This document shows, piece after piece, positions 1 through 47,153 of a stretch of 47,153 nucleotides of DNA; the stretch's first letter is position 1, and each line of letters begins with the position of its first letter. The stretch is taken from the IMG/VR virus record IMGVR_UViG_3300035698_014502, positions 1-47,153 of that record; one strand, 5' to 3'. Source of the DNA: a virus. The translations under genes were made by a program, and so were the position numbers. The notes beneath the pieces were generated by a model. The model saw only the letters and a program-made list of their open reading frames with translations. It had not been told where the DNA came from and made no database searches.

Positions 1-127
1 AATTATGGAACTGATACAGGTGATGCAGATATTCCAGATGGTGCTTGTGATGCAGCAGGAGACGTAGGGAATTATGTAGTGCTAATTAGTTCAGCAGCAG
101 ATCAATATTCACTTACCTCAAACGATG
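1..127. repeat. Left copy of 127-bp terminal direct repeat (circular overlap)
   Basis: Bases 1-127 are identical to 47027-47153. An exact 127-base end overlap is what a de Bruijn assembler produces at k=127 for a circular or circularly permuted molecule. The repeat lies inside a CDS whose frame is kept across the join, so I read it as an assembly overlap and not a biological terminal repeat. Confidence 0.95.
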
Positions 128-291
128 CTTCCAATCAGTTTATCATTGCAGCAAATGCAGCAGCTTTAACCGCAGGTGATGAATTAGATGTTGATGGAAC
201 AATGGTATGTGTTATGTGTATAGCTGCTGAATTATGGAAGGTAACAGGTTATATGGGAGCTATACCTACTGATGGAGGAGTAGCAGACTAA
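1..291 (+). CDS. C-terminal part of fibre-like protein continued from 45557
   Basis: Frame 1 is open from base 1 to the TAA ending at 291. A GTG at 79 could be called as a start, but the frame is open upstream and matches the frame leaving the right end (base 47153 equals base 127, first base of an Ala codon). This is therefore the last part of the 586-aa fibre-like protein that begins at 45557. It is rich in Ala, Asp, Ser and Thr. The stop overlaps the next start as TAATG, which suggests translational coupling to the signal-peptide protein at 291. Confidence 0.9.
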   Translation, partial: NYGTDTGDADIPDGACDAAGDVGNYVVLISSAADQYSLTSNDASNQFIIAANAAALTAGDELDVDGTMVCVMCIAAELWKVTGYMGAIPTDGGVAD

Positions 292-893
292 TGAAGAAAA
301 TACTTTTAATACTTTTATCGTTATGTTTTTTGTTTACTCAAGCTTATGCTTTTAATCCTTTGGTGGTGTGTCCTGGGGCGGTTGCAAGTGGTGGAAGCTG
401 TGATACTGTAGTTTGGGAGAATGGTGCAGCAGTAACGGGTGACTTGGACATCCATGACAATACATTTTTGGCTTATATAGGGCAAGTTATTCAAGATACA
501 ACAACAAAGACTATTTGCAAAGTAGTATTTGTAGTCACTCACAAAACTGGTGATATATCTGGAAAAACTTTCCGAGCGTATATCGTACCACTTGATTATA
601 ACGATGATTTTGATGTAGGGGATTTGACCGAAGCAGATGCCACAGTAACAGGTAGTAATAGTTGGTCGCTTTCAAGTGTTTCTTTTGAATGGAGTGCTGG
701 CTATACGTTCACAGCAAATGAAAATTACGGAGTTATGATCTATATGGATGGTGCAGCAGATGCGAGTAATTATGCTGAATTTGAAGGGACTAGTACTGAT
801 AACATTCCAGGTGGTTCAGCAAGTTACTGGAATGAAACAGGTGGAGAAGGTGGCCCAGCCGCAGCTGACGGTAAAGTGACTCTTTATGAATAA
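291..893 (+). CDS. Exported beta-rich fibre/adhesin-like protein, 200 aa
   Basis: The N-terminus is a textbook Sec signal: MKK, a Leu/Phe-rich core, then an AYA cleavage site near residue 20. The rest is Gly-, Thr- and Tyr-rich with low charge, like a beta-sandwich appendage module. I do not recognise a specific family. It starts by TAATG overlap with the preceding fibre gene, with a GGAGGAG Shine-Dalgarno just upstream, and is followed 9 nt later by another signal-bearing beta-helix protein. A role in host-surface binding, or export into the periplasm during infection, is inferred from context. The signal peptide is the unusual part, since virion proteins normally lack one. Confidence 0.7.
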   Translation: MKKILLILLSLCFLFTQAYAFNPLVVCPGAVASGGSCDTVVWENGAAVTGDLDIHDNTFLAYIGQVIQDTTTKTICKVVFVVTHKTGDISGKTFRAYIVPLDYNDDFDVGDLTEADATVTGSNSWSLSSVSFEWSAGYTFTANENYGVMIYMDGAADASNYAEFEGTSTDNIPGGSASYWNETGGEGGPAAADGKVTLYE

Positions 894-902
894 GGATATA
901 AC

Positions 903-2672
903 ATGATACGTTTAGTAGTTATAATCTTACTGTTTGCTTTGAATGTTAGTGCAGCAGATATATATGTCGATCAGACAAGTGCGGATTGTTCAGGGGACTA
1001 TTCTATATCTGGCAGGGCTTGTTCTGGTTCAGACGGTGACTCATATGACACCATTCAAGAGGCGATTACAAATTGCTCAGTCGGTGATGCTATACATATG
1101 CGTGGTGGTACTTATGATATGACAAGTCATGGGACTTCTTATGCGAGTGGATATTATATATCAATAAATCCAAGCACTAAAAATGGTACAGCCTGGACAG
1201 CAGGGGACTTCACAACTTTGAAATCTTATGCTGGTGAATGGGCAATAATTGATGGTGAGGATACAATTAGCGACAGTTATCCAGGTCGTGCCGGTATCGG
1301 ATATGGAGATAGTTCAACCTCAGATGCTTCTGATTTAGAATACTGGAAGTTTGAAAGATTTGAAATAAAAAATTGTGAATCTACTGATAATACAAGGGCA
1401 GCAGCTTTTGGTATCAATGGTGGTCCTATATGGTACAGGTACTTATATATTCACGATAATACAGCAGCAGATGGCGGAAATAATCCTGGTGGTATCCGTA
1501 TGGAGCATATGAATAACACTATTATAGAATATTGTTGGTTTTATAATAATGGTACTGAAACAACCAATCAAGATAAGAATTCAGCAGATATAGTGACTAT
1601 ATCCGATTATGACTATCAAGATTCTATTGCAGGTGGTTCTACCCCTTATTCATCTTCTCATGTTGCAACAGTTAAGAATATAATTAGATACAATTATTTT
1701 CAAGGTGGTAGCACAGGATTTAAGAATAAAGGAGCGCAACTTTTATCGGGTAGAGGGTCTTATCTATCTGATACCTATGATGAAGATGGAAATAAAATCC
1801 ACCATAATATTTTTCAAAATTATGGTTATGGCGGTATTATGTCACGAACTGATTTCAGCCAGGTGTATAATAATATTTTAGACGATGGCACTTGGGGAAT
1901 TATGTTGAGTTATGAAGATCCGTCAACTACTATACATAAGGTAGTCTGTTATAACAATACAATTACAGATAGTGTAACAAGATCAGGTATTGCTTTTGAT
2001 AATGGAATCAGACGGAAATATGCATATAATTATGAGCAAGGATCAACTCCATATCCAATTTATGGATGGGATTATAATAATTTATTAGATGATTGTGAAG
2101 CTTCCAGGGATTCAGATAAGTCAATGTCAGCAGGAGTTCAAAGTGGCGGTGCTGCAATGGATTTATCTAATTATTATAATACAAAGAATTATTTTTATAG
2201 GAATCCTGAAACAGATATAATAAGTTTAGTTCATACAGCACCTATTGATGCAGCAAATTATTTCACACAATCAGAGTTTGAAGCACAATCTTATACAGCT
2301 TCCCCAAGAGTTGCTTATCTTAATGCTTATGATGGTGGCAACCTTCTGTACGAAGGTACAACAGGAGCGGATAAATATCTAACAACTGGATTGCATGAAA
2401 TTGAAGGGGTAATAACTGATGCAGATGGCGGGGTTGGTGGTAATCATCCTTACTTATCTGGTGTAACAATCCCATCTTATGTCGGTGCTACAAATCCAGA
2501 CGATAACGATTGGGTAGATGGGGTACTAACCGACTTGGCTTCAACAACTTGGTTAAGATCAACATCAACCGACAGAGATGTAAATGATGAACCGACTTGG
2601 CTTGAGGGGACAGAAGTAGGAGCAGAGGTAGATGCCACAAACACAACATCCGGCACAGCATCAATACATTAA
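903..2672 (+). CDS. Signal-peptide-bearing right-handed beta-helix protein (pectate-lyase-like fold)
   Basis: This is a 589-aa protein. Residues 1-17 form a hydrophobic signal ending VSA before ADIYVDQT. After that comes the opening typical of parallel beta-helix proteins (IYVDQTSAD, a GDSYDTIQEAI segment and a GDAIHMRGGTYD turn), followed by many short N- and G-rich coils such as IIEYCWFYNN and NIIRYNYFQGG. The family includes polysaccharide lyases and phage tailspikes. No catalytic triad can be assigned by eye. An AAGGA Shine-Dalgarno precedes ATG 903. Likely a depolymerase or tailspike acting on surface glycans; whether it is a virion part or is exported through Sec is open. Confidence 0.7.
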   Translation: MIRLVVIILLFALNVSAADIYVDQTSADCSGDYSISGRACSGSDGDSYDTIQEAITNCSVGDAIHMRGGTYDMTSHGTSYASGYYISINPSTKNGTAWTAGDFTTLKSYAGEWAIIDGEDTISDSYPGRAGIGYGDSSTSDASDLEYWKFERFEIKNCESTDNTRAAAFGINGGPIWYRYLYIHDNTAADGGNNPGGIRMEHMNNTIIEYCWFYNNGTETTNQDKNSADIVTISDYDYQDSIAGGSTPYSSSHVATVKNIIRYNYFQGGSTGFKNKGAQLLSGRGSYLSDTYDEDGNKIHHNIFQNYGYGGIMSRTDFSQVYNNILDDGTWGIMLSYEDPSTTIHKVVCYNNTITDSVTRSGIAFDNGIRRKYAYNYEQGSTPYPIYGWDYNNLLDDCEASRDSDKSMSAGVQSGGAAMDLSNYYNTKNYFYRNPETDIISLVHTAPIDAANYFTQSEFEAQSYTASPRVAYLNAYDGGNLLYEGTTGADKYLTTGLHEIEGVITDADGGVGGNHPYLSGVTIPSYVGATNPDDNDWVDGVLTDLASTTWLRSTSTDRDVNDEPTWLEGTEVGAEVDATNTTSGTASIH

Positions 2673-2680
2673 GGAAAATT

Positions 2681-2770
2681 ATGGAAAAGGTCATTAAAAT
2701 TTTTGATAATAAACCATTCAGAATTTTCCTATCCATAGTTGGATTTGTTGAGACCGAATATTATGATTAA
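2681..2770 (+). CDS. Small hypothetical protein, 29 aa
   Basis: A short ORF starts at ATG 2681 behind AAGGAAAATT, 8 nt after the preceding stop, and ends just before a strong terminator hairpin. It has one weak hydrophobic stretch (FRIFLSIVGFV). No family is recognised. It could also be a chance ORF. Confidence 0.4.
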   Translation: MEKVIKIFDNKPFRIFLSIVGFVETEYYD

Positions 2771-2779
2771 GTTACAGAC

Positions 2780-2817
2780 AAATATCAGGGGCCTAAACAG
2801 TCTCCTGATATTTTTAT
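2780..2817 (+). terminator. Rho-independent terminator
   Basis: A perfect 10-bp stem (AAATATCAGG at 2780-2789 with CCTGATATTT at 2804-2813) encloses a 14-nt loop and runs into a T-rich tail (TTTTTATT). It lies between the beta-helix gene and the small membrane-protein genes, so it probably closes or attenuates the terminase/fibre transcript before the portal operon. Confidence 0.85.
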
Positions 2818-2832
2818 TAAAGGGATCCAAAC

Positions 2833-3219
2833 ATGTTAGAGCATATCAACCCTGAATTCTGGAAATACGGCATCTTAATTTTCATTGGCTTGCTTTTGAA
2901 AATTGCCTGGGACTGGCTAACTACTGGTAGAGTATTGCCTGGAATATATATGACAGTTAAGCGTTGTGAAGTTCAGCGTAGCATGTGTAATCCCACCCTC
3001 TTTCAAAAGGAGTTTGCTATGCATAAAACAATAGTAAACCAACAAATTAGAGAATTTGATAAAAGGCTTGATGCTGGGGCAAAAGATTTTAAAACCATCA
3101 CTGCTTGTATATCTAAAATTGATAAAAATCTTGCCGTATTAACAGCCGTATTTAGAAGTCATTATGGGGATGAAAATACTACTGCATTAGAAGGAACAGC
3201 ACATGATGGAGAAAATTAA
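2833..3219 (+). CDS. N-anchored membrane protein, 128 aa (holin/spanin-type candidate)
   Basis: One transmembrane helix near residues 12-32 (YGILIFIGLLLKIAWDW) is followed by a charged, helical tail that looks coiled-coil (REFDKRLDAG onward). Single-TM proteins with a long coiled tail resemble inner-membrane spanins, and small phage membrane proteins are often holins, but nothing here decides it. It overlaps the next membrane-protein gene by 17 bp, which suggests the two are translated and work together. It follows the terminator at 2780 and is preceded by AAAGGGATCC. Confidence 0.55.
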   Translation: MLEHINPEFWKYGILIFIGLLLKIAWDWLTTGRVLPGIYMTVKRCEVQRSMCNPTLFQKEFAMHKTIVNQQIREFDKRLDAGAKDFKTITACISKIDKNLAVLTAVFRSHYGDENTTALEGTAHDGEN

Positions 3220-3454
3220 AGCAACATCAGTTCCTACCTGGATTATCATCATAGTGATTACATCCATTATTTCTTTAACTGCTTTTATATTTAAAGGTAT
3301 TTGTGATGATGTTAAAGAAATTCAAAAAAGTAAAGCAGATAATGCTGCGGGACCGACAGGTATTATTGGAATAATGATTGGTGCATTACCTGATGAGCCT
3401 AAGGAATGGCTAATATGTTTTTCAACAATTAATACATTGGGCATGGAGGTTTAA
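3203..3454 (+). CDS. Small membrane protein, 83 aa (holin/spanin-type candidate)
   Basis: There is a strong hydrophobic helix at about residues 12-34 (WIIIIVITSIISLTAFIF), then a charged segment and a second, weaker hydrophobic stretch (GIIGIMIGAL). Tandem ATGs sit at 3203 and 3206 behind GAAGGA. It overlaps the upstream TM gene. A role in lysis is inferred only from size, topology and pairing; there is no endolysin next to it on this strand. Confidence 0.5.
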   Translation: MMEKIKATSVPTWIIIIVITSIISLTAFIFKGICDDVKEIQKSKADNAAGPTGIIGIMIGALPDEPKEWLICFSTINTLGMEV

Positions 3455-3457
3455 AAA

Positions 3458-5233
3458 ATGGTTAAAAAAATAATATTATTTATAACATTATTAACATTAA
3501 TAAGTGTTAATTTTGGTTATAGTGCAACACAGACAATTAACACTCTCCCAACAGCAAACGCAACATTTATGACTGATCTTCAAACATTTCTTGAAGATGA
3601 AACAGCAAATCGTGAAATATTACAAAACGATGATGATGCGGTTAAGGTAGTAAGTGGTGGTATTGGTGCAACTGACGCATCACTCACACACACAATCTCA
3701 ACAGTTGTCGCATTTCCGAATGGGTATTATGTAACCGATGCTGCAATTTCCCACACATACACCTTAAGTAAACGTACATTCGTATATGTCCGGGATTCAA
3801 CTACCCGCACAATCACAATCGGTGGTGCCAGTGTCACATACGACGGTAATTTTGTTTTTGCTGAAATGGCAACATCAACCGTATATCCTGGTAATCAAAC
3901 AGGAACTTTACCATTATTTTATGCTGATACAGACGGTACAGCAATCACAACTGTTGTTGATTATCGTAATGCTTTAATTAATGATTCGGTGTATTACCCC
4001 GACTTTCGAGCAGCAGATCAAGGTTTAACAGGTGACTCAGATACAATTAAATATGCTGTTGATACGATCGGTGCGACAGATAAAGGAACAATTGTGCTCC
4101 GACACAATTCAGGTGATGCAACAACTACATATACATTAACGACAAATGAGACTATTCCTGTAAATGCTACTTTAATTATTGAACGTGGTGCAATATTAGC
4201 TGGCGCAGCAACATTTACTGTTGATGGTAGTATTGATATTGGTTTACATCAAGCTTTTGTTGGTCTTACAAGTTTTGGTGGAGCATATAATTATAGAAAC
4301 GTAGCAACAATTAATTATTTAGCAGCTTTAAGGTTTCATCCTGGTAATGAAGGACAAGTTGTACACCTTCTTGGAACTTTTGGTGCTGGTGATAAACCAA
4401 AAAGAACATATTGGTGGGATGAAAGTTCCGTAGCTGCAGATGATGGGGATGATACTATAAAAGTAACAGCCGTAGCACAAGGTAGATGGATTAAAACTTC
4501 TGAATCTGATGCAGTAGAAACCATCCTAAACAGTACCCGACACACACAACGTGCATTATTTGCATATAACGACCCGGATGAAATTGATCTCTATGCTGGT
4601 AATTATTACCACGAAGGAACAGCAACCCGGAATATATATTTTGATAGTCTAACCTACACTTTTGTAAGTCTTGGAGCTTCAGATTGGTCTTATTTATACA
4701 TAGATGACTCAGCAGTAGTTACAGCCGATGCAGATTTAATAACAGTTACACAATTAATAGATAATACAACCGAACCAACTCGAAGTGCAGGTAAAAAAGG
4801 TTGGTATAATGGGAATGATAAGTGTATTTTTGCCGTATACACAAATGGTGCCTCTGAAATTCTTGAATTTTGGCATGACGGTGGTGATAGGGTAATGTTC
4901 GGTGATGAATTATCAATAGAGGCTGCAACAAATGTACCAACCTCATTCACAGATATTACAGCATTTATAATGCCGAAATTTTCAACAAAGGCAGTAATAA
5001 ATGTAGAGTGGTTATATGTAGATGCAACATCGAAATTATTTTACAGAACAAACGGTTCAATATCAACAACTGGTTTACCTCTTTGTAAAGTTGCAGCCGG
5101 TGGTACATACAATAGTGTTGAGGCAACAGTAATAACAGATGCAAACCAACTTATAGAATTATTAGAATCGGATGCGTCAACAAACACAGTTGACATTGAT
5201 CAAATCGGGTGGTATTTTCCCACAGGAATGTAA
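3458..5233 (+). CDS. Tailspike/fibre-like protein with signal peptide, 591 aa
   Basis: Residues 1-22 look like a Sec signal (MVKK, hydrophobic core, GYSA). Downstream is a segment common in phage tailspikes: a DTIKYAVDTIGA module, then a beta-strand block with IPVNATLIIERGAILAG and IDIGLHQAFVG. The C-terminal half is beta-rich. A GGAGG site precedes the ATG, and the portal gene follows after 11 nt. Likely a host-recognition or depolymerase appendage. As in its neighbours, the export signal is atypical for a virion protein. Confidence 0.65.
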   Translation: MVKKIILFITLLTLISVNFGYSATQTINTLPTANATFMTDLQTFLEDETANREILQNDDDAVKVVSGGIGATDASLTHTISTVVAFPNGYYVTDAAISHTYTLSKRTFVYVRDSTTRTITIGGASVTYDGNFVFAEMATSTVYPGNQTGTLPLFYADTDGTAITTVVDYRNALINDSVYYPDFRAADQGLTGDSDTIKYAVDTIGATDKGTIVLRHNSGDATTTYTLTTNETIPVNATLIIERGAILAGAATFTVDGSIDIGLHQAFVGLTSFGGAYNYRNVATINYLAALRFHPGNEGQVVHLLGTFGAGDKPKRTYWWDESSVAADDGDDTIKVTAVAQGRWIKTSESDAVETILNSTRHTQRALFAYNDPDEIDLYAGNYYHEGTATRNIYFDSLTYTFVSLGASDWSYLYIDDSAVVTADADLITVTQLIDNTTEPTRSAGKKGWYNGNDKCIFAVYTNGASEILEFWHDGGDRVMFGDELSIEAATNVPTSFTDITAFIMPKFSTKAVINVEWLYVDATSKLFYRTNGSISTTGLPLCKVAAGGTYNSVEATVITDANQLIELLESDASTNTVDIDQIGWYFPTGM

Positions 5234-5244
5234 GGAGATAATAA

Positions 5245-7119
5245 ATGACTCAATTTGTTGAGAAACATAAGACACGTCAAACGCTTGGTATAGAAACTGA
5301 ACGTTTACACGCACTAAAAGAATGGATATACCTTGAAATTGAAGACGCAATTGCAGCACGTAAAAGGCTTGAATCTGTTTGGCGTGAATGCCTTAAAATG
5401 TATAATGGTGTTCCAAGATTACAAACGCGTGATATTCCAATACCAAATGCTCCAAATATTGAAGTTACAATCGGTGCAATTGCAGCCGACACAATCTACG
5501 CACAAGCAATTGACCTCATATTCAATACAACCCCCCTCGTCACAGTACGACCTGTACCAAAAATGAAAGAAGACACTGAAACAGTTGAAGACGCAAAAGC
5601 AATGCAGCGTTATGTCAATCACCTTGCAACACATAATGATGTGAATTTACGTGCTGCAACCGAAACAGCAATTTTAGATGACATCCAACTTGGTACTGGT
5701 GTACTTTACGTACCATACGTACAACGGGTAAAGAAAACAAAAACAGCGAAGGTGTTAAGTGCGGGACCTCGATTCTATGCGATCCCACCAGAAGATGTTA
5801 TAACACCGGGCGGATCAGGTGAAAACATACAACAATTACCATTATTCGGACTACGTTTCTATTACACACAACAACAATTAATGGATTCCGCCCGTGACAA
5901 TAAATGGAATCTTGAGGGTGTGCAACCACTCCACTCAAAAAATTGGGTACGTTCCACACGTGAATTACTTGCAAAACAAGAAGAATCACTTAATCGTCGT
6001 GGAACACTTTTTGACTGTGTCCATTGTTATTGTAATTTTGACATTGATGGTGACGGATATGATGAGGATTTATATGTAGTATGGAATCATTCTGGTCGTC
6101 AAATATTATACGTCAACTACAATCCAATGGATCACCGCCCTGCTGAGTATATGGTTTATCAGAAACAACCACACCTATTCAACGGACTCGGTGTACTTCA
6201 AATGCTTAAACCATATGAGGAAAAATTAACCGACCTTCACAATTATGCAACACTTAATATCCTACTCGCAAACTCCCGGATGTGGATTGGTTCAGAGGGA
6301 CTCCCGGAAACATTAAAAATATATCCCGGTAAGTATTTGCAAACACCGGACCCGAAGAATGATCTTGTTGGGCTCCAAATGGCAGACGTTTACAACTCAA
6401 TATGGCAAGATCAAATGCTTACAATGCAACTTGCAAACTCCCGTGTTGGTATAAGTGACACAGGGCAAGGTGGCAACATTCCATCTCGTACACCCGGTAT
6501 TACAATGATGACAGCACTCCAACAAGTTAATCGCCGTTTCACACCCGCATTCGACAGTATGAAAACCTGCATATCCTCAGCACTTAAACAAGCTTGTTAC
6601 CGATTACAGGAACGCTTACTCTCAGGCGATCAAAAAGTAATGGCATCAATTTATAGTGTTCTTGGTTATGAGGATGGTACCAGGGTTATTAATGTATTAA
6701 AGAAAGAATCATTTGATGAATTTGTTGATATGGAATTAACTGCAGCATCCGCATCAATTAACCGTGAAGCTGACCGACAAAATGCAATAATGCTCACTAA
6801 CATTCTCGGTCAATATTACCAAAGAACAATTGAACTTGTTATGTTAGCGTCTAATCCACAAACCCCACCCGAAGTTGCTGCAATTGCACGAAAAGTTGCT
6901 GATTCAGCAGGTGAGATTATTGATCGTACAATCCGAACTTTCGATCAGGTACGTGATCCTGGTGCGTTTGTTATTGACCTTAATACTGAACTAAACGCAA
7001 TGGAACAAACATCCACCGATCAACAGGCATTACAAGGATTAATGGGAATGTTAGGTGGTGGTGGTGGGCAACCCGGTCAATCTCAACCCCAACTCCCGCC
7101 CGGACAAGGAGGTGAATAA
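5245..7119 (+). CDS. Portal protein
   Basis: A 624-aa protein in the first position of the head operon, matching podovirus portals in size and style. It has a helical N-terminus with Trp, Arg and basic residues, an APNIEVTIG segment, an AILDDIQLGTGVLYVPYV wing-like segment, a long helical middle (VVWNHSG, then PMDHRPAEYMVYQKQPHLF), and a Gly/Gln/Pro-rich tail. Portals form the dodecameric vertex ring for DNA packaging and neck assembly. A GGAGATAATAA site precedes ATG 5245, and the last base overlaps the next start. Confidence 0.8.
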   Translation: MTQFVEKHKTRQTLGIETERLHALKEWIYLEIEDAIAARKRLESVWRECLKMYNGVPRLQTRDIPIPNAPNIEVTIGAIAADTIYAQAIDLIFNTTPLVTVRPVPKMKEDTETVEDAKAMQRYVNHLATHNDVNLRAATETAILDDIQLGTGVLYVPYVQRVKKTKTAKVLSAGPRFYAIPPEDVITPGGSGENIQQLPLFGLRFYYTQQQLMDSARDNKWNLEGVQPLHSKNWVRSTRELLAKQEESLNRRGTLFDCVHCYCNFDIDGDGYDEDLYVVWNHSGRQILYVNYNPMDHRPAEYMVYQKQPHLFNGLGVLQMLKPYEEKLTDLHNYATLNILLANSRMWIGSEGLPETLKIYPGKYLQTPDPKNDLVGLQMADVYNSIWQDQMLTMQLANSRVGISDTGQGGNIPSRTPGITMMTALQQVNRRFTPAFDSMKTCISSALKQACYRLQERLLSGDQKVMASIYSVLGYEDGTRVINVLKKESFDEFVDMELTAASASINREADRQNAIMLTNILGQYYQRTIELVMLASNPQTPPEVAAIARKVADSAGEIIDRTIRTFDQVRDPGAFVIDLNTELNAMEQTSTDQQALQGLMGMLGGGGGQPGQSQPQLPPGQGGE

Positions 7120-7343
7120 TGCGGACATGGATTGAACACCTTATAACACATGAGAGCGCATTTGCTGATTTTATGAATTGGACAGATGAAATTGAAAAAA
7201 CATTACTTGACAAAATGCAACAATCAATGGTTAATGGTGATATAGAGGCTGCACGTAATTTTGCAAACGAAACTACGGTATATAAAAACATTAAACTTAA
7301 AGTAAACGCAGAAAGAAAAGAACGTATTTCTAACATTAGATAA
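7119..7343 (+). CDS. Small helical protein, 74 aa, between portal and scaffold
   Basis: A charged, fully helical protein (ADFMNWTDEIEKTLLDKM then AARNFANETTVYKNI). Its start overlaps the portal stop behind AAGGAGGTG. The position between portal and scaffold suggests an assembly or connector function; no family is recognised. Confidence 0.6.
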   Translation: MRTWIEHLITHESAFADFMNWTDEIEKTLLDKMQQSMVNGDIEAARNFANETTVYKNIKLKVNAERKERISNIR

Positions 7344-7354
7344 AGGAGATTATT

Positions 7355-8176
7355 ATGCCACAACCAGTCATTGACCCCTTAACAGGTAAACCCGTAAACC
7401 CACCAACAGAAACACCGCCGGTGGTACCCGACCCGAACCTCATGTCGGTAAATAAAAACGATTGGGAGTCGTTGAATAGCCGCCTTGATACATTTGAAAA
7501 AAACTCAATGAATTTTAATCAACCTGCGGCACCAGTTACACCATCGGGACCATCACTTGCAGAACAAGTTGCTGATATTGATAAAGACATTAATACACTT
7601 GGTGCAAAAATAGATGAAGCTGTAACGGGAGGCAAACCTTTTTCGCAGCTTTTATCTGAGCGTGAAACATTGACTCAAAAACGTATCCGTCTTCAAATTA
7701 AACATGAAGACATCGATCCTGCTATGAACGCCGGTGTTGATACAATTAATCAAATCAGTGAACAGATCACCCGCGGTAAAATGAAACATTACGACATTGT
7801 AAAAGATGATGTTGAAAAATCACTTGCATCTCTTGAACCCGGGCAACGTATGAACCCACAAATGCGTGAAGCTGCGTATAATATTGCGGTCGGCAAAAAC
7901 ATTGATAAAATAATGGAAGCCCAAAAAGAAGAAATGCTCCGTAGTGCCAGCGATCTTCCCGGTACAATACCTCCTGATGGTGGTAATTCCAGAACACAAA
8001 ACCAACCCGGTAATGACGAAACACCAAAACCAAAAGACGTACTTCAACCATCTGCTATTGCAGCAATGAAGTCTGTCGGCAAAACACCTGATTCATATTA
8101 TCAAGGTTTAGGATATAAAGGTTGGGATGATTTTTGGGAGAAAAAAGGTAAAGCATACTTTGGAGATGATGAATAA
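7355..8176 (+). CDS. Putative scaffolding protein
   Basis: A 273-aa protein with a Pro-rich N-terminus, a long charged coiled-coil-like middle (about residues 60-200) and a Pro/Asn/Gln-rich linker before a short aromatic C-terminal segment (YYQGLGYKGWDDFWEKKG) that could dock on capsid protein. This architecture and the place between portal and major capsid protein are typical of scaffolds. No Ser protease motif is visible. Confidence 0.65.
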   Translation: MPQPVIDPLTGKPVNPPTETPPVVPDPNLMSVNKNDWESLNSRLDTFEKNSMNFNQPAAPVTPSGPSLAEQVADIDKDINTLGAKIDEAVTGGKPFSQLLSERETLTQKRIRLQIKHEDIDPAMNAGVDTINQISEQITRGKMKHYDIVKDDVEKSLASLEPGQRMNPQMREAAYNIAVGKNIDKIMEAQKEEMLRSASDLPGTIPPDGGNSRTQNQPGNDETPKPKDVLQPSAIAAMKSVGKTPDSYYQGLGYKGWDDFWEKKGKAYFGDDE

Positions 8177-8191
8177 TAAGGAGAATTTACA

Positions 8192-8860
8192 ATGGATAAT
8201 AACAACACACAATCCGGTAGTTTTGGTTTACCCGCTGCTGGACAAGCACGAAATGAAGAAATGGCAAAAAGAACCGACAATCTCGAAGAACAAGCTGAAA
8301 CAAAATACGCTGATGTTGGTGCCATTCCCAAAGATTCGCCCGTGTTAGACCCGGAGCAGAATCGTGAAATACAGGATCACATATATAAATCACACCTCGA
8401 CATCGGCACAGACCACCCATACCTTAAAACAAAATGGGTGAATTATGTAAACCAACAAGGTTCGATGGTATGGAAAGAAAAAGCACAAGGTTGGCAAGTT
8501 GCAACTATGGCAGAATTTCCCGAAGCACGCGATCTTGTACGGGAAGATAATACAATCCGTATTGGTGATGTGTTACTTATGTGTATCCGTATGGATGAAT
8601 ATTTTAAACTTGAAAAGAAAGAAAAGGATAAAAGTATTCGTCAGCAGTATGGTATTGAATCAGATATTCACAACCTTGCTGCAAAATATCCCGACGTATT
8701 CAAAAACGTACACACAGACTCATCCGGCGGTGTTCCTGCCGATATTATGAATATTGTCGAAGGTAGAGCAACTCGACAAAATGCAGCATCGCGCACAGCG
8801 GCAAAACATCTTGGTAATCAGATGAAGCAGGGAACAATCCCTGGTGTGCCAATTAAGTAA
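8192..8860 (+). CDS. Head-region protein of unknown function, 222 aa
   Basis: A hydrophilic protein with a disordered N-terminus (NNNTQSGSFGLPAAGQ), a compact middle (HPYLKTKWVNYVNQQG, RIGDVLLMCIRMDEYFKL) and a helical C-terminus. The Shine-Dalgarno AAGGAG is 9 nt from ATG 8192. It sits between scaffold and capsid genes, so it is likely a head or internal structural protein. I do not recognise the family. Confidence 0.6.
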   Translation: MDNNNTQSGSFGLPAAGQARNEEMAKRTDNLEEQAETKYADVGAIPKDSPVLDPEQNREIQDHIYKSHLDIGTDHPYLKTKWVNYVNQQGSMVWKEKAQGWQVATMAEFPEARDLVREDNTIRIGDVLLMCIRMDEYFKLEKKEKDKSIRQQYGIESDIHNLAAKYPDVFKNVHTDSSGGVPADIMNIVEGRATRQNAASRTAAKHLGNQMKQGTIPGVPIK

Positions 8861-8912
8861 AACACTTGTTTTATTTACATTATTAAATTATAATAATTGA
8901 AGGAGGTTATAT

Positions 8913-9698
8913 ATGTGGCGAAGTTTATATTTTCAGAATGAACAATTTGAAGCGGGTGTTGCAAGTTGTTTACGTAACGGGGTAACTTTTATTAGCCCTA
9001 AGACGGGTTTGATTGAAGTAACAGAAAATGCGTCAATGGATTTTAACACCAACTGGCTTTTTTTCGGTCATACAACAGCACTACGTGATTGTTTTCTCTG
9101 GCACCATGTAATGTTTAACAATTTTGGGTTAGTACCGGATTTTTGTAGATTACGTTGTTATAAGGTTGTGGTGAAGGTTCGTAACTTTCTCGAAGCAATG
9201 CAATTTTATAATGCAATTTTATCTGCACCACATCTCAGCGGCGACCTTATACCAGTACACGGTAAAATCGGCATTGATGAGCGTTTTTATTCAGGCGGTC
9301 ATTTTAATGGTTTTGTTTATTGTGACGGTCCAGAAGACGCACAGGAAAAATATGAGATGGTAAGAGGCGTAGTTGATGCACAAATACCAACCGGGAAAGA
9401 CATACCCATTATTATTAAACGTTCTTGTACTGAATTTGAACGTAAATACGGCGCAACTGATTCTAAATTTTGGCAAGAAATGACACCCGATGAGATTGAT
9501 TTACAAAAACACATCGAAGACATTGTAAAATCAGTGAAAACAAGTGTAGCACAACCAGACTGGCTTAAAAACAAAGTCATAACAAAAATGGTAAAGTGGG
9601 CAAATACTTGTGGAGATAAATCATGGATTGATTTTTTTGAAGGTGATGATTTTCTTACAATGAAAGCTGTTACTTACCATAAGGACAAACCCAAATAG
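8913..9698 (+). CDS. Unrecognised 261-aa protein in the capsid operon
   Basis: It has a very strong ribosome site (GAAGGAGG) and an atypical composition for this block: many Cys, Phe, Trp and His residues (FFGHTTALRDCFLWHHVMF, DFCRLRCYKVVV). It does not look like a scaffold, decoration or capsid protein. A 52-nt gap precedes it and a 23-nt gap follows it, so it is fully embedded in the head cluster. It may be a structural or maturation factor; no function is proposed. Confidence 0.6.
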   Translation: MWRSLYFQNEQFEAGVASCLRNGVTFISPKTGLIEVTENASMDFNTNWLFFGHTTALRDCFLWHHVMFNNFGLVPDFCRLRCYKVVVKVRNFLEAMQFYNAILSAPHLSGDLIPVHGKIGIDERFYSGGHFNGFVYCDGPEDAQEKYEMVRGVVDAQIPTGKDIPIIIKRSCTEFERKYGATDSKFWQEMTPDEIDLQKHIEDIVKSVKTSVAQPDWLKNKVITKMVKWANTCGDKSWIDFFEGDDFLTMKAVTYHKDKPK

Positions 9699-9721
9699 AC
9701 CACATTTAAAGGAGATTTAAA

Positions 9722-10255
9722 ATGGCTCAAGCAAAAATTAAAATGATTCCCGGCGCAAAGTCTGGACACTCATCAACTCCGGTTATTAGCTATCCGCAGA
9801 AAACTTCTGCTGCTTTTGTTGTAGGAGCACCGGTTAAATTATCAAGTAACACATTAGTTGCTTGTTCACTTAATTCAAGTAGTGGTGCATCTTCCAATAC
9901 GGATTTTGTAAAAAAATCCAGTACCAATCTTATTATTGGTATTGCATTAGGTAAAGCGGTTGCATCTTCCACAGATAATATTGCAGTAGCAGAATTACGT
10001 GAAGGTGTATCACTCATTGGAAATCTTATCCAATCAACAGCATCCTCTGCAAAGGTGAGTACAGTTGGTTCAACAGTTTATATGGGGAAAGACGCATCAT
10101 CCGACACACATTATGGTTGGTCACTTTCTGCACCAGGAGCATCCTCAACATCATACGTTGCAGGTGTAATTGATAAACTAATTGACCCTGCATCAACTGT
10201 TAATGGTCGCGTTCAAGCACGTATCACTGTTGGTGGTATATATACTGGCTTATAA
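9722..10255 (+). CDS. Putative capsid decoration (head-stabilising) protein
   Basis: A 177-aa protein rich in Ala, Ser, Thr and Val with a beta-rich pattern, directly upstream of the major capsid gene. The body (AAFVVGAPVKLSSNTLVACS, GIALGKAVASSTDNIAV, INGR-like VNGRVQARITVGG) resembles small decoration proteins that sit on HK97-type capsids. The assignment rests on size, composition and position. Confidence 0.5.
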   Translation: MAQAKIKMIPGAKSGHSSTPVISYPQKTSAAFVVGAPVKLSSNTLVACSLNSSSGASSNTDFVKKSSTNLIIGIALGKAVASSTDNIAVAELREGVSLIGNLIQSTASSAKVSTVGSTVYMGKDASSDTHYGWSLSAPGASSTSYVAGVIDKLIDPASTVNGRVQARITVGGIYTGL

Positions 10256-10295
10256 TAACTAATTGTTAATAATTAATTAACTAAGGAGAACAATA

Positions 10296-11192
10296 ATGAT
10301 TACCCGTGGATCAATTTCTGAATTGCTTGCACCAGACTTACGTGAAGTGTACGTTGAAACTGGCAAAGAGCGCCCAAAAGAATACCCACTTGTATTTAAC
10401 GTTCAAGACATGGAATGGAATCCAATTTCGGATTACCAGGTTTCCGGTCTTGGTACAATGCCTGAAAAATCAGAAGGTACGCAGTTTACTTTTGATGAAA
10501 TCATCACAGGTGGAACAAAAACTTACACAGCCACTCCGTATGGTCTTGCTGTTGAAATCACGTGGGAAGCATGGCGTGATGAACTTTATGGTGTTATGCA
10601 GGAAATGGTGAGATGTCTCGCCCGCGCAGGTCGTAATCGTGAAGAAGTTGCAGCTTGGAGTGTTTTGAATAACTCCTTCTCAACCTCATATACTGGTTTT
10701 ACCTCATCTGAATCCCTCGTATCTACCGCACATACCGGACTTGATGGTGAATCCCGCGCTAATCGACCATCTATTGACATTGGTTTTTCAGTCACCGGTA
10801 TTCAAAATGCGATTACCCGCTTCGAGGATATGACCGATGACCGTAACCTCCCGCGCCTTATGGCTCCGGTTATGGCACTTATCACAAGCGCAAATAAATT
10901 TGTTGCCCGTGAGATTTTCGGTTCAGGTGGAAAACCATACACTGCAGATAATGAAATCAACGCACTTGTTGATGAGGATTTATCCTATATGGTTTGCCAT
11001 TATATCACAACCTCAACCTATTGGTGGTTGCTTGCCGGCAAAGGTCAGCACGATCTTAATTACTTTTGGAGAGACAAACCAATATTTGATATGTTTGATG
11101 ATCCATTAACCAAGAATGCAATTGCTACCGCATATCAACGTCATACTCAAGGGTATGGTAGTTGGAGAGGTATTGACGGTTCTACTGGTTGA
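10296..11192 (+). CDS. Major capsid protein (Mu gpT-like HK97 fold)
   Basis: A 298-aa protein matching the Mu-type major head subunit in order of elements: an N-terminal arm, a TKTYTATPYGLAVEITWEAW strand followed by a DELYGVMQEMVRCLARAGR helix, a STAHTG loop, a NLPRLMAPVMALITSANKF strand pair, then GGKPYTADNEIN and a FFWR-like NYFWRDKPIF segment. It forms the icosahedral shell. It has a consensus GGAGAA site and a long intergenic leader rich in TTAATTAATT. Confidence 0.85.
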   Translation: MITRGSISELLAPDLREVYVETGKERPKEYPLVFNVQDMEWNPISDYQVSGLGTMPEKSEGTQFTFDEIITGGTKTYTATPYGLAVEITWEAWRDELYGVMQEMVRCLARAGRNREEVAAWSVLNNSFSTSYTGFTSSESLVSTAHTGLDGESRANRPSIDIGFSVTGIQNAITRFEDMTDDRNLPRLMAPVMALITSANKFVAREIFGSGGKPYTADNEINALVDEDLSYMVCHYITTSTYWWLLAGKGQHDLNYFWRDKPIFDMFDDPLTKNAIATAYQRHTQGYGSWRGIDGSTG

Positions 11193-11252
11193 TTTTATGG
11201 AGTGACGCATCCTACACGTCATATAATTTAATTAAAAACAAAGGAGAATAAA

Positions 11253-12227
11253 ATGAGTCTATCTCATTATCCACAAGGTTTGTGTGTTCCTGCACACGGT
11301 GGAAGCAACCCCTTTAGTACCACGTGGTTTGTTGAAGCAACAGGCATACGTCGCAGTGATGGAGCAGAAGGAAAATCCCCTAATGCCCCACTTGCAACAA
11401 TTGCTAAAGCGATTGCTCTTGGTAAAGCAGGAGATACTATAATTCTAAGCCCCGGAACCCACTCTGTTGATGTTTCTGTTGCTGCACTTATACCAAAAGC
11501 AGATATGCAATTTGTTGCTGCTGTTCCACCGATGGGTGGTAAACCAAGTACAATCATCACAGCCGATGCTGACGATGGTGCAACTCTTGTTAATCTTGAT
11601 GTTGATGGTACAGGTTGGTATGGTATTGAATTTTTGCTCGTCGCAGGTGCAACCACTGCGGTTGATTTATTTGACATTGCTCAAACTACAGCCGTTAATG
11701 GTTTGGTATTTCATAATTGTTGGTTTAATCTTAATTCGGTTGATCATGCTACAGCAATTATGCGCGCACTTGCAATTGATGACGCTACCAATGCAACTAC
11801 CGGTATGGTAATTGTAGGTTGTAGATTTATCGGTGGTGATGCTACAACAACTGAAGCCATGTATATCGTTATTGGTGTCGGTGGAGCACCACAGGCATTA
11901 ATTGAGCATTGTACATTTTTGCTCGAAAGTGCTGATGGTACAACTGAAGGTATCCACTTTGCTGACGCTGGTGCTGACGCTAAATCATACGGTATAACTA
12001 TCCGTGAAAATGATTTCATTGGTCCAAGTGATACAGGCGATGATGCTATTGGTATTGTATTTACAGGTGCCGCGGATGAGGATGAAATTTTAGGTTGTAT
12101 TCGTAACAACTTCTTTGCAAATTGTGGTTCCAGCCCGATTACTGTTAATGAAGCTAATACCAGTTTGATTAACAATTACTATGGTGACGATGCTACAGGC
12201 GGTACATTAGTTGATCCTGGTACTTGA
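11253..12227 (+). CDS. Parallel beta-helix protein encoded right after the capsid gene
   Basis: A 324-aa protein with a beta-helix opening (FVEATGIRRSDG, PLATIAKAIALGKAGDTIIL, SPGTHSVDV) and repeated short rungs (GLVFHNCWFNLN, GMVIVGCRFIGGD, ALIEHCTFLLES, GITIRENDFIG, ILGCIRNNFFANCG). No signal peptide is present, unlike the other beta-helix proteins of this genome. The position suggests a capsid-attached or head-fibre glycan-binding protein instead of a tailspike; this is inference. Confidence 0.65.
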   Translation: MSLSHYPQGLCVPAHGGSNPFSTTWFVEATGIRRSDGAEGKSPNAPLATIAKAIALGKAGDTIILSPGTHSVDVSVAALIPKADMQFVAAVPPMGGKPSTIITADADDGATLVNLDVDGTGWYGIEFLLVAGATTAVDLFDIAQTTAVNGLVFHNCWFNLNSVDHATAIMRALAIDDATNATTGMVIVGCRFIGGDATTTEAMYIVIGVGGAPQALIEHCTFLLESADGTTEGIHFADAGADAKSYGITIRENDFIGPSDTGDDAIGIVFTGAADEDEILGCIRNNFFANCGSSPITVNEANTSLINNYYGDDATGGTLVDPGT

Positions 12228-12256
12228 TTTATATAATTAAAGAGAAAGGATTAATA

Positions 12257-12472
12257 ATGGCGAAGAAAAATAAACCACCGTCTATCTTTGCACTCGCTCT
12301 CGCTGCACGTCAGGGTGACATTCCGCCGGAAAGTTTATCCGGTGCAGCAAAACGTCTTTATAAAGATACGACATTAACACATGCCCAATTAAAGGACTAT
12401 GCAAATCCGTCAAAGATAGATGTAGCGAAGTTATCTATCGGAAGAACACAACCAACATTTAAACGTGGTTAG
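12257..12472 (+). CDS. Small basic protein, 71 aa
   Basis: The start at ATG 12257 is chosen because it follows GAGAAAGGATTAATA. The product is Lys/Arg-rich (MAKKNK onward) with one helix (FALALAARQG). It is followed 7 nt later by the adaptor gene. Possibly a minor virion or connector component; family not recognised. Confidence 0.55.
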   Translation: MAKKNKPPSIFALALAARQGDIPPESLSGAAKRLYKDTTLTHAQLKDYANPSKIDVAKLSIGRTQPTFKRG

Positions 12473-12479
12473 GTGATGT

Positions 12480-13427
12480 ATGCCAACAGTAGATGAAATT
12501 GCCCGTGATGTGCTTGCAGCAATTGATACGGAAGTGAACGCAATAGCTGCCGCAAAATGGATTGATAACCGATATAAGGAAATGATGGCGCGTGTTAAAT
12601 TCCGACATCTCCGGCAAGTTGGTGAATTGTCAGTCCCGGCTGTTATTGATGATGGTACAGTCACAGTAACACGTGGCTCTACAGCCGTAACAGGTGTTAG
12701 TACAACATTTGAAACTGATATGTCTACCGGTACCCAACAGTATTATTTCTTCCGCACACAAAATGCGTGGTATAAAATTGCATCCGTTACAAATGAAACT
12801 ACATTAGTGCTCACTTCCGCATTCGCTGAGGATGATGTTGCAGCCGGTTCATATAAAATAGTGAAACGCTACCACCCTCTCCCATCAAATGCCCGATGGG
12901 TTGGTGATTTCTACCATACCCGCTTACGCCAACTTCTCGGCTCAATTAACCTCACAGAGATGGATATTCTTGCGCCTGGACGTACTCTTGTCGGTAACAT
13001 TCCGCAGGTTGTTTCACAGGTTGGTGTCGATACCAACGGCTACCTCATGTATGAAATATATCCACCGCCTGAGAAATCTGAAATGATTAACTTCATCTAT
13101 TGGACCCTTCCACCTACCCTCTCAATCGGAACTACAATCCCGCTTGTAATTGATTCACACACACTAAAAGAGGGTGTATTGATTGATTTGTATCGCTATG
13201 AGAAATCTGCCGCTCTCCGAAAAGGTAACATTGAACAAGCTGCAATTTGGCGTAATGAGGAAAAAGTACAATTAACACTTTGGGACAGAGCAATAAAACA
13301 AGCTATCCGTACTTCACGTGGTAGTGATGATATTACACTCATTCTTGAAATGTTCCACGGTACTTCTTCACGTGGTTCCGGTCAACGTACAGCAAGAGAT
13401 TATGTTTTTGATAATTGGAGTAGATAA
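12480..13427 (+). CDS. Head-tail adaptor/connector-like protein, 315 aa
   Basis: Helical N-terminus with a YKEMMARVKFRHLRQVG segment, then a small beta domain with the G-STAVTGVSTTFETDMS pattern found in podovirus connector proteins, and a helical C-terminus. It lies directly after the capsid block and overlaps the next gene as TAATG. Probably a ring protein below the portal. Confidence 0.55.
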   Translation: MPTVDEIARDVLAAIDTEVNAIAAAKWIDNRYKEMMARVKFRHLRQVGELSVPAVIDDGTVTVTRGSTAVTGVSTTFETDMSTGTQQYYFFRTQNAWYKIASVTNETTLVLTSAFAEDDVAAGSYKIVKRYHPLPSNARWVGDFYHTRLRQLLGSINLTEMDILAPGRTLVGNIPQVVSQVGVDTNGYLMYEIYPPPEKSEMINFIYWTLPPTLSIGTTIPLVIDSHTLKEGVLIDLYRYEKSAALRKGNIEQAAIWRNEEKVQLTLWDRAIKQAIRTSRGSDDITLILEMFHGTSSRGSGQRTARDYVFDNWSR

Positions 13428-14020
13428 TGACAACAAGAAATATCGGTCCGATAGTCGAAGAACTTTTACGGCGTGTCAGACAGGAAGGTGATCTTGCTGT
13501 TGATGTCGATTTTGCAACCCGCATCTATTCATATTGTGAGCAGTGTACGAACGCATACACAAGGCGTGTCCTTTCCACAGCTACATTAACAACCCCAAAA
13601 CAAAAATTAGTATACAACTTCCGTGATGAAATAACCGATGCAATTGAAATAATTGATATCCGGGAATCTAACCGGCGGATTGAACATTTTAACAAACTCC
13701 ATCAAATGTCAGCTTATGATATTAACTGGTTCCGTAATATAACAGGTACCCGTTTTGAAACATGGACACAACTCGGTAGGGATATATTAATACTCTATCC
13801 CGGACAAGCCGCAGCATCTTCAGTTGATGTTACGTATGTTAAATTATTAACACTCCACACAAACCACAAAGCCGCATATAATACAGCAAGTGAACTCCCT
13901 GATGAAGACATTGAGTTTGCTCTTAAACTGGCAGAAATTATGCTCCTTGCTCGATTCAGGCAGCATAAACCACTTCAACGTAGATTGAAGACAATGTTTA
14001 ACTTTTTAAAAATAAAATAG
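13427..14020 (+). CDS. Connector/tail-completion-like protein, 197 aa
   Basis: An alpha/beta protein with Arg-rich helices (IVEELLRRVRQEG, ELPDEDIEFALKLAEIMLLARF). Its start overlaps the previous stop (TAATG), so it is probably translated in coupling with the adaptor. Size and place fit a second neck or tail-terminator protein. No specific family recognised. Confidence 0.5.
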   Translation: MTTRNIGPIVEELLRRVRQEGDLAVDVDFATRIYSYCEQCTNAYTRRVLSTATLTTPKQKLVYNFRDEITDAIEIIDIRESNRRIEHFNKLHQMSAYDINWFRNITGTRFETWTQLGRDILILYPGQAAASSVDVTYVKLLTLHTNHKAAYNTASELPDEDIEFALKLAEIMLLARFRQHKPLQRRLKTMFNFLKIK

Positions 14021-14028
14021 GGGATAAT

Positions 14029-14271
14029 ATGGTTGCATTAGTAAAAGGAATATCGAATCTTTTTAAGAAACAAAAGACTATTGATGGACCTGCTGGACCC
14101 AGTGAGGGAGCAACACTTAAAAGTAGGTTCGATGAAATTCTTGAGTCGGCATTTAAGGCGGATGATAAGATTGATAAGAAAGCAAGCAAAAAGGCTTTCC
14201 AGAAATATATCCCTGACATTTCCGGTTCAGTGTCAAACAGTACCCTAAAGAGTTTATTAAAAAGGTTATAG
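14029..14271 (+). CDS. Small Lys-rich helical protein, 80 aa
   Basis: Charged helices (FDEILESAFKADDKIDKKAS) with a GGGGATAAT ribosome site. It sits between connector genes, 3 nt before the next start. Unknown function; virion or assembly role inferred from the operon. Confidence 0.5.
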   Translation: MVALVKGISNLFKKQKTIDGPAGPSEGATLKSRFDEILESAFKADDKIDKKASKKAFQKYIPDISGSVSNSTLKSLLKRL

Positions 14272-14274
14272 ATA

Positions 14275-14874
14275 ATGACACGTGATGAAATTATAGCACT
14301 ATCTAAAATATTCGCTCAGTCACTACAAGATGACGATACCCTCGATACATACATGAATGATGTATTTGATGTTATGGCTCGTTTACCGGAAAACCCAATG
14401 CTTAAAATGCATATTAAAGCTCTCACATCCGGGACAGCCGAATATTCATTTGAGGATGATATGCTTAATATTCACCATCTTATAATGTTTGATGAGTTGT
14501 TATCTAAGGTGGATGAGAAAATGCTTGACGCATACAACTCAACGTGGGAAACAGATACCGGCACACCCACACAATTCACACTTAGTGACATAACAGCCCG
14601 TAAATATTTACTATATCCGATACCCGATTTCACAAGTGACCCATTAATTCCAACACACGGTGAACCATACGGTGAGGATTTCCCGGATGATTCTCTTACT
14701 ATTATATATGCCGATGACCGGGAATCAAACATCCCATCAATCATGGCAATACCACTTGCATTTGATGCGCTTGCCCGTGAATTTGAATACCCATCTGATC
14801 ATACTGATGGTGTATTTTCTGGTGAATGTGCAGCAATTACACAATTATTTTATCATATACTTGGGGTGGTGTGA
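14275..14874 (+). CDS. Hypothetical tail/neck-region protein, 199 aa
   Basis: Acidic alpha/beta protein (DDDTLDTYMNDVFDVMARLP near the start). TGATG overlap with the next gene. It lies in the connector-to-nozzle part of the operon, where podoviruses encode neck proteins; no motif identifies it. Confidence 0.5.
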   Translation: MTRDEIIALSKIFAQSLQDDDTLDTYMNDVFDVMARLPENPMLKMHIKALTSGTAEYSFEDDMLNIHHLIMFDELLSKVDEKMLDAYNSTWETDTGTPTQFTLSDITARKYLLYPIPDFTSDPLIPTHGEPYGEDFPDDSLTIIYADDRESNIPSIMAIPLAFDALAREFEYPSDHTDGVFSGECAAITQLFYHILGVV

Positions 14875-15653
14875 TGCCCCGTGAATACTACACACTCCCC
14901 ATAACAAACAATGTACCGACAATTCTACGTGAATTAAACCGCATCCTTGATAGCATCTCCCGTCGATTAATATTCACAAAAGACACAAATGCAAAAATGT
15001 ATTTCGGTCTTGAAAATAATGTATCTTTATATTATGACGGTGAATCGTGGGTTATTAAGACAGATGAAATCACAGCGAGTGATATCAAGTTAATAACAGG
15101 CGCAAATAAAACTCTCTTACTTGATACTCCTGTTTGGGATGATGCAAGAACACCCATTAGTGTTGCAAAAAAGATACCAGGAAAAGAGCCTGCTGAAGTA
15201 GTATATCGTGGTGGTATTGTATACGAATTTAACACAGGAAATGATGAAGGTTGTGCTTTTAATGTTCAATTTTCACATTCCCGTAAATCCGGCTCAGATA
15301 TTGAATTTCACATACACTATATTTTAAGGGCAGCAGGTGCCGGCGCTGGTGTTGAAAACATCAAATGGGATTTTACTTACTCATGGGCTGATATTAATGA
15401 TGCCATGCCAGCAGAAACCACCGTATCTAAAACAATTGACGTTCAAGATAAATCAGCAGATACACATTATTTAGGTGAGATTGTTGGCACAATAGATGGA
15501 TCAGATATAACTGGTGTATCAAGTATGTTAATTTGCTCATTAACAAGGGATGTAAGTGTTGCAGATAATTACAGTGATGATGTATTGGTTATGGAATTAG
15601 ATTTTCATTTTCAAGTAAATACATTAGGTTCAAGACAGAAAGCTATTAAATAA
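14874..15653 (+). CDS. Beta-rich fibre-knob or head-fibre-like virion protein, 259 aa
   Basis: ATG 14874 is used because it overlaps the upstream stop (TGATG) behind GGGGTGG; an in-frame ATG at 14826 lies inside the previous gene. The N-terminal 45 residues look helical (ILRELNRILDSISRRL). The C-terminal 150 residues contain a PVWDD segment and a strand series (FNVQFSHSRKSGSDIEFHIH, KWDFTYSWADIN, LVMELDFHFQVNTLGS) resembling a beta-sandwich seen at the ends of phage fibres. Likely an attachment protein on the virion. Confidence 0.5.
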   Translation: MPREYYTLPITNNVPTILRELNRILDSISRRLIFTKDTNAKMYFGLENNVSLYYDGESWVIKTDEITASDIKLITGANKTLLLDTPVWDDARTPISVAKKIPGKEPAEVVYRGGIVYEFNTGNDEGCAFNVQFSHSRKSGSDIEFHIHYILRAAGAGAGVENIKWDFTYSWADINDAMPAETTVSKTIDVQDKSADTHYLGEIVGTIDGSDITGVSSMLICSLTRDVSVADNYSDDVLVMELDFHFQVNTLGSRQKAIK

Positions 15654-17326
15654 TGAAAATACCAATAAAACAATTTGATAAAGGGCTTGCACTTGGGCCG
15701 CCAAGCGATATGCTTGCACCGGGATTACTCCGACGAGCACGTGGTGTTCATACCCTTACGCAAGGAAGCTGCCGGTCTCGACCCGGTTCAATATTACTTC
15801 ACTCACTCAACGCTCATTCAATAAATTATTTTAATGATAAATATGTTTATGGTGTAGGGACTAATTTATATGCTGATAGTAAATTAATATATAGTGGACT
15901 TTCCGGCAATCGCTTATCCTTTGCAAAAATGCCACCTACTGCAGGTGTTGCAGATTACTTATTCATCCTTGATGGAACAACACCGCTTAAAGCAAGCCTT
16001 GCGGATGGTGTATCTGCTTGGGGATTTAAAAAACCTGTTTCCAGACTTATAACAGCCGCAGCCGATGATGGTGGAACACTTGCAGATGCAACATGGTCAT
16101 ATAAAATTTCATATTATAGTGATGTAACAGGAAACCGGTCAAACGGTAACAGTACAACTTTCACCGCTACAACATCCGGCACAGATAATAGTGTATTAAT
16201 ATCAAATATACCTGATCCATCTGCTATCGACTCACAAATAACACACGTTGAGATTTGGCGGTCAGTTGCAAACGGTTCAGCATTATTTTATCTCGCTAAA
16301 ATAGGTGTTGGTGTAACTCAATATATTGATGATGGTAGTGAATCATTATCATCTATTGAATTACCAACCTATAATAACACAATAAGTAATAAAGCTTTCG
16401 ATTGCCTTGGTCCACATAACGCATCAATGTTTACATTACATAAAAATACCGGCACCCGTGGACGTGTTTATTATTCACCAATCGGACACGCTGAATCTAT
16501 TGAAGGTTGGATTGAGGTTTGTGAAAATGACGACCCCCTTAATAAATTATTCTATTTTCAAGGACAACTTGGTGTAATTAGTCAGGCTGGCATTTATTTA
16601 ATAGGTGGCAATAATCCGTACGTCTCACGACAAGTACCCGGTTGCCCCGGAACAACAGTACCCGGAACAGTTGCTACAATTCCAACAATGGGTTTGATAT
16701 ATGAGGCATCTGATGGGGTACGCCTATTCAACGGCACCACAAGTATTCTTGTATTACCGGGTACTGTAGAGCGTTTATTCCGTGGTGAATCACTCGGCGG
16801 TTTAACCTCATTCACTGGTGTAATTGCAGCATTTTGCCGTGATGATTATATTATCAGCGATACATCTCAAACTCTTGCCTGTAATGCAACAACACAACGC
16901 TGGCGTGATCTTGGTGTGGGGTTTAATGGATTGTTTTATAACAAAGAAACCGATGTTATTGCAGCTACACTTTCATCAAAAGTGTTATCATTTGAAGCAG
17001 AAGGTGAGATGGATGATTACGGGACGGCAATAGATTTTGCAGTTGAGCCTGGGCACGTTACATTCGATGATGATATGGAGCGTATCTTACAACGCATCAC
17101 ATTCGATATTAATGCAAACGATAATTCAATTACGGTAACATTAATCCATGACGACACTGAAACAATAATTGGCGTAATTAATAACACAAAACGTACAAAC
17201 GAAACAATTAATATTGGTATAACAGGGCGGCAGTTTGGGGTACGCCTTACTGGTTCACTAACTAATGAAATCAACCTACATAAAATTATACCCTATTTTA
17301 ATGATCTCGATAATGAGGGCGAATAA
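15653..17326 (+). CDS. Tail nozzle/stabilisation-type beta-propeller protein, 557 aa
   Basis: Starts by TAATG overlap. The N-terminus (KQFDKGLALGPPSDMLAPG, SRPGSILL) and the run of beta blades (YLFILDGTTPLKASLADG, IYLIGGNNPYV, MGLIYEASDGVRLFNGTT) match podovirus proteins that build the tail nozzle or stabilise the tail. There is no catalytic motif. It is followed by TAATG overlap to the next gene. Confidence 0.6.
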   Translation: MKIPIKQFDKGLALGPPSDMLAPGLLRRARGVHTLTQGSCRSRPGSILLHSLNAHSINYFNDKYVYGVGTNLYADSKLIYSGLSGNRLSFAKMPPTAGVADYLFILDGTTPLKASLADGVSAWGFKKPVSRLITAAADDGGTLADATWSYKISYYSDVTGNRSNGNSTTFTATTSGTDNSVLISNIPDPSAIDSQITHVEIWRSVANGSALFYLAKIGVGVTQYIDDGSESLSSIELPTYNNTISNKAFDCLGPHNASMFTLHKNTGTRGRVYYSPIGHAESIEGWIEVCENDDPLNKLFYFQGQLGVISQAGIYLIGGNNPYVSRQVPGCPGTTVPGTVATIPTMGLIYEASDGVRLFNGTTSILVLPGTVERLFRGESLGGLTSFTGVIAAFCRDDYIISDTSQTLACNATTQRWRDLGVGFNGLFYNKETDVIAATLSSKVLSFEAEGEMDDYGTAIDFAVEPGHVTFDDDMERILQRITFDINANDNSITVTLIHDDTETIIGVINNTKRTNETINIGITGRQFGVRLTGSLTNEINLHKIIPYFNDLDNEGE

Positions 17327-17895
17327 TGCTTGATGTTAATACAATTTTTGAGAAGTACCGGGCAACTTTTGAAAATTTAAACGCACGTGTTTATAATTCC
17401 CGTGATGATGAAGATGGATTTTTCCTGCGTTGGTGGTTTCACTTATACGAATCAGGTGATATGGGGAGATTAATTGCACCCGATACACAACGATTATCTG
17501 ATTTTCTTCAACTATTCCGCATGCCGACTACAACATTTTATAGTTTGGATAACGAAAACTTAATCGACAACACAGCATGGTTTACACCAATTGATGATAA
17601 ATCAAAACACCGTATGGCTTATGGTGGTGTGTGGTGCCGGTCAGATATACGGGGTAAACGTCGGCAATTACACTTTACTGTTCTTGCATATTCACTCATT
17701 TTTGAATTTTATGATGCTATCCTCGGAACAACTTGGCAGGAAGACTTACTTGAAGTACACAGAAAAATCGGTTATAATATTGTAGGTTGTATACCAGGAC
17801 TTTACGATAAAAAACATTGCTATACGATGCATTTAACTAAAGAGGATTTCTACAACTCTCGTATAGTGCAGGTTATAAATAGAGTGAAACAATAA
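17326..17895 (+). CDS. Tail-region protein, 189 aa
   Basis: Alpha/beta protein rich in Phe, Tyr and Trp (FFLRWWFHLYESGDMG). Coupled by TAATG overlaps to both neighbours (nozzle-like gene and phospholipase-like gene). Probably a short-tail component; family not recognised. Confidence 0.5.
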   Translation: MLDVNTIFEKYRATFENLNARVYNSRDDEDGFFLRWWFHLYESGDMGRLIAPDTQRLSDFLQLFRMPTTTFYSLDNENLIDNTAWFTPIDDKSKHRMAYGGVWCRSDIRGKRRQLHFTVLAYSLIFEFYDAILGTTWQEDLLEVHRKIGYNIVGCIPGLYDKKHCYTMHLTKEDFYNSRIVQVINRVKQ

Positions 17896-18212
17896 TGAAA
17901 TGCAATGAATTAACATTAAGTGAATTAAAAACAACAAACGGTTGTGGCTCATCTTATTGGTTTGTTAGATTATTCAGGATACCGGAATTTTTAGCGATAG
18001 GGTTTAAGCGGTGTTGTAATCGACACGATTTACGTTATCAAAAGCAGGAAAATAAAAACTACTCCGATGATGAATTATACGATTGTTGGTATTATAACGC
18101 ATACCATTCACCAAAATGGCAACGGTATTGGAAACTTAGAATTGCCGATATTGGTTATTGGGCTATTACAACGAAAATAAGTAATTTATGTTATAGGAAT
18201 AATGGGAGGTAA
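17895..18212 (+). CDS. Phospholipase A2-like protein, 105 aa
   Basis: The sequence contains CCNRHDLRY at about residues 37-45, the CCxxHDxxY signature of the secreted PLA2 fold with the catalytic His-Asp pair. An upstream Gly/Cys stretch (NGCGSSYW) is where the calcium loop would lie, and a downstream Asp-bearing helix (DDELYDCWYYNAYH) where the second active-site helix would lie. The gene sits between tail and ejection-protein genes, coupled by TAATG. If active, it could hydrolyse host phospholipids during DNA entry or lysis. Length and motif support the family; catalytic activity is inferred. Confidence 0.6.
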   Translation: MKCNELTLSELKTTNGCGSSYWFVRLFRIPEFLAIGFKRCCNRHDLRYQKQENKNYSDDELYDCWYYNAYHSPKWQRYWKLRIADIGYWAITTKISNLCYRNNGR

Positions 18213-18214
18213 TT

Positions 18215-18700
18215 ATGGGAATAGGTGGTGGAAAATCAGGTGGTAGCAGTAAAACAACAACCACAAGTCCGTCTGCAATGAAACTTGCAAAAATAGCGGA
18301 ACAATTTGTTGGTGAAACTGAGGATGTACGTCTTGGTTTATTAAATGCAATGGAGGAAGTTTTATCAACGGGTGGATCAACAATACCTATTATTTCACGT
18401 GCAGTTGAATCATCTCGTCGTGCTGGTAGTGTAGCATTGAAGGATACTGAGGATAGGCTTGCTTTAACAGGTCTTGCCGGTACACCTGCAGGGGAGAGTA
18501 TCCGTGCCGAAACGAGGCTTGAATCTGAAATTAATGCAGGACAAACACAGGAATCACTTGCACAAAATATCTTTGGTATGATATCTAATTTTGTTCTTGG
18601 TCAAAGTCAGACAGCAACGGCTGGATTGGCAGGTGCAATTCCTGGGAATATATCGACAAGTGAAAAAGCTAAAGGTAAGAGTATGGGTGTCAGTAAATAA
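18215..18700 (+). CDS. Putative ejection-cluster protein, 161 aa
   Basis: Gly/Ser/Thr-rich start (MGIGGGKSGGSSKTTTTSP) followed by helices and an Ala/Gly-rich segment (ATAGLAGAIPGNIS). Strong GGGAGG site. First of three genes that end the late operon, the usual place of podovirus internal virion proteins. Confidence 0.5.
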   Translation: MGIGGGKSGGSSKTTTTSPSAMKLAKIAEQFVGETEDVRLGLLNAMEEVLSTGGSTIPIISRAVESSRRAGSVALKDTEDRLALTGLAGTPAGESIRAETRLESEINAGQTQESLAQNIFGMISNFVLGQSQTATAGLAGAIPGNISTSEKAKGKSMGVSK

Positions 18701-18711
18701 AGGATAAAATT

Positions 18712-20421
18712 ATGTCAATGTTAGCGAGTATAATGAATGCGGCGACAAGTGCTCAGAATGCAGCGATGTCACGGAGTGGGAGTAGGGGTGCGGAGAAGGA
18801 AGACCCGACTAAAAAAGAGCATCGTAGTGCTTACCGTAAGTTAATGGAAAATGCGTTAAAGGAGGGCAATCAAAAACAACTTGCTGGACTTGCTAAAAAT
18901 GCACCTGAGGGTGTTGATCCTTCTATGTACCTTAATGCTGCCGGTACACCAATGCCCGCACAAAAAGCTCAAATTAGTTTTGATCAGCTAATGTCAAATC
19001 AATTACAACAGCTTGCACAAAATCAAACACCCACATCCGCAGATGAAATGGAAGCATCACCTTTTGCGCCGACTGAACAATCTACTCAACCCGGTCAGAT
19101 AATGGACGAAACCGCTCCAACACCAGAATCACCACTTGAAGTAAAAGCACCATCAAATATATTTACTGAGGACTTCCTCATGCGTTCAGCTTTAAAAAAG
19201 TTTTCCAATATTGATGTTGGAGCACATTATTTTGAGGCACCAAAATGGTTTGAGGCATTTGGTAAACTTACTGCAAATGGTGTACCGGTAAAACAAGCAG
19301 TTAATGACACAGCAGTTAAGTTCGGTTTTATCCCCGACGGTGCAAGTAACCTTGAAGGTTTATCTACCCCTGAACGTCGTGTAATATTTGAGAAAGAATT
19401 TTCAGCGGCTTTAAACGATTCAACGCTCGATTCTGTAATACGAAAAACAGTACCACCTGGATCAAATATTGATAAGTTAAAAGCGGGTTTTGTTCTTGAT
19501 GCATTTACACAACAGGGTAGATATATCCCTGACCACTACCAACCACTCCTTGATCGTTTCCGTGGTCTTGATGATCCTACCTTCATATCCGATGACATAA
19601 AAACATACATCTATCAAACAACAGGTAAGACACCCGCTAACATATCATCCGATGATGTTGCAACAGCAACTAAAGAAATGAAAAATGATGAGATTGTACA
19701 ATCCGCAAGACAAACCGCTGCTCAAAAAGGCTCACAACTTGTAACTGAGGCTAACTTTGAGAAATATAAACCAGTTAGTGCTGAAAATCGAGCAAAATAT
19801 GGTGTTAATTCAAAGTATGAAACATATCAAGAATTAGTAGATGCAGGACACAGGTTCCCATCACAGGCTGAACAAGACTTATATCGTGATATGGATTCTG
19901 TTAAAGCCCAAATGGTAGATTTAAGTATATCTCTTTTCGGTACAAAGAAAGACCCCGATAATGGGATATTTACAAACATCGGTAATAACTTAGGTGCCAG
20001 AGGTGCAGCGAAAGCAGGTTTAATGAAAGATAAAGTTGCCGGTAATAGACGTGGGCAGAATCTTGAATATTACCAGGACGTACTTGCATCACTTGCACGT
20101 ACACTTTTAAAAATGGCAAACAGCGGATCATCTGAACGTCCAACCGATATTGATATTCAACAAATTATGCGTAGTGCTCCCGATATAGGGGCAGGTTTAA
20201 CTGGTATGCCTGACTCACACGCACTTGCTTTACGTAAATATGAACGATATATTGTACTTGTTAATAAACAACTTGAGAAAATTAAAAGAACAACCACAGT
20301 TGGATTAAATGAAAGTACACAACCAAAAACTGATAAATATGAAACCGGTAAAACATACACTAATGCAGAAGGGCAGAAAGCAAAATATATGGGAGAAGGT
20401 CAATGGCAGATGATAAAATAG
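18712..20421 (+). CDS. Putative internal virion protein, 569 aa
   Basis: Low-complexity N-terminal region rich in Gln, Pro and Ala to about residue 145, then a helical domain (FLMRSALKKFSNIDVGAHYF, WFEAFGKLTANGVPVKQAV). A KTGKTPANISSDDV-like helical region and a C-terminal YETGKTYTNAEGQKAKYMG segment follow. I see no convincing lysozyme or transglycosylase motif. It overlaps the next gene by 19 bp, which indicates coupled expression. Likely packaged in the capsid and ejected with DNA. Confidence 0.5.
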   Translation: MSMLASIMNAATSAQNAAMSRSGSRGAEKEDPTKKEHRSAYRKLMENALKEGNQKQLAGLAKNAPEGVDPSMYLNAAGTPMPAQKAQISFDQLMSNQLQQLAQNQTPTSADEMEASPFAPTEQSTQPGQIMDETAPTPESPLEVKAPSNIFTEDFLMRSALKKFSNIDVGAHYFEAPKWFEAFGKLTANGVPVKQAVNDTAVKFGFIPDGASNLEGLSTPERRVIFEKEFSAALNDSTLDSVIRKTVPPGSNIDKLKAGFVLDAFTQQGRYIPDHYQPLLDRFRGLDDPTFISDDIKTYIYQTTGKTPANISSDDVATATKEMKNDEIVQSARQTAAQKGSQLVTEANFEKYKPVSAENRAKYGVNSKYETYQELVDAGHRFPSQAEQDLYRDMDSVKAQMVDLSISLFGTKKDPDNGIFTNIGNNLGARGAAKAGLMKDKVAGNRRGQNLEYYQDVLASLARTLLKMANSGSSERPTDIDIQQIMRSAPDIGAGLTGMPDSHALALRKYERYIVLVNKQLEKIKRTTTVGLNESTQPKTDKYETGKTYTNAEGQKAKYMGEGQWQMIK

Positions 20422-22640
20422 TAAATGATTTCACACCAGTAGAACAACAGGTAACTGATTTTGTACCTGATCAACCCACTTCTACAGTCACAGGGAAACC
20501 CGAACCTACACCAATGCAAAAAGGTGAAGAAGGTAAACAGGCTGCTGCAAGTATAATACGTTATGGTGTTCCTGCTGTTGCTGGTTTTATTAATCCATCA
20601 CTTGCTATTCCGACATTAATAACACAAGGTATCATTGCTGGTGGTAGTGAAACTATTGCCCGGCAAATGGAACGTGTTGAAAATGATCCTGAGTTTGATA
20701 CATTATTTTCAGATTTAAAAGCAGGTGGTGCAACAGGTTTATTTGATGTTGGTATTAATCTTGCAACACGTGGACTTGGCAGTGCATTCAAATGGATAGG
20801 CGGTAAATTAGTTATACCGTCGGAAATACCACTTGAGATACGTATTGCACAAGAAGCACTTAATAAATCACAACCAGAACAAACCAAAGGTGCTACAAAA
20901 AGGTTCATGCGTTGGATAGGCGGTAAAAAATCTACACGACCATTTTCCCTCACTTACGGTCAAATTAATGCAGAGGAAAAAAACTTCATCGGTTGGTTGG
21001 AAGGTGTTGCACGTGCTGGTGTTGGTTCCCGTGGTGTTATGAAACGTTTTGATTTACGGAATGAGCGTGTTATAACTGAACAAGTTGATAAATATTTAAC
21101 TGATCGTGCTACAAAATTAACCGGACCGGAATTTTCGGTGTTTGCAAAACGTATCATCGGTGATGTGAATAAACAAGGTGAGGTTTTTAACCCTGTTGTT
21201 GCCTATCGGAAATTTCTCTATAAAGAATTTGAAGAAGGTCTTGCTGCTACTGGTGGTACCGTTGATTTATCAACACTTAGAAAATATATACTATCAGGTG
21301 AAACCGCACAGGACACATTACCAAAACAAATATATTCCCGATTACGTACTGAAGGTTTAGTCCCGCCTTTATCCACACCTTCAAAAACAACACGCCGTGT
21401 AACTAATGTACGTACAATAACAACAGGTGAGGAAGCAATTGATACAGTTCAGGATACAACACGTACTGATCTTTTAACAGGGGGTGAGAAACGCACACAC
21501 GCTGCAGTTGAGGGAAAGAAAGCAAAAACTATGGCTGGTCAACAGCAAACATTACGTGAAACTGAAACTATTGCAGGTCTAACTGAAGATGATTTAATAA
21601 AAGAATGGTCAAATATTCCCGTTAATGATGTTGATAAAACGATAAAGATTATAAACTCATTCTGGAAAGATGGTGCAGATGAATCAAATAATATTCTTGG
21701 TTATATGCGGAGTAAAGCAGAAGACCCTTTTATGGATTTTATTAAGAAGTATAGAGCACCGGATGGTACCGCTAATTTAAAAAACCTTCACGACGCTGCT
21801 GATACTTTCTTTAAAAAAGAGGTTAATACTCTACGAAATAGGTCAATAAAAAACCTACGTAAAACACTATCTGATAATCCAACAAAAACACTTGCATTAC
21901 TTGGTGGTGGAATGGAATCACCGTCCGGTGCTATTACTTATGACAGGTTAATGTTTCTTAAACAGGCACTTAACTTTTCAGACGAAACAACACACTTACC
22001 TGATTTCCATAAAGCATTAAAAACAAAAGAAATAACTGACGGTGGTAGGACTATTGTAAAAGATATTGCACAAGAGTGGGAGAATAGTTTTTTACGCCCT
22101 ATTCGATATAATATCATTTCTCGCAGTACAGGACGTTTTGGGCAACTTGAACCCAATAAATTTCTTGACTTAATGAATAAGACAGCCGATGTGCCGGAAT
22201 TAATGACCGAAGTTTTTGGTGGGGAAGTGCAGGTAAAAGCGGTTAAAGATTTAATGTCTACACTTTCTGTTTTACAGCGTGGCGGTTCGGAATCAAGTAT
22301 TTTTATACAACTTGCACAAGCTGGTGTTATTGGTGCGGCTTTTTCTGGTGGAGCACAAGCATTACTTGGTGATGAGATTTCAATGCAGAATACCGGTGGT
22401 AGTGCTGCTGCAGGTGCCGGACTGGCAATACTACTTGGACCGTATGCGCTTACTAAATTATTCACAAACCCTGAAATGACGCAAAGTTTAACTAAGGGTT
22501 TAAATGAAGGTGTGAGGTCTGGTCGTTTTGCAATGGCTTTACGCAAGATTGCAGAAATGGAAATAGGTTCACACTTTTGGGAAAGTCAACCAACTGGTGA
22601 TGCTGCTGCTTATTATACTACATTACCTGAAGAACAATAA
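20403..22640 (+). CDS. Large internal virion/ejection protein, 745 aa
   Basis: The largest plain ORF in the late operon and its last gene. An N-terminal hydrophobic stretch (IRYGVPAVAGFINPSLAIP) is followed by long Lys/Arg/Glu-rich helices and a C-terminal Ala/Gly membrane-like segment (SAAAGAGLAILLGPYALTKL). Size, helicity, position and hydrophobic segments match podovirus ejection proteins that form a channel through the host envelope. The stop abuts the convergent gene without a gap. Confidence 0.6.
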   Translation: MADDKIVNDFTPVEQQVTDFVPDQPTSTVTGKPEPTPMQKGEEGKQAAASIIRYGVPAVAGFINPSLAIPTLITQGIIAGGSETIARQMERVENDPEFDTLFSDLKAGGATGLFDVGINLATRGLGSAFKWIGGKLVIPSEIPLEIRIAQEALNKSQPEQTKGATKRFMRWIGGKKSTRPFSLTYGQINAEEKNFIGWLEGVARAGVGSRGVMKRFDLRNERVITEQVDKYLTDRATKLTGPEFSVFAKRIIGDVNKQGEVFNPVVAYRKFLYKEFEEGLAATGGTVDLSTLRKYILSGETAQDTLPKQIYSRLRTEGLVPPLSTPSKTTRRVTNVRTITTGEEAIDTVQDTTRTDLLTGGEKRTHAAVEGKKAKTMAGQQQTLRETETIAGLTEDDLIKEWSNIPVNDVDKTIKIINSFWKDGADESNNILGYMRSKAEDPFMDFIKKYRAPDGTANLKNLHDAADTFFKKEVNTLRNRSIKNLRKTLSDNPTKTLALLGGGMESPSGAITYDRLMFLKQALNFSDETTHLPDFHKALKTKEITDGGRTIVKDIAQEWENSFLRPIRYNIISRSTGRFGQLEPNKFLDLMNKTADVPELMTEVFGGEVQVKAVKDLMSTLSVLQRGGSESSIFIQLAQAGVIGAAFSGGAQALLGDEISMQNTGGSAAAGAGLAILLGPYALTKLFTNPEMTQSLTKGLNEGVRSGRFAMALRKIAEMEIGSHFWESQPTGDAAAYYTTLPEEQ

Positions 22641-22769
22641 TCAATCAAACATTAAATATAAAAATAATATAGCAAATAATACCGCCTGACTGATATCACC
22701 CATCCAGGCGATGCGTCCAACCAAAGCACCCACAATAATATATCTTGTGTATCTGTATGGTTTTAACAT
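22641..22769 (-). CDS. Two-helix membrane peptide, 42 aa
   Basis: ATG at 22769 follows GGAGATATT and the stop is 22641-22643, directly next to the plus-strand stop at 22640. It has two hydrophobic stretches (YIIVGALVGRIAW and AVLFAILFLYLMF), so a small hairpin membrane protein. It overlaps the upstream gene by 7 bp. It is the last gene of the early strand. Holin-like size, but function unknown. Confidence 0.55.
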   Translation of the reverse strand: MLKPYRYTRYIIVGALVGRIAWMGDISQAVLFAILFLYLMFD

Positions 22770-23059
22770 AATATCTCCATGTATTCTACGCTTGTTATTT
22801 TATAACCCAACCTATTGTCTGAATTACTTGTTGGTATTGAGTGGTGCATTTGTGTATCATTTATATAGGGTGGACATTTCGTTATCACCCCACCCCTCAT
22901 AAGATACTGTTTAATTGTTTCAAAAATACCACCCTTATTTCCATTCTTCTTCATCCTCTTTATGTATTCTCTTCGTTTCTTATGAGATTCCATACATTTA
23001 ATCCATGCGTGTTGTTTCCAATCATAATCTACGTCTTTGTTTTTTATTGATCTTTTCAT
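22763..23059 (-). CDS. Basic hypothetical protein, 98 aa
   Basis: ATG 23059 is preferred over one 11 codons upstream because it follows AGGGGAGATGTT. Lys/Arg-rich first half (KKRREYIKRMKKNGNKGG) and one short Cys/His cluster (KCPPYINDTQMHH). Possibly nucleic-acid binding; not recognised. Confidence 0.55.
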   Translation of the reverse strand: MKRSIKNKDVDYDWKQHAWIKCMESHKKRREYIKRMKKNGNKGGIFETIKQYLMRGGVITKCPPYINDTQMHHSIPTSNSDNRLGYKITSVEYMEILC

Positions 23060-23069
23060 AACATCTCCC

Positions 23070-23105
23070 CTACAATGCCCCCACAGCATCATATATTCTT
23101 TTCAT
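23070..23105 (-). CDS. Tiny ORF, 11 aa
   Basis: ATG 23105 has a good GGAGAATAGAG site and is followed by MKRIYDAVGAL and a stop, 10 nt before the next gene start. It could be a leader peptide or chance. Confidence 0.25.
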   Translation of the reverse strand: MKRIYDAVGAL

Positions 23106-23117
23106 CTCTATTCTCCT

Positions 23118-23351
23118 TTATTCATCAGCGTTATAAACACAAAAATCACCAATTAACTTATACAGGCAATTCTGGCAAAGATCACATCCAATATGGTTCA
23201 TATCACCAAATACAGAATTAAAACCACCTGTAAATCTGATACTATAAGCTTCTTGAAGTCCCATATCATCAGATATTGTCTTTTTACATTTATCACAAAT
23301 AAAAGATTCCATTGTTTGATGTTCAACCATTTTTGTTCCGTATTTAATCAT
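23118..23351 (-). CDS. Zinc-ribbon-like protein, 77 aa
   Basis: Two CxxC pairs (CDKCKK near residue 19, CDLCQNC near residue 58) are spaced as in a zinc ribbon. AAGGAG is 10 nt from ATG 23351. One of several small zinc-ribbon proteins in the early region; partner unknown. Confidence 0.65.
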   Translation of the reverse strand: MIKYGTKMVEHQTMESFICDKCKKTISDDMGLQEAYSIRFTGGFNSVFGDMNHIGCDLCQNCLYKLIGDFCVYNADE

Positions 23352-23363
23352 CTTTATTCTCCT

Positions 23364-24023
23364 TTATCTTAAAGTATACTGCCCCAACAAATCACCCACA
23401 TCCAGCGTACCTTGGCTTGTATTATGTATTCCATCCTCTCTTTTTTCAATGTGATCCAAGTCTAAAAGTTTGCACCTATAAACATCTTTAGCAAGTTGAA
23501 TTTCTGCTGCCCGAATAATATCTATATTGCAACCCTGCATAGTTGCTGTCTTGCTTAGAATAAAATGTGGGCAATAATTTAACTCTGCCCGATACCCTTC
23601 GATGAACTTTAACGTGTTGGCGTAATAGTTATGGGCTGATTTATTATTACTATCACCTTCACCGATCCCAAGATAAACACCATAAACTTTCGGGTTCTCA
23701 TATCTTGCTATTATAGTTTTAAGATTTTGCATCATGTCAGCATAGATTAATGTTCCTGGTATCCATTCTGCAATCCGTGTGCTTCCGATTGCGTGTTTGA
23801 ATACCACCCATCGGTATTTGGTTGATAAGTGTGGGAATAAACCCTGCTCTATGCCATAACCCTCTGGATAATGGTTACGCCCAGTGTTATAAAAATCAAT
23901 ATGCGATGGTACTTTTTTGTACGGTATTTCGTAGTTACGACCCGATCCCACCACCAGAGATTGCCCATGTAGACAGATTATCATGGTTTTAGTTCCGAGT
24001 GTATCTATTTTTAGTGTTGGCAT
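23364..24023 (-). CDS. SASA/CE6-type SGNH carbohydrate esterase-like protein, 219 aa
   Basis: The start at 24023 follows AAAGGAGTTGAT. The motif order fits sialic-acid-esterase/CE6 (DUF303) SGNH hydrolases: GQSLVVG near residue 20 (nucleophile Ser), GIGEGDSNN in the middle (block with Glu, usually QGESD), and EDGIHNTSQG near the C-terminus (Asp and His of the catalytic set). Such enzymes remove acetyl groups from glycans. In an early-strand phage gene it could trim host polysaccharide. No signal peptide is visible, so the site of action is uncertain. Confidence 0.65.
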   Translation of the reverse strand: MPTLKIDTLGTKTMIICLHGQSLVVGSGRNYEIPYKKVPSHIDFYNTGRNHYPEGYGIEQGLFPHLSTKYRWVVFKHAIGSTRIAEWIPGTLIYADMMQNLKTIIARYENPKVYGVYLGIGEGDSNNKSAHNYYANTLKFIEGYRAELNYCPHFILSKTATMQGCNIDIIRAAEIQLAKDVYRCKLLDLDHIEKREDGIHNTSQGTLDVGDLLGQYTLR

Positions 24024-24033
24024 ATCAACTCCT

Positions 24034-24237
24034 TTACCTCTTAAATTTAAAAAAGTTATCAAAAGTTTTCGTCTTGTACTGTGTTTTCCTTCTTAGCTTT
24101 GATTCCCGGTAATACATTCTTTCAAGTTCAAAGTCCTCTGCTTTCTTCTGATCCATCGTTATGCCTCTTGCTTTGGTTACTGGTGGTAATAGTCTTATAT
24201 CTGTGTTGTATTTACCGTCTGTGTAATGTCCTAGCAT
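24034..24237 (-). CDS. Small basic protein, 67 aa
   Basis: Strong AAAGGAGTTAATATA site before ATG 24237. Highly charged helical C-terminal half (ESKLRRKTQYKTKTFDNFF). Unknown; located just upstream of the esterase gene. Confidence 0.55.
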   Translation of the reverse strand: MLGHYTDGKYNTDIRLLPPVTKARGITMDQKKAEDFELERMYYRESKLRRKTQYKTKTFDNFFKFKR

Positions 24238-24271
24238 TATATTAACTCCTTTCTAAAGAATAATATTAAAG

Positions 24272-24523
24272 TTAAGTCTTGTGCGGATATTCGGCACGAC
24301 AGTCTAAATTCCTACATCTGTAACAAGTTACCCACCACTTTAAATGAGAGCCACACTCAGCACATACGTTTGCAACTTCTTTATTAGGGGGCTTTTCACT
24401 CACATTGTAATTTAAACAAAGCTCTCTTTGCCCTTCGTACCAAGCTTGTTTACACAGGATTAACATTTCAGAAAGTGAGTCAGCACCTTTTTGTTCCTTG
24501 AACCATTCATAAAATGTTTTCAC
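24272..24523 (-). CDS. Zinc-ribbon protein, 83 aa (GTG start)
   Basis: GTG 24523 is preceded by AGGAGGACAAA, a near-perfect site. An N-terminal helix is followed by a double CxxC ribbon (CAECG, CYRCRNLDC). It shares a near-identical ~25-nt patch with the next upstream zinc-ribbon gene, coding PPNKEVANV here and PPNKKLQTD there. Confidence 0.65.
   Translation of the reverse strand: MKTFYEWFKEQKGADSLSEMLILCKQAWYEGQRELCLNYNVSEKPPNKEVANVCAECGSHLKWWVTCYRCRNLDCRAEYPHKT
24367..24392. repeat. Short patch shared by two zinc-ribbon genes, copy 1
   Basis: This 26-nt segment matches 24635-24659 except for a small indel. Both copies lie inside adjacent zinc-ribbon genes and encode PPNK, which suggests duplication or recombination between them. 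Confidence 0.6.
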
Positions 24524-24538
24524 TTTGTCCTCCTAATG

Positions 24539-24793
24539 TTAAAGTTCAGCGGTGCGGTCATTGCAAATATATTTACGCACACATAAGCTATTTTCTTGGT
24601 AGGCACATTTAGGACGAACACAATATCGAGAATCCGTTTGCAACTTTTTATTAGGGGGCAGAGTCTTGCCACACCATGGGCAAAAACTAAATGATGAGCC
24701 TATATACTCTATATTATGAGATAGATTCATATGAACCTCCGCATTCATTATATGATCTATATTCTCTTCCCAATCATTACAACTACAATCCAT
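24539..24793 (-). CDS. Zinc-ribbon protein, 84 aa
   Basis: Cys pairs FCPWCGKTL and CVRPKCAY, plus further Cys residues at both ends. AGGGGGACTTAAA precedes ATG 24793. It shares a nucleotide patch with the neighbouring zinc-ribbon gene. Confidence 0.6.
   Translation of the reverse strand: MDCSCNDWEENIDHIMNAEVHMNLSHNIEYIGSSFSFCPWCGKTLPPNKKLQTDSRYCVRPKCAYQENSLCVRKYICNDRTAEL
24635..24659. repeat. Short patch shared by two zinc-ribbon genes, copy 2
   Basis: Near-identical partner of 24367-24392; direct orientation, about 268 nt apart. Confidence 0.6.
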
Positions 24794-24823
24794 TTTAAGT
24801 CCCCCTATTTGTTTATTTTTTGG

Positions 24824-26026
24824 TTAAACCTTCCCACCCGTCCACACATATACCAACTTACTTCTCTCCCCAACCAACTCATTCATAATCATCCCTTCGT
24901 TACTTAATTGAGTAATTGCCCGTTTAAATTCCATTGCATCAATTCCACGTGTTACTCTGAAATATCGACTTGCCGGTGAGTGATCAACCCTTCCTCTATT
25001 TTGTATATAACGTGCAATGTCGTTAATTGCCCTTGTAGCGTGTGTTTCCCCTGCAACTGACAACAACATCTCACTGAAATGAAACGTCTTGTTAACCATT
25101 TGTTTCGCTTGGTTAATATGGCGATGTTTAATAACAAGCGGTCCCCCATCTGCAAGGCATAATATCATGGCAAATTTAAGCAGCGCATCATGCTGCCGTT
25201 TCCACGCACTATATAACAATTCCTCACTTGGTGATGGGCGTTTCTCATACCACCTGTCACATTCTGCTTCAGCACTTGTTGTCATTAAAAACTTTCCCGT
25301 CGTCCTCTGCATCATCCATAAACGATATTGCAGATGCTCAAATATTTCCTCATAATCATCTGGGTATTGAATGCGTGGGACGCGTTTCGCAAAATCATAC
25401 TCACCAAATATGAAACATGTCCTCGCAGCAAACCCACTATTCATCATATCCTTTGTGAGTATTTTACGCAAGTCATCCTCATTTGTTCCACACAACCAAT
25501 TGACTATTGGGTTTTCAATGTTAATCTGCCCATGCCCACGGGTACCGGTTTGTACCTTATAATTAGATGCAGTGTATAATTCCGTCATAAGATATACGGA
25601 ATCTTCAACCATTTTTTTATTACCACCAATTATATCATTCTGTAATTCATCCATAATAAGCCAAAGTTTAGGATTCGCAATCGCCTTCTGTCCCCACTGA
25701 TCGACGGTTGGTTTTCCTAAATAATCAATAAGATGTGCTGCTGTCACTCTCCCTCGATATTTATTAAGCGTTACACTTTTATCCACCAGTCTGCAGAGAT
25801 TACTAATCGCCGTACCCTTACCAAGCCCACTTGGGCCCACAAGCATTATAAATAAATTAGGGTATAATTTCTCGTGTTTGAATTTTTCATAATATACCCT
25901 ATCCTCAACAACAGCACTTATCATTGATACTGTTGTCCAGAAGTGGTAAATGTCCGGGACTTCACTCTCACCGCAGATGTAGCGGTATAAGCGGAATAGG
26001 TTAACTGTTTTGTTTAGGATTGACAT
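24824..26026 (-). CDS. DUF3987-like P-loop ATPase, putative replicative helicase
   Basis: A 400-aa protein with Walker A VGPSGLGKGT (about residues 62-71) and Walker B LWLIMDEL (about 122-129). It opens with a RYICGESEVPDIYHFWTTVS-type helical segment characteristic of the DUF3987/primase-associated helicase group. The C-terminal 60 residues look like a winged helix (FKRAITQLSNEGMIMNELVG). Encoded just after the DNA polymerase halves, it is the best candidate for the replicative helicase; no zinc-primase domain is visible. Start ATG 26026 overlaps the upstream gene and has a weak site. Confidence 0.6.
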   Translation of the reverse strand: MSILNKTVNLFRLYRYICGESEVPDIYHFWTTVSMISAVVEDRVYYEKFKHEKLYPNLFIMLVGPSGLGKGTAISNLCRLVDKSVTLNKYRGRVTAAHLIDYLGKPTVDQWGQKAIANPKLWLIMDELQNDIIGGNKKMVEDSVYLMTELYTASNYKVQTGTRGHGQINIENPIVNWLCGTNEDDLRKILTKDMMNSGFAARTCFIFGEYDFAKRVPRIQYPDDYEEIFEHLQYRLWMMQRTTGKFLMTTSAEAECDRWYEKRPSPSEELLYSAWKRQHDALLKFAMILCLADGGPLVIKHRHINQAKQMVNKTFHFSEMLLSVAGETHATRAINDIARYIQNRGRVDHSPASRYFRVTRGIDAMEFKRAITQLSNEGMIMNELVGERSKLVYVWTGGKV

Positions 26027-26346
26027 TTATCGCCAGTCACATCCTCACCAACCGTCAATAACTTAAAAACAACCTCCTTCGTCTTTTCATCATACGTCCG
26101 GTCAATCCGATACTCATGCTTAAAACGCAGAAATTGTGTCTCGTGAATACGCATCTCGTGATCCGTATCTACCAACAACAACACAATAAAAGTTTTCCAC
26201 AATTGATCATACGCTTCTTTTAAATCAACAAGTTGTTGTGTCATTAATTGATTTTCCATTTTATATGTAGCAAGCGTCTGTGCAATACCTTGCTGCTCCG
26301 GTGTAAATTTATTCAGCATTTGTTTTACTTGTTTATTATCAGACAT
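26014..26346 (-). CDS. Helical protein between polymerase and helicase, 110 aa
   Basis: ATG 26346 is chosen for its GAGGGGGGATTTG site. The first 60 residues are helical and Gln-rich (FTPEQQGIAQTLATYKMENQ), possibly coiled coil. It overlaps both neighbours (polymerase C-half and helicase), so it is likely a replication accessory protein. Family not recognised. Confidence 0.55.
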   Translation of the reverse strand: MSDNKQVKQMLNKFTPEQQGIAQTLATYKMENQLMTQQLVDLKEAYDQLWKTFIVLLLVDTDHEMRIHETQFLRFKHEYRIDRTYDEKTKEVVFKLLTVGEDVTGDKCQS

Positions 26347-27184
26347 CAAATCCCCCCTCACTTAACTCATTATAATACACATCAGGATGTTTTGGGAAGG
26401 TTTTAAACTCCACACCTTTCTCATCCCCCCAATTTCTCGCCACTGTTACACTCGCCGGAACACACAAATAATTCCCACTACCTGCTGGTATCTCCCGATT
26501 CTGTTCCATTGACCTCGCCATAAACTGTGCATACTCCCACGACTCATCTAACGGTACACTTGCAATAACCTCATCGTGAATTTGGGCATTTAACGGTCGC
26601 CCATACCTACCCAACATCCAATAATTACCCGGTAAAAACCCGTACTGATTTGTCCAGTCTGCCGCTTCTGCCTGTAAATAATACGAATATGATTCCCGGT
26701 ATAAATCAGCATCAATCCGTCTACCCCGCACATCCAATCTTCTTCCCCAGGATGTAATCAATAGCCCCTCATCCCGTACCATTCTTTCAACCCACGGGAA
26801 ATATATCTCTTTAATCTCATGCATCGCAGCGTGGTAGCTGTCGATAAGCCGATCACACTGTTTCGGATGTATCCATAGATTACCTTTTGTATCTTTACTG
26901 ACATTTTCACTCAGCCGTAATCCTCTCATCCCACGTTGTGCGGCATGTGTTGTTTTCTTACCGAGATACCGTTCATCTTTTGTGATATCGGTGAGTGGTT
27001 TTTTAAATATCATGGATGCATTTTCAGTGTGTGCATCATATACATTTGGTTTAAGGTTTGCCAATTCAATCATTCGTTTTGTACCGCAATACATTTTACA
27101 TATTCTATCTTCAATTTGACTTAAATCTACCCGGACCAGTATGCAACCGTCATCCGGTAGGAAAGTTTCTCTGATTGTTGTCAT
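26339..27184 (-). CDS. DNA polymerase A family, C-terminal half (palm/fingers)
   Basis: A 281-aa protein that starts exactly where family A polymerases continue after the NLQN motif: TTIRETFLPDDG, then motif A VRVDLSQIEDR (about residues 18-28), an O-helix RYLGKKTTHAAQRGMRG (about 68-84), and motif C QIHDEV. The two metal-binding Asp residues are present. By alignment to Klenow, R754 and K758 are kept, position 762 is His as in many phage enzymes, and position 766, normally Tyr, is Arg (codon CGT checked). It must act with the 27532-29403 product. It overlaps the SLOG gene by 4 bp (ATGA). Confidence 0.85.
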   Translation of the reverse strand: MTTIRETFLPDDGCILVRVDLSQIEDRICKMYCGTKRMIELANLKPNVYDAHTENASMIFKKPLTDITKDERYLGKKTTHAAQRGMRGLRLSENVSKDTKGNLWIHPKQCDRLIDSYHAAMHEIKEIYFPWVERMVRDEGLLITSWGRRLDVRGRRIDADLYRESYSYYLQAEAADWTNQYGFLPGNYWMLGRYGRPLNAQIHDEVIASVPLDESWEYAQFMARSMEQNREIPAGSGNYLCVPASVTVARNWGDEKGVEFKTFPKHPDVYYNELSEGGFDV

Positions 27185-27525
27185 ATTATTACCTCAACGT
27201 GTATCTTTAATAAATATTCTCCCGCAAGTTCAATCATATGTCTTGTTCCTCTACTTTTACCGTCCCATATTGCAATTAATGCTTCTGCTTTAATAGCCAT
27301 TTGTAAATTACGTTTATAACCTGCCGAAATACCATATTCTTTCCAATTAGCAGGATATTTTTCTAATTTAATACCATTATCAATTGCCCACATAACACCA
27401 AGAAAATCAACACCATGAGCTAAACCAGTAAGAACTGTTGTGATGTGCCAACCACATTTACTAACAACATTTGATAATATATTATGATCAATTATTGTTC
27501 GTGAACCCGCTATTATTGTACGCAT
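27181..27525 (-). CDS. DUF2493/SLOG-family protein inserted between polymerase halves
   Basis: A 114-aa Rossmann-like protein with the family signature: RTIIAGSRTI at the N-terminus, TGLAHGVDFLG (normally GArGaD), PANWKEYGISAGYKRN, AIWDGKSRGTRHMI. SLOG proteins bind nucleotides or nucleotide-derived ligands and relate to DprA and YspA. The start ATG uses the GAGGTGAT formed by the last codons and stop of the polymerase N-half, and its own end carries GAGGTAATAAT before the C-half ATG. It therefore sits as an insert exactly in the polymerase gene. Whether it mobilised, or serves replication, is unknown. Confidence 0.75.
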   Translation of the reverse strand: MRTIIAGSRTIIDHNILSNVVSKCGWHITTVLTGLAHGVDFLGVMWAIDNGIKLEKYPANWKEYGISAGYKRNLQMAIKAEALIAIWDGKSRGTRHMIELAGEYLLKIHVEVII

Positions 27526-27531
27526 ATCATA

Positions 27532-29403
27532 TCACCTCTTTAAATTCTGCATATTAAGCCCACTTCGCATCGGATTCTTAGCACTACTCAACCGCCCCGC
27601 ATTTGTCAGCAACTTATAACTACACCGCATCCGACCATCCCGATCATACGCCCCTCTTAAGTAATCCAATTCCTTCTTTTTTCCCCTGTGGCTGAGCACT
27701 AATTTCCCAGGCTCCACAGCTTTCGCAAACTTGTGCATTAATTTCCTAAGACTCGCCTCATCCAGTGATGGACTCTTTTTCTTACTCCCATTCTTACCCT
27801 TCCTCAACACAAACATCTTCGGCAAACCCAATTTCCCATGAAAGAAAGCAAACAACTTATCCTTACTAAAATCCTTCTTAACCTTCTCATATTTATACCG
27901 TATCTTACCTGCATTCTTACCCGACATCATATAAGTTAACCCCTGCTCAATTAATTCAAGCCGACGTACCCTATTAATAACTTTCACACCCGGTTTTTCA
28001 TTCAACCTATCAACCTCGCTCGCACCCTCTAATAATAAATCCCATTCATCTTTCTTCGGTACCCGATATTTAGTCTTACTATCAGTAGCGAATAATTCAG
28101 CGTCTGCCATTACATTCAACTTTGCATGAATCCCCTTCATCTCAATCCGCAACAATTTCGCAGCACTTTTCTGTGCATCAACATCAATCCGCATCCCGTG
28201 TCGCATTGTCCTTAATAGCGGCTCTATCATTGCCTGATAATGTTGGATATAAAAATTAAGCATCCCTGCATCATTTAATTGTTTCTCAAATATATCCTTC
28301 AACTCCCTCGTATAACAACAATCCAACCCATTATATACAAAGAGCGCATCGAGATTTTTCGCGTATTTAATAATCTCCTCCGCTTCCTTCGCCTCATCCT
28401 TCCAGAATACATAATGCGGACACGCTATACTTGCAAGATAATCAAGGGAATGGTTCTCTGCCGGATCAAGCGCATGGTGCATTAATTGAACATCCCATAG
28501 AAAATTAACCAATTGTATTCCAACAGCATCCAACCAATACCAATCATATAACCCATTACACAACACCTTCTGCGCCTCACTCTCACACAACACCTTAACC
28601 CAACCGAGATTATCGTTCATTTTACCAATCGTCGGTATTGTTAAACTTTCAAACGGATCAATTGAAAACCCCACACACGATATACTATTACCCCATGTTT
28701 CAATATCAACTGACATCACAACGTCACAACCACCTTCAATAACCCGTTGATAAAAAAGCGCAATATCTTCTTGTGTTGGATTGACAATATGCTTCCTGTC
28801 CGGGTTATGAATTTCCCGGAACTCACTCTCACGTTTAACCCGCTTCCAATCCGTTATGCTCCTTTTTTCCCACTTCGGCATCTGTAACACAGCAGCAGGA
28901 TCAATAACAGGAATCACTTTAATAATCCGACCATTCAAATCCTGGTATGGATATATACTCCCCCGGAGTTGTGTAATGCCCGCTTTCTTTTCCGCTTCTG
29001 TTACATTATTTTCAAATGTATCGAATGCTCTCCGCACATCAGCCTTAATCTTACCCTTACCCGTTAATGCAAACGTAGCATAATTTCCCGCTGTAACAAT
29101 CACATATGGGTCGGTTAACTCAGCAAGCCTATTATGCACACCCTCAATTGCACGATTCAATTTCTCAGCCGGCACACTCCCGACGCTCCGTGTTGGTGGT
29201 CGCCAAGGAAATAAATTCATAAGGTACATTTCTGTACGCTTTAAACCAATATCTCGCCACCAACGGGTAAGAAGATGACCACTCGCACCTGCAAATGGTC
29301 TACCGCTTGCACATTCATTGACCCAAGGTGCCTCACCAAGGACGATAATTTTTGCGTTACGTGGACCTTCAGATGGAACATGTGTATATACTCTTGCAAC
29401 CAT
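27532..29403 (-). CDS. DNA polymerase A family, N-terminal half with UDG-like domain and 3'-5' exonuclease
   Basis: A 623-aa protein from ATG 29403 (TAATG overlap with the upstream gene; GAGGAAAAATA site). Residues 1-200 are a family-4-type uracil-DNA-glycosylase-like domain (VLGEAPWVNE, GRPFAGASG, YLMNLFPWRPP, VIDPAAV in place of the usual HP). Next is a DEDDy exonuclease (VMSVDIETWG, NGLYDWYWLD, YNGLDCCYTRE). Then come thumb helices up to NAGRLSSAKNPMRSG and NMQNLKR, followed by a stop. Phage SPO1 polymerase also has a UDG-like N-domain. The palm is missing here and lies 350 bp downstream. Confidence 0.85.
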   Translation of the reverse strand: MVARVYTHVPSEGPRNAKIIVLGEAPWVNECASGRPFAGASGHLLTRWWRDIGLKRTEMYLMNLFPWRPPTRSVGSVPAEKLNRAIEGVHNRLAELTDPYVIVTAGNYATFALTGKGKIKADVRRAFDTFENNVTEAEKKAGITQLRGSIYPYQDLNGRIIKVIPVIDPAAVLQMPKWEKRSITDWKRVKRESEFREIHNPDRKHIVNPTQEDIALFYQRVIEGGCDVVMSVDIETWGNSISCVGFSIDPFESLTIPTIGKMNDNLGWVKVLCESEAQKVLCNGLYDWYWLDAVGIQLVNFLWDVQLMHHALDPAENHSLDYLASIACPHYVFWKDEAKEAEEIIKYAKNLDALFVYNGLDCCYTRELKDIFEKQLNDAGMLNFYIQHYQAMIEPLLRTMRHGMRIDVDAQKSAAKLLRIEMKGIHAKLNVMADAELFATDSKTKYRVPKKDEWDLLLEGASEVDRLNEKPGVKVINRVRRLELIEQGLTYMMSGKNAGKIRYKYEKVKKDFSKDKLFAFFHGKLGLPKMFVLRKGKNGSKKKSPSLDEASLRKLMHKFAKAVEPGKLVLSHRGKKKELDYLRGAYDRDGRMRCSYKLLTNAGRLSSAKNPMRSGLNMQNLKR

Positions 29404-30128
29404 TATTTTTCCTCTTTCGGTAAATACCATCTTGCTCGATTATCTAAGTACCAAGCATCACAAAACTTTTGTGGTGTTGAATATGCCATTTGTTTTCCTT
29501 GTGATACACGTTTATTGTATAATTTTGCTATTACTTTTTCAAAAGTATTAAAATGTTTTGACCATCTGTCACGATACATTTGGTGCATTTTCCCAGTTTT
29601 TTCGGAATGAAACGGGCAAATTACACAACCAATACGATTAAAACCTTCGTCATATAAACTTGGATACGGTAATTGAAAAACATTAATAAATTCCCAAACT
29701 TGCCACTCTTTCCAGTATAAAATTGGATAATAAACATTAATACCTTTAATATTATTTATTCGTGGATATTTAGCCCGTTTTACACTTTCTTCTGCCCTTA
29801 TACCTAATATACGTGGAATATCAGGTGTTTTTTTAAGTAAACGACAACACCATCTAATATGTCCTGGTGGTATACTTACTGATAATTCTCCCCAAAAAGT
29901 ACGTTTCGGAAAATGTATTTGACAATTAGAATATTCACGCCGAATAAAATGTAACATCTCAGGTGGGTCAATACCGGTATATTGATAATGTAATTCATAA
30001 GGCATCTGTGCTATTTTCATCAATTGTGCAGTACAAATAGAATCTTTACCGCCTGAAAAACCAACGTGTATTACACCTTGGCAATTCTTACGTAACCACT
30101 TAACCGCTTCAATAACATAATCAAACAA
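29403..30128 (-). CDS. PAPS reductase/DndC-like ATP-pyrophosphatase family protein
   Basis: A 241-aa protein with the N-type PP-motif HVGFSGGKDSICT (about residues 22-34), a Cys pair (RWCCRLLKK), and a C-terminal GCVICPFHSEK segment like the Cys-rich end of the family. Enzymes of this fold activate substrates with ATP in sulfate reduction, tRNA thiolation or DNA phosphorothioation; the phage substrate is unknown. TTG 30128 is used as start because an in-frame TAA lies just upstream and GGAGGGG is about 11 nt before it. Confidence 0.7.
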   Translation of the reverse strand: MFDYVIEAVKWLRKNCQGVIHVGFSGGKDSICTAQLMKIAQMPYELHYQYTGIDPPEMLHFIRREYSNCQIHFPKRTFWGELSVSIPPGHIRWCCRLLKKTPDIPRILGIRAEESVKRAKYPRINNIKGINVYYPILYWKEWQVWEFINVFQLPYPSLYDEGFNRIGCVICPFHSEKTGKMHQMYRDRWSKHFNTFEKVIAKLYNKRVSQGKQMAYSTPQKFCDAWYLDNRARWYLPKEEK

Positions 30129-30131
30129 AAG

Positions 30132-30239
30132 TTAAAGCCCCTCCAACCAAAGTACAATTAAAACCAAAGCAATAGCTTGTAACGGAAAATAACAAGCTAC
30201 AAGAATAATTACTATTATTACCGGTAAGTATAATAACAT
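30132..30239 (-). CDS. Tiny membrane peptide, 35 aa
   Basis: ATG 30239 overlaps the stop of the M15 peptidase gene (TAATG). Almost the whole sequence is hydrophobic (YLPVIIVIILVACYFPLQAI). Pairing with a peptidoglycan peptidase suggests a holin-like or pinholin-like role, inferred only. Confidence 0.5.
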   Translation of the reverse strand: MLLYLPVIIVIILVACYFPLQAIALVLIVLWLEGL

Positions 30240-30541
30240 TATATAGTCGCTCTATAATGTACGTGGATGTGATTACCTTCAAACAGCACATAATAATCAA
30301 ACCCAAGAGCAGTTTGTAAGTCAATAACAATAATTTTAATTGTAATTGCATCAAAATAACGTGTCCTCAAATCAACCGCATACCCGTAATAATGCATACT
30401 CCTCGCACTATGCACACCATCAAGTCCACTTGTGATTGCTAATTCCTGACCGTGTTTTTTCCATATACTATTAGCTGCTATCAACACTTCACGCATTTGT
30501 AATTGCAAACCCGCCATTATAACACCGTCTTTAATTATCAT
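30239..30541 (-). CDS. M15-family peptidase, putative endolysin, 100 aa
   Basis: The zinc-site pattern of M15 D-Ala-D-Ala/L-Ala-D-Glu peptidases is visible: SGLDGVHSARSMHYYGYAVD supplies the His and Asp ligands (normally SxHxxGxAxD) and the C-terminal NHIHVHY supplies the last His. At 100 aa it is a minimal catalytic domain with no cell-wall-binding domain or signal. It follows the putative lipoprotein gene by 1 nt and overlaps a tiny TM peptide. Likely cleaves peptidoglycan cross-links at lysis, although its position among replication genes is unusual. Confidence 0.7.
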   Translation of the reverse strand: MIIKDGVIMAGLQLQMREVLIAANSIWKKHGQELAITSGLDGVHSARSMHYYGYAVDLRTRYFDAITIKIIVIDLQTALGFDYYVLFEGNHIHVHYRATI

Positions 30542-30542
30542 C

Positions 30543-31007
30543 CTAATTCCCCTTTTTCATATATTCCTTATAAATGGTTGATAATTTTTCACTAAAACCC
30601 GTTACAGATTCCTCAGAAAGCTCAGTATTGGCATAATGCGCTCTACCATCTTTCCCTTCAACTACTACAAAATTATGTAACTGCATTATTCCATCCAAAT
30701 AGCAATACGATATCACAACCGTAACCCCATCTTGCACAAAGAAACCAATTGCTGCAACTGTTGGTGTCACATTCTTACCGAATACATACAATATTCCCGT
30801 TGTTTCTGAAATTGCCTCAACTTGAACCTGGACATAATCTTCGGTAAAAAACTGTACCACATCAATATCACCATCGTAGGTATAGTTGCTTTTCTCAACT
30901 TTTTCGGCTTCTTTAACCGTCTCACCCACAGGTATAGTTATTTGTGCTGATTTTACGCACCCAAAACTAAACATTACGATTAAAATTATTGCTGTTAAAG
31001 TTTTCAT
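30543..31007 (-). CDS. Putative lipoprotein, 154 aa
   Basis: Residues 1-17 form a signal with a Cys at 17 (LIVMFSFGC), a plausible though imperfect lipobox. The mature part is acidic and beta-rich. GAGGTAAAAA precedes ATG 31007. Phage lipoproteins serve as outer-membrane spanins or superinfection-exclusion factors; its place just ahead of the M15 peptidase favours a link to lysis, but this is not proven. Confidence 0.55.
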   Translation of the reverse strand: MKTLTAIILIVMFSFGCVKSAQITIPVGETVKEAEKVEKSNYTYDGDIDVVQFFTEDYVQVQVEAISETTGILYVFGKNVTPTVAAIGFFVQDGVTVVISYCYLDGIMQLHNFVVVEGKDGRAHYANTELSEESVTGFSEKLSTIYKEYMKKGN

Positions 31008-31024
31008 TTTTTACCTCACCTAAA

Positions 31025-31765
31025 TTAAATAGTAATAGTAACCTGTTTAATAACCAACCCAGGCACAGACCTCTTTTTCCCGTCCTTCACCAACCTTTTC
31101 AAAACACTATGATTAATATTAATTAATTCCTCCTTATGGCTCTGGAAACATTTAAACCGTTTGTTTTTCCCCGCACATACTTTCAAAAATGCTGCAAAAT
31201 CAATAATTTCCACACTGGTATCACTACGTGTATGCACCTTTGCACCCCGTTCACTTTTAATGACATTCTCCGGTAATACCACTTCCGGCTTATCCATCAC
31301 GACCTGCTTAACATCCTCATCAGGTGTATCAACAACAACGGCACCGGTTTCTTCGTGTAATTTTTGCTCCCTCTCTGCTTGCTTAACATCAGCTTGTTTC
31401 TTTTTATCAATTATAATACCAAGGTGACGTTTTGTTTTCTCAACACCCACCCGGATATCACGAAAGAAATTATTAATCAGTTGTGTGACTTTTGTTGGAA
31501 AATCAACATATTCATGGCGGATGTTCTCAAGTTCTTTAATTGTCTTTTTCGTCAAATCAAACGAATCAATTGCCTGACTATACTGAACATCAGTTTCAAT
31601 AACATTAAATTGTTGGAGTTGTTTAAGTTGTGTTGTGCGCTGGATTAATGCAAGCATTGTGTTATCCTGCAATACTTTTGCAAGTTCAAGGTTTGCTTTG
31701 AGTTCGGTTGTCATTGGTGTTGGTTTTACGTTTTCTTGCCCGATTGGTACGAAAATTTCGTTCAT
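31025..31765 (-). CDS. Coiled-coil protein, 246 aa, early region
   Basis: Long Lys/Gln/Glu-rich helices at about residues 24-145 (ELAKVLQDNTMLALIQRTTQ onward, RHLGIIIDKKKQADVKQAER) and a small C-terminal alpha/beta domain (IIDFAAFLKVCAGKNKRFKC). It resembles recombination-operon accessory proteins in length and layout. It lies next to the DUF669-like gene and is preceded by AAAGGAGAATAAAA. Family not certain. Confidence 0.5.
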   Translation of the reverse strand: MNEIFVPIGQENVKPTPMTTELKANLELAKVLQDNTMLALIQRTTQLKQLQQFNVIETDVQYSQAIDSFDLTKKTIKELENIRHEYVDFPTKVTQLINNFFRDIRVGVEKTKRHLGIIIDKKKQADVKQAEREQKLHEETGAVVVDTPDEDVKQVVMDKPEVVLPENVIKSERGAKVHTRSDTSVEIIDFAAFLKVCAGKNKRFKCFQSHKEELININHSVLKRLVKDGKKRSVPGLVIKQVTITI

Positions 31766-31829
31766 TTTTATTCTCCTTTTAAAAAGGCGGTAAGCGAACC
31801 TACCGCCCTGTCCTATTATTAATAATCAA

Positions 31830-32567
31830 TTAAGCCGTAGCATGTGCCTGAATATGAGCACCAAATTCCGCAACAGGTACATCCTGCTGGCAAATTGTAC
31901 ATCTCATAACTGGACCAACCGCCGCCTCAGGTGTTACGGGTGTTGCCACCGGTGCAACAGGTGCCGGATTTGGTACAGGTGCTGCCTGTGTTGGTGCCGC
32001 AACTGGTGCCGCCTGTGGACTCACAACAGGACTCACATTCGGTGCTGCAGCCGGTACACTCGGCGCAACCGGTGCAACCTTCGGTGCTGCTCCCATTCCT
32101 GGTGCTTTACCTGCCGCCGGTGCAACCTTTGCCTCTCTCTCACCAAGTTTATGACAATCAACTACACGATTCCTCAGACTCCCGGCATACTGACCATCTT
32201 TCTCAGTAAATTGTGAAATTGTCATCATCAATTCAGCCCCTACCCCACCATGGCACAATGTTGCCATATCATTACTCTGTGGAATCTGTGCTGCTTTTAC
32301 CATCTTCTTAAACGATCTCGTTCCCATTGTTCCGGGATTGATCCCATTTGGATTTTCTTCCGTACCCATGACATAATTCTCAAACAGTGAAAGCCCGACA
32401 CACTGCGCGGGTGCTTTACAGGTAAATTGAGCACGTGGCATTCTCTTACCCGTCCCACTCATACCATCCTCAAGTTTGTCAACTACCATGTGATAGGTAC
32501 CCGTTGGAAATACTGAATCCTCACTGATATCATCCCACGGAAAAAAATTAGCGTTTGCATCGTTCAT
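31830..32567 (-). CDS. DUF669-like protein with Pro/Ala linker and C-terminal zinc finger
   Basis: A 245-aa protein. The first ~140 residues match the DUF669 type encoded in phage recombination or replication operons (FPTGTYHMVVDKLEDGM, RMPRAQFTCKAP, NPGTMGTRSFKKMVKAAQI). Residues ~145-215 are a Pro/Ala/Val repeat linker. The last 30 hold CTICQQDVPVAEFGAHIQAH, a CCHH zinc finger. It may bind single-stranded DNA or tether a partner to DNA; this is inferred. Strong AAGGAG site. Confidence 0.6.
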   Translation of the reverse strand: MNDANANFFPWDDISEDSVFPTGTYHMVVDKLEDGMSGTGKRMPRAQFTCKAPAQCVGLSLFENYVMGTEENPNGINPGTMGTRSFKKMVKAAQIPQSNDMATLCHGGVGAELMMTISQFTEKDGQYAGSLRNRVVDCHKLGEREAKVAPAAGKAPGMGAAPKVAPVAPSVPAAAPNVSPVVSPQAAPVAAPTQAAPVPNPAPVAPVATPVTPEAAVGPVMRCTICQQDVPVAEFGAHIQAHATA

Positions 32568-32665
32568 GTTTTTGTTCTCCTTTAATTAGGTTAAGTTAAT
32601 ACTACATTTACTCCGGTTGTACTGTTGCCCTCCTTTATTAAATTAATTACGGTTATCATTTATAG

Positions 32666-32740
32666 TTAATGGGGCAGGCTTTCCACCTTCTCGTCGGTTT
32701 GTTTGCTTATCTGTATCCACGCATTGCCCCATTTATACAT
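32666..32740 (-). CDS. Tiny ORF, 24 aa
   Basis: ATG 32740 has GAGGAAT upstream and overlaps the end of the zinc-ribbon gene (ATGTATAA). Product MYKWGNAWIQ onward. Its nucleotide start region is repeated at 33276-33294. Could be real or leader sequence. Confidence 0.3.
   Translation of the reverse strand: MYKWGNAWIQISKQTDEKVESLPH
32714..32732. repeat. 19-bp imperfect direct repeat, copy 1
   Basis: Differs from 33276-33294 at one base (T/C). Both copies read ATGGGGCARTGCGTGGATA on the minus strand. Confidence 0.6.
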
Positions 32741-32885
32741 ATTCCTCAACACCAATACCATCTGTTCTTACACACTTATGACAACGTGGATATTCATTCT
32801 GACCACAATACTTACACTCCCACCACAAAATCTCCTGCTCATCGTAATCGCCTGATTTGATTTGTCGGGTGCTTGTTTCTCCCAT
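32733..32885 (-). CDS. Zinc-ribbon peptide, 50 aa
   Basis: Read directly: ATG 32885 behind AAGGAGAAATGAG, stop at 32733-32735. It holds CKYCGQNEYPRCHKC, two CxxC knuckles. Overlaps a tiny downstream ORF. Confidence 0.6.
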   Translation of the reverse strand: MGETSTRQIKSGDYDEQEILWWECKYCGQNEYPRCHKCVRTDGIGVEEYV

Positions 32886-32886
32886 C

Positions 32887-33030
32887 TCATTTCTCCTTAT
32901 CTAATACTTTCTTAATAAGGCGTTCCATATACGCTCTCACTGTTGCATCTTCGGAATGAATTATTTTTATACCAAGATATTCAAATATATCTCTTAATGT
33001 TTCTCTTATTTCTCTGTCTAATTCTTCCAT
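32887..33030 (-). CDS. Small helical protein, 47 aa
   Basis: ATG 33030 follows GGAGAAGAAAC. Charged helical peptide (ELDREIRETLRDIFEYLG). Its stop overlaps the ribosome site of the zinc-ribbon peptide. Unknown. Confidence 0.5.
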   Translation of the reverse strand: MEELDREIRETLRDIFEYLGIKIIHSEDATVRAYMERLIKKVLDKEK

Positions 33031-33042
33031 GTTTCTTCTCCT

Positions 33043-33255
33043 TTAATAATAATTTTCTGCACAATAACCACAATAAGTATGGACATCTTCTGTTTTACCA
33101 CAAGAGTCACATTCAGTTTCACCTTTAATACTTTTAATAGCATAACCAAGTGCAAACCAGTATTTTGATTTCTTATTATCCCTATAAACCTTCCGTAACT
33201 CTTGTAATGCTTTAATAATTCTTTCTGGTTGCATTGGATCAATTGTTATTTCCAT
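33043..33255 (-). CDS. Zinc-ribbon protein, 70 aa
   Basis: N-terminal helix, then CDSCGKTEDVHTYCGYC near the end. GGAGAAATAAC precedes ATG 33255. One of a set of early zinc ribbons. Confidence 0.6.
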   Translation of the reverse strand: MEITIDPMQPERIIKALQELRKVYRDNKKSKYWFALGYAIKSIKGETECDSCGKTEDVHTYCGYCAENYY

Positions 33256-33256
33256 G

Positions 33257-33325
33257 TTATTTCTCCTCCCCTAAATATCCACGCACTGCCCCATAATTCC
33301 GTTTTCTATCGAGTAATTCTCCCAT
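33257..33325 (-). CDS. Tiny ORF, 22 aa
   Basis: ATG 33325 with only a weak AGG site; encodes a basic peptide (LLDRKRNYGAVRGYLG). It fills the gap between the permuted ATPase and a zinc-ribbon gene. Low confidence. Confidence 0.3.
   Translation of the reverse strand: MGELLDRKRNYGAVRGYLGEEK
33276..33294. repeat. 19-bp imperfect direct repeat, copy 2
   Basis: Partner of 32714-32732, 562 nt away, same orientation; meaning unknown, possibly a trace of duplication of a small gene start. Confidence 0.6.
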
Positions 33326-33334
33326 AAGTACCTG

Positions 33335-34147
33335 TTAAAACACCATTTCTTTCCAATAAGGCAAATCCTTCCCCTTACCATCAAACATAAATACCAACAT
33401 CGGTTTTGGAAAACTGCCAGAAAACTGTGACTTCCCGGTACCAAAATCCCCATACAGTAATGTACTAATCGGCATCCTCTCCCCTTTCCAATTTGCCCAC
33501 AATGACTCATAATGCGGATAACATTGATCAGGTGCGTCAATTTGTGTAGTCGCAGCCCATTGTCCGTCATTTTGCGTCTTCAATAGATATATTTGTTTGC
33601 GTTCTTCATCACGCCCCGTATGCACATAATATTGCTCCTGGTATGCTGCGTTCAATAATTTCCTGTTTGATAAACGTCCGGGCGCAAACGGCATCCGAAT
33701 TATCTCCCCTGAAACATCATTCCGCTTTTCATCAATATGGCAAATAATAATAACATTCATCGGCAATGAACTAAACCTCATACATAACATTTCTTCAAGC
33801 GCATCCGTACTCGCTCCAAACCACTGTCTTGTGTCAAATTTCCGCACCGTCTGCTTAGTTTCCCCCGGTGGTAATGGATTAATCATCTTCTCGTCATTCT
33901 TTCGTGCCATTAATTCCATATATGTCACACTATCCACCACAACCGTCTGCCATGTATCATATTCATTCTGTAAATACGCCATACGTGTTCTAAACTTCGC
34001 ATAAGCTGTCGGCTGATCCGGGTCCGCATCCCGATAATATTCAATTCTCACCAAACCATCACCCCGTGTAATATCCCGGTACTCTATCTCGTAATCACCG
34101 ATATTATATGTCTGTATCGGACTGACTTCACCTGTTTTTAGTTGCAT
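33335..34147 (-). CDS. Circularly permuted P-loop ATPase of AAA_24/Sak4 type
   Basis: A 270-aa protein from ATG 34147 (GGAGAAAATAA site). All hallmarks of the phage RecA-like nucleotide-binding family are present but in rotated order: Walker B TVVVDSVTYMEL at residues 67-79, sensor strand NVIIICHIDEK at 131-141, PGRLSNRK at 157-163, DAPDQCYPHYESLW at 204-217, and only then Walker A LLYGDFGTGKS at 230-240. In the usual order Walker A is near the N-terminus. An internal Met at 225 (ATG 33475) directly follows GGGGAGAGG, a strong Shine-Dalgarno, and may mark the ancestral start. Expected role: ssDNA recombination or replication ATPase. Confidence 0.8.
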   Translation of the reverse strand: MQLKTGEVSPIQTYNIGDYEIEYRDITRGDGLVRIEYYRDADPDQPTAYAKFRTRMAYLQNEYDTWQTVVVDSVTYMELMARKNDEKMINPLPPGETKQTVRKFDTRQWFGASTDALEEMLCMRFSSLPMNVIIICHIDEKRNDVSGEIIRMPFAPGRLSNRKLLNAAYQEQYYVHTGRDEERKQIYLLKTQNDGQWAATTQIDAPDQCYPHYESLWANWKGERMPISTLLYGDFGTGKSQFSGSFPKPMLVFMFDGKGKDLPYWKEMVF

Positions 34148-34248
34148 TTATTTTCTCCTTTTCTAAATTCTAACATATTATTCTGCTCCCCCGGATGCCC
34201 CCGCCAGTATTCTTTCCACTCTACACTACCCGGTGTAAGTTGTTTATA

Positions 34249-34467
34249 TCATTCCACCTTAACCCGCTTAAAAAACTTCCGCGTCACACTCTGCTGTAAA
34301 TTATCAAGTTTCGTAATACACCCCGCCAATTCGCCCACCCACTTAACATATTCATCCATTGGCACATCTTCATTATATATAAAAATATCATTAAGTAAGT
34401 GAACATCCCGCGCGATACTATTAACCTTTTTAAAATATGCTTCTTTTGTTAATTCACCGAATTTCAT
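34249..34467 (-). CDS. Small charged protein, 72 aa
   Basis: Helical and charged (MKFGELTKEAYFKKVNSIA; VGELAGCITKLDNLQQSVT). Overlaps the nuclease gene by 4 bp and has a GGCGGAGAGG site. Likely part of the recombination/replication group. Confidence 0.5.
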   Translation of the reverse strand: MKFGELTKEAYFKKVNSIARDVHLLNDIFIYNEDVPMDEYVKWVGELAGCITKLDNLQQSVTRKFFKRVKVE

Positions 34468-35399
34468 GTGTCAATCCTCTCCGCCTCATCTTTCGCCCAC
34501 GGTTCCCAAAGATCAACCGTACATAGTGATTCCACAATCTTCGGATTAAACCCCGCCACACAACATTCCTTAAAATCACAAAACACACACCCCTCATTAA
34601 ATGCACCATTCCGTAACGCATACGGTAACATATCAATTGATGTAAATGCCCTCGATAGTAATTCCGCTTTCCGCGCAATCACAAGTGCATCCTGTTTCCA
34701 CTTCTCAAGTTGCTCCTGCGTCCGATTATACTGATACAATTCAAACTTAGCGTGTTCAATCCCACATTCAATATACTTAACTTTATGTTTTGGGCATCTT
34801 TTCATCGAATCCGGCAATTTCTTAATCTCAATCCCATTAATATAGCAATCCGCCACAATCTGATTATATTCTTTACCTGTCATCCAGCAATATCCTGTCA
34901 TTTGACTTGTCAATCTAAATTTCCTCGCCCACCACGCGGTCAAATTCCCTGTCGTTTTGTGATCCACTGGTGATATAAGTCCTGATTGTTTATCCTTAAC
35001 CAACATATCCCTTTTCACCCAAAACACAAACTCCCCATCTGGATCAATTGCACACCCCTTAATTTTCTCCATTTCAATTGGAATAAACGGAGCCTTCTCC
35101 ACCGGTCTTACATCACAAAAACGCTCCATTATCTTTATACAATTTGACCGCTCAAATCGTAATTCCTCCGGCTGCTCCCCGGCTGGCACCACTTTATTAT
35201 ATTCCGCCTCAAACTTCTCCACCACAACCCGCTTCGGCTGCCCGCTATAATGCAACTCCAACGCCTCATGATAAGCTGTTCCCATATCCCGCGCAACCTT
35301 CGCTCCTTTACTCCGCAGCCCGAAAAAATACTCCGCAATTGCAGCCGCCTCACACCGGCAAAAATTACTTAATAATGAATTATCGAAATTAAATGTCAT
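34464..35399 (-). CDS. PD-(D/E)XK nuclease, Cas4/RecB-like, 311 aa
   Basis: Conserved features in order: N-terminal FCRCEA, MGTAYHEALEL (His-bearing motif), CAIDPDGE (motif with Asp), PVDHKTTGNL (D-x-K catalytic core near residue 142), QMTGY, and a C-terminal CVFCDFKECC that can hold the iron-sulfur cluster with the early Cys. This is the Cas4/AddB-like exonuclease type common in phage recombination operons. It overlaps the genes on both sides by a few bases. Confidence 0.75.
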   Translation of the reverse strand: MTFNFDNSLLSNFCRCEAAAIAEYFFGLRSKGAKVARDMGTAYHEALELHYSGQPKRVVVEKFEAEYNKVVPAGEQPEELRFERSNCIKIMERFCDVRPVEKAPFIPIEMEKIKGCAIDPDGEFVFWVKRDMLVKDKQSGLISPVDHKTTGNLTAWWARKFRLTSQMTGYCWMTGKEYNQIVADCYINGIEIKKLPDSMKRCPKHKVKYIECGIEHAKFELYQYNRTQEQLEKWKQDALVIARKAELLSRAFTSIDMLPYALRNGAFNEGCVFCDFKECCVAGFNPKIVESLCTVDLWEPWAKDEAERIDT

Positions 35400-35578
35400 T
35401 CCCCACCCACCTTTCTATTATATTCCCTCTCCAACATATCCAAACCCAGCTCCACCACCTTATTAAACGTAATTTCCTGCGTAGTTGAATACATCGCCGC
35501 CAATAATTTAAGTCTATAATGTAAATCTGCCCTAAATCTCCGCGTAGTAAACGATTTAAACTGTTGCTCAGTCGCCAT
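35396..35578 (-). CDS. Ribbon-helix-helix-like small protein, 60 aa
   Basis: ATG 35578 follows AGAGGTGACAA. A basic strand (FTTRRFRADLHYRLKLLAAM) is followed by two helices, the size and order of a ribbon-helix-helix DNA-binding dimer. It overlaps the nuclease start (ATGA) and may regulate the early operon or serve as recombination accessory. Confidence 0.55.
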   Translation of the reverse strand: MATEQQFKSFTTRRFRADLHYRLKLLAAMYSTTQEITFNKVVELGLDMLEREYNRKVGGE

Positions 35579-35682
35579 TTGTCACCTCTTATTTTACTAA
35601 TTTTTATTTGATTTGCCCGTTTCATTTACTAAGATATAGATTAAATTATTGTCTGTCAAGTATTTATTGTAATAATTGCAAT

Positions 35683-35958
35683 TTATTTATCCTTATTCGC
35701 CCGGATCACCATATTTAATACATTAATAAGATGCTTAGTCTTATATTGACTACCACACGGACATTCCCTAATCCCATACTCATCAAACGGTAATTTTGGA
35801 AATAATCGTATACATATTTCACAACCCCAGGCTGGACAATAATAACTTTTACCTTTGTATTGTAAATCTTTGATAATTTTTTCACAAACCATAATGACAC
35901 TACCCTGTAAACTCGGCATCACCTGATCCCATACACTTATTTTACTTAATTTACCCAT
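35683..35958 (-). CDS. Zinc-binding small protein, 91 aa
   Basis: GGGAGGTCAAAA site before ATG 35958. CPAWGCEIC and CPCG form two Cys knuckles spaced by ~20 residues. Unknown partner. The 104-nt gap after it (35579-35682) is AT-rich and holds no gene. Confidence 0.6.
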   Translation of the reverse strand: MGKLSKISVWDQVMPSLQGSVIMVCEKIIKDLQYKGKSYYCPAWGCEICIRLFPKLPFDEYGIRECPCGSQYKTKHLINVLNMVIRANKDK

Positions 35959-35982
35959 TTTTGACCTCCCGATTATTTATTA

Positions 35983-36174
35983 TTACCCATCAACTCCGAT
36001 TTTTGGTACATGCTTACCGTATAAATCCTGTATTAAATGATAATTATGCGCCCCGACACTCTGCATTGCATTAACTTCCACCCGCACCTTCGCCAAATCC
36101 CGCCTCACACACCCCAGGGTATAGCTTAAAAAGATAATCATACCCACACACGATACCAATATAAGTGTTCTCAT
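35983..36174 (-). CDS. Single-pass membrane peptide, 63 aa
   Basis: An N-terminal hydrophobic helix (LILVSCVGMIIFLSYTLG) then a charged soluble tail. GGGGGTGATTGA site, and the start overlaps the upstream stop (ATGA). Confidence 0.55.
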   Translation of the reverse strand: MRTLILVSCVGMIIFLSYTLGCVRRDLAKVRVEVNAMQSVGAHNYHLIQDLYGKHVPKIGVDG

Positions 36175-36374
36175 TCAATCACCCCCTCATGACCAAATTT
36201 AACGATCCGCCACATTGATTTAATGGCACCCTGGAATATTTTAACCCTCGCCTTTCGCCCTTCCACAAAATAAAACGGACAATCAATATCATGTGATCCG
36301 CTATTCCAATACCGGCTACCGTCAAATTCACAAAACACACACGGACTTTCCAATATTTTATTTGTTATTTTCAC
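36171..36374 (-). CDS. Cys/His-rich small protein, 67 aa
   Basis: GTG 36374 is chosen because GGGAGATAATAGG lies just upstream; an ATG further up (36410) has no site. Contains CVFCEFD and HDIDCPF, a likely zinc site. Confidence 0.55.
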   Translation of the reverse strand: MKITNKILESPCVFCEFDGSRYWNSGSHDIDCPFYFVEGRKARVKIFQGAIKSMWRIVKFGHEGVIE

Positions 36375-36387
36375 CCTATTATCTCCC

Positions 36388-36591
36388 TTATATAATATAA
36401 AACCAATCAATTAGATGCTGATTCACCCCACTCCTTGACCTTTTAAATACAGGACACCCACTGCCCAACCACGCCCGGAAACACAACCCGGAAACACTTG
36501 CCTTCCGGAACACTTCCACCTTTGCAATTCGTACTTTCCGCCCAAACCTTTCTGTCATAATCTGCGTATGGAGTATTTTTGTTTTTTTCAT
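36388..36591 (-). CDS. Basic hypothetical protein, 67 aa
   Basis: GGGGTGTGAT precedes ATG 36591. Arg/Lys-rich (ERFGRKVRIAKVEVFRKAS). Unrecognised. Confidence 0.5.
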   Translation of the reverse strand: MKKTKILHTQIMTERFGRKVRIAKVEVFRKASVSGLCFRAWLGSGCPVFKRSRSGVNQHLIDWFYII

Positions 36592-36638
36592 ATCACACCC
36601 CCTGGTTATATTATTAACCCCTACCTTCAGTTTATAGT

Positions 36639-36884
36639 TTATTTAATATTTTGCCAAGTAAAAACACTTACAATATCATCCGGTTCCGGCATTCCTATCT
36701 TATACGCACCAGACCACCCATAATTAGGATTTAAAATAAACGAACACCATTGATATTTAACCACATGTTCATGGTAATTAACCTTATCCTTAATCAACGC
36801 CCGCCGATAACTATCAACCGGCTGTCGTTTCCTTACTGTCCCCTTTGCTGTCAATCTATTATGTAATACAATTGCTATTGCCAT
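36639..36884 (-). CDS. Hypothetical protein, 81 aa
   Basis: GGGGGTGAATA site; its start overlaps the stop of the upstream TM peptide (TAATG). Mixed alpha/beta with Trp and Tyr residues. Unrecognised. Confidence 0.55.
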   Translation of the reverse strand: MAIAIVLHNRLTAKGTVRKRQPVDSYRRALIKDKVNYHEHVVKYQWCSFILNPNYGWSGAYKIGMPEPDDIVSVFTWQNIK

Positions 36885-37024
36885 TATTCACCCCCATTAT
36901 AACATTCAGTCAACCCGCTATAATTATTATTAAACTCAGGATACACCAAATCCGGTATATTATAAGCTAAAATTAACGCACCCACCATCAACACCACATA
37001 TAATATGTCTTTAATTATTTGCAT
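36884..37024 (-). CDS. Membrane peptide, 46 aa
   Basis: Read directly from the minus strand. ATG 37024 lies behind GGGGGTGGCGG. One TM helix (ILYVVLMVGALILAYNIP). Overlaps the upstream 58-aa gene by 14 bp and the downstream gene by 1 bp. Confidence 0.5.
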   Translation of the reverse strand: MQIIKDILYVVLMVGALILAYNIPDLVYPEFNNNYSGLTECYNGGE

Positions 37025-37187
37025 CCGCCACCCCCGACACATTTACACCCCTTTTACGCTCCATAATTGTCCGATAGTCAAGGATCAATTTATTAATTAA
37101 CCCGTCAGGTTCTTTTTGATGTTCAAGCCAATCAATCACACCCGGCAACATTTTCACCACGACCTCATTTCTGTTTATTTTTTGCAT
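37011..37187 (-). CDS. Hypothetical protein, 58 aa
   Basis: ATG 37187 behind AAAGGGGGGAATAGGACC. Helical (VKMLPGVIDWLEHQKEPDG). Unrecognised. Confidence 0.5.
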   Translation of the reverse strand: MQKINRNEVVVKMLPGVIDWLEHQKEPDGLINKLILDYRTIMERKRGVNVSGVADANN

Positions 37188-37257
37188 GGTCCTATTCCCC
37201 CCTTTAATTAAAAATCATTAGTTTCAATTATATTACCGTGATTATTCTTAACCTCAA

Positions 37258-37341
37258 TCAAATATTTATAATACAATTTTCAATAATAAACTGATTTGGA
37301 ATACTATTACCTTTACTACTTACCATGTTTGATACTTTCAT
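37258..37341 (-). CDS. Tiny ORF, 27 aa, possibly frameshifted
   Basis: ATG 37341 follows GGGAGTTTAAAAC, the same leader style as its neighbours. The frame ends early, while another frame stays open for about 20 more codons (YYKYLIEVKNNHGNIIE), so the gene may be longer with a frameshift. Confidence 0.35.
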   Translation of the reverse strand: MKVSNMVSSKGNSIPNQFIIENCIINI

Positions 37342-37365
37342 GTTTTAAACTCCCTTTGTTAATGA

Positions 37366-37533
37366 TTAATGTTTGATAGTTAATGGTGCCAAAACTCTTA
37401 TATCCGGTTTATCATACAAATCAAACCAGGCAGCCTTACTTATTCTTTTTGCCGGTTTATCTTTTGACACTACCTTATAATACTTTGTTTTGTATTCATG
37501 TTTTGTCGTGTCAAGTAATGTAAAAATATTCAT
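37366..37533 (-). CDS. Basic hypothetical protein, 55 aa
   Basis: ATG 37533 follows ATAGGAGTTTTAAAAA. Lys-rich (KTKYYKVVSKDKPAKRISKA). Unrecognised early protein. Confidence 0.5.
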   Translation of the reverse strand: MNIFTLLDTTKHEYKTKYYKVVSKDKPAKRISKAAWFDLYDKPDIRVLAPLTIKH

Positions 37534-37562
37534 TTTTTAAAACTCCTATCTATTAAGGTTAA

Positions 37563-37838
37563 TTATAAATCTTTTTTTCTGTTTACATCCTGAGTATTAA
37601 TGACATATTTTTCAGGGCTATTTCTTAATCTGTCTCTTAAAACTGTTTCAGTTATTCCCATAACTTCTGCAGCATTTTTAAGATAATGATCACCATAACC
37701 ATAATTAAATGGTTCATATCCTATTATTTTGTGTTTGTAGTTTTTCCCAGTACCTGTCACCTTCTCAACTAAACAAGAATGATAAGTATTGCCGTATAGT
37801 TGTTGAAACCATTTTTTTGCTGTAATTTTGTAGTACAT
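37563..37838 (-). CDS. Conserved-looking small phage protein, 91 aa
   Basis: Begins MYYKITAKKWFQQLYGNTYH, an aromatic pattern I associate with a small family in phages and plasmids. The middle is a Gly/Tyr loop (GYGDHYLKNAAEVMG). The function is unknown. It carries the repeated leader shared with the gene at 37862. Confidence 0.5.
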   Translation of the reverse strand: MYYKITAKKWFQQLYGNTYHSCLVEKVTGTGKNYKHKIIGYEPFNYGYGDHYLKNAAEVMGITETVLRDRLRNSPEKYVINTQDVNRKKDL

Positions 37839-37862
37839 TTTAAACTCCTTATTTATAGTGAT
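37838..37862 (-). repeat. 25-bp leader repeat, copy 1 (with ribosome site)
   Basis: Identical to 38064-38088. On the minus strand it reads ATCACTATAAATAAGG then AGTTTAAAA, so it joins a TATAAA-like element to the Shine-Dalgarno of the gene that starts at 37838. Confidence 0.8.
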
Positions 37863-38062
37863 TAATCTTCTAAAATCCTGTGCCCAAGATAAGAATATAA
37901 AATCTCATTATCTGCCATTAAAATAACATCCTCACCTGAGGCCCTGCCATAATCCGCCATAGATATACTTTTATATGCTTTATAATCAATCAAAGCCTTT
38001 TTAAAAGAATTTGTATCTGTAGCAGTTCCAATGTTTCCTACTATTACTTGATATTTTTTCAT
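37862..38062 (-). CDS. Hypothetical protein, 66 aa
   Basis: Alpha/beta protein (MKKYQVIVGNIGTATDTNSF). It has a perfect copy of the leader repeat and is preceded by a terminator-like hairpin at 38097. Unrecognised. Confidence 0.55.
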   Translation of the reverse strand: MKKYQVIVGNIGTATDTNSFKKALIDYKAYKSISMADYGRASGEDVILMADNEILYSYLGHRILED

Positions 38063-38063
38063 G

Positions 38064-38088
38064 TTTTAAACTCCTTATTTATAGTGAT
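38064..38088 (-). repeat. 25-bp leader repeat, copy 2 (with ribosome site)
   Basis: Exact second copy of 37838-37862, 226 nt apart, each directly upstream of a small early gene. Shorter matches (GTTTTAAACTCC) occur upstream of 37341. It may be a modular promoter or leader. Confidence 0.8.
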
Positions 38089-38096
38089 AAAAAGAT

Positions 38097-38121
38097 AACA
38101 GACAGAACATAAATGTCTGTT
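38097..38121 (-). terminator. Terminator-like hairpin on minus strand
   Basis: Perfect 8-bp stem AACAGACA/TGTCTGTT with a 9-nt loop. On the minus strand it is followed by ATCTTTTTATC. It lies after the stop of 38167 and just before the leader repeat of the next gene. Confidence 0.6.
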
Positions 38122-38166
38122 AATAATAGTGTGGCTTGGATGGTTGTTAATAATTTACTTAACATT

Positions 38167-38367
38167 TTAGTTTAGACAAACTTGGTTATAGTTATTATCA
38201 AAATGCCCCATAGATGGAGCATAAACAATTTTATTAAAACTATTACTTTCATCATCTGAGCTTGATACAACTTCCATGTTTAAAACTTCTGGATGGGTTT
38301 TTGTTAATTTTGTTAAATGCTTAATGTATTCTTTTAATTTCATAATTTTGTCTCCTTGTTTTGTCAT
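38167..38367 (-). CDS. Small acidic protein with two in-frame starts, 66 or 58 aa
   Basis: ATG 38367 follows AAGGAGATAATAAAC, and ATG 38343, eight codons later, follows AAGGAGACAAAATT. Both sites are good, so two forms may be made. The product has a helical start (MKLKEYIKHLTKLTKTHPEV) and a Ser/Asp stretch (VVSSSDDESNSF). Unrecognised. Confidence 0.5.
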   Translation of the reverse strand: MTKQGDKIMKLKEYIKHLTKLTKTHPEVLNMEVVSSSDDESNSFNKIVYAPSMGHFDNNYNQVCLN

Positions 38368-38450
38368 GTTTATTATCTCCTTATATAATGTTATTATTAA
38401 CCACTCAATCAAGCCCACTATACCTCTATATAATAGGCTTTGTTTAATGG

Positions 38451-38852
38451 TTAATTTGTTTTAATTGCTCTGGCGCTATTATCAGCGCAAATTGAATACC
38501 CAAGTAAAAACTGCGGTACTATCTCTTTATCATTACGAAATATTTTACAATTTAATTGATCGTTATATAACCCTACTACAGTTAAATTCTCTTGTTGATT
38601 ACTTTCAACGTAAAAATAGAGTTTATCACCAGGCTTTACAATATAATATAAAGCACCCCAACCAGATATGCTGGTATAATCATGAAACCAACTATTTTTA
38701 TAATCATAATAATCTCTTTTTTTCAGTGTTATTTCTTTACTATATCCATTTTTAGTGTGGAGCCTTAAAAAGTTATGACCGTCGTTACTTGAAAAACAAA
38801 TCTCATCAGCATTTTTTAAATCCTTTTTAAATTCCTTAGTAATTGTTAGCAT
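38451..38852 (-). CDS. First early gene, 133 aa, unknown
   Basis: The most upstream gene of the minus-strand arm; AAGGGAGCGTAAACA precedes ATG 38852. Beta-rich protein (EICFSSNDGHNFLRLHTKNG, DKLYFYVESNQQE). As first gene after the control region it may be a host-takeover protein; no family is recognised. Confidence 0.55.
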   Translation of the reverse strand: MLTITKEFKKDLKNADEICFSSNDGHNFLRLHTKNGYSKEITLKKRDYYDYKNSWFHDYTSISGWGALYYIVKPGDKLYFYVESNQQENLTVVGLYNDQLNCKIFRNDKEIVPQFLLGYSICADNSARAIKTN

Positions 38853-39623
38853 TGTTTACGCTCCCTTTATATTAAGTTAATATACGACTTTCCCGCGTCT
38901 ATATATAATGATAGCAATTCCCATGCCAACACGCCAAACACCTATAAAACCGTTATGGCACAAAACATGCAATGACTTATTTACGGCACACGATCATATA
39001 TTTATGCTCAAACAACACCGTATAACCATACTAATACACACGATACAATACTTTGCCAATAATTGTCATAATATGCCGCAAATTGTCAAGTGTGCATACA
39101 ACTATATTTATTTCAATTTATTTATATTTATTATTTAGTATCAAATCGCGTGTTTTATAATGGAATTATTATAACATAGTGAACGTTTCATATTAACTAT
39201 ATCCGCGCATAACTGAAACACACGACGCTTAACACACAATAATAACAACGGTCTTGGGTTGTGCGTTATGATAATAGGGTATGAATAAAAACAGGTCGAT
39301 ATTACGCTATTTGTAAAATTAAATAGAAAACAACAAAGAGAAAAAAAAAAATAAAAATAAATAAGAATAATATAATAATAAATAATATATATATATATAT
39401 GTATACTATATACTTACATACTACTACTGTTAAAGGGTATTGGAGCGTGTTTACTTTCCTTCTCCCGGAATATGGAAGTATTAGAATGTTCACTATTTTA
39501 TAATATGTTCATTATAAAGCACGAAACACTTTTCGGGTTTTAAGCCTGTCTTGATGATTATTACGTCGCTAATTGATTATTATTTTATAATAGTAATGAT
39601 ATCAGATAGTTATAAAAATGTTA

Positions 39624-39641
39624 CATGTCGCAACGCCGGGA
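39624..39641 (+). repeat. 18-bp direct repeat, copy 1
   Basis: CATGTCGCAACGCCGGGA, repeated exactly at 39665-39682 (41 bp period). Candidate iteron or protein-binding site in the control region. Confidence 0.9.
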
Positions 39642-39664
39642 GCGTTACACGAAGGCTAAAATGT

Positions 39665-39682
39665 CATGTCGCAACGCCGGGA
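39665..39682 (+). repeat. 18-bp direct repeat, copy 2
   Basis: Exact copy of 39624-39641; a 41-bp period is close to four helical turns, so bound proteins would face the same side. Confidence 0.9.
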
Positions 39683-39886
39683 ATACGACACAATCAATAC
39701 AATAACACATGCGCATATCGTTACACGCGGGCATAACATACTGAATTAACTATCATTATAACGCCCAGCTCACTTTCTCCCGGTAGATTACCTAATCAGT
39801 TTCCGAGCGCGCGTTCAGTTTTACCCGTTGGCACGCTACTTGCATAGGCTACAACACAGCTACATTATCATCACATTATAGCTATT

Positions 39887-39985
39887 CATATTCACCACGC
39901 TCTCGCCTGGCGCGTCCGGTTGCCTGTTTATCAATAACGCCGACAAATCCGACCCCCCGCATCCCCCCTTCGCGTGGTGAATATG
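39887..39985. repeat. Perfect 14-bp inverted repeat flanking a 71-nt C-rich loop
   Basis: CATATTCACCACGC (39887-39900) and GCGTGGTGAATATG (39972-39985) are exact reverse complements. The intervening 71 nt include CCCCCC-GCAT-CCCCCC (39952-39968), giving two G6 tracts on the other strand. It lies about 200 bp upstream of the TerS candidate. Confidence 0.85.
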
Positions 39986-40116
39986 TACGGAAGACCCTCG
40001 TATATACGCACACTAAAATTAAAAGTCCGCTTGTAAAGATTGCACGTATTGGTGTCGGTATGGGGCGGGAACGTGTAGGAACGGATAATGGAGCGTAAAA
40101 AATTCCGCAAAAAATT

Positions 40117-40145
40117 TTGACATTCTCGTAATCTGATGCTACCAT
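40117..40145 (+). promoter_or_regulatory. Sigma70-like promoter for terminase/late operon
   Basis: Consensus -35 TTGACA at 40117-40122, 17-bp spacer, -10 TACCAT at 40140-40145 (4 of 6). The next gene starts 46 bp downstream. An overlapping TATAAT at 40147 has the wrong spacing. Confidence 0.5.
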
Positions 40146-40191
40146 ATATAATAATGATAACATAATCAAAGAGGGCAACTTAGACGATAAT

Positions 40192-40803
40192 ATGGAAATC
40201 ACCGAATACAACAACGACGATAAATCTACATTTGGTGTGAATGATCTAACAAAACAGCAGGTTGGGTTAGGTGATGGATTGGATTTGGATCGGGAGGCGA
40301 CACTCTGTGCTTGGTTTGAGGCGTTCGGGATGTTACCGTCTGAGATTGAGGCTACACTTAATAAACCAGTCGGGAGTGTACTTAATCTCCGGCAGGATGT
40401 TCATTATAAGATTTTATTAAGTAGATGTCAGAGTTATGTTGCGGAGAAGACTGTCGCTGAGAGTAATAATCCGGAGGAATTATTTAATAGTCAAATTGCG
40501 CCGTCCGTGAGAGCGCTCATTGAGGTCCGGGATGATCTTACTTCAAAGGGTGGGGATCGGATTAAAGCGAGTCTCGCGTTTCTGGATCGAGCACCGAAAG
40601 CACCGAAAGCGAAAAAGGAAATTGATGAACGGAGGTTGATTATATCGCTGCCGTTGAGTGAGTTGCAGACTATGCAACAGGCGTTGATTGAGGAAGATGG
40701 TGACGGGGATCAGGAGATACATGATTTATTAAAAGGGGCGGATTATACTGTAACGGGTGAGGACGAGGGTGATGGGCAAACAGAAACGACTAAAATCAAT
40801 TAG
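40192..40803 (+). CDS. Putative terminase small subunit, 203 aa
   Basis: Directly upstream of and overlapping the large terminase gene. Helical N-terminus with a possible helix-turn-helix (CAWFEAFGMLPSEIEATLNK), a long central helix (PSVRALIEVRDDLTSKGGDR, IKASLAFLDRAP) and an acidic C-terminus; these are the usual parts of TerS (DNA binding, oligomerisation, TerL contact). The ribosome site is distant (GAGGGC about 20 nt upstream), so the start is uncertain. It would recognise the packaging site. Confidence 0.6.
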   Translation: MEITEYNNDDKSTFGVNDLTKQQVGLGDGLDLDREATLCAWFEAFGMLPSEIEATLNKPVGSVLNLRQDVHYKILLSRCQSYVAEKTVAESNNPEELFNSQIAPSVRALIEVRDDLTSKGGDRIKASLAFLDRAPKAPKAKKEIDERRLIISLPLSELQTMQQALIEEDGDGDQEIHDLLKGADYTVTGEDEGDGQTETTKIN

Positions 40804-43414
40804 GGCAGAGAATAGGCGGAAAGCGCGGAAACTTGATACGTCATTCGATGAGGATGATTTCTTCGGTGGGGTAGATAAGGATGCTGATGAGGCAATCAAA
40901 TTAGCGTCATTGCAGAATGTACCAAAACCCGTACCAAAACAGGAGAAAGTTCCAGAACGTCCGTTTCAACTCGGCACAATAAAACACTATAATTATGATA
41001 TAAATGATGGTGAGAAACCGATCACCGGCGTGTCTGATCAAACGTGCCGGATTACGCTCTTATCTGACCCTGTGTTGGATAAGAACGAACAAACACCAGA
41101 GCATTACGATGTTCTCGGTGTATCACAGAGAAGGGGGGGCGTAAAAAACGCGCTGCCCGACGCGTCTGCCTCTCCTTCTTTCTCACCGATTGACCGCACA
41201 TTACCGCAACAGGGTGATGGTGAGTTAATGCAGCATGAAGTTGTGGTTGATAAAAATGGTCAACCACGACAGGCGGGCGCAACTACACCGGAGGGTGAGT
41301 ATATTAAGAGGTATAAAAAACGAGCAGAAGAGAGTCTGTTTGTATTCATTAAGGGTATATTGGGACGATTCTTCCTAACCCCTCATTTCCATCGGGATAT
41401 TTGTCACTTTATTCAAAAATGCCCACCGGCTCGGAAATTAGTATTAATGCCACGTGAACATGCGAAGACTTGTATTGTTGCGGGTGGGTTACCGCCGCAT
41501 ATTTTAATCCAACCGAAAGATAGTAATATTTATTTCCCTGGACTTGAAGGGAGTGAGTGTCGGATATTATTAGCGGGTGAAACGGCAAATATGGCACAGA
41601 AGAATCTCCGTGTAATTAAAGATGTGTTTATGAGTAATAGATTATTTCGTGCCTTCTGGCCTCACCGGGTATGGCAGAATGAACACGATAGCGGTCAATG
41701 GAATAATGACGGGATTATTATACCACGGGATGTTGAGTGGCCTGATCCTACTATACGTGCGGTTGGTGTCGGGGGTGCGATAACAGGTGCAAGACCGAAT
41801 GTAATGATAAAAGATGACCTTGTGACGTTTGATGCTGCAAATAGTGATACGGTTATGTCGGAGGCGGTTGAATGGCATAAGGCAAGTAGGGCGTTGCTTG
41901 ATAAATATGAGGTTGAGAACGGGTTGCAGAGTCTGGAATTTATTATCGGCTGTCTTGTTGGGGACTCTATGATTACTTTGAGTAGTGGTCATAGAATACC
42001 AATAAAAGATGTAACAGTTGGAGATAAAGTTTGGGCATCTGATATAGACGGTAGTTTTATTAAAAGAGAAGTTGAAGCAGTTATTTCTCAAGGTTTTTCA
42101 GAAACTTGGACACTTAAAACAACAGCACATAAAATACGTGGGACAGGTAATCACCCTTTTTTAACTTCTTGCAGTAAAAATAAATTGAAATGGAAAAGAT
42201 TAGATGAATTAAGGGAAGGTGATTATGTAATTTCCCATAAAAACATACCAACTTGGCATGATGATATGGATGATGAGTACCTTTGGTTGCTTGGTTTTAT
42301 GTTTGGTGATGGTTGGGCAAACTATAAAGGAGGTAGAGGATATGTTTGTTTTTCTGCGGGTGTTGTTAAAAGTTTAAATGAACGGGTATTAAAGGCGTGG
42401 AAAAGGTATTTACCTTGTAATAAAATTTATATGACTAAAGGTGGATATTATCGTATGGATTGTAAAGCTGCTGCAGTGCAACTTATGGAAGCAGGTTTAG
42501 TAGGTACAGCAAAAACTAAAAGAATCTTTAATTGGGTTTATTGGATGGAGCCAAAGAAAAAAGAGGCTTTTTTACAGGGGTTTTGTGACGCAGATGGTGG
42601 TTGGCAAAGTGGAAAAATTTGGAATGTTGAAATAAATAATAAAAATTTACTTAAAGATTTGAGACATTTAGCTGATTGTTGTGGTGTTAGACACGGAATT
42701 TTAGGTTTTAGAGAACGAGTATTACAACCACCAAATTCACCCTATCCAGTGCGTTCACAGTATTGGAGAACATCTTTTAATTTTAGAACTGTCGGACGGA
42801 AAGAGTGTTTAGGTTCAGTTAATTTATACGGAGGGAAAAACATAGGAAGGGATACGAAATTTGATGATAATTTACGTTTTGAACGTGTTATTTCGGTTAA
42901 AAGAAATCAAATAGCAGAAGAAGTGTGGGATTTAACAATTAAAGATACACCAGCATTTTTTGCAAACGGTCTTGCTGTGCATAATACTCGCTGGTCCGTA
43001 TATGATTTATACAGTGATATTATTGATAATGATCCATCTGTTGAGGTTAATGATAAGAAATTTCACCAAATTATCAGGGATGGGAATATATTGTGGCCTG
43101 AGAAGTATACTGAAGCGGATATTGAGCAATTACGGACTGAGCATGGCTCAAACTTCTACCTTCTGTATCTAAATAGTGCAGCCGATCCCTCATTGACTGA
43201 CTTTGACATGGAATTGGTAAGAGATTTTGAGATAATTAATGGGGAGATTTGTTTTGAGGAAGATGAGAGGGATATGGTGTTGATGGAGAGGAATAAGCGG
43301 AAATCGAGCAATATAAAACCACCTGCGACTGTGAAAAGGGGGGAGAGATTTAGTGCTGCTACCATGAAAAGGTTAATTGATGGTGGCGGGGGGATGCGTC
43401 TTAGGGCGGGTTGA
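40772..43414 (+). CDS. terL: Terminase large subunit, ATPase part, with intein
   Basis: Start ATG 40772 follows GAGGGTG; an in-frame GTG at 40757 is possible. After a ~190-residue N-terminal extension come the deviant Walker A LVLMPREHAKTCIVAG (about residue 225), a strand pair around ITGARPNVMIKDDLV (Walker B, about 345) and the coupling motif FIIG/TRWSVYDLY, into which a 345-aa intein is inserted. The frame then ends at GGGGMRLRAG without the nuclease domain, which is found at 44191-44832 in another frame. The motor therefore needs either two chains or RNA-level joining. Packages DNA at the portal. Confidence 0.85.
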   Translation: MGKQKRLKSIRAENRRKARKLDTSFDEDDFFGGVDKDADEAIKLASLQNVPKPVPKQEKVPERPFQLGTIKHYNYDINDGEKPITGVSDQTCRITLLSDPVLDKNEQTPEHYDVLGVSQRRGGVKNALPDASASPSFSPIDRTLPQQGDGELMQHEVVVDKNGQPRQAGATTPEGEYIKRYKKRAEESLFVFIKGILGRFFLTPHFHRDICHFIQKCPPARKLVLMPREHAKTCIVAGGLPPHILIQPKDSNIYFPGLEGSECRILLAGETANMAQKNLRVIKDVFMSNRLFRAFWPHRVWQNEHDSGQWNNDGIIIPRDVEWPDPTIRAVGVGGAITGARPNVMIKDDLVTFDAANSDTVMSEAVEWHKASRALLDKYEVENGLQSLEFIIGCLVGDSMITLSSGHRIPIKDVTVGDKVWASDIDGSFIKREVEAVISQGFSETWTLKTTAHKIRGTGNHPFLTSCSKNKLKWKRLDELREGDYVISHKNIPTWHDDMDDEYLWLLGFMFGDGWANYKGGRGYVCFSAGVVKSLNERVLKAWKRYLPCNKIYMTKGGYYRMDCKAAAVQLMEAGLVGTAKTKRIFNWVYWMEPKKKEAFLQGFCDADGGWQSGKIWNVEINNKNLLKDLRHLADCCGVRHGILGFRERVLQPPNSPYPVRSQYWRTSFNFRTVGRKECLGSVNLYGGKNIGRDTKFDDNLRFERVISVKRNQIAEEVWDLTIKDTPAFFANGLAVHNTRWSVYDLYSDIIDNDPSVEVNDKKFHQIIRDGNILWPEKYTEADIEQLRTEHGSNFYLLYLNSAADPSLTDFDMELVRDFEIINGEICFEEDERDMVLMERNKRKSSNIKPPATVKRGERFSAATMKRLIDGGGGMRLRAG
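41951..42985 (+). mobile_element. LAGLIDADG homing intein in terL
   Basis: 345 aa from Cys (CLVGDSMI, block A) through block B GTGNHPFL, two dodecapeptide motifs LGFMFGDGW and LQGFCDADGGW with both catalytic Asp residues, block F VWDLTIKDTPAFFANG and terminal HN followed by Thr (C-extein +1). Removing it joins EFIIG to TRWSVYDL, restoring a terminase motif. Splicing residues and both endonuclease Asp residues look intact, so the element may be active. Confidence 0.9.
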
Positions 43415-43445
43415 TTAACGTAACGTAAAAGAAGGGGGATAAAAA

Positions 43446-43814
43446 ATGGACATTAAGGGTTTAAATGTTTCATTAAAACATTGGCAAAAACGGCTTGGGC
43501 TTAGTCAATGGGAAATTAATATTAAATTTAATGACGCGCGGGATAATGGGTATAATGAAGCAAAAACGATGATTTATAAGAACCAAGAACGTGCTGTTAT
43601 GCGATTAATACGACCAGAGGATCAACGAAAAACAGAAAGATTTAATGATGATATGGAATTAGATTTAATACATGAATTAATACATATCAGATTATGGGCA
43701 ATTGATCCTGAAGACCCTGACGATAATACAGCTATATTAAGGGAACAGGCAATTGAATGGATTGCAAGAGCGTTAATAATAGCAGATAGAGGGGAGGATG
43801 AAAAATGGGAATAA
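43446..43814 (+). CDS. HExxH zinc-metalloprotease-like protein, 122 aa
   Basis: LDLIHELIHIRLWAID (about residues 75-90) is a HExxH zinc motif with a hydrophobic flank, as in SprT-like or minimal gluzincin phage proteins. The rest is small and helical. GGGGGATAAAA precedes ATG 43446. It sits in the gap between the two terminase parts. Substrate unknown. Confidence 0.6.
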   Translation: MDIKGLNVSLKHWQKRLGLSQWEINIKFNDARDNGYNEAKTMIYKNQERAVMRLIRPEDQRKTERFNDDMELDLIHELIHIRLWAIDPEDPDDNTAILREQAIEWIARALIIADRGEDEKWE

Positions 43815-44002
43815 TAATGAATTTCTGGAAAAAACACTGCGATAGACTAATATTCATGTTACTTGCTTTAATGTTTGCATTTCTGTTATACTATTTAAAG
43901 ATGGCAGAGGAAGCAAAAGTAATATTCATTGGTTTAGCGATGTTATGTTATAATAAGTCAAGGGGATCGAACGATAACGGGAGTAATGGTAATGAAAAAT
44001 AA
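43805..44002 (+). CDS. Small membrane protein, 65 aa (holin-like)
   Basis: One long or two short TM helices (LIFMLLALMFAFLLYYL; VIFIGLAMLCY) and a polar Asn/Gly/Ser tail. GGGGAGGATGAAAA site; overlaps the protease-like gene by 10 bp. Holin is a reasonable guess by size and topology only. Confidence 0.55.
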   Translation: MGIIMNFWKKHCDRLIFMLLALMFAFLLYYLKMAEEAKVIFIGLAMLCYNKSRGSNDNGSNGNEK

Positions 44003-44189
44003 TGTTAATCACGTTGAAATTTTTGAAAAATGTTATCGAATATTTAGAAATGGTCATATTTATAGTAATATATCAAAGAAGTTTTTAAAATCAAAAATAA
44101 TGCAATATGGTTATGAATCCATTGGTTTGTATGTAAAATCTGGGAAATATAAATGGTATTTCATTCATCGTTTAGTTGGTGTCATGTAA
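43992..44189 (+). pseudogene. HNH-endonuclease N-terminal remnant, 65 aa
   Basis: The sequence (YRIFRNGHIYSNISKKFLK, then YESIGLYVKSGKYKWYFIHR, then LVGVM) matches the start of phage HNH/NUMOD4-type homing endonucleases, where the HRLVA motif leads into the HNH core. Here a stop follows immediately, so the catalytic HNH part is missing. The terminase nuclease frame resumes 1 nt after its stop. I read it as a decayed homing element that split terL. Confidence 0.6.
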
Positions 44190-44190
44190 T

Positions 44191-44832
44191 ATGAATAGTG
44201 TACCTTTAAATAAATTAGAATGTTTTGGATTTGCTGACCTTGCTGCAGGTCGTGCATCTCGCAATAAACGCCGCACCGCCCGACAATGTATTGTCATCGG
44301 AGCTCGCGACTGGCTCTCACGCTGGTTTTGGGTTTACGTATGGGCGGGACGGCTCACACCTACTGACTTTAAAAATAAAATACTCGATACACAGGAAGAA
44401 TATGCGCCACGGAGATTTGGGCTCGAAGCGAACGGTATGCAAGTGCTTTTTGGCTCGTTGGTGAGGGAAGAAGCGAAATTGCGTTTCGGTCGAATTAAGA
44501 TGCTCCCGATTTACCAACCGACAAAAGTGGAGAAGAATTACCGTATTCGTACAGGTGTTGAACCCATCATACTCCAAGGGAGATTCTTTCTACAGAAAAA
44601 AGAAATTGAAGCAAGGAGTGAGATTGCCGGATTCCCAACCGCAGCAACGAAGGATATAATTGATTCGATGGAAACATGTATGAATAGGGTTGCACCGAAG
44701 ATACCAGTTGCAAAGGCGAGGGATCGGGAATATGAGGAATATGCGCGTTATCTACGAGCAAGCAACATGCCGGTTTACTTAATAACACAGGAATTGGCAA
44801 AATATAAAAACGAAAATGCAATAACGCATTGA
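44191..44832 (+). CDS. Terminase large subunit, nuclease part, 213 aa
   Basis: RNase H-like terminase nuclease: first acidic motif ECFGFADLAAGR (Asp near residue 15), middle strand set RQCIVIGARDWLSRWFWVYV, second acidic motif RRFGLEANGMQ (Glu), third KDIIDSM (Asp). ATG 44191 lacks a good Shine-Dalgarno, unlike nearly all genes here, and a TTG at 44176 is the only alternative. That favours joining to the upstream part by RNA splicing, or weak independent expression. It supplies headful or site cutting of DNA. Confidence 0.8.
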   Translation: MNSVPLNKLECFGFADLAAGRASRNKRRTARQCIVIGARDWLSRWFWVYVWAGRLTPTDFKNKILDTQEEYAPRRFGLEANGMQVLFGSLVREEAKLRFGRIKMLPIYQPTKVEKNYRIRTGVEPIILQGRFFLQKKEIEARSEIAGFPTAATKDIIDSMETCMNRVAPKIPVAKARDREYEEYARYLRASNMPVYLITQELAKYKNENAITH

Positions 44833-44856
44833 TTATTTAATTTAATGGAGGATGTT

Positions 44857-45021
44857 ATGTCACAACCAGTAAGTAAAGTTAAGGTTAAAGAAACAAACAA
44901 TTACAAACAAGGTCGAAGTGGAAGTAAGGTTAAGACAATTCCGGGACCGGCAAAAGGAAAACGTGGGGTTGTTAACCCGACAAAAGGTGGCGGGATTTAC
45001 CGTAAGCCAAAATCTAATTAA
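44857..45021 (+). CDS. Small basic protein, 54 aa
   Basis: Read directly: ATG 44857 behind TGGAGGATGTT. Lys/Gly-rich (KVKVKETNNYKQGRSGSKVK), probably unstructured and nucleic-acid or capsid binding. Unrecognised. Confidence 0.5.
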   Translation: MSQPVSKVKVKETNNYKQGRSGSKVKTIPGPAKGKRGVVNPTKGGGIYRKPKSN

Positions 45022-45098
45022 CAAAATTAACCGATTGTCAATATAAATAAGGTGCGTGTACTATACGTGCGCGCATCTATTAATATAGGAGATATTGA

Positions 45099-45245
45099 AT
45101 GAAACCGAACAAACCCGCAAATAATGCAAATACCGGACCAGTTAGGAATAAAAAGAAACGCTCTCGTAAAACCAGACGAAATCCAATAAAGAATGGTGGC
45201 ATTTTCGGCAATCCACATAATTGTAATGTACCAAAGGGGAAATAA
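45099..45245 (+). CDS. Small Arg/Asn/Lys-rich protein, 48 aa
   Basis: ATG 45099 behind AGGAGATATTGA. Strongly basic (RNKKKRSRKTRRNP). Three nt before the next start. Possibly a DNA-condensing or virion protein. Confidence 0.5.
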   Translation: MKPNKPANNANTGPVRNKKKRSRKTRRNPIKNGGIFGNPHNCNVPKGK

Positions 45246-45248
45246 AAA

Positions 45249-45545
45249 ATGGCAAATGTATACGGACAAAATAATTGGAAACTTGATACCGCAGGTGTCA
45301 TTTATGCACTTGGTAATAAGATTAAAGTCCAGAAAATTGTCTGGATACCAAATGCTGCGGATAATGATCTCCATCTCGAAGACGGAAATGGTGAAGAAAT
45401 TTGGCGTGTTAGAGCAATCGCAGCTGGTGCGGCTTATGAATCTGTTGCACATGAAACACTCGATTTCGGTGATAAAGGTAAATGGTTTGATGGTTTTGAG
45501 GTTGCCGTTATTGATGGCGGTTTCGTGCAAGTTTATTTCGCATAG
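45249..45545 (+). CDS. Small beta-rich structural protein, 98 aa
   Basis: AAGGGGAAATAAAA site. Alternating strands (KVQKIVWIPNAADNDLHLED, GFEVAVIDGGFVQVYF) typical of small phage tail or decoration proteins. It precedes the fibre cluster by 11 nt. Confidence 0.5.
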   Translation: MANVYGQNNWKLDTAGVIYALGNKIKVQKIVWIPNAADNDLHLEDGNGEEIWRVRAIAAGAAYESVAHETLDFGDKGKWFDGFEVAVIDGGFVQVYFA

Positions 45546-45556
45546 GGGATTAAATA

Positions 45557-47153
45557 ATGTTTAAATTTATGTCTAAAATATGGTTGTTTTTTATTATCAT
45601 TCTATTCGCTGTACCAAATGTACAAGCAGATAAAATTGGTACTCTTTTAGAGGAAGCCGACGGTACACCTGCTGGTTATATTTATAAATTAAAAATGCCA
45701 AACGGCTCGCTTACAATTTCTGGTGGTGTTGGTACGTATGTAGCTGTTGGCGGTGGTGGGGGGGATTTGCTTGCTGATGGTTCAGTCCCGCTTAGTGCGA
45801 ATTGGGATTTAGGCGCATTTACACTCACAGCTACGCAATTTATCAGTGATATTGCTATTGGAACAGCCCCTTTTGTTGTTACAAGTACAACTGAAGTTGC
45901 GAATTTACTTGCAGCTACAGCAACCCTTGCAACTACCGTAACAGTTACAGATAATGAAGCTACAAACGAGAATAACCCTGTATGGTTTAGTGCAGGAGCA
46001 GCAGGAAGTGGCTCAGTTGGTGCAGAAGCGGACGGAGATTTTACTTATAATCCATCAACTGGAACTGTAGGGGCAACTCTTTTTTCTGGTTCAGGTGCAA
46101 GTTTAACTGCTTTGTCTGGGGCGAATATAACAGCAGATTCTTTATTAGAGCCTGCATTAAATACAACAAATGCGGCAGGAGCAGGAACAGATAATTATCT
46201 TTTATCTTATAATCATGCTGGAACAAATTACACTTGGGTTATAGCAGGTTCAGGGGCAGGAGATTTACTCGCTGATGGCACAGTCGAACTTACAGCCAAT
46301 TGGGATGCAGGACCTTTTACTTTTACAGGCACGCAATTTATATCCGATATAGCTATAGGCACAGCACCTTTTGTTGTGACTTCAACAACCAATGTGCCAA
46401 ATTTGAACGCATCCTCATTAGGAGGTGCAACTTTTGCTGCTCCTGGAGCGATTGGTGGGACTACACCAGCAGCAGGAACATTTACAGAGGTAAGTATTCC
46501 ACAATCAGCAACAGCAAGTTACTCAAGATTCTATGAAGGATCAGGGGATGGCGCTAATTATCATGATCTGCATGGACAAGCTTTTGCAGCAAACCGAGCA
46601 AGTTATCTCCCTGATTATGTAGTTGGATTTCTTCTCTCAACCAAGGTAGATGCAGGTGGAGACTTTGCGGATGATAGTATAGATTCTCAACATTATGTTG
46701 CAGCAAGTATTGATAATGAACATCTTGCAGACAGTGCCGTTGATACAGCAGAGATTGCAGCAGATGCAGTTGAAGGTACTAAGATTGCAGATGATCAAGT
46801 TGACTCTGAACATTATGTTGCAGGTTCAATAGATAATGAACACATGGCGGATAACGCTGTCGGAGTTGATGAACTTGCCACAGATTCAGTTACTATGGAT
46901 GCTATAGATGCAGACGGTAATTTCGCATCCCTCACAGGAGATTGGACAACAACTGGATATGTAAGTGGGCAAGCCAATGTTCAAACAGATGCTTCTGGTG
47001 CCATTACAATGACAGTAAATGCTGTGAATTATGGAACTGATACAGGTGATGCAGATATTCCAGATGGTGCTTGTGATGCAGCAGGAGACGTAGGGAATTA
47101 TGTAGTGCTAATTAGTTCAGCAGCAGATCAATATTCACTTACCTCAAACGATG
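45557..47153 (+). CDS. Fibre-like protein with signal peptide and repeats (N-terminal part; continues at base 1)
   Basis: The frame runs to the window end and continues at base 128, for 586 aa in total. Residues 1-24 are a Sec-type signal (WLFFIIILFAVPNVQA). Two ~49-residue copies follow (GDLLADGSVPLSANWD at ~70 and GDLLADGTVELTANWD at ~236, both leading to FISDIAIGTAPFVVTSTT). A repeat of DSxHYVAxSIDNEHxAD lies at about residues 375-440, typical of tail fibres in aquatic phages. GGGGATTAAATA site. A host-binding appendage is likely; the signal is unusual. Confidence 0.75.
   Translation, partial: MFKFMSKIWLFFIIILFAVPNVQADKIGTLLEEADGTPAGYIYKLKMPNGSLTISGGVGTYVAVGGGGGDLLADGSVPLSANWDLGAFTLTATQFISDIAIGTAPFVVTSTTEVANLLAATATLATTVTVTDNEATNENNPVWFSAGAAGSGSVGAEADGDFTYNPSTGTVGATLFSGSGASLTALSGANITADSLLEPALNTTNAAGAGTDNYLLSYNHAGTNYTWVIAGSGAGDLLADGTVELTANWDAGPFTFTGTQFISDIAIGTAPFVVTSTTNVPNLNASSLGGATFAAPGAIGGTTPAAGTFTEVSIPQSATASYSRFYEGSGDGANYHDLHGQAFAANRASYLPDYVVGFLLSTKVDAGGDFADDSIDSQHYVAASIDNEHLADSAVDTAEIAADAVEGTKIADDQVDSEHYVAGSIDNEHMADNAVGVDELATDSVTMDAIDADGNFASLTGDWTTTGYVSGQANVQTDASGAITMTVNAVNYGTDTGDADIPDGACDAAGDVGNYVVLISSAADQYSLTSND
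45764..45909 (+). repeat. Internal fibre-module repeat, copy 1
   Basis: Encodes GDLLADG to STTEVANLL and is homologous in frame to 46262-46407 at the same 146-nt length. The DNA has diverged mostly at third codon positions, so the duplication is old and under selection. Confidence 0.8.
46262..46407 (+). repeat. Internal fibre-module repeat, copy 2
   Basis: Second copy of the ~49-residue module, 498 nt after the first. Confidence 0.8.
47027..47153. repeat. Right copy of 127-bp terminal direct repeat
   Basis: Identical to bases 1-127. Joining the two copies closes a 47,026-bp circle and restores one 586-aa reading frame (45557 to 291). Confidence 0.95.

Follow-up and report, generated by a model that had tools for sequence, protein, structure and literature searches.

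Locus and motif order

The window analyzed here is a whole IMG/VR contig of 47,153 bp, and its minus strand carries an uninterrupted open reading frame from an ATG at 34147 to a stop codon at 33335-33337, which the frame itself and profile matches mark as a permuted Sak4-like ATPase gene (33335-34147, 270 aa). The ATG is preceded by a good ribosome-binding site, AAAAGGAG, at 34155-34162 (minus strand, as are all features of this gene). Read from the N-terminus, the protein presents a Walker B strand, VVVD (residues 69-72, 33932-33943, within the Walker B-like TVVVDS at residues 68-73), then a sensor-like strand, NVIIICH (residues 131-137, 33737-33757), both placed by motif reading and profile, and only then a Walker A motif, GDFGTGKS (residues 233-240, 33428-33451), which aligns with the native Walker A of orthologs. 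These positions agree with a sequence-only reading of the same DNA, which had placed Walker B near residue 70, the sensor strand at 131 and GDFGTGKS at 233-240. Its further statements, that the gene has one good start with no stop between the parts and that no second copy lies nearby, also held, as AAAAGGAG stands ahead of the ATG, the frame is open throughout and no other copy was found in this genome across the whole 47,153-bp contig.

The upstream neighbor is a PD-(D/E)XK exonuclease gene (PF12705, phrog_1218; 34464-35399, minus strand), with the same synteny in G003, G007 and G009, three related contigs described below. The downstream neighbor encodes an SSB-like protein with a proline-rich tail (31830-32567, minus strand), whose match to phrog_378 is weak in the window (E 9.5e-4) and stronger in the G009 copy (6e-7). 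The window thus holds the recombination cassette of an exonuclease and an SSB beside Sak4.

The protein matches Pfam AAA_24 (PF13479) above the cutoff (2.2e-9); this match falls into two stretches in the actual order and becomes a single one on rotation. The protein also matches PHROG_124 (Sak4-like ssDNA annealing protein) at 4e-15 as read and 2.6e-16 rotated. A Barstar match fell below its cutoff and was disregarded. Rfam gave no hits in the window, leaving the rotated order without an annotated intron as explanation.

For a direct comparison, the protein was scored as it stands and in several rotations against a native-order profile of eight proteins, four from related contigs and four from phages PMBT14, KM, ctKR88 and vir526. 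Residues 7-222 match profile positions 51-243 (E 7.5e-58), and residues 226-267, within the relocated 46-aa piece, match positions 5-48 (E 6e-15), values that exclude chance for the relocated piece alone as well as for the remainder. The two blocks cover the full profile in swapped order, with no overlap and a gap of two positions, and rotation at Met225 merges them into a single block (positions 5-243, 243 bits) with the top score among the rotations tried. The comparison of rotated and native order that the sequence-only reading had proposed therefore came out as it expected, and shows that the native sequence is complete and unduplicated, with a single cut located between profile positions 48 and 51. 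Pairwise alignment with the native-order ortholog of G007 gave the same picture, with residues 17-221 aligned to 66-264 and residues 226-268 to 4-46. Residues 1-224 (33476-34147) are thus the native C-terminal part, with Walker B, the sensor strand and the C-terminal strands, now placed first, and residues 225-270 (33338-33475) are the native N-terminal beta-P-loop-alpha-beta unit, 46 aa, now placed last.

Native-order relatives and a second permuted gene

Relatives of the window phage were located via portal, DNA polymerase and capsid searches. Sak4-type orthologs in native order were found in G007 (IMGVR 3300017613_000498; 55% identity), in G003 and G004 (38-40%) and in G005 (30-32%, about 30%), all in the gene slot that the window gene occupies, flanked by the genes for the PD-(D/E)XK exonuclease and the SSB-like protein. 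The reference phage collection yielded only distant Sak4 matches. As the native order is found in these relatives and in all distant outgroups, the rotated order is derived, and the possibility that it is the norm of the family was ruled out, since every outgroup examined has the native order. The contig of G001, the closest relative by DNA polymerase, breaks off within the SSB gene, immediately short of the Sak4 slot. In native-order G003 and G005 (L016:4715-5500 and L018:561-1379) the Walker B aspartate is lost (AVGS, IVSS), and the Sak4-type ATPase may accordingly be degenerate in part of the clade.

The search of related phages for the same order, also proposed from the sequence alone, uncovered a second permuted gene on a 49,813-bp contig, G009 (IMGVR_UViG_3300037245_003366), where a single match spans the full window protein. 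Its open reading frame encodes 263 aa, beginning MQLKTGQVGEIQTYNIG and ending RMPIHCLIYGDTGTGKSTFLATFPKPMIVFLFDPKGKDIPFWHHWEG, and has AAAGGAGGG where the window gene has its ribosome-binding site AAAAGGAG. The two proteins are 53% identical, begin with the same six residues (MQLKTG) and carry an identical permutation with the same start and breakpoint. The relocated P-loop unit is no less conserved than the remainder, at 61% identity compared to 51%. No permuted copies beyond these two were detected when the permuted pair was used to query viral and genome collections, or in a search via the SSB gene; these returned only known native relatives.

Differences between the two genes by codon position are 0.38/0.27/0.53, with a pS of 0.69 and a pN of 0.32; with synonymous sites close to saturation, these values do not give a precise omega. 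When the same changes were spread at random (300 trials), amino-acid identity fell to 31% (maximum 36%), compared to the observed 53%, and about 11 stop codons arose. Together, the codon-position pattern, the pS and pN values and the randomized comparison establish that the permuted form is maintained by purifying selection.

Both contigs end in an exact 127-bp terminal direct repeat (window 1-127 and 47027-47153; in G009, the start of L038 and the end of L040). Such a repeat is the usual sign of circular assembly, and both genomes are probably closed. A database search describes records of this sort as linear ends or fragments despite the 127-bp repeats. The distance from the permuted gene to the contig end is 13 kb.

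The window protein has both the Walker A and the Walker B motif of the Sak4/AAA_24 family (GDFGTGKS, TVVVDS), but Walker A does not precede Walker B, and the two blocks are swapped in the window and G009 alike. The entire ancestral sequence is retained in rotated order, and relatives in native order exist, as in circular permutation generally. Judged by its sequence, the window gene is a permuted derivative of Sak4/AAA_24 by descent and not a canonical member. The circular permutation of a Sak4/AAA_24-type protein first read from the motifs is thereby borne out by the profile tests, by native orthologs in the same slot and by the G009 ortholog, which is permuted at the same breakpoint.

The junction and the origin of the permutation

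The internal ATG at 33475, the codon of Met225, had been noted to directly follow GGGGAGAGG, and it does. This stretch (33476-33484) is probably a relic of the native ribosome-binding site that now codes part of the linker. The junction between the old C-terminus and the old N-terminus spans 3-8 residues and is coded in the window by AAAGGGGAGAGG, apparently the former ribosome-binding site; G009 likewise retains the methionine and a similar purine-rich stretch there. Internal initiation at Met225 is possible. At the other end, the native ortholog of G007 has an internal methionine (NMLPDSG) aligned with the new start of the permuted protein. The break falls within a loop that the native model shows with low confidence (43-59), and is close to an indel between native orthologs.

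These features suggest that, in an ancestor of the window phage and the G009 phage, the old C-terminus would have been fused in frame to the old N-terminus, with read-through across the old start region turning its ribosome-binding site into coding sequence for a linker of about 3-8 residues. The new start lies in the loop that follows the second strand, where a methionine would have become the initiation codon, so that the chain starts after beta2 and ends with the beta1/P-loop/alpha1/beta2 unit. Within 2 kb, nothing left over from the lost duplicate halves was detected, so the route, a tandem duplication in frame with subsequent loss of the outer halves, is one that we infer.

In the Sak4 tree, the window, G009 and G007 group with strong support (99/99) but with no supported branching order among the three, and a permuted clade of the window and G009 is neither required nor rejected (p-AU 0.255). 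The common start and breakpoint favor one permutation event. The DNA polymerase tree places G003 and G005 nearer than G007, conflicting with the Sak4 tree, and this conflict over G007 and G003 points to a probable exchange of the Sak4 gene among these phages.

Fold, function and precedents

The AlphaFold2 model of the permuted protein, built from a very shallow alignment, had a pLDDT of 40.5, too low for use; for the native ortholog the value was no higher than 53. The latter model is of middling quality and matches Rad51, KaiC and the solved Sak4 structure 8rc5; a PDB sequence search with the native alignment gave chance-level matches only. The permuted protein is expected to keep the usual RecA core fold, with the C-terminal 46-aa P-loop unit docking last and Walker A packing beside Walker B. 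Sak4 of phage HK620 shows ATP-dependent ssDNA binding and annealing, with its SSB assisting (PMC5928155), and Rad51-like filaments are known for the Sak4 of phage 52A (PMC11846896). The permuted protein would bind ssDNA and anneal strands in an ATP-dependent manner together with the neighboring exonuclease and SSB-like protein, and the exonuclease-Sak4-SSB neighborhood fits the SSB dependence of Sak4 (PMC5928155). We consider it very likely that the product of the gene is a Sak4-type (RecA/Rad51-core) ATPase with a natural circular permutation, derived from one ancestral in-frame fusion, for which the usual fold and ATP-dependent ssDNA annealing are predicted.

A permuted protein that kept its fold could also have drifted to a new role, for example a structural or regulatory one, and no longer anneal ssDNA. 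The loss of the Walker B aspartate in G003 and G005 (VGS, VSS) means that ATP hydrolysis is not kept by every member of the clade, which lends this some weight, but the window and G009 proteins both retain Walker A and the Walker B aspartate and sit in the exonuclease/SSB neighborhood, the window protein also retaining the sensor strand, and we regard such a change of role as unlikely. A different question is raised by the junction, where both permuted genes have kept Met225 and a purine-rich stretch ahead of it, as would be expected if initiation at 33475 also yielded a free 46-aa P-loop peptide complementing residues 1-224, with the fusion incidental. The fused frame is nevertheless open in both genes, though one stop codon would split the parts, the native Walker B half would then be without its partner strand, and retention of "RMPI" at the junction may serve the fold, so that two working polypeptides appear distinctly improbable.

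Misassembly, a chimera or a pseudogene would be a natural suspicion for metagenome contigs in which the rearrangement route is not visible. A second contig at 53% protein identity carries the same permutation, however, both frames are open, the substitutions follow a pattern of purifying selection, and the gene lies far inside a contig whose terminal overlap, like that of G009, suggests a closed genome; the diverged second contig and the selection on it make an artifact or a decayed gene extremely unlikely.

As a circularly permuted Sak4-type ATPase, the window protein can be set beside several known systems. With the Sak4 family (PHROG_124, PF13479; phages HK620, PA73 and 52A) it shares Walker A, Walker B, the sensor strand, the RecA-core-only size and the exonuclease and SSB neighborhood, and both of its parts match the profile significantly, but its order is B-sensor-A instead of A-B-sensor, with new N- and C-termini. 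The native orthologs in G007, G003/G004 and G005 occupy the same gene slot but have the usual order. The same class of break is seen in cpRAS, a circularly permuted GTPase with the order G3-G4-G5-G1-G2 (PMC2430557), in which the first P-loop unit has likewise moved behind the Walker B part; in the window protein, too, the break separates the Walker A unit from the Walker B strand (profile 48/51, after beta2 of the native model). However, cpRAS is a eukaryotic RAS-type GTPase, not a RecA/ASCE ATPase, and has no family-level homology to the window protein, for which Pfam gives AAA_24 and no Ras family. The YRG GTPases (YlqF/RbgA, RsgA, YqeH) are also natural circular permutations of a P-loop NTPase, but in their order, G4-G5-G1-G2-G3, Walker A still comes before Walker B, and the window protein, with Walker B first, does not follow it.

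RecA-fold recombinases bind ATP between filament subunits, and the order of the core is therefore expected to be tightly held. No published case of a permuted RecA, Sak4, Rad51 or other ASCE ATPase was found in a search confined to open-access literature. On balance, we lean toward regarding the window gene as the first case in nature of a circularly permuted RecA/ASCE-type recombinase core, kept over a long divergence, in which the P-loop unit would dock from the C-terminus and the relocated chain ends possibly alter filament assembly. A permutation of the cpRAS type was once argued to be unlikely (PMC2430557), and the window case parallels it. The beta-P-loop-alpha-beta unit has been proposed as an ancestral fragment of P-loop enzymes (PMC7758060), and a conserved natural rotation of this unit alone is a test of its modularity. 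For annotation pipelines the case is a warning, as the G009 copy, read in its real permuted order, scores under the Pfam cutoff, and other permuted copies may be hidden for the same reason.

Elsewhere in the window, DNA polymerase A (26339-29430, minus strand) is split into two open reading frames with a YspA/SLOG-family frame between them (27181-27525); it is likewise split in G001, G003, G005, G008 and G009, and intact in G006 and G007. In the region 40757-44832 (plus strand), the open reading frame of a candidate terminase large subunit contains an intein at residues about 397-744, and its candidate nuclease part is a separate frame (44176-44832) behind a small HELIH-motif frame (43446-43814). 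The G009 counterpart lacks the intein, yet its two parts likewise lie apart.
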